From: Aquabacterium sp.
GTDB lineage: Bacteria > Pseudomonadota > Gammaproteobacteria > Burkholderiales > Burkholderiaceae_C
Reading direction: 5' to 3'
Assembly: GCA_030654395.1 (NCBI GenBank)
Contig: JAURXM010000104.1
Location: 62,001 to 126,000 of the forward strand
Length of the DNA: 64,000 bases
Under the pieces are notes generated by a model. It saw only the letters and a list, made by a program, of their open reading frames with translations, was not told where the DNA came from and did no database searches. Made by a program: the position numbers and the translations under genes. Of this stretch, positions 1 to 64,000 are shown in pieces; position 1 is the stretch's first letter, and every line of letters starts with the position of its first letter.

Positions 1-293
1 TCGCAATATGCGCAGTGGCCGCACGTGCCACCCAACCATGGCACACCGACACGGCTACCGATCTGAAAGCGCGTGGCGAGGCTCCCAGTTGCCACCACGC
101 GACCCACGATTTCATGTCCGAGCACGGTGTGGGGTGTTCGTGGATGGAGGTCGCCATCAATGATGTGCAGGTCGGTTCGGCATACACCACACGCTAGCAC
201 TTTGATCAGCAAATCATCAGCGCCTGGTGTCGGCACAGCACGCTCAGCCGCGACCAAAGGTTGGCCGGCCGCACCGAGTGTCATTACCAACAT
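1..293 (-). CDS. Zinc-dependent alcohol dehydrogenase, N-terminal part (cut by window edge)
   Basis: Reading the minus strand from an ATG at 293 (a second in-frame ATG lies at 284) gives about 97 codons open to the left edge. The peptide has the hallmarks of the medium-chain (MDR) zinc alcohol dehydrogenases: ACGVCRTDLH, where the Cys is the usual catalytic zinc ligand, GHEIVGRV, containing the second ligand His and its Glu, and GGTCGHCAYC, the start of the structural zinc cysteine lobe. The family oxidises primary alcohols or reduces aldehydes with NAD(P). The Rossmann domain lies outside the window, so substrate and cofactor cannot be judged. It is transcribed divergently from the protease gene to its right. 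Confidence 0.8.
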   Translation of the reverse strand, partial: MLVMTLGAAGQPLVAAERAVPTPGADDLLIKVLACGVCRTDLHIIDGDLHPRTPHTVLGHEIVGRVVATGSLATRFQIGSRVGVPWLGGTCGHCAYC

Positions 294-496
294 GACACCA
301 ACGCCACAGTGCTATCACCCATCGACGTTTGCTTTTGGCTCACAACACATCCCTCATCTGTTTCGACTGAGGTCCAGAGGCTACTCGGCCCAAACGCCGG
401 CCAGATGACAAATCTCAAGGGGGGCTATAGACGCCGTTTTAGGATCACGACTCAGGGTCGGCGGGTATCAACACCAACTACAGATGAGGGCGAGTC

Positions 497-664
497 ATGG
501 CGCAAAAGAAACTGTTCATGTTCCTGATCGCTGCTGGTTTGGTGGTGGCCGCAACCTCTGCTGCTTTTAACCTGAATACGCCACACTGGTTTTCTAGGGG
601 CGGGTCGGTTGCCTCCAAACGGATATCAAGTCTTCCCCTGCGTCTGGCGCAATGGGGTATGTAG
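497..664 (+). pseudogene. Signal-peptide fragment, probable 5' end of the HtrA-like gene in another frame
   Basis: An ATG at 497 is preceded by a GAGGG Shine-Dalgarno sequence. It opens a 55-codon frame starting MAQKKLFMFLIAAGLVVAAT, a good Sec signal peptide, and ends at a stop at 662-664. The HtrA-like protease just downstream is in a different frame and lacks a signal peptide. Fusing the two with a one-base shift between about 598 and 660 would give a protein near 503 residues, the usual length of Do/DegQ proteases. I infer this is the true start of that gene, separated by a frameshift that is either real or a sequencing error. The GGGG run at 597-600 is one candidate place. Confidence 0.55.
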
Positions 665-2007
665 ATGTGGGTGGAGGGCCCGATGGGGTTCCGATGCCCA
701 ACTACAGGGCCATTGTGCAGCAGGTGGGGCCGGCCGTTGTGGGTGTCACCGTGGCGGGTTTGCACCGTGCTACGCCAAGTGAATATCTCTTGGATCTAAG
801 TGATCCGTTTTTTCGGTTTTTTCATGGCCTACCGGGTTTTCAGTTTCGACTGCCTGAGCAGGGGTTGGGCGGCAACGTGCCATTTCGCAGTCAGGGCTCT
901 GGGTTCATTATCAGCAGTGATGGCTTGATTTTGACCAATGCGCATGTTGTGCGCGAAGCCAAAGAAGTCACCATCAAGTTGAATGATCGACGCGAATTCA
1001 AGGCCAAGGTGTTGGGTGCTGATACCGCTACCGACATAGCAGTGTTACGCGTCGATGCGACGAATCTGCTGGTTGCGCGGTTGGGCAATTCTAAGCAATT
1101 GCAAGTCGGAGATCCTGTGTTGGCAATTGGCTCACCTTTTGGATTCGAGCAGACAGCGACGCAAGGGATCGTGAGTGCGAAGGGGCGCTCTTTGCCGGGT
1201 GATACAGCTGTGCCCTTTATTCAAACTGATGCTGCGGTGAACCCAGGCAATTCAGGGGGGCCGCTGTTTGATGGTCACGGCGCAGTGGTCGGCATCAACG
1301 CGCAGATTTACTCACAGTCGGGTGGGTATCAAGGATTGTCGTTTGCCATTCCCATTGACGTGGCGCTGAAGGTGAAGGATCAAATTGTGGCGACTGGACG
1401 TGCCTCACACGCACGACTTGGGGTGACGGTTCAGGACTTGAATCAGAACTTGGCGGAATCTTTCGGTATGAGTCGCCCTGATGGCGCATTGATTGGCAGC
1501 GTTGCGCCCGGTGCTGCTGCTGCACTGGCCGGCTTGCAACCGGGCGATGTGGTCATGTCGGTGAACGATGAAATCATGACTCGCTCGGGTGATCTGAGTA
1601 GCCGCATCAGCTTGGCTATCCCCGGTGAGACAGTGCGGCTCAAGATCTGGCGGGATAAGGCTGTGCGTGAGCTGTCGGTCAAGCTAGGTCGGGCAGATGA
1701 GGGGGCAAGCGTTGGATCCCAGCATGACACACCTGCGCGGGCGGGACAACTCGGCCTCGGTGTGAGAGCACTGACACGTGAGGAGCAACTCAGTGCACAT
1801 GTTCAAGGCGGTTTGTTGGTTGAGACCGTGTCTGGTGCGGCCGCTGGCGCGAATGTGATGTCTGGGGACGTGCTGCTGGCCATCAATGGCATCGCACTCA
1901 AATCGGTTGAGCAAGTTAACAGCGTGATAGCCAAAAAGCCCAAGGTTGTTGCGCTGCTGATACTGCGTGATGGTGAGCGCCTCTTTGTTCCTGTGGAGTT
2001 AGGGTGA
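652..2007 (+). CDS. HtrA/DegQ-like periplasmic serine protease (N-terminus frameshifted)
   Basis: Trypsin-like Do-family serine protease for periplasmic protein quality control. Numbering from the ATG at 652, the catalytic triad is complete: His98 in LTNAHVV, Asp128 in ATDIAVLRV and Ser201 in NPGNSGGPLF. Two PDZ domains follow, at about residues 255-345 and 365-450; the family uses these for substrate binding and oligomerisation. The frame is open upstream only to 598, where it carries no signal peptide, and the ATG at 652 has no ribosome binding site. A signal peptide with a good binding site lies in another frame at 497. The gene is therefore either frameshifted and possibly inactive, or affected by a base error. 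It precedes the patatin gene by about 20 bases and may be co-transcribed with it. Confidence 0.85.
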   Translation: MGYVDVGGGPDGVPMPNYRAIVQQVGPAVVGVTVAGLHRATPSEYLLDLSDPFFRFFHGLPGFQFRLPEQGLGGNVPFRSQGSGFIISSDGLILTNAHVVREAKEVTIKLNDRREFKAKVLGADTATDIAVLRVDATNLLVARLGNSKQLQVGDPVLAIGSPFGFEQTATQGIVSAKGRSLPGDTAVPFIQTDAAVNPGNSGGPLFDGHGAVVGINAQIYSQSGGYQGLSFAIPIDVALKVKDQIVATGRASHARLGVTVQDLNQNLAESFGMSRPDGALIGSVAPGAAAALAGLQPGDVVMSVNDEIMTRSGDLSSRISLAIPGETVRLKIWRDKAVRELSVKLGRADEGASVGSQHDTPARAGQLGLGVRALTREEQLSAHVQGGLLVETVSGAAAGANVMSGDVLLAINGIALKSVEQVNSVIAKKPKVVALLILRDGERLFVPVELG

Positions 2008-2028
2008 GATTACGTGTGGAGGCCCTTC

Positions 2029-2889
2029 ATGCATTTTGACAACGTCGTGTTTTCTGGCGGTGGTAACCGCTGCTTCTGGCAGGCAGGTTTTTGGTCGGTT
2101 GCATCCGCTGCTTTGGATTTGAAACCTTCAGACGTTGCGTCTGTCAGTGCGGGTTCGGCGATAGCTTGCACGCTGTTTGCGGGTACCTTTGCCGAGGGGT
2201 TTGCTGGCCACAAACAGGCTATCGCTGAGAATGGACGCAATCTTTATTTGCGAAATATGTTGCAAAAACGGCCGGTATTCCCTCATGGGAATCTGTACCG
2301 AAACGCCATTCTTGGCAGCATTAATGAGGTGGCTTTGAAGCGTTTGCACCAAGGGCCAGAGATCTGTGTGCTTGTGTCTCGACCTCCGCTATGGGCTTCT
2401 AGGCGGATGGCGTTGTTGTTGGGTGCCTTGGCGGTTGGATTGGATGCTTGCAATAGCCGTGCGGTGGATACATCGATGGGGCGACGTATTGGATTCAATC
2501 CACTTTTTATCTCGGTGCGTGAGTGTGCAACGCCCGATGAGTTGGCCGACCTGATCATTGCATCATCATGTGTGCCGCCTTTGACGCCGCAGGCGATGCG
2601 CAATGGCGTCGCCCTGTTCGATGGTGGGTTGGTTAGCAATGTACCGACCGAAGGTGTGCCTCAAGAAAACGCTGAGACATTGGTGCTCCTGACTCGGCCA
2701 TTTGCAAAGCTGCCGTCCATTCGTGGTCATACCTATGTCCAGCCATCTCAGCCTATTCCGGCCAGTGTGTGGGACTACACCGACGATGCAGCGTTGCAAG
2801 CGACATTTGACTTGGGTCGGCGTGACGCAGAGAGGTGGACTCGTTCGTTGTCTCAACCAAACGGCGTGGAGAGCGTCAGCTGTGGCTAA
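2029..2889 (+). CDS. Patatin-like phospholipase family protein
   Basis: Patatin-fold serine acyl hydrolase of 286 residues. The glycine-rich oxyanion segment SGGGNRCFWQAG is at residues 9-20, the nucleophile elbow is around Ser40 (SVSAG), and the dyad aspartate is Asp198 in LFDGGLVSN. The elbow differs from the family's GxSxG because the first Gly is Ser. There is no signal peptide or membrane segment, so it is probably cytoplasmic or peripheral. I chose the ATG at 2029 because GGAGG lies 6 bases upstream; a GTG at 2014 is in frame but overlaps that site. It follows the HtrA-like gene closely. The substrate is unknown; a lipid acyl ester is the family expectation. Confidence 0.8.
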   Translation: MHFDNVVFSGGGNRCFWQAGFWSVASAALDLKPSDVASVSAGSAIACTLFAGTFAEGFAGHKQAIAENGRNLYLRNMLQKRPVFPHGNLYRNAILGSINEVALKRLHQGPEICVLVSRPPLWASRRMALLLGALAVGLDACNSRAVDTSMGRRIGFNPLFISVRECATPDELADLIIASSCVPPLTPQAMRNGVALFDGGLVSNVPTEGVPQENAETLVLLTRPFAKLPSIRGHTYVQPSQPIPASVWDYTDDAALQATFDLGRRDAERWTRSLSQPNGVESVSCG

Positions 2890-2975
2890 GTATGGCTTAA
2901 CCTGTCGGCGCCGATAAATGGGTGCTCCGCGCCATCAAGACCGGCTGTTTTGTAGAACAGAGGCCCGAAATGTAG

Positions 2976-3012
2976 AAAGGCCCCGTGAGCCAAAACAGCT
3001 TACGGGGCCTTT
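2976..3012. terminator. Bidirectional hairpin terminator between patatin gene and tRNA-Phe
   Basis: An 11-base perfect inverted repeat (AAAGGCCCCGT at 2976-2986, ACGGGGCCTTT at 3002-3012) has a 15-base loop and A/T at both flanks. It lies downstream of the convergent patatin gene and tRNA-Phe gene, so it can end transcription from both sides. Confidence 0.7.
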
Positions 3013-3018
3013 GTATAT

Positions 3019-3094
3019 TGGTGGCCAAGGGCGGAATCGAACCACCGACACGCGGATTTTCAATCCGCTGCTCTACCGACTGAGCTACTTGGCC
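3019..3094 (-). tRNA. tRNA-Phe (anticodon GAA)
   Basis: A 76-base minus-strand cloverleaf starting GGCCAAGTAGCTCAG and ending in an encoded CCA. The anticodon stem GCGGA/TCCGC encloses the loop TTGAAAA, giving anticodon GAA for phenylalanine. The T-arm GGTTCGATTCC is intact and the 7-base acceptor stem pairs perfectly. It lies just downstream of ntrX on the same strand, beyond a strong hairpin. Confidence 0.97.
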
Positions 3095-3097
3095 ATC

Positions 3098-3134
3098 TCT
3101 TCGCTGACAACTGCTTGGCAGTGATCAGCGAAGA
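3098..3134. repeat. Strong imperfect hairpin between ntrX and tRNA-Phe
   Basis: Perfect 10-base arms (TCTTCGCTGA at 3098-3107, TCAGCGAAGA at 3125-3134) enclose a second inverted repeat, ACTGC/GCAGT. Together they form a long two-tier hairpin 3 bases before the 5' end of tRNA-Phe. There is no T-tract after it on either strand, so it is not a classical intrinsic terminator. On the minus strand it would lie in any ntrX-tRNA read-through transcript and could be a processing or boundary structure; that role is inferred. Confidence 0.6.
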
Positions 3135-3147
3135 CATAAATTGTACA

Positions 3148-3939
3148 TCAATTAAGGGCTGCTTTTTTGCTGCGACCTAGATCAACGCCCAGTTGTTTCA
3201 GCTTGCGGTACAGGTGGGTGCGCTCTAAGCCGGTTTTCTCGGCCACGCGCGTCATGCTGCCGCCTTCGCGAGCCAAGTGGAACTCAAAGTACGCACGCTC
3301 AAAATCATCACGGGCTTCGCGCAGAGGGCGGTCCAGCTCAAAGAGTTGTTCGTGGCAGGGCCCATTGTGAATGGGCTTGTGGGTCACGCTGCTTTGGGGG
3401 GCGGTGGCGTGGTATGCCACAGGGCTGTTTTGGTGGTGATAGTGCGTGTCGCTGCCAGCGGCTTCATGGCGCACAGGCGATGCTGTGCTGATGAGGCCTG
3501 CATACGATGATGCGGCAGTGATGTGTGTGACGGTGGCCAAGTGCACGATGGGTGCAGGCGTGGCAGCACGCGGTGCCGGTTTGACCAAGCCTTGCTCCAC
3601 TGCGCGTAGCAGCTTTTGCATGGTGATGGGTTTTTCAAGGAAGGACTGCGCGCCGAACTTGGTGGCCTCAACCGCCGTGTCGATGGTGCCGTGTCCGGAC
3701 ATCATGATCACAGGCATGGTGAGCAGTCCGGCTGCGGACCACTCTTTGAGCAAGGTGACGCCGTCAACATCTGGCATCCAGATATCCAGCAAAACCAGAT
3801 CGGGTTTGCACTGCTCGCGCATGATGCGGGCTTTGGCTGCGTTTTCCGCAACTTCGACGACGTGTCCTTCGTCGCTCAAAATTTCTGAGAGCAAGGCACG
3901 GATGCCGAGTTCGTCGTCAACAACAAGTATGGTGGCCAT
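3148..3939 (-). CDS. ntrX: NtrX-like response regulator (receiver plus Fis-type HTH, no AAA+ domain)
   Basis: Response regulator of 263 residues. The receiver at 1-115 has acidic Asp8/Asp9, phosphoacceptor Asp52 in LLDIWMPD and Lys103 in LEKP. A low-complexity His/Ala/Pro-rich linker spans about 116-200. The C-terminal Fis-type helix-turn-helix at about 205-258 contains GLERTHLYRKLKQLG, characteristic of NtrC-family regulators. The sigma-54-contacting AAA+ module normally between receiver and HTH is absent, so it cannot activate sigma-54 promoters by the classical route. It is the last gene of a minus-strand set, 33 bases after the kinase gene ntrY, its likely cognate kinase. NtrY/NtrX pairs are associated with nitrogen and redox-related control in other proteobacteria; the function here is inferred. 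Confidence 0.88.
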   Translation of the reverse strand: MATILVVDDELGIRALLSEILSDEGHVVEVAENAAKARIMREQCKPDLVLLDIWMPDVDGVTLLKEWSAAGLLTMPVIMMSGHGTIDTAVEATKFGAQSFLEKPITMQKLLRAVEQGLVKPAPRAATPAPIVHLATVTHITAASSYAGLISTASPVRHEAAGSDTHYHHQNSPVAYHATAPQSSVTHKPIHNGPCHEQLFELDRPLREARDDFERAYFEFHLAREGGSMTRVAEKTGLERTHLYRKLKQLGVDLGRSKKAALN

Positions 3940-3972
3940 GAGTTTATTTTATTCCCTAGGTGGGTGCTACCA

Positions 3973-6306
3973 CTAGTGTGAACCAGCTTTGGGAGGTTTG
4001 GATGACAACTTTGGAAATGATATAGAAACTTGAGCCCCTCTTATGGCTACAACTTCAGAGGGATACCCTAGTTCTGGGGCCTGAATGGGGCTGAACTCGC
4101 TATGGGCCGTTAAATTGCGGATGCGAATCAGGGCCTTGTGCTCGTCAGATATTTTCTTGACGACGGCCAATCCCAAGCCTGTGCCTTTGGTTTTGGTGGT
4201 GATGTAGGGCTCAAATGCGCGCTTGAGAACCTTGTCTGAGAAGCCTGGGCCGTTGTCGCGCACGGTCAGGCGCACAGCGCGGATGCTGCCATCGTCTTTC
4301 AGTGGCGTATCGGTTCGGATGCACACCAGCATGGGGCTGTCGGTGGGCGGGTGATCTCGCACCGCATCCAGTGCGTTTTGGACTAAGTTGTGTATGACTT
4401 GTCGCAGCAAGCTGGCGTCGCCCATGATCAGGGGCTGGTGTGCGCCAAGCTCGACCTGCACGTGGCCTTGTTCAATGTCGTGTCCATACAGGGCCATCAC
4501 ATCGGTGACCAGCTCGTTGAGGTCCAGCGGCACAAGACGTGTGGCGGGCAGGCGTGCGTAGTCTCTGAACTCGTTGACGAGGGTCTTGAGGGCCTGCACT
4601 TGCGTGACGATGGTGTTGACGGAACGCGTGAGCAGTTGTTTGGACGGCTCGTCCAGCTTGTCTTCGAGCTTGATTTGCAGGCGCTCGGCCGACAGCTGGA
4701 TCGGTGTCAATGGATTTTTGATTTCGTGGGCGACACGGCGGGCAACTTCGCTCCAAGCTTGGGCGCGTTGTGCGGAGACGATTTCCGTCATGTCATCAAA
4801 CACGATCAGGCGTTCATCGGGTGGCAGGTCGGCGCCTCGTACCAGCAGCGTCAAGGGCTCGGGGTAGGACGGCAGTGGCAACTCATACGATTCTTGCCAC
4901 TGTTGGCGCTCTCCGGGGGTGGGGTCGCTGGCGTAGAGCTCAAAGCGCTGGCGCAGGCTTTCAGCGAAGTCTTGTAGCCCGGTCACCTCGGACAAAGGCT
5001 TGCCACGGTAGGCGGACAGGGGCAGGCGAAGGATGCGGGTGGCGCTTGGGTTAACGATGTCAATGAGGCCTTGGGCATCGAACACGATGACGCCAGCGGT
5101 GAGGTTGTCGAGCACGGTTTGCAGGTGTGCTCTCGCGCTGTCGAGGTCTTGCGCGCTGCGGTCAGCCAGTGCTCGGGCGTCGGACAGCTGCTGTGTCATG
5201 GCTGCAAAGGAGCGTGTCAGGCCACCGAGCTCGTCGGTTGAGGCGAAGATGGGTTTGGGACGCAGGTCACCCCGTGCGACTTCACCCACGCCTTCGGCCA
5301 GTAGCAGCAAAGGGCGCAGCAGTTGTTGGCCCAGCACCGCCGCCAGCACAAAAGCGCCAAACACGGCCAAGATGAGCGCCAGGGTTAGTGTGCCGATGTA
5401 CATGCGGCGCAGGCCCTCGCGCCCCAGTGAGCGCTGTTGGTACTCACGGTAAGCGGCTTGCACATCCAGTGCGTTGCGAACCAGTGTGGGCGGCAGTGTT
5501 TGGATGGCCATCAAGAAGTGGCCACGCGCTTGCAGGCTGAAGCTGTGGTCGGGCATCCACGCCAGCGCCCGGATGCGTGCAACGCCCGGTGGGTCTTCTG
5601 TTTTGTCATCCAGCCCTTCGACAAGGGCAATGGCGCCTTTTGTACGGGCTTCTTGCCTCAAGCTGGCGGGCAGCTTTTCTGTGGCCAAGATGCGGGTTGT
5701 CATCCCCCCGGCTGTCATCTCGATTTGACCGCTCTCACTGAGCAGGCTGACAGTCTGTGCACCGAGTTGTTCACGCAAGCGCTCTAGGTCCAGTACGCCG
5801 ATGGGCGCTTGCTGTGTCAGCAGGGTCAGGCTGTTGTCGGGGGAGCCCAGCCGTTCAGCCGCCAATCGGGTTTTGCTGGCCAGATCGGCGCTGAGTGTGT
5901 CGAGTGTGCTGCGCCCGAGGTTCAGGCCGGCCTCTAGTGCGCTTTCAACACGCACGTCAAACCATGTTTCGATGCTGCGTGAGACGAATTGATAGGACAC
6001 CATGTAGATCAGCAAGCCCGGCAGCAGGCCGACCAAGCCAAAAATGCCGGCCAGTTTGAGCAGCAAGCGACTGCCAAATTTGCGGGCACGCAGACGCAGG
6101 GCCAGTCGACCAATGGCGATGAGGATGACCAAGATCAGGCTGGTGGCCAGTGCGAGGTTGGTCCACAAAAGCCAGTGGAAGTGGGGCTCGTAGCGTTCGC
6201 TGTTTTGGGTGGCAAAGGCCAGCAGAAACGACAGGATCAAACCTGCGCCTGACATGACGACGGCCGAGAGGATCCAGGCCCAGCGGTTGGCTTTGATGGT
6301 GCTCAT
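3973..6306 (-). CDS. ntrY: NtrY-type membrane sensor histidine kinase
   Basis: Histidine kinase of 777 residues with the NtrY layout. Three N-terminal membrane segments lie at about 11-33, 47-70 and 85-106. A large extracytoplasmic region follows (107-300), then a fourth membrane segment (303-327), a HAMP linker (330-380), a PAS domain (390-500), a DHp domain with His527 in VAHEIKNPLTPIQ, and a HATPase domain with N-box HNLVQNALDA and G-boxes DNGPGF and GTGLGLAVV. It would autophosphorylate and pass phosphate to the NtrX-like regulator encoded next. It lies 20 bases after the DUF4390 gene in an apparent operon with rsmB. Confidence 0.92.
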   Translation of the reverse strand: MSTIKANRWAWILSAVVMSGAGLILSFLLAFATQNSERYEPHFHWLLWTNLALATSLILVILIAIGRLALRLRARKFGSRLLLKLAGIFGLVGLLPGLLIYMVSYQFVSRSIETWFDVRVESALEAGLNLGRSTLDTLSADLASKTRLAAERLGSPDNSLTLLTQQAPIGVLDLERLREQLGAQTVSLLSESGQIEMTAGGMTTRILATEKLPASLRQEARTKGAIALVEGLDDKTEDPPGVARIRALAWMPDHSFSLQARGHFLMAIQTLPPTLVRNALDVQAAYREYQQRSLGREGLRRMYIGTLTLALILAVFGAFVLAAVLGQQLLRPLLLLAEGVGEVARGDLRPKPIFASTDELGGLTRSFAAMTQQLSDARALADRSAQDLDSARAHLQTVLDNLTAGVIVFDAQGLIDIVNPSATRILRLPLSAYRGKPLSEVTGLQDFAESLRQRFELYASDPTPGERQQWQESYELPLPSYPEPLTLLVRGADLPPDERLIVFDDMTEIVSAQRAQAWSEVARRVAHEIKNPLTPIQLSAERLQIKLEDKLDEPSKQLLTRSVNTIVTQVQALKTLVNEFRDYARLPATRLVPLDLNELVTDVMALYGHDIEQGHVQVELGAHQPLIMGDASLLRQVIHNLVQNALDAVRDHPPTDSPMLVCIRTDTPLKDDGSIRAVRLTVRDNGPGFSDKVLKRAFEPYITTKTKGTGLGLAVVKKISDEHKALIRIRNLTAHSEFSPIQAPELGYPSEVVAIRGAQVSISFPKLSSKPPKAGSH

Positions 6307-6326
6307 GCGTGCGGCGCGTGGTGGGT

Positions 6327-6920
6327 TCAGCGCGAGGGCACAACGCTGACGCGTCGTTGGACGGCCAGCTTCCAGTCAGCTTGGCCGCCTAGCCCAATTT
6401 GCATGGGCCGAGGAAGCTCATCGGTGTCGAGCTTGAAGCTGAAGTCGACGTAATGGTCGGCGTCCTCACCGGCTGGCAGTGCGTCGGCAATACGCCAGCG
6501 GTCTGTGCGGCGCAGGGCATCCAAGGCGCTGGGCAGGCTGGCGTAGTAGCGATTCAGGCCGTCAAAGCTCAGGCGCCAGCGTCGGGTCAGTGGCTGGAAT
6601 GCCAAACGCCAGCGGCGTGTCGCTGTGCTGCGGGATTGATCGGTCCAGTACCAGCGGGCTTTGACGAGTTCGGCCTCGGCGATGAAGACCACGGCCACGC
6701 CTTTGTTGAGGGCTTGCTCGACATCGCGGGTCAGGTCAATGCGGATGTCGTAGCTCAGTAGCAGTGCGTCTTCGGTGCGCTGCACGGTCAGCTTGCTGAG
6801 CTCGGCACCTGAGTGGCTTGGCGTGTCGGCGTGCGCTGGCCGCCCTGTTTGCGCCACAGAGGCAACAAGCAAGGCTGAGGCGCTGCGTTGAAGCAGGTCT
6901 CGCCGACGCATCAAGGACAT
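6327..6920 (-). CDS. DUF4390 domain-containing protein
   Basis: Protein of about 197 residues starting MSLMRRRDLLQRS. An Arg-rich start and a hydrophobic stretch suggest an exported protein, possibly through a twin-arginine-like signal. The body matches the DUF4390 type found between rsmB and ntrY in Burkholderiales, with many Trp/Arg residues and a segment FSFKLDTDELPRPMQIG near the C-terminus. Its biochemical function is not known to me. The ATG at 6920 overlaps the rsmB stop by one base (TGATG), which suggests translational coupling; an in-frame ATG at 6911 is an alternative. It is conserved with ntrYX, so it may assist the sensor, but this is inference from position. Confidence 0.75.
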   Translation of the reverse strand: MSLMRRRDLLQRSASALLVASVAQTGRPAHADTPSHSGAELSKLTVQRTEDALLLSYDIRIDLTRDVEQALNKGVAVVFIAEAELVKARWYWTDQSRSTATRRWRLAFQPLTRRWRLSFDGLNRYYASLPSALDALRRTDRWRIADALPAGEDADHYVDFSFKLDTDELPRPMQIGLGGQADWKLAVQRRVSVVPSR

Positions 6921-8278
6921 CAATCACCTTGGGTTGTTTTGGAAAGCAGGGCGTAGAAAAAGCCGTCACCACGGTCATGCTGGGCTGGGCCAACGTATTC
7001 GACCACAGGCAACAGGTGCCCGGGCGCGGGCTGGGCGATGGCATCTGGCGTGCGTTGCAAAAATGCGTCGATGCGTTCTTGGCCTTCTGCTTTGAAGATG
7101 GAGCAGGTGCAGTACAGCAGGTGGCCTCCTGGTCGGAGCAAGGGCCATAGTGCGGTGAGGATCGCGTCTTGGAGCTTGGCCAAGGCGGCGATGTCCGATT
7201 CGCGGCGCAACCAGCGCACGTCAGGGTGGCGTCTGACGATGCCGGAGGCGCTGCAGGGTGCATCCAACAAGATGGCGTCAAACGGCTGGCCATCCCACCA
7301 CTGTGCGGGCTGGCTGGCATCACCAGCGACGGTGCGTGCCTTCAGGCCTAGGCGGTTTAATGACTCGCTGACTCGGGATAGGCGCTGTGGGTCTGCATCC
7401 AGTGCCGTGACGTCCAAGTCCGCGAGTTCGAGCAGGTGTGCGGTTTTGCCACCTGGCGCGGCGCAGGCGTCCAGTACCCTTGAGCCCGCTGCCAAACGGT
7501 GTCCGCCAGCTTGAATCAGCAGTGGGGCGGCCAGCTGGGCTGAGGCGTCTTGAATGGAGACATCGCCTGCGTCAAAGCCGGGCAAGCGCTGTACAGGGAC
7601 GCCGTGCGGCAAGACCAAGGGGCCGGGTTGATCGGCTTGGTGTGCTTCGGTGATCAAGCCCGCATCAGCCAAGCGCGCATGGTAGTGCGCCACGGAGCCG
7701 TGTCTTGTATTGACACGCAAGGTCATGGGCGGCTGGATTTGGTTGGCTGCCAAGATGGCTTGCCAGTGCGCTGGCCAGTCTATTTTCAGGCGTTTGATCC
7801 ACCAAGCAGGGTGGTTGAACTGGGCTGCTGGATCGGATGCGATGGCGTCCATCAAGGGGGCTTGTTCGCGTAAAAAACGCCGCAAAACAGCGTTGACCAG
7901 TCCGCTCGCTGGTTTCGCGCGGCGTTTGGCCGCTTCCACGGCTTGGTCGACCAAGGTGTGTGCGTCGTACTCGGTGCCGCAGGCCAAGGCCAAGGCTGAT
8001 AGCAGCAAGGCATCTACCCAAGGGGCTGGTGTTTTGGGCACCAGATGCTGGCGCAGAGCTTGCGCTGTGCCTAGTCGGCGTAAAACGGCAAAAGACAGGG
8101 CTTGCACGCCGGGTCGCTCTGCGGGTCTGCTTGCGGCCAAGGCGGCGGTCAATGACTGGCCTTGGCGCACGGCTGCCACCGCGTCTGCGCAGCCTGTTAG
8201 CAGCTGCCACAGGGGCAATGATGTGCCCGTTGAGGCAGTGTCCCCTGTGGTTTGGTTGGGTTTGGATGGTCGACTCAT
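6920..8278 (-). CDS. rsmB: 16S rRNA (cytosine-967-C5)-methyltransferase RsmB
   Basis: RsmB of 452 residues, which methylates C967 of 16S rRNA using S-adenosylmethionine. An N-terminal NusB-like RNA-binding domain spans about 20-160 (QALSFAVLRRLG; GLVNAVLRRFLREQ). The C-terminal Rossmann methyltransferase has the SAM motif VLDACAAPGGKT. The catalytic cysteines are in DAPCSASGIVRRHPDVRW and the TCSIF motif (LLYCTCSIF). Length is normal for the family. It starts 26 bases downstream of the acyltransferase gene and its stop overlaps the DUF4390 start, so the five genes from about 9171 down to 3148 could form one transcription unit. Confidence 0.95.
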   Translation of the reverse strand: MSRPSKPNQTTGDTASTGTSLPLWQLLTGCADAVAAVRQGQSLTAALAASRPAERPGVQALSFAVLRRLGTAQALRQHLVPKTPAPWVDALLLSALALACGTEYDAHTLVDQAVEAAKRRAKPASGLVNAVLRRFLREQAPLMDAIASDPAAQFNHPAWWIKRLKIDWPAHWQAILAANQIQPPMTLRVNTRHGSVAHYHARLADAGLITEAHQADQPGPLVLPHGVPVQRLPGFDAGDVSIQDASAQLAAPLLIQAGGHRLAAGSRVLDACAAPGGKTAHLLELADLDVTALDADPQRLSRVSESLNRLGLKARTVAGDASQPAQWWDGQPFDAILLDAPCSASGIVRRHPDVRWLRRESDIAALAKLQDAILTALWPLLRPGGHLLYCTCSIFKAEGQERIDAFLQRTPDAIAQPAPGHLLPVVEYVGPAQHDRGDGFFYALLSKTTQGD

Positions 8279-8304
8279 GGCGCGCAGTCTATGCGCTGCG
8301 GCCC

Positions 8305-9171
8305 TCAGTTACCCAGAAAATGCTTGCGATAGCGTGTTGGCAAGTCCGCGATGCGCATCAACATGGGCAGGTCAGCGGTATTGAAGTCAGGATCCCAAGC
8401 AGGGGCGCCCAGTACCTTGGCCCCACAGCGCAGGTAGCCCTTGATCAAGGCGGGAGGGTCAACTTGCAGATGGCGGTTCAAATCTTCCACAGGCAAGGGC
8501 AGGCGTGGCCGCACTTGCAGGTCGATCGGGGCCAAATGCGTGTGGCGCAGCTTTTCCCACAAACTAGCAGCCATGTGCCCGCCGTCGCGCATGCTGATGC
8601 TGGCGCAACCGATCATCGTGTCCAGGTCATTGCGCACCATGAATTCGGCCAAAGCGCCCCACAGGGCCATGATGGCGCCACCACTGCGGTGGTCTGGGTG
8701 CACGCAAGAGCGGCCCAGCTCGACCATTTTGCTGCGCAGTGGACGCAGGCGGGTCAGGTCGAATTCGGTTTCGCTGTACAGGCCGCCAACGCGTTTGGCG
8801 GAGTCTGGGGTCAAGATGCGGTAAGTGCCGATGACCTCGCCGGGCTCGCCGTTGCTTGTGCCCAATCGCACCAACAGGTGCTCGCAATAGGGGTCAAACA
8901 GGTCGATATCGTGCTTGGCAGGGCTGCCTGCTGGCACGCTCAGGCGCGCTCCCAGCTCGTCCGCAAAAATGCTGTACCTCAGTCGTTGTGCGGCACGAAC
9001 ATCTTCTTCAGTGCGAGCCCAAACGACCTCCAGGCTTTGGCGTGGCGTGGCGTGGCGCTGAAGCTCAGGCTCTGAGCGCGGGTGAAGTGACCTCCGAGCG
9101 GCGCGGGATTCGGCCGTAAGTTGGGAGGGCAGCTCAGACATAGGGAGTGTGGGCAGGGGCAGGTCACGCAT
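8305..9171 (-). CDS. OlsB-like N-acyltransferase (GNAT fold), probable ornithine-lipid synthesis
   Basis: Protein of 288 residues in the GNAT-fold family that includes L-ornithine N-alpha-acyltransferase OlsB and hemolysin-like acyltransferases. Recognised segments are AAQRLRYSIFADELGA, the Asp-rich FDPYCEHLLV, IGTYRIL, the Glu/Arg-containing VELGRSCVHPDHR, and a C-terminal YLRCGAKVLG. OlsB transfers a 3-hydroxyacyl group from acyl carrier protein to ornithine, the first step to ornithine lipids; the O-acyltransferase OlsA is not in the window. I chose the ATG at 9171 because GGAG lies 6 bases upstream. In-frame ATGs at 9174 and 9177, and an extension to 9261, are also open. It is divergent from ptsI and heads the rsmB-ntrX set. 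Confidence 0.72.
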   Translation of the reverse strand: MRDLPLPTLPMSELPSQLTAESRAARRSLHPRSEPELQRHATPRQSLEVVWARTEEDVRAAQRLRYSIFADELGARLSVPAGSPAKHDIDLFDPYCEHLLVRLGTSNGEPGEVIGTYRILTPDSAKRVGGLYSETEFDLTRLRPLRSKMVELGRSCVHPDHRSGGAIMALWGALAEFMVRNDLDTMIGCASISMRDGGHMAASLWEKLRHTHLAPIDLQVRPRLPLPVEDLNRHLQVDPPALIKGYLRCGAKVLGAPAWDPDFNTADLPMLMRIADLPTRYRKHFLGN

Positions 9172-9331
9172 CATCATCTCCGGTTGATTTCTTCCTAGAC
9201 ATGAGCGTGCAGTGTTGGCTGAACGGGTGACAGGGGCATGAACACGCTGTGACAGTTGCATGACGCCTTGCGGTCATACTGAGCACAAATCATGAAACAC
9301 CAAGTGCGCAGGCACTGATAGCATTCGTCCT

Positions 9332-11161
9332 ATGAGCATCCAGATTTTCGGTTTGCCGGTTTCCAGAGGCGTGGCCATAGGCCGCGCGGTGCTGATTGCA
9401 TCGAGCCGGGTTGACGTGCCCCACGTTTTCATCGATCCATCCTTGATCGATGAAGAAATCGTGCGCCTGTTGACTGCACGCGATGTAGTGGCCGATGAGT
9501 TCGAGACGCTCAAGCATGACTTGCCGCCAGACGCACCAGCCGAGTTGGCTGCGCTGTTGGATGTCCACCAAATGCTGCTGCAAGACGAGGCCTTGATCGG
9601 CGCCGCTGCCGATTGGATTCGCCAGCGTCACTACAACGCCGAGTGGGCGGTGTCCGCACAGCTTGAGGTCTTGGCGCGCCAGTTCGATGAGATGGAGGAC
9701 GCCTACATCCGCGAGCGCAAGGCCGATCTGGAGCAGGTTGTTGAGCGCTTGTTGCGCAGTTTGAGCCGTGGCTTGCCCTCTGCTGTGCCCGACCCCAGTC
9801 GAGCTGGGGCGCGTGATTTTGGTGGTGATGAGCCGTTGGTGTTGGTTGCCGGTGACATCGCGCCTGCGGACATGCTGTCCTTCAAGCGCAGCGTATTCAC
9901 GGGTTTTGTGACTGATGTGGGTGGCAAGACCTCACACACGGCCATCGTGGCCCGCAGCATGGACATCCCTGCTGTGGTGGGCGCACGTCAGGCCAGCCAC
10001 CTGATACGCCAAGATGATTGCATCATCATCGACGGCGATGCGGGCTTGGTGATCGTGGACCCCTCGCCCATCGTGCTGGAAGAGTACCGCTTTCGCCAAC
10101 GCCAGAGCGAGCTTGAACGTGGCCGTTTGGCGCGTCTGAGGCACACCCCAGCCGTCACATTGGATGGCGAGCGCGTCGAGTTGTTGGCGAACATCGAAAT
10201 GCCCGAGGATGGCCCCGTGGCTTTAGAGGCCGGTGCCGTGGGCGTGGGTTTGTTCCGCAGCGAATTCTTGTTCATGAACCGGGGCGGTGACCTGCCCGAC
10301 GAAGAAGAGCAATACGAGGCCTACCGTTCTGCAGTCGATGCCATGAAGGGTCTGCCCGTGACGATCCGTACGGTGGACATTGGCGCTGATAAACCGCTTG
10401 AAGGGCTGTCATCAAGCGAGTTGCGCCATGAGTCGGTCTTGAACCCTGCTTTGGGCTTGCGTGCCATTCGCTGGAGCTTGTCTGAGCCCAGCATGTTCCG
10501 CCGCCAGCTGCGTGCGCTGCTTCGGGCTGCTGTGCATGGCCCGGTCAAAATACTGATCCCCATGCTGGCCAGCCAGAACGAGATCCGCCAAACGATGGAG
10601 AACATCGCCCACGTCAGACGTCAATTGACCGAATCGGGCAAGCCTTTTGGTGATGTCCAACTCGGCGCGATGATCGAGGTGCCAGCTGCGGCTTTGACGC
10701 TGCCTATGTTCTTGCGCTACTTTGATTTTGTGTCGATTGGCACGAATGACTTGATTCAGTACACGCTGGCCATCGACCGCGCTGACGAGGCGGTCGCGCA
10801 CTTGTACGACCCGTGGCACCCTGCGGTGTTGCATTTGATCTCGACCACGATCGCGCAGGCGCGTGCTGCCGGGCGTGGCGTCAGTGTGTGCGGTGAAATG
10901 GCTGGCGACCCGGCGTTCACGGAGTTGCTGCTGGCCATGGGCTTGCGCAGTTTCTCCATGCACCCCTCACAGATCGCATCTGTCAAACAGCGGGTGTTGC
11001 GTGCCGATACCCGTCGCTTGGCGCCACTGGTTGACGCCGTGATCCAGAGCGAGGAGCCTGAGGTGACTTGCGGCGAGCTGTTTGCCAGCCTCGGCACACC
11101 GCAGCATGCCGACCGTTTAGCGCGCGCTCAACAGCTCCCAACGTTCCATCAAGCCCAGTAG
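9332..11161 (+). CDS. ptsI: Phosphoenolpyruvate-protein phosphotransferase, enzyme I of the PTS
   Basis: Enzyme I of 609 residues. It autophosphorylates from phosphoenolpyruvate and passes the phosphate to HPr. The N-terminal domain carries the swivelling phosphohistidine in GGKTSHTAIVARSMDIPAVVG (His near residue 200). The C-terminal barrel has the PEP-binding region SIGTNDLIQYTLAIDR and the active-site Cys in SVCGEMAGD. It is slightly longer than the usual 570-590 residues. The ptsH and EIIA genes that often precede it in related genomes are not beside it here. The 3' end overlaps the convergent ABC-F gene by 45 bases. Confidence 0.95.
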   Translation: MSIQIFGLPVSRGVAIGRAVLIASSRVDVPHVFIDPSLIDEEIVRLLTARDVVADEFETLKHDLPPDAPAELAALLDVHQMLLQDEALIGAAADWIRQRHYNAEWAVSAQLEVLARQFDEMEDAYIRERKADLEQVVERLLRSLSRGLPSAVPDPSRAGARDFGGDEPLVLVAGDIAPADMLSFKRSVFTGFVTDVGGKTSHTAIVARSMDIPAVVGARQASHLIRQDDCIIIDGDAGLVIVDPSPIVLEEYRFRQRQSELERGRLARLRHTPAVTLDGERVELLANIEMPEDGPVALEAGAVGVGLFRSEFLFMNRGGDLPDEEEQYEAYRSAVDAMKGLPVTIRTVDIGADKPLEGLSSSELRHESVLNPALGLRAIRWSLSEPSMFRRQLRALLRAAVHGPVKILIPMLASQNEIRQTMENIAHVRRQLTESGKPFGDVQLGAMIEVPAAALTLPMFLRYFDFVSIGTNDLIQYTLAIDRADEAVAHLYDPWHPAVLHLISTTIAQARAAGRGVSVCGEMAGDPAFTELLLAMGLRSFSMHPSQIASVKQRVLRADTRRLAPLVDAVIQSEEPEVTCGELFASLGTPQHADRLARAQQLPTFHQAQ

Positions 11162-13021
11162 CTCCTCGTCGATGGCGGCAAAGCGAGCCTGCATGGCCGG
11201 GATTTGCGCGGCTTCACGTTGATAGACACCGGGGTCGGCCAGTTTGGCTTCCAGCGTCTTTTGTTCTGTCTCCACCGCGGTGATGCGTTGAGGCAACTCA
11301 TCTAGCTCACGCTGCTCTTTGTAGCTGAGCTTGCGTGCCTTGGCTGCAGCAGGTGCGACCGTTTGGGATGCTGCTTGGGGCGTCGCAGCCGGCTTGCTTG
11401 CGGCGGCTGGCGTTGCTGTTGCGACTTTGGCATTGGCCGCAGCCAAGGCCTTGGCACGCTTGGACTGGATCAACCAGTCTTGCACGCCGCCTTCGTATTC
11501 ACGCCAAGCGCCATCGCCTTCAGATACCAAGGTACTGGTGACCACGTTGTCCAAGAATCGGCGGTCGTGGCTGACGAGAAACACCGTACCGGGGTACTCG
11601 GCCAGCAGGTCTTCCAACAAGTCCAGCGTGTCGATGTCCAAGTCGTTGGTCGGTTCGTCCAGCACCAAGACGTTAGATGGCTTGGCAAACAAACGTGCCA
11701 GCAGCAAGCGGTTGCGCTCGCCACCGCTGAGTGTGTGTACGGGCGAATTGGCACGCGCAGGCGAGAACAAGAAGTCCTGCAAATAACCCATCACGTGCTT
11801 GCGCGAACCGTTGATCTCGATCCACTCGCTGCCAGGGCTGATGAAGTCGGCCAAGGTGGCGTTGAGATCCAAGTTGTCGCGCATCTGATCGAAGTAGGCC
11901 ACGCTGAGGTTGGCGCCTTGCTTGACGGTGCCGCTGTCAGGTGCCAGCTCGCCCAGAATCATCTTGAGCAGGGTGGTTTTGCCCGCACCGTTTGAGCCCA
12001 CTAAGCCGACCTTGTCGCCACGCAAAATGGTGCCGGTGAAGTTGTTGACGATGGTGCGGCCACCGTAGGCGATGGACACGTCTTCCAGCTCGGCCACAAT
12101 TTTGCCGCCACGGTCGCCTTGTGCTACTTCTAGCTTGACGCGGCCAATGCTGTCACGCCGTGATGAGCGCTCGCTGCGCAGGTCGCCCAAGCGCTTGATG
12201 CGCGCGACAGATCGGGTGCGCCGGGCTTCAACGCCTTTGCGAATCCAGACCTCCTCCTGCGCCAGCAGCTTGTCGAACCGGGCATTTGCCAGCGACTCGT
12301 CAGACAGTTGTTGGGCTTTGAGGCCCTCGTAGGCTGCGAAATTGCCTGGGTAGGATCGCAGTTGTCCGCGATCCAATTCCACAATGCGGGTGCAAACGTT
12401 GTCCAAAAAGGCGCGGTCGTGGCTGATCAGGATGATGCTGCCCTTGAAGGCGACCAGCAACTCTTCCAGCCAAGTGATGGCATCCAAGTCCAAGTGATTG
12501 GTGGGCTCGTCCAGCAGCAACACATCGGGGCTGGCCACCAGTGAGCGGGCCAAGGCCACACGCTTTTTGGTGCCGCCCGACAAACCGGCGATGGACAGCT
12601 CAGGCGCCAAGTTCAGGCGCTGCAAGGTCTCGTCGACACGCTGCTCCCAGTTCCAGCCATTGCGCGCTTCGATTTGGGTCATCAGGCTGTCGAGGTCATC
12701 GCCCTCGGCGTGGGCCTCAAAGCGGTCACGCAGCGCCTTGATGTCGCCCAAGCCTTCGCTCACGGTGCTGAACACGGTGGCGTCATCGCTGAATGTAGGT
12801 TCCTGAGGCACGTAAGACACCTCAATGCCCGACTGGATCTGCAACTGGCCGTCATCGGGCTTTTCCAGCTTAGCCAAAATTTTGAGCAGGGATGATTTGC
12901 CCGTGCCGTTGCGGCCAATCAGGCCGACGCGTTCGCCGATTTCAAGCGCAAACGCAGTGTGGTCAAGCAAAGCAACGTGGCCAAAAGCCAGGCAAGCGTT
13001 ACTCAGGGTCAAAACAGCCAT
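11117..13021 (-). CDS. uup: ABC-F family ATPase, Uup-like
   Basis: Soluble tandem ABC ATPase of 634 residues. The first cassette has Walker A GRNGTGKS (about 36-43), signature LSGGTKKR and Walker B LLLDEPTNHLD. The second has Walker A GSNGAGKT (about 346), signature LSGGERNR and Walker B LVLDEPTNDLD. An inter-domain linker lies between them. A C-terminal Ala/Pro-rich segment leads to a coiled coil (about 565-630, YKEQRELDELPQRI) of the kind that binds DNA or ribosome in Uup. There are no membrane segments, as expected of ABC-F proteins, which act on ribosomes. The last 45 bases overlap the 3' end of ptsI on the other strand. Confidence 0.92.
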   Translation of the reverse strand: MAVLTLSNACLAFGHVALLDHTAFALEIGERVGLIGRNGTGKSSLLKILAKLEKPDDGQLQIQSGIEVSYVPQEPTFSDDATVFSTVSEGLGDIKALRDRFEAHAEGDDLDSLMTQIEARNGWNWEQRVDETLQRLNLAPELSIAGLSGGTKKRVALARSLVASPDVLLLDEPTNHLDLDAITWLEELLVAFKGSIILISHDRAFLDNVCTRIVELDRGQLRSYPGNFAAYEGLKAQQLSDESLANARFDKLLAQEEVWIRKGVEARRTRSVARIKRLGDLRSERSSRRDSIGRVKLEVAQGDRGGKIVAELEDVSIAYGGRTIVNNFTGTILRGDKVGLVGSNGAGKTTLLKMILGELAPDSGTVKQGANLSVAYFDQMRDNLDLNATLADFISPGSEWIEINGSRKHVMGYLQDFLFSPARANSPVHTLSGGERNRLLLARLFAKPSNVLVLDEPTNDLDIDTLDLLEDLLAEYPGTVFLVSHDRRFLDNVVTSTLVSEGDGAWREYEGGVQDWLIQSKRAKALAAANAKVATATPAAASKPAATPQAASQTVAPAAAKARKLSYKEQRELDELPQRITAVETEQKTLEAKLADPGVYQREAAQIPAMQARFAAIDEELLGLMERWELLSAR

Positions 13022-13080
13022 GTGGTATCCAGTAGGGAGCGGGCAAAATAACCCGCTATTGTCGCCTCTCAGGTGACAAT

Positions 13081-15003
13081 GTGCGCATGTTCCTGTCGAT
13101 TGCCTTGCGTCACTGCCGTGATTTGGTGTGCTGTTTGCTGTTTAGCTTGCTGGCCAGCACATGCTTTGCCCAAGTTGGGGCGCAACCCACCGTGTCTCTG
13201 CAGGCTGACCATGTCACTGTATTGCGGGAGGCCAACATCACGTCCGAAGGGCTGACACCGCCGAGCATGGACGGGGCTTGGCAGCCGATTTTGTTACCGC
13301 ATCTTTGGCGTGATACCCACCCGGGCTACCAAGGCGTGATGTGGTATCGATTTCGGGTGACGATAAATCAGCTGCCGCAGGTGCCGTGGGCGGTTTATTT
13401 GCCACGGGTGTCGCTCAATGCGCAGGTCTGGGTCAATGGGGTGCCGATGCCCTACACAGGGTCGATGAGCACGCCAGTCACGCGCAACTGGTACGTGCCT
13501 TTGCTGGCTCAGACGCCCGCTGGCATCTGGCATCAGGGCGACAACCTGATCCTGATCAAGGTGGTCAATGGCTATGCCACCAGCGATGGGTTGGCTCCGA
13601 TTCAGGTGGGCCCATCGGCGCTACTTGAGCGCGCCTACAAAACGCGCACCCTTATCCAAGTTGACAGTGTTTATCTGGCCAATGTGGCCATGTTGTCGCT
13701 TGGGGCCTTCATGCTGATGGTGTGGTGGGGTGACCGGATGCAGCACGCCATTGGTTTCATGGGCGCTGCCGCGATGTTTTGGGGGCTGGGTGTCACAGCA
13801 TGGATTGCACCGAACCCCTTCACGGGGCTGATCGTCTGGGAGCGTTTGGCCTACATGGCTATGGTCTGGGCGCAGTTGATGTTGTGCATGTTTTTTTGGC
13901 GCTTCTCTGGCCGGCGTGGGCTTGCGATGGACGCCTTGGTTTATGGCTTGATGGTGGTGGCGCCTGCATGGGCGATGTTTTCTACCTCAGGTTGGCGCAT
14001 GGCGGTGACCTTCGGCGTGATCTACATCCTGTTGGTCGTGTGCCTTGGTTTGGCTGTCTATCACGCGATAAAAATACGCCGTCCCGATTGGGGCGCGCTT
14101 GTTTTAGGGGCGTGCGTACTGGCGCCCTCCATGGCGCACGACATCGCCTATCAATTGAATTGGCTGCCATTAGATTCGACCTATTTGTTGGCCTATGTTG
14201 CGCCCTTCATGGTGACGTGCATCGTGTACATGCTCGCCGGTGACTATGGCCGCTCGCGTCGGGCGCTGAGCGATCTCAATGCAGACTTGTCCGTCACAGT
14301 CGCCAGGCGTGAGCACGATTTACGCGAAAGCCTCCAGCGGCTGGCTGAACTAGAGCGGGGGCAAGCTGTTTCTGCCGAGCGCACGCGCATTTTGCGTGAC
14401 ATGCATGATGGCGTGGGCACGCACCTGACCTCTGCGCTGCGTCAATTGCAGTCACCGCGCGATGCGGGGGTCGATTTGGTCTTGGTGACGCAGACCTTGC
14501 GTGACTCGCTCGACCAGCTCAAGCTGTCAGTGGATGCCCTGTCTTTGGCGCCGGGTGATGTGGCCGGTTTGCTGGCCAGCTTGCGTTTCAGGCTCACACC
14601 GAGGCTGAAAGCGGCCGGCTTAGAACTGGTCTGGGATATGGGCGATCTGCCCGTGTGGCCACAGGGGCATGCGCCAGCCCTGCGCCAACTGCAGTACATC
14701 TTGTTTGAGGGTGTGTCGAACGTCTTGCAGCATGCCGGTGCAACACGGGTGGTGCTGGCGGCACATGCTTGCGCAGATGACCTAGAGATCAGTCTGACCG
14801 ACAACGGACGAGGTTGGCGCAGCGAGGCTGAAGGAGATGCTGAAGTGCTCGCTGAAGGGCAGGGTCTTCAAGCCATGCGTGCGCGTGCCCGTGTCATTGG
14901 GGCACAGATTGTGTTGACTACGACAGCACAAGGCGGGGTGGCGTTGCACGTTATCTTGCCCTTGTCGCAGCCGCCCTTGATTGCCTTATCCTCTGTGTCA
15001 TGA
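13081..15003 (+). CDS. Membrane sensor histidine kinase, NarL-type (HisKA_3) with 7TM sensor module
   Basis: Kinase of about 640 residues. A signal peptide (1-31) precedes an extracytoplasmic beta-rich domain (about 32-180, with WYRFRVTI and AQVWVNGVP) like carbohydrate-binding sensor folds. Seven hydrophobic segments at about 195-390 resemble 7TMR-DISM receptors. A short coiled coil leads to a HisKA_3 domain with the phosphorylated His in RDMHDGVGTHL (about 440). The C-terminal HATPase has VSNVLQHAGA and DNGRGW. The GTG at 13081 has an AGGTG site close by; the ATG at 13087 is an alternative. The stop overlaps the start of the response regulator gene (ATGA), so the two are translationally coupled. 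The signal sensed is unknown. Confidence 0.88.
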   Translation: MRMFLSIALRHCRDLVCCLLFSLLASTCFAQVGAQPTVSLQADHVTVLREANITSEGLTPPSMDGAWQPILLPHLWRDTHPGYQGVMWYRFRVTINQLPQVPWAVYLPRVSLNAQVWVNGVPMPYTGSMSTPVTRNWYVPLLAQTPAGIWHQGDNLILIKVVNGYATSDGLAPIQVGPSALLERAYKTRTLIQVDSVYLANVAMLSLGAFMLMVWWGDRMQHAIGFMGAAAMFWGLGVTAWIAPNPFTGLIVWERLAYMAMVWAQLMLCMFFWRFSGRRGLAMDALVYGLMVVAPAWAMFSTSGWRMAVTFGVIYILLVVCLGLAVYHAIKIRRPDWGALVLGACVLAPSMAHDIAYQLNWLPLDSTYLLAYVAPFMVTCIVYMLAGDYGRSRRALSDLNADLSVTVARREHDLRESLQRLAELERGQAVSAERTRILRDMHDGVGTHLTSALRQLQSPRDAGVDLVLVTQTLRDSLDQLKLSVDALSLAPGDVAGLLASLRFRLTPRLKAAGLELVWDMGDLPVWPQGHAPALRQLQYILFEGVSNVLQHAGATRVVLAAHACADDLEISLTDNGRGWRSEAEGDAEVLAEGQGLQAMRARARVIGAQIVLTTTAQGGVALHVILPLSQPPLIALSSVS

Positions 15004-15716
15004 GTGATGTTAATCAAACTGTATGGCGCGTGGTCTTGGTTGAAGACAACCAAGCCAATCGTGTTTTTTTGGAAGCCTGTGTCAAAGCCCATCCGCAACT
15101 GCAATTGGCCGCATCATTTGGCATGCTGGCACCTGCACGAGCTTGGTTCGATCAGCATGATGCGGACTTGTTGTTGGTCGATCTAGGTTTGCCCGATGGC
15201 AGCGGGCTCGATCTCATGCGTGAGGTGCATCAGCGTTGGCCGGCTTGCGACATGCTGGTGGTATCGATGTTTGGTGACGAGCACAACGTGCTGGCCAGCA
15301 TCGAGGCAGGTGCCGTAGGTTACGTGCACAAAGATGACGAGGCCACCGACATCGCCGAAACCTTGTTGGCCGTCAAGCGCGGCGCATCCCCGATATCGCC
15401 GATGATTGCCAGGCACCTGTTGCGTCGCATTCAGCCTGTGGTGTCGCCCGAGGCACAGCCCATGGCCGCCGTGGCAGAAGCAGAGGCTATATCCAACGCC
15501 ATCTCGCTGAGTCGACGCGAGCAAGAGGTGCTGGAGTTCATCGCCAAAGGCTACTCATACGCTGAGATCGCGCGTCAGCAAGGCATCACCGTGCACACGG
15601 TGCAAACGCACATCAAAAATCTCTATGGCAAGTTGGCCGTGCACTCACGCAGCGAAGCCGTCTATGAGGCCAACCGACTGGGCTTGCTCAACACCTTCGG
15701 GCAGAGTTTCAAATAA
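15000..15716 (+). CDS. LuxR/NarL-family response regulator
   Basis: Response regulator of 238 residues, the partner of the kinase just upstream (ATGA overlap). The receiver at about 8-130 has VEDNQANR, phosphoacceptor Asp in LLVDLGLPDGSG (about residue 61) and Lys in YVHKDD. A linker leads to a LuxR-type HTH at about 170-230 with LSRREQEVLEFIAKGYSYAE and HTVQTHIKNLYGKL. It should bind DNA when phosphorylated; target promoters cannot be told from the sequence. The 3' end overlaps the convergent gshB gene by 8 bases. Confidence 0.92.
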   Translation: MSDVNQTVWRVVLVEDNQANRVFLEACVKAHPQLQLAASFGMLAPARAWFDQHDADLLLVDLGLPDGSGLDLMREVHQRWPACDMLVVSMFGDEHNVLASIEAGAVGYVHKDDEATDIAETLLAVKRGASPISPMIARHLLRRIQPVVSPEAQPMAAVAEAEAISNAISLSRREQEVLEFIAKGYSYAEIARQQGITVHTVQTHIKNLYGKLAVHSRSEAVYEANRLGLLNTFGQSFK

Positions 15717-16650
15717 GGGCTTCCAGCGCATCAATGAAACGCTTGGCCACGTCCCAGCCTGTTTGTTGTGTGATCTCTTGAAAGCAAGTTGGGCTGGTGA
15801 CGTTGATCTCGGTGAGCCGATCACCAATGATGTCCAAGCCCACCAGCATCAAACCACGTGCTGCCAAAATGGGGCCCAGATGGCGAGCAATGGCCCAGTC
15901 TGATTCGCTCAAAGCCTGAGCGACGCCTTTGCCGCCAGCCGCCAAATTGCCTCTGACCTCACCACCTTGCGGGATGCGTGCCAGCGCATAGGGAACGGGC
16001 TCACCATCAATGACCAGCACACGCTTGTCGCCTTGCGCAATGGCTGGTAAAAACTGCTGGACCATGATGGTTTGTTGGCCATCTTTGGTCAGCGTCTCGG
16101 CGATGCTGCCCAGATTCAAGCCGTCATCGCGCACACGGAAAATGCCGATGCCACCCATGCCATCTAGGGGCTTGAGGATGATGTCGCGGTATGTGGCGTG
16201 GAAGTCGCGCACCGCCTGAATATCGCGTGTCACCAAGGTGGGTGCAATGTGCTCAGGGAACTCCAAAATGGCCAGTTTTTCAGGGTGCTCTCGCAAGGCC
16301 AACGGCTTGTTGAACACCTTGGCGCCTTCGCGCTCGGCTTGGCTCAACAGGTGCGTGGTGTAGATGTACTCGGTATCGAAGGGCGGGTCTTTGCGCATCA
16401 AGACGGCATCGAAACTGGCCACGCTCACCACGGCTTGTTCGGCTACGGTGAACCATTTGTCGCTGTGACCTGTCAGGGCGATACGGCGTGATGCAGCCTG
16501 CACCAAACCACCACGTTGCCAAGTGATGTGGGTAGGCTCGCAGGCCCACAGCTCGTGTCCACGGGATGCCGCCTCACGCATCATCGCGAAGGTGCTGTCC
16601 TTGTACGTGGCAAAGGTGTCAAGCGGATCGGCTACAAAGAGGATCTTCAT
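15709..16650 (-). CDS. gshB: Glutathione synthetase
   Basis: ATP-grasp enzyme of 313 residues joining gamma-glutamylcysteine and glycine to make glutathione, the second step of the pathway begun by gshA at 19.8-21.1 kb. Visible family segments are MKILFVADPLDTF at the N-terminus, FNKPLALREHPEKL, the ATP-grasp loop ILKPLDGMGGIGIF, VRGNLAAGGKG and the metal-binding end LTEINVTSPTCFQEI. The length is normal. It lies 25 bases after benE on the same strand; gshA, kup, benE and gshB run in the same direction and may be partly co-transcribed. Confidence 0.96.
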   Translation of the reverse strand: MKILFVADPLDTFATYKDSTFAMMREAASRGHELWACEPTHITWQRGGLVQAASRRIALTGHSDKWFTVAEQAVVSVASFDAVLMRKDPPFDTEYIYTTHLLSQAEREGAKVFNKPLALREHPEKLAILEFPEHIAPTLVTRDIQAVRDFHATYRDIILKPLDGMGGIGIFRVRDDGLNLGSIAETLTKDGQQTIMVQQFLPAIAQGDKRVLVIDGEPVPYALARIPQGGEVRGNLAAGGKGVAQALSESDWAIARHLGPILAARGLMLVGLDIIGDRLTEINVTSPTCFQEITQQTGWDVAKRFIDALEALI

Positions 16651-16675
16651 GGTGTTGGCGTCGAAGTTGGCAGCG

Positions 16676-17812
16676 TCAGTCTGCTTCTGGGTGGGGGCTT
16701 GCCCTGAAGTTTTCCACGAACAGGGTCAGCGTGCCTGCGGCCAAGCCCCAGAAGGCCGAGCCTACGCCCAATATCGTGACACCCGACAGCGTCACCAGAA
16801 AAGTGATAAGGGCGGCTTCGCGGTAGCGTTCATCACGCAAAGACGTGGCCAAACCCTGACCAATCGTACCCAATAAAGCCAAGCCTGCCACGCCCATGAC
16901 CAAGGCTGGCGGGAAGGCGTTGAGGACACCGGCCACGGCACCCCCAAGCAAGCCCATGACGATGTAGAAAAGCCCCGCCATGACCGCGGCTGTGTAGCGT
17001 TTTTCAGGCGCTTCATGGGCATGCGGACTCAGTACGATCGCCGCTGTGATCGCTGCCAAGTTCAAGGTGTAGCCCCCAAAGGGTGCCAACACCACGGTCA
17101 TCAAACCAGACCATGTCATTAAGGGAGAGACAGGCGGGTTGTAGCCCGCAGCCCTGATCGCGGCCACGCCCGGTAAGGCTTGAGAGGCCATGGTCACAAT
17201 GAACAAAGGCAAACCCAAGCCAATGACCGCATGCCAAGACCACTGTGGACTGACCCATACGGGCTTGGCCCAATCCAGCCTCAAGGTTTGTGTATTGAGT
17301 TGCCCCATGGCGCCTGCCACGCAGATACCGATGACCAAGACGCCCAGCACCGCGTAACGTGGCCACCACCGTTTGCCCACCAAATAGGTGATCAGCATGC
17401 TCACCACCAGCACGGGCTGCGGCGCGGCTGCGGCAAAGGCCATCAGGGCGAATTTGGCGAGGATGCCTGCGAGCAAGGCCGATGCCAGTGCGATCGGGAT
17501 GCGGTCCATGACGCGCTCAAACCAACCCGTCAGGCCGCACAACAGGATCAATGCCCCGCTGACCAAGAAGGCGCCCGTGGCCTCACCCAGCGACACACCG
17601 GCTGCGGCTCCGGCGACCACGGCCGCCCCAGGCGTTGACCAAGTGATCAAGATGGGTGCCCGCGTCCAGAGGGACAGGCACACGGTCGACAGACCCATGC
17701 CCACACCCAGTACCAAGACCCACGAGCTCACCTGATCTGGCGATGCACCCAGTGCACGAGCTGCTTGAAAGACCAACGCGATCGTGCTTGTGAAGCCCAC
17801 CAGCACGGCCAC
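16676..17812 (-). CDS. benE: BenE-family benzoate/proton symporter
   Basis: Hydrophobic protein with about 11-12 membrane segments and the BenE signature VAVLVGFTSTIALVFQAA at the N-terminus; further segments include ITWSTPGAAVVAGAAAG and GGYTLNLAAITAAI. BenE proteins import benzoate or related aromatic acids with protons. The start shown is a GTG inside a conserved block. Codons upstream keep matching the family (SPSSVSAGF before VAVLVG) up to the kup stop, and no ATG, GTG or TTG is available there. A CTG at 17851, overlapping the kup TGA (CTGA), is the best candidate for the real start. There are no benzoate-degradation genes nearby, so the substrate is uncertain. Confidence 0.82.
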   Translation of the reverse strand: MAVLVGFTSTIALVFQAARALGASPDQVSSWVLVLGVGMGLSTVCLSLWTRAPILITWSTPGAAVVAGAAAGVSLGEATGAFLVSGALILLCGLTGWFERVMDRIPIALASALLAGILAKFALMAFAAAAPQPVLVVSMLITYLVGKRWWPRYAVLGVLVIGICVAGAMGQLNTQTLRLDWAKPVWVSPQWSWHAVIGLGLPLFIVTMASQALPGVAAIRAAGYNPPVSPLMTWSGLMTVVLAPFGGYTLNLAAITAAIVLSPHAHEAPEKRYTAAVMAGLFYIVMGLLGGAVAGVLNAFPPALVMGVAGLALLGTIGQGLATSLRDERYREAALITFLVTLSGVTILGVGSAFWGLAAGTLTLFVENFRASPHPEAD

Positions 17813-17847
17813 GAAGCCGGCCGATACCGATGAGGGTGAGGTATGTC

Positions 17848-19734
17848 TCAGATCTCGACCTTGGAGCCTAACTCCACCACGCGGTTGGTCGGCAAGCTCA
17901 AGAAGTCGGCTGCACCGGCTGCATTGCGGTGCATGCTGGCAAACAGCTTCTCACGCCATGATGCCATGCCACTGCCAATGGTGGGGATCACGATGTCACG
18001 CGACAGGAAGTAGCTGGTTTCCATGTCGTTGATGATCACGCCCTTGTGCACCAGCAGCTTGAGTGCGGCGGGCACGTCAGGTTCATTTTTGAAGCCCAGA
18101 TGCAGCATGACTTGCCAGCAGTCGTTGCCCAAGTCTTCAATCTCAAGGCGTTTGTCTTCGCTGATCCATGGCACCTCATGGGACTTCACCGTCACGAACA
18201 AGTTCTGATGGTGCAGCACCTTGTTGTGCTTGAGGTTGTGCAGCAAGGCATTGGGCGTGGTGCCCGCGTCCGCATTGAGGAAGACGGCTGTACCTGATAC
18301 ACGCAGGGGCGGGCTTGAGAACACAGCGGCCAAGAATGGGTGCAAATCAATGGCATCAGAACGCAGTCGCTCACTCAGTAAACTGCGGCCATCCTTCCAA
18401 GTCATCATGAGCCCAAACATGACCACGCCGATCAGCAGGGGGAACCAGCCGCCATCAATGACTTTGACGATGTTGGCACTGAAATACATCAAGTCAATGG
18501 CAAAGAAGGCGGCTGTGGCCATGATGCACAGCGGCAATGCCATGCCCCATGCAAAACGGATGACGAAAAAAGTCATGACCGTGGTGATCAACATGTCGAT
18601 CGTCACCGTGATGCCGTAGGCCGCAGCAAGCTTGCCGCTGGAGCCAAAAAAGACCACGGCCATCACGATGCAGCCATACAGCGCCCAGTTGACAAAGGGA
18701 ATATAGATTTGACCTGTTTCTTTCTCGGAGGTGTGCAAGATACGCAGGCGAGGCAGGTAACCCAGTTGAATCACCTGTTTGGTGACCGAGAAAGCCGCCG
18801 TAATCAAGGCTTGTGAGGCGATCACCGTGGCACAGGTGGCCAGGCCAATGAGGGGGTAGAGGGCCCACTGAGGGGCCATCTCGAAAAACGGGTTACCGAT
18901 GTTTTCAGGGTGTGCCAGCAACATGGCGCCTTGCCCAAAATAATTGATGACCAACGCAGGCATGACCAAGCTGAACCATGCAAGTCGAATGGGCTTTTTG
19001 CCGAAGTGGCCCATGTCAGCGTACAGCGCTTCAGCACCCGTGGCGCACAGGATCACAGCGCCCAAGGCGATGAAGGCCAATTTAGAGTGATTGACCATGA
19101 AACCCACCGCATGGTGGGGGCTCATGGCCATCAAAACGGCTGGGTTGTTGATGATGTGGGGGATGCCCAGCACTGCCAGCGCGATGAACCAGATGGCCGT
19201 GATCGGCCCAAAGAACTTGCCGATGCCGCCGGTGCCGTGTTTCTGCACCATGAACAGCAAGGTCAGCACGATCAGGGTCACTGGTACGACAAAACGCTCT
19301 AGGCCCGGGGCGGCTACTTCCATGCCCTCCACGGCTGACAGCACCGAGATCGCTGGCGTGATCACCCCATCTCCAAAAAAGATGGCCGTGCCAAAAATGC
19401 CGAGAGCCAGCAGGCGTCCCCGGAGTACAGGGCGATCTTTGACTGCGCTGGACGCCAAGGCCAGCATGGCCACCAAGCCACCCTCACCGTTGTTGTCGGC
19501 GCGCAGGATCAGCGTCACGTATTTCAAGGACACGATCACCGTCAGCGTCCAGAAAATCATCGACAAAATGCCGTAGATGTTCTCTGGGGTCGGCTCCAGA
19601 TGGCCGTGTGCAAAAACCTCTTTGAGGGCGTAGAGGGGGCTGGTGCCGATATCGCCATAGACGATGCCGATGGCCCCGAGGGTCAGTGCGGCCAGCTGAG
19701 AGCCGCTGAGCGAGGAGTTGGGGCTGTGTTGCAC
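17848..19734 (-). CDS. kup: Low-affinity potassium transporter Kup
   Basis: KUP/HAK/KT family potassium-proton symporter of 628 residues. About 12 membrane segments fill residues 1-430. The family hallmark [17 protein letters not shown] is in the first segment (about 23-39), followed by [16 protein letters not shown] and [19 protein letters not shown] cytosolic C-terminal domain spans about 460-628. The length matches other Kup proteins. It lies 97 bases downstream of gshA; its stop codon touches the presumed benE start. No potassium-responsive regulator or riboswitch was recognised upstream. Confidence 0.96.
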
Positions 19735-19831
19735 AGGAGGGTGACGCGCGAATCAACAAGACGCCTATTTTGCCCCCGATCTGGTGTTTTTTTGCTGCAC
19801 TGCAAAACCTAGAGTGTGAAGCTGTGACACC

Positions 19832-21127
19832 TTAGCTGTAAACCTCGGGGTTGGGGTCGGTTGCTTCGAGCTCGTAACTGGCTGCAAGCATGGCCAACCG
19901 GGCGATCACACCGTACATATAAAAGCGATTGGGCGCACTGGCACCGGGCGTCGTGCCAGGCTTGGGTAATTGGGTTGACTCAGCAAAGGCCAGCGGTACA
20001 AAGCTGGACCCTGGCGCGTTGAGGTTCTCATCGATGCCGCGATCGGCGTGCACGCGGTAAAAACCGCCCACAACGTAGCGGTCAATCATGTAGACCACGG
20101 GCTCGGCCACAGCACCGTCGATTTGCTCATAAGTCGGCACGCCTTCTTGGATGATGACGCGGCTGACTTCTTGGCCATCCTTGACCACCGACATTTTGTT
20201 GCGTGCTCGGCGATTGAGGTCAACGATCTCCTTGGCGTCTCGCACGGTCATGATGCCCATGCCGTAGGTGCCGTTGTCCGCTTTGACGATGACAAATGGT
20301 TTTTCGTTGATGCCGTATTCCTTGTACTTGCGGCGGATTTTGTTGAGCAGCGCCTCGACTTGGGCCTGCAGGCATTCGCCGCCAGTGCCGTCTTGGAAGT
20401 TCACCTCGTCACATACGGCGTACATGGGGTTGATCAACCAAGGGTCCATGCCTAAGAGCTTGGCAAACTTTTTGGCAACCGCTTCGTAGGCTTCGAAGTG
20501 CTGGCTCTTGCGACGCACAGCCCAGCCAGCATGCAGCGGCGGCAGCAGGTATTGCTCGTGCAGGTCTTTTAAAACATCTGGGATGCCTGCTGACAGATCA
20601 TTGTTGAGCAGGATCGTACAAGGGTCGAAGTTCTTTAATCCGAGGCGACGCTTGGTGCGCACCAATGGCTCGACCGTCAATATCGACCCGTCAGCCAGTG
20701 TCAGATCGGTAGGCTCGGTGATGGTTTCGTCCAGTGTCCCTAGGCGCACATTCAGGCCCGCTGCCGTGAAAATCTGAACCAAACGTGCCACGTTAGACAA
20801 GTAAAACGTGTTGCGGGTGTGCTTTTCAGGGATCAGCAGCAGGTTCTTGGCCTCAGGGCAAATCTTCTCGATGGCCGCCATGGCCGCCTGCACAGCCAAG
20901 GGCAGCATCTCTGGCGTCAGGTTGTTGAAGCCGCCGGGGTACAGGTTGGTGTCCACAGGCGCCAACTTGAAGCCCGCATTGCGCAGGTCCACTGAGGTGT
21001 AGAACGGCGGCGTGTGCTCCATCCACTCTAGCCTGAACCAGCGTTCAATGGCAGGCATGGACTCCAGCACACGCTGCTCAAGTTCATTGATGGGGCCGTT
21101 CAGCGTGGTGATCAGGTGAGGAACCAT
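19832..21127 (-). CDS. gshA: Glutamate-cysteine ligase (proteobacterial GshA)
   Basis: Enzyme of 431 residues making gamma-glutamylcysteine from glutamate and cysteine with ATP, the first step to glutathione. It belongs to the GshA type typical of betaproteobacteria rather than the E. coli type. Typical segments are the start MVPHLITTLNGPINELEQR, APVDTNLYPGGFNNL, LLIPEKHTRNTFYLSN, the ATP-binding FVIVKADNGTYGMG and GFYRVHADRGIDENLNAPG. I chose the ATG at 21127 because it begins the family-conserved N-terminus; an upstream in-frame ATG at 21160 adds 11 residues. A terminator separates it from amtB, so it should have its own promoter. gshB is 4.7 kb downstream. Confidence 0.93.
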   Translation of the reverse strand: MVPHLITTLNGPINELEQRVLESMPAIERWFRLEWMEHTPPFYTSVDLRNAGFKLAPVDTNLYPGGFNNLTPEMLPLAVQAAMAAIEKICPEAKNLLLIPEKHTRNTFYLSNVARLVQIFTAAGLNVRLGTLDETITEPTDLTLADGSILTVEPLVRTKRRLGLKNFDPCTILLNNDLSAGIPDVLKDLHEQYLLPPLHAGWAVRRKSQHFEAYEAVAKKFAKLLGMDPWLINPMYAVCDEVNFQDGTGGECLQAQVEALLNKIRRKYKEYGINEKPFVIVKADNGTYGMGIMTVRDAKEIVDLNRRARNKMSVVKDGQEVSRVIIQEGVPTYEQIDGAVAEPVVYMIDRYVVGGFYRVHADRGIDENLNAPGSSFVPLAFAESTQLPKPGTTPGASAPNRFYMYGVIARLAMLAASYELEATDPNPEVYS

Positions 21128-21192
21128 AAGGGCAGGGCCATGTCGACGTTGGGGCCCCATTCTAGGAACTTCGAAGCGTTCTGTGTTGCGGC

Positions 21193-21221
21193 AAAAAAAA
21201 AGGCTGCCCGTAGGCAGCCTC
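21193..21221 (-). terminator. Intrinsic terminator of the glnK-amtB operon
   Basis: On the minus strand a perfect 7-base stem (GGCTGCC at 21219-21213 and its partner at 21208-21202) with loop TACG is followed by a run of nine T, 27 bases after the amtB stop. It is a textbook rho-independent terminator. Confidence 0.92.
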
Positions 21222-21247
21222 TTGTCCTAGAAAAAGACCGATATGGC

Positions 21248-22792
21248 TTACTTGTGGTATGCCGTTTCGCCGTGTGACGTGATGTCCAAACCTTCGCGCT
21301 CGTCCTCTTCAGACACGCGCAGACCAATCACCAAGTCCACAATTTTGAAAGCAATGATCGAGACAACAGCGGACCAAACGACGGTCAAGCCAACAGCTTT
21401 AGCTTGGACCAACAGTTGATTGGAGATCGAGTAGTCGGTGGTCGTGACCATGGCGACCGTGACCCAATCGGCCACCATGCTGGGGCCACCCAAGTTGGGC
21501 GAGTTGAAAACGCCGGTCATCAGGGCGCCAAAGATGCCGCCTACGCCGTGCACGCCGAACACGTCCAACGAGTCGTCTGCGCCCAGCATTTTCTTCAGGC
21601 CAGTTACGCCCCACAGGCAGATCAGGCCAGCCAGCAAGCCGATGACCAACGCACCGCCGATGCCGACGTTGCCTGCAGCAGGTGTGATCGCAACCAAGCC
21701 AGCCACTGCACCTGAGGCAGCGCCCAACATCGAAGCTTTACCCTTGTGCAGCGCTTCACCCAAGCACCAACCCAGCACAGCACCAGCAGTGGCAATGAAG
21801 GTGTTGATGAATGCCAATGCAGCGAAGCCGTTGGCTTCCAGCGCAGAGCCGGCATTGAAGCCGAACCAACCCACCCACAGCAGCGAAGCGCCAACCATGG
21901 TCAGTGTCAGTGAGTGAGGTGTGAAGGATTCCTTACCGTAGCCTACGCGCTTGCCCACCATGTAAGCACCCACCAAGCCAGCGACAGCGGCGTTGATGTG
22001 CACCACGGTGCCGCCTGCGAAGTCCAGCGCGCCCCACTGCCAGATCAAGCCAGCTTTGCTGGTCATGTCCGCTGCCACTTCGGCAGAAGAGTAAGCATCA
22101 GGGCCCATCCAGAACCAAACCATGTGTGCGATTGGTGCATAGCTGAAGGTGAACCAAAGCACCATGAACATCAAGGCAGCAGAGAACTTGATGCGTTCAG
22201 CGAAGGCGCCGACGATCAGGCAGCAGGTGATGCCAGCGAACGTGGCTTGGAAGGCCGCAAACACGATCTCGGGGATGTAGACACCCTTGCTGAAGGTGGC
22301 CGCATTGGCGAACGTGCCCGCAACGTTGTCCCACACGCCTTTCATGAACAAGCGATCAAGTCCACCGATGTAAGCATTGCCTTCGGTAAAGGCCAAGCTG
22401 TAACCGTAGATGAACCACAACACGACGATCAAGGAGAAAGTCACCATCACTTGCATCAGCACGGACAGCATGTTTTTGCTGCGTACCAAGCCGCCGTAGA
22501 ACAGAGCCAAACCAGGCAATGTCATCAAAATCACCAACAATGTGGAGACCATCATCCACGTTGTGTCGCCCTTATTGGGCACGGGGGCTGCAGCTGGTGC
22601 TGCTTCTGACGCGGCTGGCGCAGCAGTTGCGGCTGCCTCAGGGGCGGATGCAGGTGCGGGTGCGGGTGCAGCCGATGTGTCGGCCATCGTTGTTATGGCT
22701 TGCGGCGCTGATGCGGCGTCTTGTGCGTGCGACACGCCAAAAACACCCAAGGCGGCTAGCCCCAGTGCGAGTGATGCGATGAGCTTTCTCAT
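21248..22792 (-). CDS. amtB: Ammonium transporter AmtB with signal peptide and Ala/Pro-rich leader
   Basis: Ammonium channel of 514 residues. A signal peptide (MRKLIASLALGLAALG...SHA, about 1-22) is followed by an unusually long Ala/Pro-rich periplasmic leader (about 23-75), then 11 membrane segments. The channel has DTTWMMVSTLLVILMTLPGL, the His-containing LDFAGGTVVHINA and FGVHGVGGIFGALMTG, which carry the twin pore histidines. A cytosolic tail follows. AmtB conducts ammonia/ammonium and is blocked by GlnK. I chose the ATG at 22792, which has AGAGG upstream, over the open frame reaching 22837. It lies 69 bases after glnK in a nitrogen-controlled operon. Confidence 0.94.
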   Translation of the reverse strand: MRKLIASLALGLAALGVFGVSHAQDAASAPQAITTMADTSAAPAPAPASAPEAAATAAPAASEAAPAAAPVPNKGDTTWMMVSTLLVILMTLPGLALFYGGLVRSKNMLSVLMQVMVTFSLIVVLWFIYGYSLAFTEGNAYIGGLDRLFMKGVWDNVAGTFANAATFSKGVYIPEIVFAAFQATFAGITCCLIVGAFAERIKFSAALMFMVLWFTFSYAPIAHMVWFWMGPDAYSSAEVAADMTSKAGLIWQWGALDFAGGTVVHINAAVAGLVGAYMVGKRVGYGKESFTPHSLTLTMVGASLLWVGWFGFNAGSALEANGFAALAFINTFIATAGAVLGWCLGEALHKGKASMLGAASGAVAGLVAITPAAGNVGIGGALVIGLLAGLICLWGVTGLKKMLGADDSLDVFGVHGVGGIFGALMTGVFNSPNLGGPSMVADWVTVAMVTTTDYSISNQLLVQAKAVGLTVVWSAVVSIIAFKIVDLVIGLRVSEEDEREGLDITSHGETAYHK

Positions 22793-22861
22793 GAAATACC
22801 TCTTGAAAGACCAAATAAATGAGTTCAGCACCCACACACATCCGGTGTGGGTTGCCCATAA

Positions 22862-23374
<513 letters not shown>

Positions 23375-23393
23375 TCAATTGGATGCCGATGGC

Positions 23394-23410
23394 TGCACCA
23401 GTAAGGTGCG
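23394..23410. promoter_or_regulatory. NtrC-type binding site upstream of glnK
   Basis: TGCACC-AGTAA-GGTGCG is a near-perfect dyad of the NtrC type (TGCACC, five bases, GGTGCA), about 130 bases upstream of the sigma-54 promoter at 23250-23265, a normal enhancer distance. Two further TGCACC half-sites occur at 23297-23302 and 23309-23314. No other coding sequence is seen in the 312-base gap between glnK and comM. Confidence 0.6.
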
Positions 23411-23512
23411 AGCAGCACGTGTGGTGCTTCTGCCCATCACCCTAGAGGGGGGGGCGCCAAAAGACGGGCCGATGGGCAAAATCCCCGGATTATTGAAACG
23501 AGCCTCACTGTC

Positions 23513-25048
23513 ATGTCACTTGCCATTGTTCACAGCCGCGCACTCGACGGGCTCAAAGCGCCAGAGGTGACCGTTGAGGTGCACCTGGCCAATGGTCTGC
23601 CTTCTTTCACACTCGTTGGTTTGGCCGATACCGAAGTCAAAGAGGCGCGTGAACGGGTTCGCGCTGCGCTGAGCAATTCGGGCTTGGAGTTTCCCTTCAA
23701 TAAGCGCATCACGGTGAACTTGGCGCCTGCTGATCTACCCAAAGAATCAGGTCGGTTTGATCTGCCCATTGCTTTGGGCATTTTGGCGGCCATGGGCCAT
23801 GTCGACCCGGCCAAGCTGCTTGATCTTGAGTTCGCAGGTGAGTTGTCGCTAGGGGGAGAGTTGCGCCCAGTGCGGGGCGCCTTGCCGATGGCACTGGCCT
23901 TGCAGCGCGACCGTGCCAGTGGTGGGGTGCGCGGCTTGGTGCTGCCTCAAGCGAGTGCGGCTGAGGCAGCTTTGGTCGAGGGGGCGCGTCTTTTTGGTGC
24001 GCAACACCTGCTTGATGTGGTGGATGCGCTGAGGCCTGATGGGCAGGGCAGCGGGACGGATTTGGTTCGGGCGCGTGCAACGCTTCCCGTCTGCTCACCT
24101 GAAGCCTTGCCTGACCTCCGTGAGGTCAAAGGTCAGTCGGCGGCCAAGCGTGCGCTGGAGGTGGCCGCAGCCGGTGGACACAGCGCCTTGATGGTGGGGC
24201 CGCCTGGTACCGGCAAATCCATGCTGGCGCAGCGCTTCCCTGGTTTGTTGCCGCCGCTGACGCAGGATGAGGCGCTGGAGTCGGCTGCCGTGCTCAGCTT
24301 GGCAGGACATTTCGATGCACGGCGCTGGTCTCAGCGGGTCATGCGATCACCCCATCACACGGCCTCGTCTGTGGCGCTGGTGGGTGGGGGTTCCCCGCCG
24401 CGCCCGGGAGAAATATCGCTCGCGCACCATGGTGTTTTGTTTCTGGATGAGTTGCCTGAGTTCCCTAGGGCTGCGCTAGAGGCCTTACGCGAGCCACTAG
24501 AGACAGGGCACATCACCATATCGCGTGCGGCTCGCAGGCATGATTTCCCTGCTCGGTTTCAACTGATCGGCGCCATGAACCCGTGCCCGTGCGGGCATTT
24601 TGGTAACCCCATCAAAGCTTGCCGTTGTACCCCAGACCAAGTCGGTCGCTACCAAAGCCGTCTCAGTGGGCCGTTATTGGATCGCATTGATGTGCAGGTC
24701 GATGTGCCCATGGTGGCGCCTGAGGTGCTGGCGCGCAGCCCTGATGGCGACACGTCTGCTGAGGTGGGCAAGCGTGTGGCCATGGCCCGCGATCGACAGC
24801 GTGTGCGTCAGGGCATGCTCAATGCGGATTTGAGCCCCATGTTGCTTGAGCAGCACGCCCAAGCGCAAGCCGCAGCGATGGCTTTTTTGCAAACGGCCTG
24901 TACGCGCTTAGGATGGTCGGGCAGGGCTTTTCACAGGGTGCTGAAATTGGCACGCACCATCGCTGACCTTGCCAGCGAAGACAGCATCACGCAAGCCCAT
25001 GTGGCAGAGGCCATTCAGTACCGCCGTGTGTTGCAGCCGGTGGCGTGA
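23513..25048 (+). CDS. comM: YifB/ComM-family magnesium-chelatase-like AAA+ ATPase
   Basis: AAA+ protein of 511 residues. An N-terminal ChlI/Lon-like domain (1-165) starts MSLAIVHSRALDGLKAPEV and contains NGLPSFTLVGLADTEVKEAR. The AAA+ core has Walker A GPPGTGKSM (about 229-237), Walker B GVLFLDELPEF and an Arg-rich GHITISRAARRHDFP. A zinc-like NPCPCGHFGNPIKACRC follows, then a C-terminal magnesium-chelatase domain. In naturally competent bacteria ComM is a hexameric branch-migration helicase needed to integrate foreign DNA during transformation. It stands alone, divergent from glnK. Confidence 0.93.
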   Translation: MSLAIVHSRALDGLKAPEVTVEVHLANGLPSFTLVGLADTEVKEARERVRAALSNSGLEFPFNKRITVNLAPADLPKESGRFDLPIALGILAAMGHVDPAKLLDLEFAGELSLGGELRPVRGALPMALALQRDRASGGVRGLVLPQASAAEAALVEGARLFGAQHLLDVVDALRPDGQGSGTDLVRARATLPVCSPEALPDLREVKGQSAAKRALEVAAAGGHSALMVGPPGTGKSMLAQRFPGLLPPLTQDEALESAAVLSLAGHFDARRWSQRVMRSPHHTASSVALVGGGSPPRPGEISLAHHGVLFLDELPEFPRAALEALREPLETGHITISRAARRHDFPARFQLIGAMNPCPCGHFGNPIKACRCTPDQVGRYQSRLSGPLLDRIDVQVDVPMVAPEVLARSPDGDTSAEVGKRVAMARDRQRVRQGMLNADLSPMLLEQHAQAQAAAMAFLQTACTRLGWSGRAFHRVLKLARTIADLASEDSITQAHVAEAIQYRRVLQPVA

Positions 25049-25102
25049 GCATGAGGCTGGCTTGACGCTAGACTGCACAGACTCATTGACATCGGAGACA
25101 AC

Positions 25103-25585
25103 ATGTTCGCCAATCGATTCTTGCTTGTAGCGGCGCTGTGTGTGGCGCCATCCTTCAGTGCCAGCTGGGCTGCTGCACCCTTGGTGCATAAAGCAGACGC
25201 AGTCAAGGTGGAAGGCGCCTGGATTCGCGCCACGGTCAAGGGGCAAAGTGCCACAGGGGGCTTCATGCGTTTGACGGCAAGCAAAGACCTCACCTTGTTG
25301 GGCATCAGCAGCCCTGCGGCAGCCGATAGTCAGCTGCATGACATGGTGATGGACGGTGATGTGATGCGCATGCGTGAGGCTGCGCCAATTGTTTTGCACG
25401 CAGGTCAAACAGTCCAATTGCAGCCCGGACCTGGTCATCAGCATGTGATGCTGATGGGTTTGACGCGCCAGTTGTCTGCTGGAGATCAGGTTAAGTTGGT
25501 ACTCCAGTTGCGGTCAACTGATGGCAAAAAGTTCAAACAAGAGGTGTCCGTGCCGGTTAAAACCGAATCGGGCATGCATCACTGA
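25103..25585 (+). CDS. Periplasmic copper chaperone PCu(A)C
   Basis: Exported protein of 160 residues. The signal peptide (about 1-24) has an AWA cleavage region. The PCuAC beta domain has the Cu(I) ligands expected for the family: Met/His residues in GGFMRL, QLHDMVMDGDVMRM and GHQHVMLMGL, fitting the H(M)x10Mx21HxM pattern. PCuAC delivers copper to cytochrome oxidase, usually with an Sco protein, which is not present here. It follows comM by 54 bases; its last 7 bases overlap the convergent lapB. Confidence 0.9.
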   Translation: MFANRFLLVAALCVAPSFSASWAAAPLVHKADAVKVEGAWIRATVKGQSATGGFMRLTASKDLTLLGISSPAAADSQLHDMVMDGDVMRMREAAPIVLHAGQTVQLQPGPGHQHVMLMGLTRQLSAGDQVKLVLQLRSTDGKKFKQEVSVPVKTESGMHH

Positions 25586-26736
25586 TCTTCTAGTCGCCTA
25601 GGAGGATAGGTGTCCCAGCCCTGACAGCCAGGGCATTGCCAGAAGTAATGCTGGCTCTCGAACCCGCAGGCTGCACAGCGGTAGCGCTGCAAGGGCTTGG
25701 CTGCGATGGCCAGTGCCTGTTGCAAGCGTTCGATTTCGGACTCATCTAGCGATGCATGTGCGTTGATCCGCTCTTGAATCAAGCCTTGCGCTGCAGACAG
25801 CGATGGTTGGGACGTCATGTGCGTCATCAGCGACTGCCTGCGCTCGGTCGCATCAGGCTGCAGGGCGTTGAGTGCATGCAAGACATCCACCGTCGGCACT
25901 TGTTGGTACAGGCCTTTTAGTTTGCTTAGCGCTGCATCACTCTCGCCACAGAGTTGGGCTGTTTTGGCGTAATCCATCGCCACCAAAGCAAAGCTCTGTG
26001 GCTGGATGACCATCAATTCATCCCAGATGCGCATGGCTTGTGCGTGCTTGCCTTGACGTGTCAGTCGCTGGCCTTGCATCACCAGCGGGCGCGCGGCTTG
26101 TGGTGCGGCCTTGCGTGCGTTCAGCAGGGCTTGTTCTGCTTCATCGGGCTGGCTGCGTGCGTCGGCTTCGTGGGCTACTTCGCACCAGTGGTGGGCCGTT
26201 CGCTGCGAGAATGAGCCGGTGCCGGCTGTCTCCAATCGCGCTGCCTTGTCAATGGCTGCATGCCAGTCACGTGAGCGCTCATGCAGGGACAACAAAGCCA
26301 GTTGAGCGTCAGTGGTGAACACCGTGCCTTCTAGCGCCTTGAATGCCGCTTCGGCCCGGTCTAGAAGCCCCGCTTTCATGAAGTCCTGAGCGAGTGCGTG
26401 TTGTGCACGCTCACGCGCATCACGCTTGAGGTCGGCTCTGGACAGCAGGTGTTGGTGAACGCGGATGGCTCTTTCATACTCGCCACGACGTCGAAACAGG
26501 TTGCCCAAAGCGAAGTGCAAATCAGAGGTGTCTGGGTCGTGCTGTACGGCTTCAATGAAGGCGTCAATCGCCTTATCTTGTTGCTCATTGAGCAAGAGGT
26601 TCAGGCCCTTGAAATAGGCTTGAGGTGCGGCACGCTCTTCGCGATGGCTTTGTCGCAGATCCAGTCGCGAAGCCATCCAACCCATTAAGAAGGCAATGGG
26701 GAAGGCCAGTAGCAGCCAGTAGAGATCAAATTCCAT
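25579..26736 (-). CDS. lapB: Lipopolysaccharide assembly protein LapB
   Basis: Protein of 385 residues. One N-terminal membrane anchor (FDLYWLLLAFPIAFLMGWMAS) is followed by a long TPR array (about 40-340) and a C-terminal rubredoxin-type zinc domain with two CxxC pairs, CAACGF and CPGCQG. LapB (YciM) works with FtsH to control LpxC levels and so lipopolysaccharide synthesis. I chose the ATG at 26736 because it gives the membrane anchor at the very N-terminus; the frame upstream is not family-like. It starts one base after the lapA stop, a coupled pair. Confidence 0.94.
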   Translation of the reverse strand: MEFDLYWLLLAFPIAFLMGWMASRLDLRQSHREERAAPQAYFKGLNLLLNEQQDKAIDAFIEAVQHDPDTSDLHFALGNLFRRRGEYERAIRVHQHLLSRADLKRDARERAQHALAQDFMKAGLLDRAEAAFKALEGTVFTTDAQLALLSLHERSRDWHAAIDKAARLETAGTGSFSQRTAHHWCEVAHEADARSQPDEAEQALLNARKAAPQAARPLVMQGQRLTRQGKHAQAMRIWDELMVIQPQSFALVAMDYAKTAQLCGESDAALSKLKGLYQQVPTVDVLHALNALQPDATERRQSLMTHMTSQPSLSAAQGLIQERINAHASLDESEIERLQQALAIAAKPLQRYRCAACGFESQHYFWQCPGCQGWDTYPPRRLEDQ

Positions 26737-26737
26737 G

Positions 26738-27106
26738 TTATTTGGTCGGCTTGCGTGGTGCAGGCATGTCAGGCGGGAAGGGCAGCTCCGCTGGCAGCGT
26801 GAGTGGGCCTGAGCGCGTCGCTGGCCCACTGTCAAAAGCGGTGGGTGTCGTGTGTTTGATGACGGGTTCGGGCATCAATAAAGTGCGGTTGCGTGCTTCT
26901 TTGCGGTGGCGCCACCAACTTGGCACCATCGCCAGCACGCCCGTGGCGCAACCGAGTGCAAAGATACCCAGCACAATGAAAACCATGGGTGCTTGCCAGT
27001 TGTAACCCCAAAACCATTTGAGCTCGACCAGATGTTGGTTGTTAAGCGCAAAGGCAAACAAAACGAAGAACAGCACGCCGCGCCACAACCAGTTCAATGT
27101 TCGCAT
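26738..27106 (-). CDS. lapA: Lipopolysaccharide assembly protein LapA (DUF1049)
   Basis: Small membrane protein of 122 residues with two transmembrane helices (about 7-26 and 40-62: WRGVLFFVLFAFALNNQ; APMVFIVLGIFALGCATGVL) and a basic, Pro-rich cytosolic tail. This is the LapA/DUF1049 pattern, the partner of LapB in inner-membrane control of lipopolysaccharide assembly. It sits between ihfB (7-base gap) and lapB (1-base gap), as in other Burkholderiales. Confidence 0.9.
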   Translation of the reverse strand: MRTLNWLWRGVLFFVLFAFALNNQHLVELKWFWGYNWQAPMVFIVLGIFALGCATGVLAMVPSWWRHRKEARNRTLLMPEPVIKHTTPTAFDSGPATRSGPLTLPAELPFPPDMPAPRKPTK

Positions 27107-27113
27107 GGGTGTC

Positions 27114-27467
27114 TCAGATAGGGGTGGTTTCTGATGAGGTGTTTGTCGATGGCGTCGTCAATGGCGGATCGACATCAACTTGAGCGTCCATCTTATCAAC
27201 GCCTTCGCGCAGCGCTTTGCCTGGTTTGAAGTGGGGCACCAGTTTTTCAGGTATCAGCACTTGCTCGCCTGAACGCGGATTGCGTCCCATGCGAGGGGGG
27301 CGTCGGTTGATCGAGAAGCTGCCAAAGCCACGTATTTCAATGCGGTGGCCGCGCCCCAATGCTTCGGACATCGCGTCCAAGATGGTTTTGGCGGCGAATT
27401 CGGCATCGCGCTGAGTGAGTTGGCTAAAGCGTTCGGCCAAACGGGCAACGAGATCTGAGCGGGTCAT
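27114..27467 (-). CDS. ihfB: Integration host factor subunit beta
   Basis: DNA-bending HU/IHF-family protein of 117 residues. It starts [20 protein letters not shown] and has the diagnostic [20 protein letters not shown] with the intercalating Pro in the beta arm, then [24 protein letters not shown]. It has an extra acidic/Thr-rich tail of about 20 residues ([12 protein letters not shown]). It pairs with IhfA to bend DNA at promoters (including sigma-54 ones) and recombination sites. It follows rpsA across a terminator. Confidence 0.95.
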
Positions 27468-27508
27468 GTTGGTTCGACTTGGAAATCGGAGGCTGTGATG
27501 AGCACCAG

Positions 27509-27550
27509 CAAAAAGCCCCACACCCTGAGATTGCCCAGGGGAAGGGGCTT
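27509..27550 (-). terminator. Intrinsic terminator between rpsA and ihfB
   Basis: On the minus strand AAGCCCC (27550-27544) pairs with GGGGCTT (27519-27513) around a second GC-rich inner stem and is followed by a T-rich run. It lies about 90 bases after the rpsA stop and before ihfB. Confidence 0.7.
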
Positions 27551-27637
27551 CGTGCCATGCTCATCACAACCCCCGCTGTGTCAGGCCCCGAAGGGCGTGG
27601 CGCAGCAGGGATGGTGAGGACGGATCAACCGCGAGGT

Positions 27638-29350
27638 TTAGCCGTTGTTCTGGTCAAACTTGGCCTTCAGCAAAGCGCCCAAGCTGGTGGTGCCGGTGCC
27701 TTCCTTGACGGTGTCGCTGCTCAGACGCTGCAGGGCTTCTTGCTGCTCGACGTTGTCCTTGGCCTTGATCGACAACTGGATACCGCGTGTTTTGCGGTCG
27801 ATGTTGATGATCACGGCGGAGACTTCTTCGCCTTCTTTCAGCACGTTGCGTGCGTCTTCAACACGGTCACGGCTGATTTCGGAGGCGCGCAGGTAACCCA
27901 TGATGTCTTCACCCAGGTCGATTTCAGCGCCCTTGGCATCCACAGTCTTGACCTTGCCCGTGACGGTGGCGCCACGGTCGTTCAAGGTTGTGAAGTTGGT
28001 GAATGGATCGGAGTCCAACTGCTTGATGCCCAGGGAGATGCGCTCACGCTCGACGTCGATAGCCAGAACGATCGCTTCAACTTCTTGACCCTTCTTGTAG
28101 TTGCGCACGGCGGCTTCGCCAGGCTCATTCCAAGACAGGTCAGACAAGTGCACCAAACCATCGATGCCAGCGGCCAAGCCAACGAACACGCCGAAGTCGG
28201 TGATCGACTTGACAGGGCCCTTGACGCGGTCACCACGGTTGAAACTCTGCGAGAAGTCGTCCCATGGGTTTTGCTTGCATTGCTTCATGCCCAAGGAGAT
28301 GCGACGCTTTTCTTCGTCGATTTCCAGAACCATGACTTCCACTTCGTCGCCCAAGTTGACGATCTTGTTGGGAGCGATGTTCTTGTTGGTCCAGTCCATC
28401 TCGGACACGTGGACCAGGCCTTCGATGCCGGGTTCGATCTCAACGAATGCGCCGTAGTCAGCGATGTTGGTGACCTTGCCGAACAGACGGGTGCTGGCAG
28501 GGTAGCGACGTGAAACGCCAACCCATGGATCGTCGCCCAATTGCTTCAGACCCAGCGAAACGCGGTTCTTTTCAGCATCGAACTTCAGGACGCGTGCAGT
28601 CAGTTCTTGACCAACTGTCACCACTTCTGATGGGTGACGCACACGACGCCATGCCATGTCGGTGATGTGCAGCAGGCCGTCGATACCGCCCAAGTCCACG
28701 AAAGCACCGTATTCGGTGATGTTTTTGACCACGCCGGCAACGATGGCGCCTTCGCGCAGTGTTTCCATCAGCTTGGCGCGCTCTTCGCCCATCGAAGCTT
28801 CAACCACAGCGCGACGTGACAGCACGACGTTGTTGCGCTTGCGGTCCAGCTTGATGACCTTGAACTCCATGGTCTTGCCTTCGTACGGCGACATGTCTTT
28901 GACAGGACGCGTATCGAGCAATGAACCAGGCAAGAAGGCGCGGATGCCATTGACCAGAACGGTCAGGCCGCCCTTGACCTTGCCATTGACGGTGCCGGTC
29001 ACGAAGTCGCCTGACTCCAGTGCGGTCTCCAACGACAGCCATGAGGCCAGACGTTTGGCTTTGTCGCGCGACAAAATGGTGTCGCCGTAGCCGTTTTCGA
29101 CAGCTTCAACAGCCACGGACACGAAGTCGCCAACTTGGACTTCGATTTCGCCCTGGTCGTTCTTGAATTCTTCGATTGGAACGTAGGCTTCTGACTTCAG
29201 GCCAGCGTTGACCACAACGAAGTTGTGCTCGACTGCCACCACTTCAGCTGTGATGACTTCGCCAGTGCGCATGTTGGCGCGCTGCAACGATTCTTCAAAC
29301 AGCGAAGCGAACGATTCCGCGCCTTGGAAGGCGGATTGAGTTTGGGTCAT
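27638..29350 (-). CDS. rpsA: 30S ribosomal protein S1
   Basis: S1 of 570 residues with six S1 RNA-binding repeats (about 35-105, 120-185, 205-275, 290-360, 375-450, 460-530), each recognisable by [20 protein letters not shown] segments. It starts [21 protein letters not shown]1 brings mRNA to the 30S subunit, and is important for weakly Shine-Dalgarno-dependent messages. It follows aroA-cmk across a 138-base gap that probably holds its own promoter, although I could not assign boxes with confidence. Confidence 0.97.
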
Positions 29351-29488
29351 TGAATTTCCTGTGCTGGTTTGTGGCCAGCGTTAACGCCCGGATCGACAGG
29401 AACGACCTGAGCGGGTTGGGTTGTAGAACATGTCATCCGAAGCCCTGAGCCAGGTGGCAAGGGTCGGGTGGCACGGCCTTAAAAAACC

Positions 29489-31534
29489 TCAGGATCGGAC
29501 GATCACATGAGGCCACCCGTCGACCCACCAACCCAGTACCGTTTCCACCGATTGTTCGATGGTGAGGGCGGAGTTGTCGAGCTTACGGGCGTCTGCTGCA
29601 GCAACAAGCGGCGATACGGCACGGGTGCGATCCCGCGTATCACGCGCTTCAAGATCTGCGCAAATCTCTTCTAGGTTAGCAGAAAAACCTTTTGAAATCA
29701 ACTGGTTATACCGGCGCTCTGCGCGTTCAGCCACGGTCGCGGTCAAAAACACCTTTAAAGCGGCATCTGGAAAGATCACGGTGCCCATGTCGCGGCCATC
29801 GGCGACCAGTCCTGGCAGGCCTCGAAAAGCTTTTTGTAAATCGACCAAGGCTTGGCGTACGCCAGGAAAGGATGAAATGCGCGAGGCGGCTTGGCCAGAG
29901 GCCTCTAGACGCAAGTCATCGCTCACATCGCGACCGCCAACCCACACATGTTCATGGTCGAAACGCAGCGCGATGGTCGTGCCAACTTGACGTGCCAAGG
30001 CCTCTAGTGCAGGGGCGTCGTCAAGGTCGATGCCTTTTTCACAGGCGAGCAAGCCGGTGATGCGGTACAGCGAGCCTGAATCCAAAAATTGGTAGCCTAA
30101 GCGGGTTGCCAAGGCGCTGGCCAAGGTACCTTTGCCAGAGGCGCTGGGCCCATCCACTGTGATCACGGGGATCAAGTTGGCGTTGGTTTGCGAGACTTGG
30201 AACAGGGATTCGAAGTAGTCAGGGAAGGTTTTGCCCACGCAGCGTGGGTCGTCTATGCGCACCGAGATGGGTTGATTGGGTGTGGCGGTCTGCGACAGCG
30301 GGTTGAATGCAGCCAACGAAAAACACATCGCCATGCGGTGGTCGTCGTAGGTGTGGATGCTGGCGTGCTGCCAATGCCCGACCTCAGGCGGTGTGATTTC
30401 GATGAAATCCTGTCCCTCAACGACGGTGGCACCCAGTTTGCGCAACTCGCAGGCCATGGCCGCGATGCGGTCGGTTTCTTTGACTCGCCAGCTGGCAATA
30501 TTGTTCAACTTTGTCGTGCCTTGGGCGTACAGCGCCATCACGGCCAAGGTCATGGCGGCATCAGGAATGTGGTTGCAATCCATCTCGACGGCTTTGAGTG
30601 GCCATTGTCCACGGCGCACTTCCAGCCAGTTGGGGCCACTGCTGACCAAGGCCCCCATGGCTTGGGCAGCTTCTACAAAACGGATATCACCTTGGATGGA
30701 ATCAGCGCCCACACCTTCGATGCGCACCGGCTGAGCCATGCCTGCAATGGCGCCTGCGGCGATGAAGTAGGACGCCGAAGAGGCATCGGCTTCAACGTGA
30801 ATTTCGCCGGGCGACTGGTAATGGCTGCCTTGCGGGATGGTGAAGCTCGCCCAACCTTGACGTTCAACTTGGATACCAAAGCGCGCCAGCAGGTTGAGGG
30901 TGATTTCGATGTAGGGTTTGGAGATGAGTTCGCCCACGACCTCAATGGTCAGGTCATGTGCCTGCGATACCAAGGGCAAGGCCAACAGCAGGGCGGTCAA
31001 AAACTGACTGGATACATCGCCCCGGACTTTGATGGGCTCGGACAGTTTGAGTTGTCCGCCTGATAAACGCAGTGGCGGATAGCCCTCATTGGCTGTGCAT
31101 TCGATATGGCATCCAAGCGGGCGCAGTGCTTCCACCAAGTCGCCGATAGGGCGCTCATGCATGCGGGGCACGCCGCTGAGCTCAAATACGCCACCTTGTG
31201 TGGCCGACATCAACGCCAGTGCGGCGGTCAGGGGGCGCATGGCGGTGCCCGCATTGCCTAAAAACAGCTTGGCATGCAGTACCGACAGTTTGCCAGCCAG
31301 CCCTGTGATGTGCACCGTGTCGCCGTTTTGTTGGATGTCGCAGCCTAGATCGCGCAGCGCATCCAGCATCACGCGTGTGTCATCCGATGCCAGCAGGTCA
31401 TGCACGACCGTGGTGCCTTCGCTCAGGCCTGCCAGCAGCAGCACTCTGTTAGAGATGCTCTTGGAGCCGGGCAGGCGCACGGTGCCGCCTGCGTACAGCA
31501 AGGGTGGGATGTCAAGGAAAGCTGTGGTGTACAT
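29489..31534 (-). CDS. aroA-cmk: Fused EPSP synthase (AroA) and cytidylate kinase (Cmk)
   Basis: Single 681-residue frame with two complete enzymes. Residues 1 to about 447 are 3-phosphoshikimate 1-carboxyvinyltransferase: [10 protein letters not shown] at 21-30, [11 protein letters not shown] at about 92-102, [13 protein letters not shown] at about 349-361. This is the class I, glyphosate-sensitive pattern with Gly, Thr and Pro at the usual places. After a linker of about 6 residues, about 454-681 is cytidylate kinase with P-loop [10 protein letters not shown] at 461-470 and [16 protein letters not shown]. The first makes the precursor of chorismate; the second makes CDP/dCDP. There is no stop or restart at the junction. 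In many relatives these are adjacent separate genes. It starts 12 bases after tyrA. Confidence 0.95.
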
Positions 31535-31546
31535 GCAAGATCAGGA

Positions 31547-32428
31547 TCAACGGGTGGCGGGTGGCTTGGCGCCCAGTTGCCACTGGCTGCGCGCGTCAGA
31601 GGCAGTTTGCACTTGATTTTGCAAGGCAGGGCCATTCCAGTCGCGCATGTGGCGCTCCATCTGCTCTAGAGCCTGACGGAAGGACTCTGATTGCTTGAGG
31701 ATCTCTTCGCGGTTGGACAGCAAGATGTCGCGCCAAATGGTGGGGTCGCTGGCGGCGATGCGTGAGAAGTCGCGAAAACCGGGGCCGGCCAGAGACAGGT
31801 ACTCTTGGCCCAAGGGCTGCTCGCCCATCGCGTTCATGTAGGCGAAGGCCAGCAAGTGGGGTAAGTGGCTGACGGCGGCAAAAGCAGCATCGTGGTGCTC
31901 CGGGGTCATTTTGAGCACTTGACAACCCACAGCTGCCCACACGTCCGTGGCCTTCTGAACCAATATGGGATCGGTTTGCGCCAAAGGGGTCAGGATGACC
32001 TTGCGGCCCTGATAAAGCGCCGCGTCGGCATGTTCGATGCCGGCGACCTCTCTGCCTGCGATGGGGTGAGCAGGCACAAATGAGGGCAAGCGCTCTTTGA
32101 GCACGCGTCTGGCGGCATCGACCACCTCTCGCTTGGTGGACCCGACATCCATGAACAGCACGCCCGGATCAACCAGGTGCCGAATGGCTTTGAAGGTGCC
32201 TTCGCTTGCTGCAACGGGCACAGCGATCAGGACAATGTCCGAGCCTGATACGGCGAGCAGGGCCGATTCGGCGGCGACGTCGATCACACCCAGTCGACGA
32301 GCTTTCTCTACTGTGGACGGCGATTTGCTGTAGCCAACGACTTGTTTGACCAAGCCGGCTTTTTTGAGGGCCAGTGCAAACGAGCCGCCCATCAGGCCGC
32401 AACCGATCAGGCCTAGTTGCTTGAACAT
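31547..32428 (-). CDS. tyrA: Prephenate dehydrogenase
   Basis: Enzyme of 293 residues converting prephenate to 4-hydroxyphenylpyruvate for tyrosine synthesis. The N-terminal Rossmann motif GLIGCGLMGGSFALAL (about 6-21) binds NAD(P). Further conserved parts are MDVGSTKREVVDA, FVPAHPIAGRE and the helical C-terminal GFRDFSRIAASDPTIWRDI. It has no fused chorismate mutase or ACT domain. It lies between pheA (23-base gap) and the aroA-cmk fusion in an aromatic amino-acid operon. Confidence 0.95.
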   Translation of the reverse strand: MFKQLGLIGCGLMGGSFALALKKAGLVKQVVGYSKSPSTVEKARRLGVIDVAAESALLAVSGSDIVLIAVPVAASEGTFKAIRHLVDPGVLFMDVGSTKREVVDAARRVLKERLPSFVPAHPIAGREVAGIEHADAALYQGRKVILTPLAQTDPILVQKATDVWAAVGCQVLKMTPEHHDAAFAAVSHLPHLLAFAYMNAMGEQPLGQEYLSLAGPGFRDFSRIAASDPTIWRDILLSNREEILKQSESFRQALEQMERHMRDWNGPALQNQVQTASDARSQWQLGAKPPATR

Positions 32429-32451
32429 GATTTTAGAGAGTCCTGCTGAGA

Positions 32452-33582
32452 TCAGTGCACATCCAGCGGGTAGCTGCCGAGCACTTTAAAAAATGAACAC
32501 TGGGCGCGCAGCTCATCGAGGGCTGCAGCCACATTGTCCTGTGCAGGGTGGCCTGCTAGGTCGATGAAAAACACGTATTCCCACTGGCCCGATCTGGCTG
32601 GCCGTGACTCGAAACGGGTCATGGACACGCCGTGGCGCTTGAGTGGCACCAGCATGTCGTGTACTGCGCCTGGGCGGTTGTCGACCGAGATGATCAAGCT
32701 GGTGCAATCGTGTCCGGTAGGTGATGCGGGCGTGTGGCCATCAACATGGGTGACGACGACAAAGCGTGTGCGGTTGTGGGCTTCGTCTTGCACGGCACGT
32801 TGCACCACATGCAGTGCGTATTGCGTGGCCGCGCGTTCGCTGGCCAGCGCTGCGATGCTGTTGTCTTGGCCGGCCAGTCGCGCACCTTCTGCATTGCTGG
32901 ACACTGCCCGGCGCTCGGCATCGGGCAGGTTTTGGCTCAACCAGTTCTGGCATTGGGCCAGCGCCTGAGGGTGCGCGCAAACCACCTTGATGTCGTCGCG
33001 GCTGGGCTCTTTGCGCAGCAGGTTGTGGGTCACCAGCAAGCTGGTCTCACCTACGATGGTCAGTGGCGACTGAAGCAGCAAATCCAATGAGCGCGCGACC
33101 ACGCCTTCGGTTGAGTTCTCAACCGGAACCACACCAAAATCAGATGACCGCGCCGACGTGGCCCGAAACACCTCGTCAATCGATGGGCAAGCAATGGGCT
33201 CAATCGATGAACCAAAGTAGTTCAGCGTCGCTTGTTCGCTGAAGGTGCCAATGGGCCCTAAAAAGGCCACGCGTTGGCGTGCCTCTAGAGAGCGGCAGGC
33301 AGACATGATCTCGCGCCAGATGGGCGCCACGCTGTCACCCAATATGGGGCCGGGATTGCAGTTTTTGACGCGGTCAATGACTTGGGCTTCGCGGTCAGGC
33401 CGGAACACAGGTGAGCCATCCATTTTTTTGACCTCACCGACAGCCTGAGCCAGCTTGGCTCTCTCATTGAGCAGATTCAGCAGTTGTTGATCGACGACGT
33501 CGATGCGCACACGCAGGTCGGCCAGTTGTGCCTCAACCGGACGGCCATCGGGCGTGAAGTGGGCGCTTGATTGATCAGCCAT
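32452..33582 (-). CDS. pheA: Bifunctional chorismate mutase/prephenate dehydratase (P-protein)
   Basis: P-protein of 376 residues for phenylalanine synthesis. The AroQ-type chorismate mutase is at about 20-105 ([20 protein letters not shown]). The prephenate dehydratase is at about 108-290 ([33 protein letters not shown]). The ACT regulatory domain is at about 297-372 ([17 protein letters not shown] and [17 protein letters not shown]), which binds phenylalanine for feedback inhibition. The start overlaps the serC stop by 8 bases, so the two are coupled. Confidence 0.96.
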
Positions 33583-34693
33583 GGCTTACCGCAAAATCCT
33601 TCATGTAGCTGACAAGGGCTTGTACGCCAGCCAAAGGCATGGCGTTGTAGATGGATGCGCGCATGCCGCCCACAATCTTGTGCCCCTTGAGTTGCAGCAA
33701 GTTGTGTGCCTTGGCTCCGGCTAGGAAAGCGTCGTTCAAGTCATCGCTTGGCAAAAAGAAGGGCACGTTCATGCGCGAGCGTGCGTTGACTGCAACCGGG
33801 TTGGTGTAAAAACCAGACTCATCAAGGTAGCCGTACAGCAGAGCCGCCTTGGCCACGTTGCGGGCCTCTATTGCGGCCAAGCCGGTGAGTTCGCCTTGTG
33901 GCGTTGTTTCACGCTGCTGCTTGATCCACTGGAACACCAAGCCGGCGATGTACCACGCGTAAGTGGGCGGCGTGTTGTACATGGAGCCGTTATCCGCCAC
34001 CACTTTGTAATCAAAGGCCGACGGGGTGATGGCCATTGCGTGCCCAATCAAATCCTCACGCACGATGACCATCGTCATCCCTGCTGGGCCGATGTTTTTC
34101 TGGGCGCCACCATAGGCCATGCCCACACGCGACCAGTCAATGGTGCGTGAAGCAATGTGCGAGGAGCAGTCCATCACCAAGGGCGCGTTGGAGCCAAGCG
34201 CTGCGAGATCGGGCAGTTCGTGCATTTCAACGCCATGCACCGTCTCGTTGCTGCAGACGTGCACATAGGCGGCGTTGTCGCTCAACTGCCAGCTGCCATA
34301 GGCGGGCAAGGTCGTGTGGTGATCGGACTCATTGCTGGCCACAACATGCACGTCAGCGTACTTGCGGGCCTCTTTGGCTGATTTTTGTGACCACGACCCT
34401 GTGATGGCGTAATCCACCCGAGCGCCACGCGACAGGTTCATCGGCAAAACCGCGTTTTCAGCGATCGCACCGCCCTGCATGAACAAGACTTTGTAGTTGC
34501 TCGGGATAGACAAGATCTCGCGCAGATCAGCTTCAGCTTGCTCGGCAATCGAGATGAACTCCTTGCTGCGGTGGCTCATCTCCATCACACCCATGCCCGT
34601 GCCGCGCCAGTCCAGCATCTCGTTGGCTGCTTGCTGCAGCACCTCTAGGGGCAGCGTGGCCGGGCCGGGGGCAAAATTGAATGGGCGGGTCAT
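33575..34693 (-). CDS. serC: Phosphoserine aminotransferase
   Basis: Class V PLP-dependent aminotransferase of 372 residues, used in serine synthesis and, in some bacteria, pyridoxal phosphate synthesis. It begins [20 protein letters not shown] and contains [20 protein letters not shown] and the Lys-bearing [15 protein letters not shown], where the Lys forms the PLP Schiff base. I chose the ATG at 34693 over a TTG at 34711 because it fits the family N-terminus. It lies 51 bases after the DUF2059 gene and overlaps pheA. Confidence 0.95.
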
Positions 34694-34744
34694 GAGCGGA
34701 GTCTCTGGCAATCAAGGGCACCACACCGGGTGGCGCCCCTCACA

Positions 34745-35350
34745 TCACTTCTTGGCAGCAGGTTTGGCAGCCGGGGTTGCTGCTGGCGCTTGTGCGGCGC
34801 TGCTGAGCTTGCCGCCTGTGGCTGTATCCAAAATTTTGCGGATATTGCCCTCTGCGGTTTGCAGCTTCGGGGTGACCTGGCTGCGTGCGTCGGCCACCAC
34901 TTTTTCAAGCAGCGAGTTACTCAATTCAGGCAGCAAGCCTTGGTACTTTTTCAGCACAGCCGAGTCCAGCATCGTGACCAACTGCTTGAGTTCATCTTCG
35001 CTGAACTTCTCTTCGATTTGCGGGCCAATGGCCGTTTGGCTCAGCTTGCTGGCGCTGGCACGCACGACAGGTGTGGCGGCGTCGAGGTATTTCTTGATCT
35101 CGGCGTCGACCAGTTTGGCCGTGGCTTCGCGTTTGTCCTCTGGCACGGCCTGTGACAAGATTTGACGTGCGCCACCTGCCAATTGACGAGCAGGTTGCTC
35201 GGCTACGGTGCGGGCCATGTCATCCAGTGCACCTTGCTGTGCGCTCAGAATCTTTTGAACCAGCTCTTTTTTATCTGCGTGTGCAGACATTGAGGTGACC
35301 GCCAGCGTGGTCGCGATGACCGTAGCCCATACCGTTTTTGTCAGCTTCAT
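34745..35350 (-). CDS. DUF2059 domain-containing exported protein
   Basis: Protein of 201 residues with a clear Sec signal peptide (MKLTKTVWATVIATTLAVTS, cleavage near AHA). The all-helical body has the DUF2059 segment FSEDELKQLVTMLDSAVLKKYQ, and the tail is Ala/Pro/Lys-rich and low-complexity. An AGGA site precedes the ATG at 35350. DUF2059 proteins are periplasmic with no settled function. It is inserted between gyrA and serC, a position seen in related genomes; nothing points to a specific role. Confidence 0.85.
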   Translation of the reverse strand: MKLTKTVWATVIATTLAVTSMSAHADKKELVQKILSAQQGALDDMARTVAEQPARQLAGGARQILSQAVPEDKREATAKLVDAEIKKYLDAATPVVRASASKLSQTAIGPQIEEKFSEDELKQLVTMLDSAVLKKYQGLLPELSNSLLEKVVADARSQVTPKLQTAEGNIRKILDTATGGKLSSAAQAPAATPAAKPAAKK

Positions 35351-35386
35351 CTGTTGTCCTTTGCGTGTCATTTTGGATAACGTCGA

Positions 35387-38044
<2,658 letters not shown>

Positions 38045-38386
38045 GCGGGCTTGATCTGTGAGAAGAAGACTGCGCTGTGGCCTTGGCAACAACGTGGTCG
38101 GGGGCTTCCACTGGCGCCCTGTGCTCGGTTGAGCACGGATGGGCGGACAAAGAAGCGATTGTAATTGCCGCGCAATGTCTCTAAGTCGCAACAATGCAAG
38201 CGGAGTGGGCCGCATAGGCCCTTCTTGACTCGAGCGAGAAAGGGGCTATGGCACAATCGTTTTCGTAATCCGCCCTAGGGTGAACCCTGTATTATCCTTT
38301 GGTTTATATCGTCCCACCCCATTTGGGTAGTTGCCCTGTTGGGGCGCTTAGCAGTGAAATGCTGCGTCTTATTCGTGAGGTTCTGC
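38045..38386. other. Intergenic region between gyrA and ompA, with leader of ompA
   Basis: This 342-base divergent gap holds no convincing gene. It must contain the promoters of gyrA and ompA. A possible sigma-70 promoter for ompA is TTGACT at 38225-38230 with TATGGC at 38247-38252 (16-base spacer), which would leave a leader of about 130 bases. The leader is rich in short GC repeats (CCCTAGGGTGAACCCT) that could fold. I could not identify gyrA promoter boxes. Confidence 0.35.
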
Positions 38387-39049
38387 ATGAACAAACTCAA
38401 TAAAATTGCCGCTCTGTTTGCTACGGTTGCCTTGGTTGGCTCCGCTTTCGCTCAGTCCCCAGCCAATGAAGTTAACAATTGGCGCGCTACCGATGGCACC
38501 GTTTGGAAAAACGGCACCAACGAACACTGCTGGCGTGACAACGTCTGGACACCTGAAACGGGTGTTCAAGGCTGCGATGGCGTGCCAGCACCTGTGGTTG
38601 CTGCTCCTGCACCGGTTAAGGCGCCTGCGCCAGCGCCTGTGGTTGCTGCGCCTGCTCCAGCACCAGTTGTTGTGGTGCCTGTCGCCCCGGCTACTGAGAA
38701 AGTCAGCTTCGCTGCCGATGCTTTCTTTGACTTCGATAAGGCTGTTCTGAAGCCTGAAGGCAAAGCCAAGCTCGACGATTTGGCTGGCAAGGTCAAGGGT
38801 CTGACGCTGGAAGTCGTGATTGCCGTGGGTCACACCGATGCCAAGGGTACTGATGCTTACAACCAGAAGCTGTCTATCAAGCGTGCTGACGCTGTGAAGG
38901 CTTACTTGTCTGGCAAGAGCATCGAAACTTCGCGTATCTACACTGAAGGCAAGGGCGAAGCCCAGCCTGTCGCTGACAACAAGACGGATGCTGGCCGCGC
39001 CAAGAACCGTCGCGTTGAAATCGAAGTGGTTGGCACACGCGCCAAGTAA
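38387..39049 (+). CDS. OmpA-family outer membrane protein
   Basis: Protein of 220 residues. A signal peptide (1-22, ends AFA) precedes a Trp-rich domain NNWRATDGTVWKNGTNEHCW with two Cys, typical of short Comamonadaceae OmpA proteins. A Pro/Ala/Val-rich linker spans about 66-105. The C-terminal OmpA peptidoglycan-binding domain (about 110-215) has FFDFDKAVLKPEGKAKLD, VGHTDAKGTDAYNQKLS and RAKNRRVEIEV. It lacks the eight-strand barrel of E. coli OmpA, so it may anchor differently. A strong terminator follows, fitting a highly expressed single-gene unit. Confidence 0.9.
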   Translation: MNKLNKIAALFATVALVGSAFAQSPANEVNNWRATDGTVWKNGTNEHCWRDNVWTPETGVQGCDGVPAPVVAAPAPVKAPAPAPVVAAPAPAPVVVVPVAPATEKVSFAADAFFDFDKAVLKPEGKAKLDDLAGKVKGLTLEVVIAVGHTDAKGTDAYNQKLSIKRADAVKAYLSGKSIETSRIYTEGKGEAQPVADNKTDAGRAKNRRVEIEVVGTRAK

Positions 39050-39099
39050 TACCTGCAGTTGAGGCGGTCTTTGAGATCGCTTTGACTGCAATGGTTAGT

Positions 39100-39126
39100 A
39101 AAAAACCCGCCTAGGCGGGTTTTTTT
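39100..39126. terminator. Bidirectional intrinsic terminator after ompA
   Basis: A near-perfect palindrome with GC stem ACCCGCC/GGCGGGT and loop TA is flanked by A-run and T-run on both sides. It lies 50 bases past the ompA stop and 18 bases past the convergent GMC oxidoreductase stop, so it serves both. Confidence 0.95.
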
Positions 39127-39144
39127 ATGGGCACTGTCTTTGGC

Positions 39145-40758
39145 TTAGGCCAGCGTGACGGTCTTGCCGCTCAATCGCGTGGTCAGTTGTGTGGCCAGAC
39201 GGTTGATCAGGCCATAGATAGACAGTTGCGGGTTGGCGCCGATGCTTGTCGGGAAGATCGAGCCATCATGAACCGACAGGTTGCTGAGCTGCCAGTGCAC
39301 ACCGTCGGGACGAACCACGCCTTGCTGCTCCGTTCCGCCCATTCGGCATCCACCCATGATGTGTGCGCTGCCTGCGTTGGCGTAGTAGGACTTCATCTCG
39401 AAGGCGGCAATGGCGGCCTTGGCTTCAGCCCAGCTGTCGTAGTATTTGCCCTGCTCGTGAGCGGGCAATACTTTTTTGGCTCCGGCTGCAAATTGCACTT
39501 CGGCCATGGTCAGCATCGCTTGCTTGAAACCAGCTAGGACATAGTCCGACATGGTGTAGTTCAGCAAGGGTGAGCCATCGACATTGAGCAGCACACTGCC
39601 GCCCGTCGATTCGGGATGGAAGCCATCGCGCATCAACGCCAACATCATTTGGGTGTGGGGGTAGTGGTGGAAGCGCTCTGCCAAGTTCTTGCCATGACCG
39701 CCGAACAACACCGCAGCCAAGCCCGGATGAATCGGTGTGGCCTCTAACTTGTAGCCAATGGGCCCATCCATTGGTGCGTTGTGCACGAAATGATCTGAGT
39801 AGGTCGATTGTGGTGCGCCAGCCCAACCTTCAACGCGTTGCTCGAACACACCCGCTGAGAATGCCACGGGGTGCAAAAATGTGCGTGTCCCAAGCAGATC
39901 ATGTGGATCAGGCGCCTTAGAGCGCTTGAGCAGAGCTGGTGAATTGATGGCGCCGCCTGACACGATGTAGTGCTTCGCTGTGATGCGCAGCACTTTGTCG
40001 GATGTCTTTTGTCCGTTGACGCGAATGGGCACGCACACCAGCGACTTGACCTTGTCGCCGACGATCTCAAACTCTTGTGCGCGTGTTTGATAAAACAAGC
40101 GTGCGCCAGCTTGTAGTGCGGATGGGATGGTTGTGACCAACATCGACAGCTTGGCGTTGGTCGGGCAGCCCATGCCACACGAACCTAAATTCCAGCAGCC
40201 TTTGACATTGCGTGGGATCAGCTCTGAAGAGATACCTAGCTTGGTTGCACCCGTGCGCAGCAATTCATTGTTGGCATTGGGTGGCGCTTCTTCCCAGCGG
40301 TGGATGTTCAGGCGTTTTTCGGCCTGATCAAACCAAGGCGCCATCGTTGTTTCATTGAAGCCAGCGAGGCCGAAGTTGTCTTCCCAGTAGTTCAAAGTGC
40401 TGGCTGGTGTGCGAAAGGAGCTGGTCCAGTTGATGACCGTGGTGCCGCCGACGCAACGACCTTGCAGCAAGGTCATGGCACCGTCCATTGTTTTGCGGCC
40501 ACCGCCCTCTTGGTAGAGCGTGGCGTAGGCTTCGGATTCTTTTTGGTTGAAGTCACTGCTGGTACGCAAGGGGCCTTCTTCAACCAACACGACATCTAAG
40601 CCAGCTTTGGTCAGCAGTTCGGCGGTGATGCCTGCGCCCGCGCCGGAGCCGACGATGACGACATCACATTGCACTTGCTCAGGTAGACCGTCTTCGCCAT
40701 TGGTGGCTTTCCAGCCGCGTGATAAGCCTTCGCGGAAAGGATCAGGGAGTTTGCTCAT
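39145..40758 (-). CDS. GMC-family FAD-dependent oxidoreductase
   Basis: Flavoprotein of 537 residues. The ADP-binding motif CDVVIVGSGAGAGITAELL lies at about 31-49, and the GMC signature GRCVGGTTVINWTSSFRTP follows. A Cys-rich CWNLGSCGMGCPTNAK is common in membrane-associated GMC dehydrogenases. The catalytic C-terminal region has SAHIMGGCRMG (His) and DGSIFPTSIGANPQLSIYGL. Such enzymes oxidise alcohols, sugars or sterol-like compounds. Its start overlaps the stop of a small exported-type protein gene (ATGA), as in gluconate/alcohol dehydrogenase large-small pairs. No cytochrome c subunit is beside it. The substrate is unknown. Confidence 0.88.
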   Translation of the reverse strand: MSKLPDPFREGLSRGWKATNGEDGLPEQVQCDVVIVGSGAGAGITAELLTKAGLDVVLVEEGPLRTSSDFNQKESEAYATLYQEGGGRKTMDGAMTLLQGRCVGGTTVINWTSSFRTPASTLNYWEDNFGLAGFNETTMAPWFDQAEKRLNIHRWEEAPPNANNELLRTGATKLGISSELIPRNVKGCWNLGSCGMGCPTNAKLSMLVTTIPSALQAGARLFYQTRAQEFEIVGDKVKSLVCVPIRVNGQKTSDKVLRITAKHYIVSGGAINSPALLKRSKAPDPHDLLGTRTFLHPVAFSAGVFEQRVEGWAGAPQSTYSDHFVHNAPMDGPIGYKLEATPIHPGLAAVLFGGHGKNLAERFHHYPHTQMMLALMRDGFHPESTGGSVLLNVDGSPLLNYTMSDYVLAGFKQAMLTMAEVQFAAGAKKVLPAHEQGKYYDSWAEAKAAIAAFEMKSYYANAGSAHIMGGCRMGGTEQQGVVRPDGVHWQLSNLSVHDGSIFPTSIGANPQLSIYGLINRLATQLTTRLSGKTVTLA

Positions 40759-41291
40759 AGTTCAACAGGGCCTGGGTAGCCAGTCAGCGACCAAGTGGCG
40801 CTGTTGGAGAAGAAAGACATGCAGGTGACCGCGCGTACGACTTGGTAGGTCAATCGGGTAGAGGGCAGGGGGTTGAGGCGCATGGTCTCAATCGCTTGGC
40901 TGATCTCATCCTCGGAGGCTGTGGACCACGACGCACTGAGGCCTGTCAGCATGCTGCGTGTTGGCATGTTGCCCAGCAAGCCAGCGATGGCATTGACCTC
41001 AATTTGCAGGACGTTGGGCATGCCATTGAGAAAAACCTCTAGGTGCTGGAGGTGATTCTCTATGATGGCTTCTCGCTGCGCTGCATCCTTGGGCAACATG
41101 GCGCCCACAAAACCGATGGTCAGACCGCGAAAGACATCTCGGCCATGTGCTGTCAGTTTGCCGTTGCTCATGCCGCGGTGCCAGTAAACCAAGCTACCGA
41201 GCGAGGCGCCAACAGCGCCGATGACCAGCGCCGTTTTCAGGAACCAGCGTCGCTTGGGAGTCAGGGGGTGATCTATGGATCGGTCGACCAT
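40755..41291 (-). CDS. Small subunit of GMC dehydrogenase (gluconate 2-dehydrogenase subunit 3-like)
   Basis: Protein of 178 residues with a probable twin-arginine-like N-terminus (KRRWFLKTALVIGAVGASLG) that could carry it and a bound partner to the periplasm. The body is helical and ends AVTCMSFFSNSATWSLTGYP, as in small partners of GMC dehydrogenases. It overlaps the GMC gene by 4 bases. It is probably required for export or assembly of the flavin subunit; this is inferred from context. Confidence 0.72.
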   Translation of the reverse strand: MVDRSIDHPLTPKRRWFLKTALVIGAVGASLGSLVYWHRGMSNGKLTAHGRDVFRGLTIGFVGAMLPKDAAQREAIIENHLQHLEVFLNGMPNVLQIEVNAIAGLLGNMPTRSMLTGLSASWSTASEDEISQAIETMRLNPLPSTRLTYQVVRAVTCMSFFSNSATWSLTGYPGPVEL

Positions 41292-41575
41292 GTTTGGCGC
41301 TTCCGTGGAGGATGAATCTTAAAAAAAAGGAAACATCGTGAGTCAAATGGATCAGCGATTGTGCCTTGCTCACCTTGCTCAGCGTTCTGGCGCAAGGCCT
41401 TGGCGCAGGGGTATTTGAATGCATGTTGGCGTACCGCGCCAGAACCTCGGCGTTTCGATATGCTCGTATACCCTTGGTGCGAAGTGTTGCAGAATTCAGG
41501 CTTCGCGCTGAGCCACGGTGACTGGCTCATGACAGCCCACGCGACCCTATTTTGATTTGTTGAAGAGGATGATAA

Positions 41576-43276
41576 ATGACCAGTTCTAAACCATGGTTGG
41601 CCAGCTATGAGCCAGGTGTACCCGCAGAGATCAATCCGGGTGAGTACAACTCTTTGGTCGAACTGTTAGATCAGTCTTTCAAGCAATTCGCCAAGCGTGA
41701 CATGGCTGCTTTTATGAATGTCCATTGGACATTTGAGCAAGTCGATGAGTTGTCGCACTCTTTGGCTGCTTGGTTTCAGGCGCGTGGCCTGAGCAAGGGC
41801 GCACGTGTTGCTTTGATGATGCCCAATGTGCCGCAGTATGTGGTCGCGATTGCGGCGGTGTTGCGTGCAGGTTATGTGGTCGTGAACGTCAACCCGTTGT
41901 ACACACCCCGCGAGTTGGAGCATCAGCTCACGGACTCGGGTGCAGAGGCGATCATCGTCCTTGAGAACTTTGCGATCACCTTGCAGCAAGTGGTTGCACG
42001 CACGCCAATCAAGCACATTGTGTTGGCCTCTATGGGGGACATGTTGCCGTTCTTCAAAGGCACCTTGGTGAATTTGGTTGTTCGCAAAGTCAAGAAAATG
42101 GTGCCGGCTTTCAGCTTGCCTAACAACGCAAAAACCAAGTTAACCAAGTTCAATGACGCTGTCTCTGAAGGCAGGAACGCCACATACAGCTTGCCAGCAC
42201 TCAAGCCAGATGACGTGGCCTTTTTGCAGTACACAGGCGGCACCACAGGCGTGTCCAAAGGCGCCACACTGCTGCACCGCAATATCGTTGCCAACATCTT
42301 GCAAAGCGAAGCTTGGTTCAAGCCAGAGTTGAGCAAAGTGGGTAATGAGCCTTTGGTTGTTGTGTGTGCCTTGCCGCTTTATCACATCTTCGCTTTGACC
42401 GTCTGCTACATGATGGGCGCGCGCATGGGCAGCATGAACGTGTTGATCCCCAACCCGCGTGACATCCCAGGGTTCATCAAGACGCTGCAGAACTACCGTG
42501 TGAACCAGTTCCCGGCAGTTAACACCCTGTACAACGGCTTGCTCAATCACCCTGATTTTGCCAAGCTCGACTTCTCTGGTTTGAAAGTCTCCAACGGTGG
42601 CGGCATGGCTGTTCAGCAGGCCACTGCCGAGGCTTGGATGAAGGTGACAGGGTGCCCGATCGTTGAGGGTTATGGCCTGTCCGAGACATCACCTGTGGCC
42701 ACGGCGAACAGGTTGGACATCACTGGTTTTACGGGCGCCATTGGCTACCCCATCCCGTCAACAGATGTGGCTATTTTGGATGACGATGGCAACCACTTGG
42801 CTGCTGGCGGCGTGGGCGAGATTTGCATCCGTGGCCCGCAAGTGATGGCCGGTTACTGGAACCGCCCCGATGAGACAGCCAAGTCCATGACGGCTGATGG
42901 CTTCTTCCGTACTGGCGACGTAGGTGTGATGGATGAGACTGGTTTGTTCAAGATCGTTGACCGCAAGAAGGACATGATTTTGGTGTCTGGCTTTAACGTG
43001 TACCCCAACGAGGTTGAGCAGGTCGTCAACATGCATCCTGGCGTCTTGGAATGCGCCGCAGTTGGTGTGGAAGATGCCAAGTCAGGTGAGGCCGTGAAGT
43101 TGTACGTCGTGCGCAAGGACCCTGCTTTGACTGAGGCGGTATTGAAGGCCTATTGCCATGAGCAATTGACCGGCTACAAGTGCCCTAAGCACATCGAGTT
43201 CCGTGATGATCTGCCCAAGACCAATGTGGGCAAGATCCTGCGCCGCGAGTTGCGCGACGAAAAGAAAACAGCCTGA
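41576..43276 (+). CDS. fadD: Long-chain fatty-acid-CoA ligase
   Basis: AMP-forming acyl-CoA synthetase of 566 residues that activates fatty acids by ATP and CoA for beta-oxidation or lipid synthesis. The ATP-binding signature LQYTGGTTGVSKGATLLHRN lies at about 220-240. Other segments are YGLSETSPVA, GEICIRGPQVMAGYWNRPDE, FRTGDVGVMDE, the hinge IVDRKKDMILVSGFNVYPNE and the C-terminal catalytic Lys in PKTNVGKILRREL. AGAGG precedes the ATG. It is alone; the 284-base gap upstream has no recognised gene. Confidence 0.93.
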   Translation: MTSSKPWLASYEPGVPAEINPGEYNSLVELLDQSFKQFAKRDMAAFMNVHWTFEQVDELSHSLAAWFQARGLSKGARVALMMPNVPQYVVAIAAVLRAGYVVVNVNPLYTPRELEHQLTDSGAEAIIVLENFAITLQQVVARTPIKHIVLASMGDMLPFFKGTLVNLVVRKVKKMVPAFSLPNNAKTKLTKFNDAVSEGRNATYSLPALKPDDVAFLQYTGGTTGVSKGATLLHRNIVANILQSEAWFKPELSKVGNEPLVVVCALPLYHIFALTVCYMMGARMGSMNVLIPNPRDIPGFIKTLQNYRVNQFPAVNTLYNGLLNHPDFAKLDFSGLKVSNGGGMAVQQATAEAWMKVTGCPIVEGYGLSETSPVATANRLDITGFTGAIGYPIPSTDVAILDDDGNHLAAGGVGEICIRGPQVMAGYWNRPDETAKSMTADGFFRTGDVGVMDETGLFKIVDRKKDMILVSGFNVYPNEVEQVVNMHPGVLECAAVGVEDAKSGEAVKLYVVRKDPALTEAVLKAYCHEQLTGYKCPKHIEFRDDLPKTNVGKILRRELRDEKKTA

Positions 43277-43280
43277 TGCT

Positions 43281-44468
43281 TCAGCCCTGCAGAAACAGGG
43301 CTTGAAGGTCATTGAGGAAGTCAAAGCCTTTGGTCGTGGGCCACGCACGGGCCAAATCACGTTGCAGTAAGCCTTGCGCTTCGGCTTGTGACATGGCTTT
43401 GCTCACGCTGGCCAAGGTGAGTCCTGTGCGTTCAGTAAAGCGCAGGAGCTCAAAGCCGTTTTTCAGGCGCAAGGCGTTCATCATGAACTCGAAGGCACGT
43501 GCTTTGATCGCGACTTCGTTCTCATTGGATATGGCCGAGCCTTGGCTGGCCTTGTCCATGTAGGTGGCCGGATCGCGCCAGCGCACTTGCCGCACGATGC
43601 GCTCGGGTGAGCTGATCTTGCTGTGGGCGCCAGCGCCGATGCCAAGGTAGTCACCAAACTGCCAGTAATTCAGGTTGTGTTGGCTCTGGTGACCCGGTCT
43701 GGCATAGGCCGACACTTCATAGCGTTGCAGGCCACCCGCTTCAGTGCGTTCGATGAGGTGGTCGAGCATGTCAAAAGCCGTGTCCTCGTCGGGTAGATCC
43801 TTGGGCGGCTGCTTGGCGAAGACCGTGTTGGGCTCCATCGTGAGGTGGTAGAGCGACAGGTGCGGTGGCGTAAAGGCCAATGCCTGCTGGATGTCTGCCT
43901 CTAAGTCCACCTTGGATTGACCCGGCAGTGCATACATCAGATCCAGATTGAAGGTGTCAAAGCAGCTTTGTGCTTCTTCGACTGCGGCGATGGCTTGTGC
44001 ACGGTTGTGGACGCGGCCCAGTGCTTTCAACTTGGCATCATCGAAGCTTTGCACGCCAATGGACAGGCGGTTGACGCCCGCTTGGCGAAAGGCTTTGAAG
44101 CGGTCTTTCTCAAATGTGCCAGGGTTGGCTTCGAGCGTGATTTCGCAATCGGGGTCAAGCGGCAAGCGCGCTCGGATGTCAGCCAACAAGCGGTCTATGC
44201 TGTCAGGCGAGAACAGGCTGGGCGTGCCGCCTCCGATGAATATGGTGTGCACCCGGCGGCCCCAGATCTGCGGAAGGGCGGCTTCCAGGTCTGCGCGCAA
44301 AGCATCCAGATAGGCTTGTTCGGGCAAGTCCATGCTGCCGTCTGGCTTGCGTTGCTCGTGGGAGTTGAAGTCGCAGTACGGACACTTGCGCAAGCACCAA
44401 GGTAAGTGCACATACAGCGACAGTGGCGGCAGCACTTGCAGGCTGCCTGGGCGGTGAAGGGGGATCAT
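43281..44468 (-). CDS. hemW: HemW-like radical SAM protein
   Basis: Radical SAM protein of 395 residues formerly annotated as oxygen-independent coproporphyrinogen oxidase. The 4Fe-4S motif is CLRKCPYCDFNSHE (CxxxCxxC), followed by HTIFIGGGTPSLFS and LSIGVQSFDDAKLKALGR, with the C-terminal HemN domain. HemW proteins lack the extra Cys of true HemN and act as heme chaperones. The start ATG at 44468 overlaps the rdgB stop (ATGA), marking the true N-terminus. Confidence 0.92.
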   Translation of the reverse strand: MIPLHRPGSLQVLPPLSLYVHLPWCLRKCPYCDFNSHEQRKPDGSMDLPEQAYLDALRADLEAALPQIWGRRVHTIFIGGGTPSLFSPDSIDRLLADIRARLPLDPDCEITLEANPGTFEKDRFKAFRQAGVNRLSIGVQSFDDAKLKALGRVHNRAQAIAAVEEAQSCFDTFNLDLMYALPGQSKVDLEADIQQALAFTPPHLSLYHLTMEPNTVFAKQPPKDLPDEDTAFDMLDHLIERTEAGGLQRYEVSAYARPGHQSQHNLNYWQFGDYLGIGAGAHSKISSPERIVRQVRWRDPATYMDKASQGSAISNENEVAIKARAFEFMMNALRLKNGFELLRFTERTGLTLASVSKAMSQAEAQGLLQRDLARAWPTTKGFDFLNDLQALFLQG

Positions 44469-45127
44469 GTTTGTTGCCATGGCCACACAGGGCTGTCGTC
44501 GACGCCCCAGCGTGCTGTGATGAGTTGCAGCAGATGCTGGCAGGCTAAGGCGCGGTGGCTGATGCTGTTTTTGAGTTCGGCTGGGAGCTGGGCTGCGCTT
44601 TGTTGGTGGGAGGCAATCCACAGCAAGGGGTCATAGCCAAAGCCGTGTTCGCCAAGCGGTGCGTGCAGCAGTTCGCCCTCCCAGTGACCTTCGGCTATCA
44701 GGGGCTCAGGGTCATTGGCGTGGCGAACGGCCACGAGGACACAGGTGAAGTGGGCTTGACGCTGCTTGTGGCATTGCATCTGATCGAGCAGCCATGCGTT
44801 GTTGGCCGGATCGACAAGCGCTTGACCTAGGCCTTCTGGGATGCGTCCTGCATCGATTGCGTAGCGGGCCGAGCGCACGCCCGGTGCCCCTCCTAAAACG
44901 CGCACACACAGGCCTGAATCATCTGCCACAGCGGCACCTCGGCCCTCTAGCGCAGCATGCCTGGCCTTAGCCAAGGCGTTTTCGACGAAGGTGACGTGGG
45001 GCTCTTCGGCCTCACTGATGCCAAGTGAGCCTTGCGTGATCAGTTCGACACCTAGGGGCGCGATCAAGGTTTGTAGTTCGCGGAGCTTCTTGGCGTTGTT
45101 CGAGGCAAGGATCAGCTGTTTGGGCAT
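44465..45127 (-). CDS. rdgB: Non-canonical purine NTP pyrophosphatase RdgB
   Basis: HAM1/RdgB enzyme of 220 residues hydrolysing dITP/XTP to keep deaminated bases out of DNA. Seen are LASNNAKKLRELQTLIAPLG at the N-terminus, AVADDSGLCVRVLGGAPGV containing catalytic acids, and FGYDPLLWIASHQQSAAQL. It starts 13 bases after the PP2C gene. The rph gene (RNase PH), which often sits between these two in Burkholderiales, is not here. Confidence 0.94.
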   Translation of the reverse strand: MPKQLILASNNAKKLRELQTLIAPLGVELITQGSLGISEAEEPHVTFVENALAKARHAALEGRGAAVADDSGLCVRVLGGAPGVRSARYAIDAGRIPEGLGQALVDPANNAWLLDQMQCHKQRQAHFTCVLVAVRHANDPEPLIAEGHWEGELLHAPLGEHGFGYDPLLWIASHQQSAAQLPAELKNSISHRALACQHLLQLITARWGVDDSPVWPWQQT

Positions 45128-45140
45128 CGTGGCAGTGGGG

Positions 45141-46076
45141 TCAGCCTTTTTTGGCAGCGCTGGCCGAACGGCGGATCGCTTCGTTGATCTCCCGGATGGA
45201 GCGCTCTATTTCGGCCTCATCTAAGTCGTCATCGCCCACATTTTGACCTGGCGTGCCGGTGTTGCCGACGCTGGCCTGGATGGTGGATGCAAACACCGCG
45301 TCACCCAATGTGTCTGTGGATACGTTGGGTTGGTCTTCGTTGAATGCAGATTCCCATTCCATGGCCAACACGGTCACGTTGTCGCACTTGACACCGCCAT
45401 TGCGCAAAGCCAATTCGACCAGTTCTGGCACCGCATCAGAGATGGTGCGGGTGGCCAAATTGCGGGTGATTTCATCGTCCTCGACGGTGCCCCACATGCC
45501 ATCGGAGCACAGCATGATGCGGTCACCCTCTTGCATGATCAGCGGGCCTGCTGTGTCCACGACAGGCTTGCCCGGGCTACCTAAGCAGGTGAAGAGCACG
45601 TTGCGGTTGTAGCGGTCGTCAAGCGGGACAACGGATGACAGGGTGTGTTGCAACTCGGAGTAGGAGTGGTCGCGTGTCCGCGCAATGAGTTTGTCGCCGC
45701 GCACAAAGTACAAGCGTGAGTCGCCGCAGTGCGCCCAATAGGCTGAGTTGCCTTGCAAGATGCAGGCAACGATGGTGGTTCTGGGTGTGTCGATCATGCC
45801 CCGTTCGCTGGCATACCGCAGCAGTTGGTGGTGACCGGCCATGATGGCGTCTTGCAAAAAGCGGATGGGGTCACTCAGTGTGGGGCGGGCATCACGCTGG
45901 TAGAGCGCAGCCATGGTCTGCAGCGCCAGTTGGGATGCGACTTCGCCTTCTGGGTGTCCACCCATGCCGTCTGCCAAGGCAAACAGACCTGAATCGCGCG
46001 TGTAGCAATAGCCCATGCGGTCTTCATTTTTTTCACGTCCGCCCTTGCGGCTGATCTGGTAAACAGAGAACCTCAT
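45141..46076 (-). CDS. PP2C-family serine/threonine phosphatase
   Basis: Metal-dependent protein phosphatase of 311 residues. PPM motifs: EDRMGYCYTRDSGLFALADG with GMGGHPEGE near the N-terminus, AHCGDSRLYFVRGDK, TRDHSYSELQ and LCSDGMWGTVEDDEI; the Asp residues coordinate Mn/Mg. The C-terminal 70 residues are acidic and not catalytic. It overlaps the kinase gene by 4 bases (ATGA), so kinase and phosphatase form a reversible pair. Confidence 0.93.
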   Translation of the reverse strand: MRFSVYQISRKGGREKNEDRMGYCYTRDSGLFALADGMGGHPEGEVASQLALQTMAALYQRDARPTLSDPIRFLQDAIMAGHHQLLRYASERGMIDTPRTTIVACILQGNSAYWAHCGDSRLYFVRGDKLIARTRDHSYSELQHTLSSVVPLDDRYNRNVLFTCLGSPGKPVVDTAGPLIMQEGDRIMLCSDGMWGTVEDDEITRNLATRTISDAVPELVELALRNGGVKCDNVTVLAMEWESAFNEDQPNVSTDTLGDAVFASTIQASVGNTGTPGQNVGDDDLDEAEIERSIREINEAIRRSASAAKKG

Positions 46077-47041
46077 GCTTTGGCACCCGATTTGAGGTTT
46101 TCAAGTTGGAGCTTCACGCGCTCCGCGAAAGTGAGTTTGGAGTAGCGACGCTCGGTCTCTCGGGCTAGCTCTTTTTGCAAAGCAAAAACGCTTTGCGGGC
46201 GTGCCAGAGGATCGAGTGACATGCACCATTCCGTCACCTCGATGAGGTTATCTGAATAGACGTTGCGCAAGCGAGATAGAGAAAGCCCTAAGCGGTCTTT
46301 TTCCAGACGTTGGGGCGAATCGTTGGGGGGATAGCCCTGCATGCAGGCATAAATGCACGCCCCAATCGCGTAGATGTCCGTCCAAGGTCCCAGTGAGCCG
46401 TCGCGGCGGTACATTTCGGGCGCAGCAAAACCGGGTGTGTACATTGGGCGGATGAAGTTGCCTTCTTTGGACAGCACTTCGCGCGCGGCACCGAAATCGA
46501 GCAGCACGGCTTTGTTGTCGTTGGTGATGAAGATGTTGGCCGGTTTGATGTCCAAGTGCAGCATTTTGTGCTGATGAACAATGCGCAAACCACGCAAAAT
46601 CTCGTCGAACAGCGAACGGATGCTGGACTCGCGAAAGACTTTGTCGCGCTTTAAATCGCGGGCCGTGACGATGAAATCTTGCAGCGTGTCGCCCTGCAAA
46701 TAGTTCATCACCATGTAAACGGTTTCATTTTCTCGGAAGAAATTCAACACAGACACCACACTGGGGTGGGCAATCTGGGCCAAAGAGCGGCCTTCTTCGA
46801 AAAAACTTTTGAGACCTAATCGGTAGAGCGGCTGCTTGTCGGGTTTGACGCGCGGAATCAACTCACCAGCGGCGCGGTCTGCGAGGGAAGCGGGCAGATA
46901 TTCTTTGAGTGCGACGAGTCTTTTGTCGGGGTCCTCGCAAAGATAAACGACACCGAATCCGCCTGCGGCGAGCTTTTTGACGACCTGATAGCCGCCCACT
47001 ACGGTGCCCGAGGGCAACGGGGCAGGTTTCGGCTTTGACAT
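46073..47041 (-). CDS. Hanks-type serine/threonine protein kinase
   Basis: Soluble kinase of 322 residues with all main motifs: glycine loop AAGGFGVVYLCED (about 25-37), Lys46 in VALKEYLPA, the catalytic loop HLDIKPANIFITN, DFGAARE and APEMYRRDG. No transmembrane or PASTA domain is present, so it is cytosolic. It pairs with the overlapping PP2C phosphatase gene. It starts a minus-strand unit with rdgB and hemW, divergent from yicC (30 bases between starts). Confidence 0.92.
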   Translation of the reverse strand: MSKPKPAPLPSGTVVGGYQVVKKLAAGGFGVVYLCEDPDKRLVALKEYLPASLADRAAGELIPRVKPDKQPLYRLGLKSFFEEGRSLAQIAHPSVVSVLNFFRENETVYMVMNYLQGDTLQDFIVTARDLKRDKVFRESSIRSLFDEILRGLRIVHQHKMLHLDIKPANIFITNDNKAVLLDFGAAREVLSKEGNFIRPMYTPGFAAPEMYRRDGSLGPWTDIYAIGACIYACMQGYPPNDSPQRLEKDRLGLSLSRLRNVYSDNLIEVTEWCMSLDPLARPQSVFALQKELARETERRYSKLTFAERVKLQLENLKSGAKA

Positions 47042-47071
47042 AATCTACTTTTGTCTAGGGTCCAAGTAACT

Positions 47072-48010
47072 ATGTCAGTCTACTCTATGACCGGCTTTGC
47101 CTGCGCGGTAGCGTCGGCTCCCGACCACGTCAGTGAAAACCCCGAGGACGGGGACTCGCCTACGCCGGTGCGCAAGAGCGCTTCAGGTGGCGTCGGGGCG
47201 GAACTGCGCTCTGTCAATAGCCGATTTTTGGATCTGAGCTTCAAGTTGTCCGACGAGTTTCGTGGTTTGGAGCCCGCTTTGCGCGAGTTGCTCACAGCCT
47301 CGTTCAAGCGCGGCAAGATTGAACTGCGTTTGCAGCCTCAGCGCGCAGCCGATGCGGGCTGGCCTATGCCTCAGCCAGATCAGTTGCACACCTTGGCTCG
47401 TTTGGAAGGTACGGTGCAAAACTGGTTGCCTAAAGCGGGCGCTTTGTCGGTCAACGAGGTCCTGACGTGGTGCCGTACAGCTACCCCGACTGTCAAGCTG
47501 GAGGATGCCGCCTTGGAGTCGGCACGCCAATGCATTGAAGCGCTGCGCGAGGCGCGTGAGCGCGAGGGCGGCCGTCTGGTCGGCATCCTCAAAGACAAGC
47601 TCAAGGGTTTACAGGCGCTGGCTGAACAAGCGACACCGTTGGTTCCTCAGGCGGTATTGCGCCAGCAGGAGCGGTTTATCCAGAAGTACCAAGATGCGCT
47701 GGTGGCAGTGGGCGGCACGATCACGCCAGAGGCTGCGCAAGAGCGTGCTTTGAGCGAAGCGGCGGCGTATGCCCTGCGTATTGACGTGGATGAAGAGTTG
47801 CAGCGTCTCAAGGCACATTTGGATGAGATCGCGCGTTTGCTCAAAAAAGGCGGTGAAGTAGGCAAACGGTTGGACTTCTTGATCCAAGAGCTGCATCGTG
47901 AAGCCAATACCTTGGGCTCAAAGGCTGCAGCCCTTGAGTTGACCCAGATTTCGGTCGAAATGAAAGTTTTGATCGAGCAGATGCGTGAGCAGGTTCAGAA
48001 CATTGAATGA
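47072..48010 (+). CDS. yicC: YicC-family endoribonuclease with N-terminal insert
   Basis: YicC-family protein of 312 residues. It opens MSVYSMTGFACAV; the conserved ELRSVNSRFLDLSFKL follows, and it ends in the DUF1732 region LDFLIQELHREANTLGSKA. Between MTGFA and ELRSVNSR there is an acidic/Pro stretch of about 35 residues (about 13-47), roughly 25 longer than usual. YicC proteins are stable RNA endonucleases in other bacteria. The ATG at 47072 fits the family better than a TTG at 47051. Confidence 0.85.
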   Translation: MSVYSMTGFACAVASAPDHVSENPEDGDSPTPVRKSASGGVGAELRSVNSRFLDLSFKLSDEFRGLEPALRELLTASFKRGKIELRLQPQRAADAGWPMPQPDQLHTLARLEGTVQNWLPKAGALSVNEVLTWCRTATPTVKLEDAALESARQCIEALREAREREGGRLVGILKDKLKGLQALAEQATPLVPQAVLRQQERFIQKYQDALVAVGGTITPEAAQERALSEAAAYALRIDVDEELQRLKAHLDEIARLLKKGGEVGKRLDFLIQELHREANTLGSKAAALELTQISVEMKVLIEQMREQVQNIE

Positions 48011-48082
48011 CCGTCGCTAACATGGCGCCAACGGCCCCTTATCCACGCTGGCACGTCGCCGGCGAGTGCTGGAGTGAATGAC

Positions 48083-48703
48083 ATGGACTACCCAGGTAAC
48101 CTTTTTGTGGTCTCGGCGCCTAGCGGCACCGGAAAATCCAGCTTGGTCAACGCTTTGCTGGAGGTCGATTCGCGGCTGCAGGTGTCGATCTCGCACACCA
48201 CGCGTGCGCCGCGCGGGCAGGAGCAACACGGACGCGAATACCTGTTCACCGACGCACCGTCTTTTTTGGCCATGGTCGAGCGCGGGGATTTCTTTGAGCA
48301 CGCCGAGGTGCATGGCAACCACTACGGGACCTCACGCCAAGCCATTGAAGAGCGCATCAAGGGTGGCGAAGATGTGGTGCTGGAGATCGACTGGCAGGGT
48401 GCATTGCAGATTAAGAAAATTTTCGCCAACGCCATCTTGATTTTCATCTTGCCGCCGAGCTATGAAGAGCTGCTGCAGCGTCTGAATCGCCGAGGTGAGG
48501 ACTCGCAAGAGGTGATCGATATCCGCATGGCCAATGCCAAGGTCGAGGTCGGACAGGCGCAATTCTTCGATTTTGTGGTGATCAATGCGCTGTTTGAGTC
48601 GGCTTTGTTCGATTTAAAAGCCATTGTTCACTCACAGCGGTTAAAATACGCAGCTCAACGCCGGAACAAGTCAGCTGTGTTCCGTGCCCTCAATCTGGTT
48701 TGA
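48083..48703 (+). CDS. gmk: Guanylate kinase
   Basis: GMP kinase of 206 residues making GDP. P-loop [17 protein letters not shown] lies near the N-terminus; GMP-binding residues are in [17 protein letters not shown] and [13 protein letters not shown], and the lid is [12 protein letters not shown]. The ATG at 48083 has GGAG 8 bases upstream; the GTG at 48074 overlaps that site. It lies upstream of rpoZ and spoT, a conserved nucleotide/ppGpp neighbourhood. Confidence 0.96.
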
Positions 48704-48745
48704 TTGGCTTAAAATTGGCCGGTTGAACGTTTACTGGAGTGCCTC

Positions 48746-48949
48746 ATGGCCCGCATCACCGTTGAAGATTGCCTGCAAAAGATCCCGAACCGCTTCCAAC
48801 TGGTGCTCGTGGCAACTTACCGTGCTCGCATGTTGAGCCAAGGTCATACACCCAAGATTGAGTCGCGCAACAAGCCTGGCGTGACCGCGCTGCGCGAAAT
48901 CGCTGCGGGTCAAGTCGGCATGGAAATGCTGCGCAAGGTGCCGACCTGA
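48746..48949 (+). CDS. rpoZ: RNA polymerase omega subunit
   Basis: Omega subunit of 67 residues, [20 protein letters not shown], with [20 protein letters not shown] and an ATPALREI-like core ([13 protein letters not shown]). It helps assemble RNA polymerase and forms one ppGpp site. A GGAG-like site (TGGAG) precedes the ATG. It lies between gmk and spoT. Confidence 0.97.
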
Positions 48950-48987
48950 GCTTTGGTCAAGCGCTGAACGCCAGCGCAGTGCAAGCA

Positions 48988-49014
48988 AAAGGCCCGTTCA
49001 ATACGGGCCTTTGT
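48988..49014 (+). terminator. Intrinsic terminator after rpoZ
   Basis: Perfect 10-base arms AAAGGCCCGT (48988-48997) and ACGGGCCTTT (49003-49012) enclose a 5-base loop 38 bases past the rpoZ stop. The T-run is short, so spoT may be partly read through. Confidence 0.75.
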
Positions 49015-49081
49015 TATTGGTCTGATCGATTCTGCTGATTCAGGCAACCCCACAGGCTCGCAACCAAGCTACAGTTAACAC

Positions 49082-51283
49082 ATGACCCTGGCCACCGATG
49101 CGGCAGCGGCTTCGTTTGCAGCCCTGACCCACAAGCTCGACTACTTGGATGAGGCGGATATTCGCCGCGTCCGGGATGCTTATCGCTTTGCGGATGAGGC
49201 CCATTTGGGACAGTTCCGCGCCAGCGGTGAGCCCTACATCACACACCCCATTGCCGTGGCTGGTTTGTGCTCCGACTGGAAGCTCGATGCGCAGGCCATC
49301 ATGGCCGCGCTCATGCATGACGCCATGGAAGACTGCGGCGTCACCAAGATCGAACTGATTGAGCGTTTTGGCGCACCGACCGCTGAGTTGGTGGATGGCC
49401 TGACGAAGCTGGACAAGCTCCAGTTCTCAACCAAAGAAGACTCGCAAGCCGAGTCGTTCCGCAAAATGCTTTTGGCGATGGCGCGTGATGTGCGCGTCAT
49501 CCTGATCAAGTTGGCTGACCGCCTGCACAATATGCGCACCATGGATGCCATGGCGTCGCACAAACGCGCACGCATTGCCCGCGAGACACTGGATATCTAC
49601 GTGCCCATTGCGCACAGGCTGGGTTTGAACCAGACCTACCGCGAATTGCAGGAACTGTCGTTCCAGTACATCAACCCTTGGCGCTACGCCGTGCTGGCCA
49701 AAGCGGTCAAAAAGACACGTGGTAACCGGCGTGATCTGGTTGACCGTATCCGCCGCGAGGTCGAGCAAGCCTTCCATGATGCCGACATGCAGGTTGAGGC
49801 CTATGGTCGTGAGAAGACCATTTACTCGATCTACAACAAGATGATCGAGAAGCGCCTGAGCTTTGCACAGGTGAGCGATATCTTCGGGTTTCGCATCGTT
49901 GCGCGTGAGCTGCTCGATTGCTATCGGGCCTTGGGCGTGCTGCACCAGCTCTATAAGCCCTTGCCAGGGCGATTTAAAGACTACATCGCCATCCCCAAGG
50001 CCAACGGCTACCAGTCGCTGCATACGACGCTGGCCAATCCTGTCGGCACGGCGGTGGAGTTTCAGGTGCGCTCTCAAGCCATGCACGCGGTGGCCGAGAA
50101 AGGCATCGCCGCCCATTGGATGTACAAAGAGCCCGAAGCGGCCAACGATTCGTCGCCTCAGCAGGCTGCCGTGTGGCTGCAGTCCTTGGTCGATATCCAA
50201 CATGAAACGCGTGACTCGGCTGAGTTCTTGGAGCACCTCAAGATCGACCTGTTCCCGGAGTCGGTTTATGTGTTGACGCCCAAATCGCGCATCGTGGCCT
50301 TACCCAAAGGGGCGACACCTGTGGACTTTGCTTACGCCATTCACTCTGGCGTGGGGGATCGCTGCGTATCGGCCAAGGTCAACGGAGACCCCGTGGCCTT
50401 GCGGACAGAGTTGCGCAGCGGCGATGTGGTTGAGGTCATCACCGCGCCAAGTGCCAAGCCTAATCCGAGCTGGTTGAATTTTGTGCGCACAGGCCGGGCA
50501 CGCTCCAGAATCCGCCATTACCTCAAGAACATGGAGGCCGAAGAGTCTTTGGACTTGGGTGAGAAGCTGCTGGTGCAGTCGCTTCGTGCCGAAGGCTTGT
50601 CCTTGCCGCCAGGCGACGAGGAGAGCGAGGGTGACGCAGGCGCACTGTGGCAGGTACTGGCTCGATGGGGCGGCAACCGCGGACGCAATGAGTTGCTGAT
50701 TGACATTGGACTTGGCCGCAAAATTGCCACCATGGTGGCCAAGCGGCTGGCTCAGTTGATGGCTGAGTCAGGTGAGCGTCCCGATGCGCTGACTTTGAGC
50801 TTAGGCCGCCTCGCAGACGACTCGCGCTCTCAGGGCACGGTTGTGATTGACGGCAGTGAAGGCGCCACCGTGCAATTGGCAAGGTGTTGCTGTCCTGTTC
50901 CGGGGGACTTGATCTCTGGCTACTTGGGCCGTGGCGAAGGCTTGGTGGTGCACACGCAGGCTTGTGGTGTGGGTAAGCGCCTGTTTGAGCGCGACCGTGA
51001 GCGGTGGATTGACGTCAGTTGGGCTGATGACTTGACCAAGCTGTTTGATACCGTCGTGACGGTTCTTGTGGCCAATGGCAAGGGCGTGCTGGCTCAAGTT
51101 GCTGCGGCCATTGGCAGTGCCGAGACCGATATCACGCACATTGAAATGGGCGATGAACGCTTGGGTGAGACGGCTGAGTTGAAGCTGACCTTGTCCTTGC
51201 GTGATACCGATCACTTGAACGAGATCATCCGAGCGCTCAAGCGTTGTCCGGTGGTGCTCAACGCCGAGCGCAGATGCCCCTGA
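49082..51283 (+). CDS. spoT: Bifunctional (p)ppGpp synthetase/hydrolase
   Basis: Rel/SpoT protein of 733 residues. The N-terminal HD hydrolase (about 40-200) keeps HDAMEDCG and LADRLHNMRTM. The synthetase (about 240-360) has REKTIYSIYNKM and FGFRIVARE. The TGS domain is at about 400-465 (VYVLTPKSRIVALPKGATPV), and a C-terminal ACT domain at about 650-730. Both catalytic halves look intact, so it should make and degrade the alarmone. It ends exactly where the convergent greB gene ends, with no bases between. Confidence 0.96.
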   Translation: MTLATDAAAASFAALTHKLDYLDEADIRRVRDAYRFADEAHLGQFRASGEPYITHPIAVAGLCSDWKLDAQAIMAALMHDAMEDCGVTKIELIERFGAPTAELVDGLTKLDKLQFSTKEDSQAESFRKMLLAMARDVRVILIKLADRLHNMRTMDAMASHKRARIARETLDIYVPIAHRLGLNQTYRELQELSFQYINPWRYAVLAKAVKKTRGNRRDLVDRIRREVEQAFHDADMQVEAYGREKTIYSIYNKMIEKRLSFAQVSDIFGFRIVARELLDCYRALGVLHQLYKPLPGRFKDYIAIPKANGYQSLHTTLANPVGTAVEFQVRSQAMHAVAEKGIAAHWMYKEPEAANDSSPQQAAVWLQSLVDIQHETRDSAEFLEHLKIDLFPESVYVLTPKSRIVALPKGATPVDFAYAIHSGVGDRCVSAKVNGDPVALRTELRSGDVVEVITAPSAKPNPSWLNFVRTGRARSRIRHYLKNMEAEESLDLGEKLLVQSLRAEGLSLPPGDEESEGDAGALWQVLARWGGNRGRNELLIDIGLGRKIATMVAKRLAQLMAESGERPDALTLSLGRLADDSRSQGTVVIDGSEGATVQLARCCCPVPGDLISGYLGRGEGLVVHTQACGVGKRLFERDRERWIDVSWADDLTKLFDTVVTVLVANGKGVLAQVAAAIGSAETDITHIEMGDERLGETAELKLTLSLRDTDHLNEIIRALKRCPVVLNAERRCP

Positions 51284-51853
51284 TCAGCCCTCTGTAGCGG
51301 CTTGAGGGGCTGGGTAGGTGACCGCGATGATCTCTAGCCGTTCTAGCCCACCTGGTGTCATCAGTTGGATCTCATCGCCTTCGCGGGCTTTGAGCAGTGC
51401 ACGCGCTATGGGCGAGACCCAGCTGACTTCACCCAGCAAGGGGTCGACCTCATCAATGCCTTTGATGGTGATCGTGCGTGCCAGGCCAGCTGAATTTTCG
51501 TACGTCACAGTGGCGCCAAAGAAGACCTGATCGGTTCCATGGTGCACGGCTGGGTCTGCTACTTCGGCGATGTCCATCCGTTTGGTCACGAAGCGGATAC
51601 GGCGATCTATTTCGCGCAGCCGTTTTTTGCCATAGATGTAGTCCCCATTTTCTGATCTGTCTCCATTGGATGCTGCCCAGTGGACGATGTCGACAACTTT
51701 GGGGCGTTCCACATCGAGCAGGTTCAGCAACTCTGAGCGCAGGCGCTGGTAGCCCTGGGGGGTGATGTAGTTTTTGCTGCCGGCAGGCAACGGGGGCAAG
51801 GACAACGCGTCGTCGTCATCGCCATCGGGCTCCGTGGTGAAGGCTTTGCTCAT
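51284..51853 (-). CDS. greB: Transcription elongation factor GreB
   Basis: Protein of 189 residues. After an acidic N-terminal extension of about 25 residues it has the GreA/B coiled coil (ITPQGYQRLRSELLNLLDVE; NGDYIYGKKRLREIDRRIRF) and C-terminal FKBP-like domain (EVSWVSPIARALLKAREGDE). GDYIYGKKR is the GreB-type signature. It rescues backtracked RNA polymerase. It is convergent with spoT. Confidence 0.94.
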   Translation of the reverse strand: MSKAFTTEPDGDDDDALSLPPLPAGSKNYITPQGYQRLRSELLNLLDVERPKVVDIVHWAASNGDRSENGDYIYGKKRLREIDRRIRFVTKRMDIAEVADPAVHHGTDQVFFGATVTYENSAGLARTITIKGIDEVDPLLGEVSWVSPIARALLKAREGDEIQLMTPGGLERLEIIAVTYPAPQAATEG

Positions 51854-52023
51854 AGGGGGATTGTGCCCAATCCTTGGGGGGTGCCTAAACCGTCATTTGT
51901 TCACGGCAGCCCATCTTTTGTGCAGATAAAAGGACACCACGTTGCTTTTAATCTCGCAAAAATGAAATCAGTGCCGATAACAGAGCCAAGACTTCATTTC
52001 AACGAGAAAGTGGAAGGTACGCG

Positions 52024-52710
52024 ATGTCTCAAGTGATCCCGCTCGGCCCTGCTGCACGCATGCTGACAACCCGTGAAGTAGCTGTGCGTTTAGGCGTGTC
52101 GTTGCGCACCGTGCAACTGTGGGTGGAGGCCGACATCCTGCCTGCGGCGCGCACCCCAGGGGGGCACCGCCGCATCCCCTATAACGCGGTCGAGGCGCTG
52201 GCGATGAGCACGGGCCTTGGTGGCGAACCAGTCCTGCGCTCAGGTCTGAGCGGTCGTGATGCCAAAGCCGCGGTGACCGCCTCTCAAGGGGGCTTGAATG
52301 AGTCTTCACATGCAACGGCACCTTTAGAGGTTTTGTTGGTCGCCGATGATCAAGATTGGCAAATCCGTTGTGCCCAAGCGATGGCGCCTTACGGGCCTGC
52401 TGTCAGCTTGCGCTATGCCGAAACAGGCTATTTGGCATTGCTGCAAATTGGGCAAAAGGCACCTGATCTGCTCATCACGAATTTGGATTTACCCGGTATG
52501 GATGGCATGGCCATGCTCCGAACCTTGGAGCGCTGCGAACCCATTGCCAATATGCGGGTTTTGGTGCTCACCGCATGCAGCGATCAAGAGATATCGATCC
52601 GAGGCGGTTTGCCTCAATCGGCCGAAGTGCTGCGTTTGCCCGTGACGGCAGAGACGGTTGCGGTGCGTGTGGGGCGCTGGTTGCTGGGGCAACGCGCTGT
52701 GTCGCGATAA
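52024..52710 (+). CDS. Excisionase/MerR-type HTH fused to a degenerate receiver
   Basis: Protein of 228 residues. An N-terminal winged HTH (about 12-62) reads LTTREVAVRLGVSLRTVQLW and GGHRRIPYNAVEAL, the excisionase/MerR-like type that recognises short DNA sites. A linker of about 40 residues leads to a receiver (about 101-222) with Asp108/Asp109, Asp155 in TNLDLPGMDG and Thr183. The conserved Lys before the cis-Pro is Leu205 (RLPVT), so phosphorylation signalling may be altered. The HTH-first order is the reverse of most response regulators. It opens the signalling island and lies 19 bases before the next gene; it could be the transcriptional output. Confidence 0.85.
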   Translation: MSQVIPLGPAARMLTTREVAVRLGVSLRTVQLWVEADILPAARTPGGHRRIPYNAVEALAMSTGLGGEPVLRSGLSGRDAKAAVTASQGGLNESSHATAPLEVLLVADDQDWQIRCAQAMAPYGPAVSLRYAETGYLALLQIGQKAPDLLITNLDLPGMDGMAMLRTLERCEPIANMRVLVLTACSDQEISIRGGLPQSAEVLRLPVTAETVAVRVGRWLLGQRAVSR

Positions 52711-52729
52711 AAACCAAAGAGGCTCCACC

Positions 52730-53854
52730 ATGAACGAGGCATTTCGTCAGTTGTTCGACCAGGTCAAGAGCGGTGTGGTTTGGGTGCAGCGCAATGGCGT
52801 GGTGCGCTACGCCAACAAAGCCGCTGTCCAGATGACGCCGGTTATTTTGGGGCAGCCCATGCTGGACCCCGTGGCCGAGCGAACCGTGAAGGCGGCAGGG
52901 CAAAGCATGCTCCAGCTGCCCTTTGCTTTTGAGTTGACCACGCAGGAAACGCACCCCGATACCATTCGCGCCTCGGTGATCAATGCCCCGGTGGGGCAAG
53001 ACCTGATGGTGGTGCTCAACAACGTCTCTGAAGAACGCTGGTATGCACAGGCGCTGGAGAACCTCATTGGCTACGTTGAGGCTGAGATGGCAGCACCGAT
53101 TGAAGCACTCGCTTTGAAACTACCCCAAACCGCACAGTTGGTGCAGCAACAGGGTGCAGCCGGTGATCTCAAAGTGATGGTCAATGAGGCCGCAGCCTTG
53201 TCTCTCAAGCTGGGTAAATTGCGAGACTTGGTCGCCGTTTTTGGTGAAAGCGCCATGCAACGCGACGAGCGCATCATGTTGCCCACTTTGTTGCAGCAAG
53301 CCTTGGCTGAGGTGATGCCTCAAGCGCGCGCACGCAACGTCACCATCGCCTTTGCGGCCATCGCGGATGAGTTGCCTGTTGTCTATGGCAGTGCGCACTG
53401 GTTGAGTAAGGCCGTATCTGAGTACCTTGAGCAATCGATCAGAAGCGCTCAGTCCGGTGGTTTGATCGAGCTGTCAGTTCAAAGTGTGGGCACACGCGTG
53501 GTGGTGCGGGCACGCAATCAGGGCTTGTTCGTATCCAACCATGAGCGTCGCAGCGCCTTTGTGCCTTTCGGCGTAGGTGATTCGGCCAAACCCGGTGACC
53601 AACGCCGCGGTATCGGGCTGGCTTTGGCTCAGCGGATATTGACTCAGCATGGCGGCTCGGTGCGCATTGAGGATGAGTTTGACAGCGTGGACTTTGTACT
53701 CGAAATACCGGCTGGTGCACCAGCCACACAAGACGCGCAGTTGTCCGTTGATCAGGCGCAACGCTACGCATTGGACATGGCTGCGCTGATGGCACGCAGC
53801 ATGAGTAAGAAGCTCAAGCTGGACGACACGCCCAGCGCCCAGTCACCACAGTAA
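52730..53854 (+). CDS. PAS protein with histidine-kinase-like C-terminus lacking the phosphoacceptor His
   Basis: Soluble protein of 374 residues. A PAS domain spans about 1-100 (VKSGVVWVQRNGVVRYANKA). A helical dimerisation-like segment spans about 105-175, and a HATPase-like domain about 180-330. Where the H-box HELRTPL should be, the sequence is AEMAAPI, with Ala118 in place of His. The N-box Asn is not seen (EYLEQSIR), and the G1 box is ARNQG rather than DxGxG. Only the G2 box RRGIGLALAQRI is well kept. It is therefore probably a scaffold or pseudokinase rather than an active kinase. AGAGG precedes the ATG. It lies between the HTH-receiver gene and a single-domain receiver gene. Confidence 0.82.
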   Translation: MNEAFRQLFDQVKSGVVWVQRNGVVRYANKAAVQMTPVILGQPMLDPVAERTVKAAGQSMLQLPFAFELTTQETHPDTIRASVINAPVGQDLMVVLNNVSEERWYAQALENLIGYVEAEMAAPIEALALKLPQTAQLVQQQGAAGDLKVMVNEAAALSLKLGKLRDLVAVFGESAMQRDERIMLPTLLQQALAEVMPQARARNVTIAFAAIADELPVVYGSAHWLSKAVSEYLEQSIRSAQSGGLIELSVQSVGTRVVVRARNQGLFVSNHERRSAFVPFGVGDSAKPGDQRRGIGLALAQRILTQHGGSVRIEDEFDSVDFVLEIPAGAPATQDAQLSVDQAQRYALDMAALMARSMSKKLKLDDTPSAQSPQ

Positions 53855-53864
53855 GGAGCTCACG

Positions 53865-54245
53865 ATGGCACACCGCATTTTGATCGTTGAAGACCAAGCC
53901 GACATCTGCAAACTCATTCGCATGACCTTGGCGTTTGGGGACTTTGAAATTCACGAAGCCAATGACGGTGAAACCGGACTCAATATGGCACGTGCCGTCA
54001 AACCTCATTTGATGCTGCTGGATGTGATGATGCCGGGTTTGCTCGATGGCTACCAAGTGTGTGAGCGCATCAAACAAGATCCTGCATTGCGTGAGATTCA
54101 GGTCGTGATGCTGACAGCGCGTGGCCAAGCCACTGACCTTGCTTCGGGAGAGGCTGCTGGGGCAGACGCCTATTTGGTCAAGCCATTCAGTCCGATTGAG
54201 TTGCTCGACCGTGTAGAGGGCATGGTGGCAGGACTGACTGTCTGA
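53865..54245 (+). CDS. Single-domain response regulator (CheY-like)
   Basis: Receiver of 126 residues with no output domain: HRILIVEDQADICKL, phosphoacceptor Asp53 in LLDVMMPG, Thr84 in MLTARG and Lys106 in YLVKPF, all canonical. It starts 10 bases after the pseudokinase gene and ends 41 bases before the LOV kinase gene, so it is the most likely direct phosphate acceptor of that kinase. Without an output domain it would act by protein contact or as a phosphate shuttle. Confidence 0.9.
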   Translation: MAHRILIVEDQADICKLIRMTLAFGDFEIHEANDGETGLNMARAVKPHLMLLDVMMPGLLDGYQVCERIKQDPALREIQVVMLTARGQATDLASGEAAGADAYLVKPFSPIELLDRVEGMVAGLTV

Positions 54246-54286
54246 GTTTGGATGCGGGTATCGGTCGCTCCTAGCGGGAGAAGGTC

Positions 54287-56410
54287 ATGAGCCACAGCAC
54301 GGTGAACGATGAACTGCCTGAGGCGGTTGTCAGTGCACTTAAGAAGTTGGAGAGCCTAACTGGCCGCATTCCCATTGCGGTTGCGGTTGCGGCCATTTTG
54401 AGTGTCGGTGTGGCGGTGACTGCGTGTGTGGTCGGTGCCGTTTGGTGGGCAGAGAGTTGGTCGCGTCAGGCCACCATGTGGGGCGCGGCAGGTGTAGGCG
54501 TGCTGTTCACCTTAGGGAGCTTGCATGTTTATTTGATGCTCATCTCGACACGCAGGCGTGCCAGAGATATGGCCAGGGATATGTCGGCGGCACTGCAACA
54601 TACACAATCACGCAATCAGGCTGTGATGGACACGGCGCCTGATGCCATCATCATGACCGATGGACAAGGGGTGGTGTGCTGGTGCAACCAAGCGACGACC
54701 AGTTTGTTTGGCCGTGAGTTGCCCTCATTGATTGGTCAGGGTATTGGGACCATTTTGCCCGTGCTGCACCGTGATGCAATAGATCAGTGGTTTGAACAGC
54801 GTGGGTTCTCAGGACGAGTGATTGGCTTTGAGTCGACTGGATTCAGGGCGGAGGGGACCGCGTTCCCCGTGTCGCTGTCAGCTCGGCGTGTCGAGCTGGA
54901 TGGCGAGTTGATGCAGACCTTCATCGTGCGTGACACCACTGACGCCAAATGGGCAGAGCAGGAGCTGGTGCTGCGTGAGCGTGCTTTGGCCTCGTCTGCG
55001 GATGGCGTGATCATCACGTCGATGACCTTGCCCAATCAGCCCATCATTTATGTGAACAAGGCGTTCGAGTTGATTACCGGATATGAAGCTGATGAGGTGC
55101 TGGGGCATAACTGTCATTTTTTGCAGCGCGCTGATGTCAATCAACCTGCCATTTCAGTCATGCGAGAGGCGATAGCACAGGGGAAGAGCTGCCAAGTTGT
55201 GGTGCGTAATTACCGCAAAGATGGCGGACTGTTCTACAACGACTTGGCTATCTCACCTGTCTTGAGTGCTGAGGGGGTTTTGACACATTATGTGGGTGTG
55301 CAAAACGACATCACGGCACGCATCGCATCTGAGGCTGCGCTATACCTGCGTACGGAGCGACTCAATGCGGTGTTTGATCTCAGCCCCGACGGTTTTGTTG
55401 TGCTGGACAAACGAGGCGAGGTCAGTATTGTGAACCCCGCCTTTGAGCGCATGACCGGGCTGTTTGCCGGTGACATGGTGGGTCAATCTGTGGTGGCCTT
55501 TGAAGATGCACTGATGGCGCGTTGCACTGCAAGCGATGCCATTGTTGGTGAGGTGCCGGGGCGTGATTTGCTCCATATGCACACGCCCACTGTGCGGACC
55601 TTGCTCAGGCGGGTGCGCCACGGCGCACAGGAGCAAGACACGGTCATGTACTTCAGAGACATCACCCATGAGTTGGAGGTGGACCGGATGAAGAGCGAGT
55701 TTCTGGCCATGGCGGCACACGAATTGCGCACGCCGATGGTCAGCATATTTGGCTTCACGGAGTTGTTGCTCAAGCGCCAGTTCAAGGATGAGCACCGCCA
55801 AGACATGCTCGGTACCATCCACAAACAAGCGGGCATCTTGATTAACTTGGTCAACGAGTTGTTGGACTTGGCGCGGATCGAGGCGCGACGCGGTAAGGAT
55901 TTCAACCGCCGTTTGCAACCCGTTTGGCCGATCATTGAGCAGGCTTTGGCCGGCTTGAAAGTGCCAGACGACAGGCCTAAGGCAAGCGTGAGTTTGGATG
56001 TGACGGATGTGCTTGTTGCAGCAGACACGGACAAGCTGGGGCAGGCGGTGCTCAATGTGCTGTCCAACGCGTACAAATACTCGCCCAAGGGCGGCGACAT
56101 CCAACTTCGAGCGATCTTTGATGCAGACCAGCAGCAGGTGGTCATTGAAGTCCAGGATAAGGGTATTGGCATGTCGCCCGATCAGCTGGCGAGGGTGTTT
56201 GAGCGCTTCTTCCGTGCTGACCCATCAGGCAACATCCCTGGCACAGGTTTGGGTATGAGCTTGGTCAAGGAGATTGTCAGCCTGCATCAAGGCACCGTTG
56301 ACGTATTGAGCACCTTGGGCGAGGGCACCACGGTGCGCTTGCGTTTGCCAGCGCAAATGAGCCCCGAATCAAGGGGGGTCGAGGAAGAAGGCAAGGTAAG
56401 CACCGGCTGA
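54287..56410 (+). CDS. LOV-domain membrane histidine kinase (candidate blue-light sensor)
   Basis: Kinase of 707 residues. Two membrane helices lie at about 29-56 and 62-88. PAS-1 (about 110-220) is followed by a LOV-type PAS (about 232-345), PAS-3 (about 355-460), a HisKA domain with His478 in AAHELRTPM, and a HATPase with LNVLSNAYKYSP, DKGIGM and GTGLGMSLV. The LOV core has GHNCHFLQ with Cys276, the residue that forms the light-induced flavin adduct; His277 replaces the usual Arg. Flavin-contacting Asn308 (NYRKDG), Asn318 (FYNDL) and Gln339 (VGVQND) are all present. Blue-light sensing is thus predicted; function is inferred. It follows the CheY-like gene by 41 bases. Confidence 0.9.
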   Translation: MSHSTVNDELPEAVVSALKKLESLTGRIPIAVAVAAILSVGVAVTACVVGAVWWAESWSRQATMWGAAGVGVLFTLGSLHVYLMLISTRRRARDMARDMSAALQHTQSRNQAVMDTAPDAIIMTDGQGVVCWCNQATTSLFGRELPSLIGQGIGTILPVLHRDAIDQWFEQRGFSGRVIGFESTGFRAEGTAFPVSLSARRVELDGELMQTFIVRDTTDAKWAEQELVLRERALASSADGVIITSMTLPNQPIIYVNKAFELITGYEADEVLGHNCHFLQRADVNQPAISVMREAIAQGKSCQVVVRNYRKDGGLFYNDLAISPVLSAEGVLTHYVGVQNDITARIASEAALYLRTERLNAVFDLSPDGFVVLDKRGEVSIVNPAFERMTGLFAGDMVGQSVVAFEDALMARCTASDAIVGEVPGRDLLHMHTPTVRTLLRRVRHGAQEQDTVMYFRDITHELEVDRMKSEFLAMAAHELRTPMVSIFGFTELLLKRQFKDEHRQDMLGTIHKQAGILINLVNELLDLARIEARRGKDFNRRLQPVWPIIEQALAGLKVPDDRPKASVSLDVTDVLVAADTDKLGQAVLNVLSNAYKYSPKGGDIQLRAIFDADQQQVVIEVQDKGIGMSPDQLARVFERFFRADPSGNIPGTGLGMSLVKEIVSLHQGTVDVLSTLGEGTTVRLRLPAQMSPESRGVEEEGKVSTG

Positions 56411-56433
56411 CATGCCTTGCGGCGTACCTCAAA

Positions 56434-57186
56434 ATGAACACGCCTGTGAAAATGATGGGGTGGGCAGGCACCTCTCAGATGGAGTTCGGCGTGAACGTGA
56501 AGGTCGTGGGGGCACGGGGCCAGTTGTGGCGCTGGTTGTTGTTGGTCGTCTATTGCGGCGGTTTGCTGGGCTTGGCGCTGTTTTTGCGTCAACCCCATAT
56601 GCACCATTGGTTAGATCCGCAGGCCCTGAGTGTGATGGGGCGTCAATGGCTCGATGCCCCCTTGGGGCCTTTGGCCGTGATGGCTGGCTACGTTGTGGCG
56701 GTGATGCTGGGCATGCCTGTGCTTGTGCTGATCACGGTTGGGGCCTTGATTTTCAGCCCTTGGCCTGGCATGGCTTACGCTTTGTTCGGCATGGTGCTTG
56801 GTGCCGTGGTCACTTATGGCATGGGTCGTTTTGCCGGTGCACAAACCATGGACAGATGGACCACAGGGCGCTTGTCGCTGGTCTCTCGTCACCTTCAAAA
56901 GCGCGGCTTGTTGACTGTCATGGCCATACGTGTCTTGCCGGTCGCCCCTTTCATCATGGTCAATATGCTGGCGGGTGCTTTGCGTGTCCGCTTGTTTGAC
57001 TATGCGCTGGGTACCTTCTTAGGTTTGTTGCCTGGCACGGTACTGATTTCCCTGTTCATGGGGCGCTTGACCGCAGCTTGGCAATCACCTGGCTGGGGCA
57101 GTTATGTGGCCTTGCTTGCTTGCGCTGTGTTGCTCGGCGTTGCCTTTTGGGTGACACGCAGGCGTTTGAGCCGCGTTGCTTCGTGA
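56434..57186 (+). CDS. TVP38/TMEM64-family membrane protein
   Basis: Integral membrane protein of 250 residues with about 6 hydrophobic segments. The VTT/SNARE-associated core has GMPVLVLITVGALIFSPWPG, ALFGMVLGAVVTYGMGRFAG and IRVLPVAPFIMVNMLAGALR, characteristic of the TVP38/DedA-related group. Relatives in other organisms move or scramble lipids; the role here is unknown. It starts 23 bases after the LOV kinase, in the same direction. Later in-frame ATGs (56452, 56455, 56479) could be the start. Confidence 0.78.
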   Translation: MNTPVKMMGWAGTSQMEFGVNVKVVGARGQLWRWLLLVVYCGGLLGLALFLRQPHMHHWLDPQALSVMGRQWLDAPLGPLAVMAGYVVAVMLGMPVLVLITVGALIFSPWPGMAYALFGMVLGAVVTYGMGRFAGAQTMDRWTTGRLSLVSRHLQKRGLLTVMAIRVLPVAPFIMVNMLAGALRVRLFDYALGTFLGLLPGTVLISLFMGRLTAAWQSPGWGSYVALLACAVLLGVAFWVTRRRLSRVAS

Positions 57187-57293
57187 GCTAAAGCCAGAAA
57201 AGCACATCAGTTGTTGGGTGACTGTCAACTTAGCTCTCTGAGCGGCTGGGCTAGGCTAGGTGATTCTGTATCCCGTCTAAGGTGAGGTTATTT

Positions 57294-57656
57294 GTGAGTA
57301 AAACTATTTTGATCGTTGACGATGCAGGCAGTATCCGGCAAGTGGTCAATATGGCGCTGACCAGGGCGGGCTACAACGTGATTGAGGCCGTTGATGGCTT
57401 GGACGCTTGTGCAAAGCTGGTGACACCCAAGCTTGACCTGATCATTTGCGACTTCAATATGCCACGCATGGATGGGCTCACGTTTGTAAAGCACGTCAAA
57501 GAGTCGGCACACAAATTCACGCCTGTTTTGATGCTCACCACGGAGTCGAGCCCAGCTATCAAGGCTGAAGGCCGCGCAGCAGGCGTGCGGGGCTGGGTGG
57601 TTAAACCGTTTCAACCTGCTCAATTGGTGGATGCGGTCGCCAAACTGTGTGCTTGA
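57294..57656 (+). CDS. CheY-like chemotaxis-type response regulator
   Basis: Single receiver of 120 residues: SKTILIVDDAGSIRQVV, Asp53 in CDFNMPRMDG, Thr in MLTTESS and Lys104 in WVVKPFQPAQLV. The end resembles chemotaxis CheY proteins that act on the flagellar switch. The GTG at 57294 has GGTGAGG 6 bases upstream; a GTG at 57282 lies inside that site. It is 107 bases after the TVP38 gene. Its link to the LOV island is by position only. Confidence 0.85.
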   Translation: MSKTILIVDDAGSIRQVVNMALTRAGYNVIEAVDGLDACAKLVTPKLDLIICDFNMPRMDGLTFVKHVKESAHKFTPVLMLTTESSPAIKAEGRAAGVRGWVVKPFQPAQLVDAVAKLCA

Positions 57657-57695
57657 CTGCAGCCCCCCACACACACGATCATAGGACGCCATAAA

Positions 57696-57732
57696 GAAAA
57701 AAGGACTTAGTGTCTTTCGACTCTAAGTCCTT
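57696..57732 (-). terminator. Intrinsic terminator of the tRNA-Arg pair
   Basis: On the minus strand AAGGACTTAG (57732-57723) pairs with CTAAGTCCTT (57710-57701), followed by TTTTTTC, 9 bases past the second tRNA-Arg. It is a clear rho-independent terminator; it can also end the CheY-like gene transcript from the other side. Confidence 0.85.
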
Positions 57733-57740
57733 GATTCATA

Positions 57741-57817
57741 TGGTGCGGCTGGCAGGAATTGAACCCACGACCCCTTGGTTCGTAGCCAAGTACTCTATCC
57801 AACTGAGCTACAGCCGC
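57741..57817 (-). tRNA. tRNA-Arg (anticodon ACG), copy 2
   Basis: A 77-base minus-strand tRNA, GCGGCTGTAGCTCAG at the 5' end and encoded CCA at the 3' end. The anticodon stem CTTGG/CCAAG encloses CTACGAA, giving ACG; its A34 is normally deaminated to inosine so that it reads CGN codons. The sequence is identical to the copy at 57855-57931. Confidence 0.97.
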
Positions 57818-57854
57818 TAATTTTTTCTCGGTGCACCGTTTTCTGGGGAGAAGC

Positions 57855-57931
57855 TGGTGCGGCTGGCAGGAATTGAACCCACGACCCCTTGGTTCGTAGC
57901 CAAGTACTCTATCCAACTGAGCTACAGCCGC
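57855..57931 (-). tRNA. tRNA-Arg (anticodon ACG), copy 1
   Basis: A 77-base minus-strand tRNA identical to the copy at 57741-57817 and separated from it by 37 bases. It is probably the first gene of the pair's transcript. A TATAGT hexamer on the minus strand (57948-57943) is a plausible -10 box; I could not see a good -35. Confidence 0.97.
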
Positions 57932-57982
57932 CGAGAAGCGAGACTATAGCATGGTTTACGCGTAACTGTAGGTTAATGGCGC

Positions 57983-59236
57983 TTAATCATGTTTCAGCAG
58001 CGCTGCTAGGCGATAAAAGCGGGCGGCCTCGTCGGCGCGGTTTTCACGTTCAGCCAGTTGGCCTAATTTTGCCCAAGCCACACGCCGTCGGGGTAGGTCA
58101 AGTTGCAGGTCATTGGCCGCTGATAGCAGCATGCCGCGTGATTTGCCCCACAGCTGCCTCTCCGACAAGGCCAGGCCCAGTGTCAACGCCAAGGCAGGGT
58201 TGCGCAGGGCGGCCGGTGTGGTGGCGTCTAGCCGGGGCAGCCATTCGGCCTCTAGGCCGATCAGGCTGTGGCTCAGTGCATCGGATAGGGCCTCAATGGC
58301 ATCGACGGGCAATTGCGCGATGCGATCCCATAGCGGGGCTAGCCATTGGCGTGCTTCAACGTGTGCACCCAGCTCGGCCATGCGGCGTGCACCATGGGCC
58401 ACGACCAGTGGGTCCCGGCGGTCTTGGGCGTCCAGACTTTGCCACAGCGTGCGCAGTTGATCTGCATCGCGTGCAGTGGCCAGCGCTTCTGTGGCCAGCG
58501 CACGCAACAGGCCTTCTGCGGCGGATGCGGCGAAGCCTTGGTGTTTGGCCAGCAGGCGAGCAGTTTTGAGTGCTTCCATTGGCTGGCGCGCCAGCCGGCT
58601 GGCTTGCAATTTAAGGCGCAAAGCCTGTGTTCGGCGTGCCACACCGGCTGGCAGTTCAGCCAAATCACGCAGTGCGCGGTGGGCGTCGCGGTCATCTAGA
58701 GCGCATTCGGCGGCCAACAGCCTTGCACCTTCTTCCGTGGCGCGGGGCTTGCGTGTGAGGCGTGATAAATCGAGGGCTCGTTTGATGTGTTCATCGCGGC
58801 GCGTGCGGTCTTGCAGGCGATGGAGACTGCCAGCGGATAGCAAGTTGGCCAAGGCGGTGAACTCAGCATCGAGCGTCAACTCGGGTGTGTCGGCCTGGAT
58901 GGATACGGCTTTTTGACACGCCTTGTGAGCGCGTGTGTATCGGCCCGCCATGTACATGCTCAGGCCTTCACGCAGTGCCGCTTGAGCAAGCCGATCACGT
59001 TGGGCGACGCGCCAGCGTTTGGCACGCTCTGGCAAGGCCAGCAGGCCATTGAGGCCACGCGTCATGGAATAAACGGTCAGGAAGATCAGAACCAAACCAA
59101 GCAGGAAGAGGTTGAGTGATATATCTGTCCGCCAACCTAGCCAGAAAATGGTGACCAAACCGTCGTTGCCGCCCAGCGCTGTGGCTCCCACGACAGCAGC
59201 CACAGCCAGCAAAAGTAGCCAAACGATGGTGCGCAT
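57983..59236 (-). CDS. hemY: Heme biosynthesis protein HemY (TPR)
   Basis: Inner-membrane protein of 417 residues. Two N-terminal hydrophobic segments (about 3-24 and 40-60) are followed by a HemY_N domain and a TPR-rich cytosolic part (about 90-410) with many Ala/Leu helical repeats (YMAGRYTRAHKACQKAVSIQ). HemY of this proteobacterial type is a scaffold for late porphyrin steps, unrelated to the Bacillus oxidase of that name. It starts 3 bases after the hemX stop. Confidence 0.9.
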   Translation of the reverse strand: MRTIVWLLLLAVAAVVGATALGGNDGLVTIFWLGWRTDISLNLFLLGLVLIFLTVYSMTRGLNGLLALPERAKRWRVAQRDRLAQAALREGLSMYMAGRYTRAHKACQKAVSIQADTPELTLDAEFTALANLLSAGSLHRLQDRTRRDEHIKRALDLSRLTRKPRATEEGARLLAAECALDDRDAHRALRDLAELPAGVARRTQALRLKLQASRLARQPMEALKTARLLAKHQGFAASAAEGLLRALATEALATARDADQLRTLWQSLDAQDRRDPLVVAHGARRMAELGAHVEARQWLAPLWDRIAQLPVDAIEALSDALSHSLIGLEAEWLPRLDATTPAALRNPALALTLGLALSERQLWGKSRGMLLSAANDLQLDLPRRRVAWAKLGQLAERENRADEAARFYRLAALLKHD

Positions 59237-59239
59237 GGT

Positions 59240-60379
59240 TTAGCGTCCACCTGACACTGTTGCCAAAGCGGCCAAGGTGTCATCTGGCCGTGGCACGGCA
59301 GTTTGTTGGCTTTGTGTCGTGACGTCAGCGAGCATCGACTGCAACAGCTGGGTCTTGCGCGATTGCAGATCAAAGTAGCGCGGCACGACAGACTGGATCG
59401 CTTGTAGATCGGCTACCGCCACAGCTGTTTGGCGGCTGAGTAAAGCCAATCGGGCATTGAGCAAGCGCAGTTTGATGTTCTCGCGCAAGAAAAACGCCTG
59501 ATCAGGTGCTATCAGCATGGCTTCTGGGCGTGCGATGCGGGTCAGTCGAATCAGACCGCGGGTTTCGTCCCATATGGTCTGTGCTGCGCCTTTGCTCCAG
59601 CCCAGCACATGGCTGCCCCAGCTTGGCTCGCCTGTGTCTCGGCTTGCAGGTGTGGGTGCGGAGGCTGCTGCGCTGCTTTTGCCTTTGGATGGCGTACTGC
59701 GGCTTGGGGTGGGTAGGACGGTTTCAGGTTGGTTGAGCAGGGGGACTTCGTCGATGAGCCTGGCCGCTTCATCTAAGCGGATGGTCAGCGAGCTTAAATC
59801 GGCCACGCGGGTGCTGCGTACGCGATCCAAGTCTTTGGCCAGTGCGCGCCTGACGTTGTCCAAGCGTGGTTGGTGGGTGCGGGTCAGCCGGTCATCGGCT
59901 GACTGCATGGCGACAACCAAGGGCTCGGCGCTGCCGGTGAGTGCCGCTTGTTGGCTGGCCACGCGCAAACTGGCTTCAATGTCTGACACCAGATTTTCAT
60001 CACGCGACAGGCTCAGCGTCTTGATCAGGTCTTCAATTTGTGTGCGCTGCAACGCCACTTCGGCTAAGCGGGTTTCAAGCAAGGTGGTTCGGGCAGCGGC
60101 TTCGCGCGACAAGTCTTGGGCTTGGCTGGCCAGTAGCCGAGCTTCGACCGACTGGCGTTGGCTGTCGCTTTGCCGGCGAACAAGCTCTTGCTCTAGGCTT
60201 TGGACCTTTTTTTGTGTGTTCCACGCCAGCCATCCTGCGCCGCCCGAAGCGATGCTGAGCACCACCACGGCCCAGAGCACCCAGTTGGCAGGCGGGTCTG
60301 AGGGCGCCTGCTGCTCGGCCGTTGACGGCTCGAACTCGGGTGTGGCGCTGGGGGTGAGGGTGGCGTTGGTGTCGGTCAC
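59240..60379 (-). CDS. hemX: HemX-family membrane protein (HemX/uroporphyrinogen methyltransferase-like)
   Basis: Protein of 379 residues. One membrane helix at about 32-52 (NWVLWAVVVLSIASGGAG) is followed by a long coiled coil (about 55-130) and a helical C-terminal domain (LLNARLALLSRQTAVAVADL). It matches the HemX protein encoded between hemD and hemY; such proteins are often called uroporphyrinogen C-methyltransferases but lack the catalytic motifs. It probably organises heme enzymes at the membrane. It lies 62 bases after hemD and 3 bases before hemY. Confidence 0.85.
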   Translation of the reverse strand: MTDTNATLTPSATPEFEPSTAEQQAPSDPPANWVLWAVVVLSIASGGAGWLAWNTQKKVQSLEQELVRRQSDSQRQSVEARLLASQAQDLSREAAARTTLLETRLAEVALQRTQIEDLIKTLSLSRDENLVSDIEASLRVASQQAALTGSAEPLVVAMQSADDRLTRTHQPRLDNVRRALAKDLDRVRSTRVADLSSLTIRLDEAARLIDEVPLLNQPETVLPTPSRSTPSKGKSSAAASAPTPASRDTGEPSWGSHVLGWSKGAAQTIWDETRGLIRLTRIARPEAMLIAPDQAFFLRENIKLRLLNARLALLSRQTAVAVADLQAIQSVVPRYFDLQSRKTQLLQSMLADVTTQSQQTAVPRPDDTLAALATVSGGR

Positions 60380-60441
60380 GATAAAACGATTGTATCGACG
60401 TGCCTGAAAAGCACAGTGGAAGACGGCGGTCGGGAAGGGGC

Positions 60442-61245
60442 TTACTTTGCAGATCGTCGTGCTTGCGCCACTGCCTCAACGGTGGGGCGGGTCTGGTTGA
60501 TGTGGGTGATACCCAGTTGGCGGGCACGTTCTGCTATTTTGGGGTGGGTGACCAAGGCCTGAATTTGGGACCAATCGACGGCGGTTTGGCGCGCCAATGC
60601 GGGCAGGTGACAACTTAGTAGGTGGTCGATGGCTTGTGAGCTGCTGAACAGCCAAGTGTGTGCGTCAGGCTGGTCAAAGGCTTGGCGGGCGATCGCTTGT
60701 TGTGCTGTCGTCCATTGGCCCGTCGTGCGTTGGTAGGTTAAAACGGTCTCAACCTTCGCGCCCTGTGCTTGCCATTGCTGGGTCAACCAAGTGCGACCTT
60801 TTGCTTCTTGCTGGTCGCCGCCGCTGATGATGCTGACAGTTTGCCCCTGCCAATCCCGGTCAGCCAAGCAAGGCCACAAGGCTTCTGAATCGAACTGTTC
60901 AGCGTGTTCCGGGGGGCTGATGAGTTGCTGTGGCGTCAAACCAGCTGTGGCGCCCGCTTTGATCAGGCACTGGGCCGTCCCTGGCCCCGGCGCCGCCGCG
61001 AGTGTTTGGGCAGGCCACTTGGCTTGATCTGGCCGCAGTTTAAAGAACCACTCGACGGCTGCGGGGCTGACAAACATCAGCACCGCTTTGTCTGCGATGT
61101 GCTGCCAAATCTGTGCCACGGCCTCTGGGTTGGCCGGGGCGGTGATGGCGATCAGCGGCAGGGTTTGTGCTGGGACCCCCAGCGCACGCAGGCCTTCAAC
61201 CCACGCACTGGCTTGGGGCTCTGGGCGTGTGACCAGCAGTCGCAA
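60442..61245 (-). CDS. hemD: Uroporphyrinogen-III synthase
   Basis: Enzyme closing hydroxymethylbilane to uroporphyrinogen III. The N-terminal LRLLVTRPEPQASAWVEGLR is family-typical; VLMFVSPAAVEWFF and LFSSSQAIDHLL follow in the two lobes. Sequence conservation in this family is low. I place the start at a TTG at 61245, one base after the hemC stop, giving 267 residues. An ATG at 61329 is in frame but adds 28 basic residues in the overlap with hemC. It is the second gene of a hemC-hemD-hemX-hemY unit. Confidence 0.85.
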   Translation of the reverse strand: MRLLVTRPEPQASAWVEGLRALGVPAQTLPLIAITAPANPEAVAQIWQHIADKAVLMFVSPAAVEWFFKLRPDQAKWPAQTLAAAPGPGTAQCLIKAGATAGLTPQQLISPPEHAEQFDSEALWPCLADRDWQGQTVSIISGGDQQEAKGRTWLTQQWQAQGAKVETVLTYQRTTGQWTTAQQAIARQAFDQPDAHTWLFSSSQAIDHLLSCHLPALARQTAVDWSQIQALVTHPKIAERARQLGITHINQTRPTVEAVAQARRSAK

Positions 61246-61246
61246 T

Positions 61247-62215
61247 TTACAGGGCCGCCAGCCATTCAGGGCCGGCTTGCGCTTTGAGTTGCTCTGCCAC
61301 GGCTTGGCCCATGGCTTGTGCTTGCTCATGCGTGCTGGGCCAGCCTTGTGCGCGGGCTTGTACCAAGGTCGGCAGTTCTGGATGCCCTAACAGCGCTTTC
61401 AAAATCAAGGTCGGTTGTGCGTCGTCCGTGTCTTGCCATTGGGCGAATGCAGCGAGCGGCATCGAACAGCTGCCACCCATGGCGCGCGATACGGCGCGTT
61501 CAGCCAGTGTGGCCAGCCAAGTCGGCTCGTGCGCCAAGCTCAGTAAGGCGGGGCCTAGTTCAGCATGATCTTGCCTGATCTCCAGCCCCAAGGCACCTTG
61601 CCCCGCAGCGGGTAGCATGTCCTCGATGCTGATCAGCTCGCGGATGCGGTCGGCTAGTCCCAAGCGTTTGAGGCCGGCTGCAGCCAAGACGATCGCGTCG
61701 TACTGGCCTTCATCCAGCTTACGCAGGCGGGTGTCCAAGTTGCCTCGCAGTGCTTCAATGCGCAGGTCGGGGCGACGGGCGCGCAGCTGCACCATGCGGC
61801 GCAAGCTGGATGTGCCGACCACGGCGCCCTGAGGCAAATCGGCCAAACAAGCGTAGCGGGTGGACACCAGCGCGTCACGGGGGTCTTCGCGCTCCAGCAC
61901 GGCCGCCAAGATGAAGCCGTCGGGCAGTTCCATGGGGACATCTTTGAGCGAGTGCACGGCCAGATCGGCTCGCCCCTCTTCAATGGCGACTTCCAGTTCT
62001 TTGACGAACAGGCCTTTGCCTCCGACTTTGGACAAGGCGCGATCCAAAATTTGGTCGCCCTTGGTGGTCATGCCCAGCAGGGATACAGGCTGGGCGAAGC
62101 GGTCTTGCAAGAGGTCGCGGACGTATTCGGCCTGCCATATGGCCAGCCGGCTTTCACGTGTGGCGATGACCCATGGGGTCTGTGTGTGTGCGGGGGGTGT
62201 AATTGACGATGCCAT
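61247..62215 (-). CDS. hemC: Porphobilinogen deaminase
   Basis: Hydroxymethylbilane synthase of 322 residues. Recognised parts are [57 protein letters not shown] and the dipyrromethane-cofactor Cys in [10 protein letters not shown]. It condenses four porphobilinogens. It is first in the unit, 49 bases downstream of the ycgR-like gene's stop. Confidence 0.96.
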
Positions 62216-62264
62216 GCGCTGATGCTATCAGCCACAGCAGGGGTTCATAGCCCGCAGGCTGCAA

Positions 62265-63005
62265 TTAACGCGCTTCGTTTGCCAGCGCTTGGCGGCGTTT
62301 TTGGGTCTGGTTGATGTAGGACTGCAAAGTGCGGTCGCTACAGTCCAGATCGATCAACTCGCAACCCAAGCGGGTGCCGTGTGATTCGGGGTGTATGGCG
62401 GTCACATGGTGGATCACGCAGGTCACGTCCAAGTGGGTGTCGTCGTCGAGGTCAAGTTGACACAGGCCGATTTTCACGCCAGCGGTGATCATCGGCACGT
62501 TCTCAGGCAGGAACAGGGCGATGCCACTCAAGCTGATGTCCAAGATGCGCAGCGACAGTTGCATGTCGGGCATCGCCGGGTGGCGAAACCGCGCCATCGG
62601 TGTTTTGACTGAAAAAGGTTTGACCCGAAACGCCAAGCGGCGCTGGAATCTGAACAGCGCAAGAGGGTAGCGGGCGTTGAGCGTGTGCTCGCTGCCGCCA
62701 TGCACCTCCATCACGCCATCCAAGTCAAACTGGAGCTTGATGCTATCGAGGTAGGCCACCGCGACGATCTCGCCTGTCTCCAGCAGGCTTTGCAGCCGGG
62801 CGTCGCCATCTTCGGCGCTGAAGCTCAGTATTTTGCGTACGGGGTCGGCCGACCACATCAGGGTGATGTAGGTGTCGCCACTGGGGCCGCTGAGCGTAAC
62901 CAGTGTGCGTGCATCGAGCAGTTGTTGCAGTAAAGCCTGTATTTCGACGGGTGAGGTGACGCGGTAGTCGTCTAGTGCGCCATCGTCTGAGTGTGATCCG
63001 GGCAT
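62265..63005 (-). CDS. ycgR: Flagellar brake protein YcgR (PilZ domain)
   Basis: Protein of 246 residues. An N-terminal YcgR domain (about 10-115) leads to a C-terminal PilZ domain with the cyclic-di-GMP motifs RRLAFRV (RxxxR) and DISLSGIAL (DxSxxG). In other bacteria it slows the flagellar motor when the second messenger is high. I chose the ATG at 63005, which leaves 17 bases to fliT; the ATG at 63083 would overlap fliT by 61 bases. It is the third gene of the fliS-fliT set. Confidence 0.9.
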   Translation of the reverse strand: MPGSHSDDGALDDYRVTSPVEIQALLQQLLDARTLVTLSGPSGDTYITLMWSADPVRKILSFSAEDGDARLQSLLETGEIVAVAYLDSIKLQFDLDGVMEVHGGSEHTLNARYPLALFRFQRRLAFRVKPFSVKTPMARFRHPAMPDMQLSLRILDISLSGIALFLPENVPMITAGVKIGLCQLDLDDDTHLDVTCVIHHVTAIHPESHGTRLGCELIDLDCSDRTLQSYINQTQKRRQALANEAR

Positions 63006-63022
63006 GATCGGGCTCAACCTAT

Positions 63023-63370
63023 TCAGTGCATCTTTTGGGGATTTGCCTCGCTGCCCATCATTCGGCTGAGGTCGTTGATCCACGGTTCAGCTAAGTTGCG
63101 GATCTCGGCGTCGTTGATCAAAATGCGCTGCATGATTTTGGTCTTGTGTGAGACCTCATTGGGGCCCAACGGGTGCGCATCGGACGAGTGCTTGAGTTGT
63201 GCAATCAGGACGGCACACGCGCCTTCCAATCGGACAACGGTGTCCCAGTCTCCGGCGCGCGCAGCGACAAGCATGTCGTGGCTGGCGTGTTCGATGGCTT
63301 CGTAGTAGCTCAAGAGGTTGCCGTCCGATATGGTTTGGTCATCTAGGGTGAACATTTCTGGGGCGTTCAT
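63023..63370 (-). CDS. fliT: Flagellar chaperone FliT-like
   Basis: Small helical protein of 115 residues (MNAPEMFTLDDQTISDG start; YYEAIEHASHDMLVAARAGD; HKTKIMQRILINDAEIR) following fliS, as FliT does. FliT chaperones the filament cap FliD and can modulate flagellar regulators. Similarity is weak, so the call rests on size, fold and position. Start and fliS stop overlap (ATGA). Confidence 0.7.
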   Translation of the reverse strand: MNAPEMFTLDDQTISDGNLLSYYEAIEHASHDMLVAARAGDWDTVVRLEGACAVLIAQLKHSSDAHPLGPNEVSHKTKIMQRILINDAEIRNLAEPWINDLSRMMGSEANPQKMH

Positions 63371-63828
63371 GCTCGCACCTCCATGGTTGCGCGGACGGGG
63401 GATGCGCCTTGTGGGGCGATGGCGACCCAGGCGTCTCGGATGGGGGTTAAGAGCTTGGTGCACTCGTCCAGTGCGCTCACGTCATTGCGTAAGTTGGCCA
63501 CTGTCAAGCGCGCTGTGATATAGCCATATAAGGCGTTGAGGTGTTCTGCGAGGTCGCCACCAGCACTCATGTTCAGTGAGGCTTTGAGGCCTTCATCGAC
63601 GATGCGAACGGCCTTGCCAATGGCTGCGCACTTGGCTTCGATTTCGCGGTTGATGATGCCTCCTTTGGCCTTGGCAATGGATTCAAGGGCACCGTTGAAC
63701 AACAGCGTGATCAGTTGATGAGCAGAGGCGCCACTGACACCGGTCTCGATGTCAATCTGGCGGTAAACGCTGCTCATGTTTTTGGAACCGAACATACTGG
63801 CAGAAGAACCTGTGGCAGTGGCGTACAT
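63367..63828 (-). CDS. fliS: Flagellar export chaperone FliS
   Basis: Flagellin chaperone of 153 residues. The core has VYRQIDIETGVSGASAHQLI, LLFNGALESIAKAKG and LNALYGYITARLTVANL, FliS hallmarks. An ATG at 63795 is an alternative start. A sigma-28 promoter lies about 43 bases upstream. fliD would be expected to the right, beyond the window. Confidence 0.93.
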   Translation of the reverse strand: MYATATGSSASMFGSKNMSSVYRQIDIETGVSGASAHQLITLLFNGALESIAKAKGGIINREIEAKCAAIGKAVRIVDEGLKASLNMSAGGDLAEHLNALYGYITARLTVANLRNDVSALDECTKLLTPIRDAWVAIAPQGASPVRATMEVRA

Positions 63829-63870
63829 CTTGGGTCTCTTGGGGTGATGCTGTTTTCAGCGTTAAAACCT

Positions 63871-63897
63871 TTATCGGCATCAGCGTCAGCAGCTTGA
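63871..63897 (-). promoter_or_regulatory. Sigma-28 (FliA) promoter of fliS-fliT-ycgR
   Basis: The minus strand carries TCAAGCTG, 11 bases, then GCCGATAA. The -10 is a perfect match to the flagellar sigma-28 consensus and the -35 shares 5 of 8 bases with TAAAGTTT at the right spacing. Position before fliS is as expected. Confidence 0.78.
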
Positions 63898-64000
63898 ACG
63901 CTACAGCGTGATCCGATCCCCAGAAATAGCCTGTATTTAGGCTACGTTTGTGTGGATGCGCAAATCGTCTTTGTGCGTTGTGCTCGATGAGGGCTCATCG

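Follow-up and report, generated by a model that had tools for sequence, protein, structure and literature searches.

The six-gene island in the analysed DNA (the window, 64,000 nucleotides from Aquabacterium, Betaproteobacteria) splits, by sequence comparison, into three layers, namely a signalling cassette, an HTH protein upstream of it, and a VTT protein together with a last CheY-like receiver. Genes 2-4 of the island (52730-56410) are identified from sequence as a betaproteobacterial signalling cassette of a pseudokinase, a single-domain receiver and a sensor kinase. By analogy with known systems, we give about even chances to an overall reading in which the LOV kinase would signal to the small receiver, the receiver would be read by the pseudokinase, and the HTH protein would be independent of phosphorylation.

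All six same-strand ORFs were found where the original prediction had placed them, with inter-gene gaps of 19, 10, 41, 23 and 95 bases in gene order. A Pfam scan reproduced the domain make-up it had described, that is, HTH_17/MerR and Response_reg, PAS_8 and HATPase_c without HisKA, Response_reg, three PAS with HisKA and HATPase_c, VTT, and Response_reg for genes 1 to 6, respectively. The comparison drew on 41 genomes of the genus and on 61 named loci. The expected conservation of gene order held, since 18 other genomes of the genus have the first four genes in this order (a contig end cuts an outer gene of the four in two of them), and the arrangement therefore exceeds chance.

Composition and distribution of the cassette

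The first cassette gene (52730..53854, + strand) encodes a 374-aa PAS pseudokinase, assigned from Pfam, residue alignment and a fold model, with a PAS domain, a DHp hairpin, a CA domain and a conserved C-terminal helix (residues 333-365). The predicted absence of the acceptor His was borne out, with Ala118 in its place in the window, and the N-box Asn and G1-box Asp are replaced as well (Gln235 and Asn263). Among 62 pseudokinases, the acceptor His is absent in 60, the G1 Asp in 54 and the N-box Asn in 32, and the acceptor site is occupied by A, D, T, S, R, H, Q, I or C, with no Tyr. As His is retained in two members and the N-box Asn in 30, the family is not uniformly dead. The fold model has the PAS-DHp-CA kinase fold and its matches include DivL (4q20) and NifL (9qq6), DivL scoring no better than active kinases. 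A scripted test flagged no natural pseudokinase-receiver fusion.

The second cassette gene (53865..54245, + strand; Pfam, residue alignment) encodes a 126-aa single-domain receiver whose Asp53, Thr84 and Lys106, together with a second acidic residue, are invariant in 61/61 small receivers. Across 42 distant loci, the mean identity to the window copy is 60% for the receiver versus 28% for the pseudokinase, the expectation for a protein held by several partners. The same genome encodes a second receiver of this family, which adjoins a DUF3391-HD protein, a CheY-like protein and a kinase of the same core family; genes judged by eye to be polysaccharide-like also lie nearby.

The third cassette gene (54287..56410, + strand; Pfam, LOV comparison) encodes a 707-aa membrane histidine kinase of PAS-LOV-PAS-HisKA-HATPase architecture, which confirms that pseudokinase and LOV kinase stand side by side. 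It has the features of an active kinase, namely HELRTP with the His and Pfam HisKA and HATPase_c domains. Its LOV domain is similar in sequence to LOV photoreceptors of known structure (7r5n, E 2.1e-33, residues 2-122 of 127), and its adduct Cys, Cys276 in GHNCHFLQ, fits the G.NC..LQ motif; this Cys is found in 18 of 19 genus sequences and is lost in L032. The last LOV strand carries a Gln, which we take to be a flavin-contact residue, in the window and nine others of the 19 genus kinases, with Ala in eight and Thr in one. Moreover, the window kinase is devoid of a ~200-aa domain that 17 of 18 relatives have between two membrane segments. Light sensing here is plausible from these features, and the window kinase is probably tuned by blue light. 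The description of the island as light-responsive thus stands for the window, where the sequence points to a functional LOV domain. It cannot be generalised, with the LOV Cys motif in 25/55 downstream kinases and a sensor half that varies.

A receiver is present in the locus of 60/61 pseudokinases, at a distance of 200 bp or less in 55, and a sensor kinase lies downstream of the pseudokinase in 55/61 loci. The cassette is absent at the site in 21 same-genus genomes; one of these, G020, carries a distant cassette version elsewhere in its genome. Aquabacterium commune DSM 11901 (L059) is among the cassette carriers. Cassette presence requires at least six changes on the genus tree, and the cassette is missing in several separate branches where the HTH gene is retained; we infer loss rather than gain. 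In G002, the pseudokinase and kinase are absent from the locus and the receiver and HTH gene are retained, and in three Sphaerotilus-group genomes the HTH gene is followed by receivers with no intervening pseudokinase. The kinase-core and receiver families are jointly present or jointly absent in 42/42 same-genus genomes at cut-offs of E 1e-45 and E 1e-40, the latter set after viewing the matches; this co-occurrence is partly trivial, since both genes sit within the cassette, and relaxing the receiver cut-off to 1e-30 adds a ~55% receiver in two additional genomes.

Unlinked kinase-core relatives occur in 14/19 cassette genomes versus 3/21 without, leaving out G020 and G027 (cut contig), but a tie to the cassette is not significant on the tree, with ~2.3 of 4 independent pairs in the same direction and none opposite. 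Partial rate correlations of the pseudokinase across 17 genomes were 0.52 with the receiver, 0.81 with the kinase sensor part, 0.52 with the pseudo-receiver and 0.06 with the kinase core. However, the control neighbour HemY (13 genomes) correlates as strongly (0.69 with the pseudokinase and 0.87 with the pseudo-receiver), so rate covariation singles out no cassette partners and was rejected as proof of partnership.

The HTH protein and the flanking regions

The gene preceding the cassette (52024..52710, + strand; Pfam, residue alignment) encodes a 228-aa protein in which a MerR/excisionase-like HTH is joined to an Asp-less pseudo-receiver. Its Response_reg domain scores 41.4 bits (cut-off 30.2), with Asn153 at the acceptor position and Leu205 at the conserved Lys position; it qualifies as an aspartate-less receiver (ALR) and falls outside the canonical response regulators, which carry Asp and Lys. 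Three receiver domains are indeed present in the island, as had been proposed, but with this one devoid of Asp and Lys, phosphate uptake is possible by sequence in two out of three. The receiver Asp is lost in 34 and the Lys in 35 of 36 Aquabacterium HTH proteins; non-Aquabacterium HTH-receivers retain Asp in 36/36 and Lys in 34/36. Intermediates among the relatives include proteins with both residues kept, with Asp kept and Lys lost, and with both lost. The protein probably descends from a normal response regulator controlled by phosphorylation and became phosphorylation-independent in most Aquabacterium. The decay ratio of the pseudo-receiver to the core, leaving out L219 and pairs with a core distance up to 0.02, is 2.47 in cassette-less genomes versus 2.19, a difference too small for faster decay without the cassette to be upheld.

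In 17 of the 21 genomes without the cassette at the site, the HTH gene is still present and adjoins greB, with VTT directly next in 14. This persistence indicates that the HTH protein is independent of the cassette, and, together with the lost acceptor, speaks against its proposed role as the transcriptional output of the pathway.

The VTT/TVP38-type membrane protein (56434..57186, + strand, 250 aa; Pfam) is found in 16 of the 21 genomes without the cassette at the site. The gene for the last CheY-like receiver (57282..57656, + strand, 124 aa; Pfam), for which GTG at 57294 is a possible alternative start, is at the locus in one of 18 other cassette genomes, three of which have contigs too short for a call; relatives of this protein occur in 42/42 genomes at E 1e-30. 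Both look like neighbours rather than components and are probably outside the system. The view that all six genes form one pathway thus finds no support, given HTH and VTT genes that persist without the cassette and the rarity of the CheY-like gene at the locus.

A conserved element lies upstream of the island (51900..51967, + strand) in aligned upstream regions (16 from Aquabacterium and 32 in a second set), consisting of TTCACG (51900-51905) and then CTCGCAAAAATGAAA (51953-51967). Where both blocks were found, their spacing is 52-55, mostly 53, in cassette-less genomes too; the second block is missing in 3/32 regions and altered in others. The element is the sole mismatch-free match in its own genome and matched no Rfam family. 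With up to two mismatches, CTCGCAAAAATGAAA has 17 matches (7 on one strand, 10 on the other) versus 37 for its reversed control (19 and 18), so no genome-wide regulon is claimed. A conserved upstream reading frame from an ATGAAA block was rejected, its length and frame being variable. Compared with a sigma-28 promoter, the operon upstream region has a partial -10-like GCCGATA, a different -35 and variable spacing; some flagellin promoters of the same genomes read TCAAG...GCCGATA.

Alternative readings and proposed mechanism

In a single light pathway, the LOV kinase, aided by the pseudokinase, would act through the small receiver to control the HTH protein, and VTT and the CheY-like protein would serve as additional outputs. 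The fixed order and short gaps in 18 other genomes, an HTH-receiver gene somewhere in 46/61 loci and the residues retained outside Aquabacterium agree with it. Nevertheless, given the Asp and Lys losses within Aquabacterium, the HTH and VTT genes kept without the cassette and the near absence of the CheY-like gene elsewhere, we regard it as improbable; a cassette that many relatives keep as a unit and others lack also argues against a simple light-to-gene chain. Somewhat less doubtful, though still unlikely, is a non-transcriptional output (c-di-GMP, exopolysaccharide or motility), in which an HD-GYP enzyme or similar would be the target of the phospho-receiver, alone or via the pseudokinase. 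HD-domain proteins (HD_5 in the one member scanned) occur at 22/61 loci, and in L082 and L091 the HD gene separates the pseudokinase gene from that of the receiver; the DUF3391-HD protein beside the second family receiver, with its other neighbours, points the same way. However, no Aquabacterium is among the 22 loci, no HD gene was seen adjoining an Aquabacterium cassette, and neighbourhood is no proof. Flagellin genes, moreover, are in 42/42 genomes, cassette present or absent, and flagella were rejected as the reason for cassette presence. That the pseudokinase is a decaying, functionless passenger gene, as its three lost catalytic sites might suggest, seems very improbable, because it is 71-79% identical across 18 genus relatives and its frame is open in 15 of them (in the other three, with frames of 362-365 aa, the match crosses one stop), its tail residues Q342, A343, Y346, A347 and D349 are invariant in a 47-row alignment, and within the genus it goes missing from the locus together with the kinase.

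In the reading we favour, the PAS/LOV kinase would phosphorylate the small receiver, and the window kinase, with the domain between its membrane segments absent, would respond to blue light. The catalytically dead pseudokinase would bind the phosphorylated receiver without catalysis, in a DivL/DivK-like manner, and pass the receiver state on by altering a partner protein. Because the HTH gene lives on without the cassette, the HTH protein would at most be modulated by the cassette through protein contact. More speculatively, the cassette may represent a portable DivL-like module with reversed flow in Betaproteobacteria, in which exchangeable sensors (LOV, H-NOX-associated, CHASE or periplasmic binding) would feed a near-invariant receiver and a dead kinase would gate, by contact, a transcription factor with a decayed receiver; once the factor became phosphate-independent, the cassette would be dispensable and repeatedly lost. 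We put this forward tentatively, as a minority view.

NifL is a kinase-fold PAS protein that controls the transcription factor NifA by contact. The pseudokinase is likewise a PAS protein with a kinase fold, but the HTH protein here persists without it. The LOV kinase shares a Cys-bearing LOV domain ahead of the kinase with LOV histidine kinases such as Brucella LOV-HK, whereas it is membrane-bound, has two more PAS domains and belongs to a wider kinase family of which only part carries LOV. To our knowledge, how a pseudokinase reads a phosphorylated receiver has been worked out mainly in one alphaproteobacterial cell-cycle circuit, that of DivL. According to the DivL study, this protein detects phosphorylated DivK through neither a kinase nor a phosphatase activity (PMC4211667). 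The DivL-DivK-CckA system of Caulobacter, as described there, resembles the cassette in combining a PAS-bearing pseudokinase of kinase fold with a small receiver, but the acceptor site is Tyr in DivL and Ala in the window pseudokinase, and DivL serves cell-cycle control through CckA, whereas here the receiver and sensor kinase are co-encoded and the sensors vary (PMC4211667). Similarly, the HTH protein resembles the aspartate-less receiver RitR in having Asn for Asp and a receiver joined to a DNA-binding domain, and differs in its N-terminal MerR/excisionase-like HTH and the step-wise intermediates among its relatives (PMC4395418).

Targeted literature searches listed no description of a pseudokinase-receiver-LOV kinase cassette. 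Several betaproteobacterial families contain this compact co-encoded cassette and some close relatives lack all or part of it, which would permit its logic to be tested gene by gene. Natural LOV kinase variants without the Cys or the conserved Gln are available in an otherwise constant setting. Moreover, the comparison of the cassette and the HTH protein suggests how a response regulator may be freed step-wise from its kinase.

Gene content and surroundings of the island

The original prediction of six same-strand ORFs at 52024..57656 was borne out in full, each ORF lying where it had been placed. Their Pfam domains are, in gene order, an HTH and a receiver (52024..52710), a PAS and a HATPase without HisKA (52730..53854), a receiver (53865..54245), three PAS with HisKA and HATPase (54287..56410), a VTT domain (56434..57186) and a receiver (57282..57656). 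We refer to the second to fourth genes, encoding a pseudokinase, a small receiver and a histidine kinase, as the cassette. The HTH protein has Asn153 at the phospho-acceptor position and Leu205 at the Lys position, and the pseudokinase carries Ala118 at the His, Gln235 at the N-box Asn and Asn263 at the G1 Asp site. After its lost His the pseudokinase reads E-M-A-A, not E-x-x-T, the motif serving phosphatase action in such kinases; E-x-x-T or E-x-x-N is kept in a few relatives. The cassette kinase contains an HELRTP motif and a LOV domain with Cys276, and the best matches of this domain among solved structures were LOV photoreceptors.

Upstream of the HTH gene (51900-51967) lie two short blocks at a near-fixed distance from each other with a variable spacer, the second lying 2 bases before the start codon in four relatives (G015, G039, G004 and G013). 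Further upstream, a serine/threonine-kinase-like protein (46073-47041) shows 95-98% identity across the 9 relatives in which it was found, and the next genes, YicC, Gmk and RelSpoT, mostly show 76-88%. Just past the island (57741-57931) stand two tRNA-Arg (acg) genes, separated by 37 bases. Two flagellin genes (G000:C100:129516-131005, in the genome of the window) are located ~3.5 kb past the window end, and the flagellins of several relatives share a contig with the cassette, some 14-15 kb away. Elsewhere in this genome (L198, G000:C122:18000-31000), a second receiver of the small-receiver family lies beside a DUF3391-HD protein and a CheY-like receiver, together with a divergent kinase whose core belongs to the family of the cassette kinase and, by eye, polysaccharide-synthesis-like genes.

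Presence and absence of the cassette in Aquabacterium

The genus comparison covered 41 other Aquabacterium genomes, out of 100 genomes searched, and 18 of the 41 encode a full-length pseudokinase (71-79% identity). The order HTH-receiver, pseudokinase, receiver, kinase was found at all 18 loci, an outer gene being cut by the contig end in two. VTT comes next after the kinase at 15 of the 18 (missing there in two, the contig stopping short in one), and the CheY-like gene occurs at one, the contigs of three being too short to show it. Seventeen of the 18 kinases contain ~200 extra residues between two membrane segments, a stretch lacking in the window kinase and in that of G023; in one long kinase (L052), a Pfam scan gave no match at E 0.001 before residue 316. 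The G023 kinase gene (L032/L053) also lacks the LOV Cys. The flavin Gln position is Ala or Thr in 9 of 19 genus sequences. The kinase core (55649-56356) has not evolved in step with either the PAS part of the protein or the tested neighbours, possibly through exchange with paralogous kinases.

The 23 genomes without a close pseudokinase include G020, with a distant cassette elsewhere, and G027, with a cut contig carrying kinase and VTT. The greB gene was located in 21 of them, and the HTH-receiver gene lies beside it in 17 (not found in three, undecidable in one short contig), directly followed by VTT in 14. At the G002 locus, HTH-receiver, receiver and VTT are retained and pseudokinase and kinase are absent; three Sphaerotilus-group genomes have the HTH-receiver gene and then receivers, with no intervening pseudokinase. 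Of the 17 HTH-receiver genes found beside greB in this set, 11 encode Asn at the acceptor position, 2 His, 3 Thr and 1 Asp (G009, the only one to keep the Lys). Of the 19 cassette sequences, 12 have Asn there, 5 His, 1 Thr and 1 Asp, and none has the Lys. On a quick RelSpoT and GreB tree of 39 of the 42 genomes, with G009 and G011 as an outgroup chosen after midpoint rooting had separated them, cassette presence requires at least 6 changes, and strongly supported branches force 4 of them. Read most simply, the HTH protein's receiver had decayed before several cassette losses took place or did so independently of them; gains at this site may also have occurred.

The wider family and a candidate signalling route

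A scan of named genomes returned 68 loci. The last seven, weak or partial matches, were dropped, leaving 61 (L052-L112, 16 from Aquabacterium) for analysis. Those from outside the genus belong to the Sphaerotilus group, Rhodocyclaceae, Rubrivivax/Roseateles, Undibacterium, Curvibacter, Rhodoferax and a few unplaced records. A receiver accompanies the pseudokinase at 60 of the 61 loci, no more than 200 bp away in 55. A kinase lies downstream at 55, with the LOV Cys motif in 25 of these, and an HTH-receiver gene falls somewhere within 46. Among 62 pseudokinases, the window's included, the His is missing in 60, the N-box Asn in 32 and the G1 Asp in 54. Their C-terminal tail, modelled as a helix following the CA domain (mean pLDDT 78, pTM 0.60), has invariant Q342, A343, Y346, A347 and D349 in 47 aligned sequences. 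In all 61 sequences the small receiver keeps Asp10, Asp53, Thr84 and Lys106, and its position 9 is Glu or Asp; its identity to the window averages 60% over 42 distant loci, against 28% for the pseudokinase. Outside Aquabacterium, all 36 HTH-receiver proteins retain the Asp and 34 of them the Lys; the two exceptions are from the Sphaerotilus group, further members of which likewise lack the Lys.

Sequence favours a cassette in which the sensor kinase and the receiver are live and the pseudokinase is dead. DivL is reported to sense phosphorylated DivK while acting as neither kinase nor phosphatase (PMC4211667), and by analogy with DivL, from which the idea is drawn, the dead kinase may read the phosphorylated small receiver. 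The HTH protein, if it listens to the cassette at all, must do so by contact, because its phospho-acceptor is gone; with an Asp-less receiver joined to a DNA-binding part, it resembles a kind of protein already described (PMC4395418). No description of this cassette was found among the matches listed from open-licence full-text literature.

Possible sensors around the receiver

Six copies of the kinase core (50-100% identity) occur in the genome of the window, behind differing sensor parts including CHASE and PAS. The kinase-core and receiver families are both present in 24 of 42 genomes and both absent from 18 (E 1e-45 and 1e-40), the receiver cut-off having been picked after the results were seen; at E 1e-30, a ~55% receiver appears in two more genomes. 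In lineages other than Aquabacterium, 22 of the 61 loci carry an HD-domain protein, 5 an H-NOX protein and 7 a phosphonate-binding-type protein (E 1e-20; 8 by cluster). Pfam scans covered a single protein of each kind and a single neighbouring HNOBA kinase; by eye, the core of this HNOBA kinase is similar to that of the cassette kinase. The varied sensor parts and neighbouring proteins are at most suggestive of exchangeable sensors grouped around a constant receiver.
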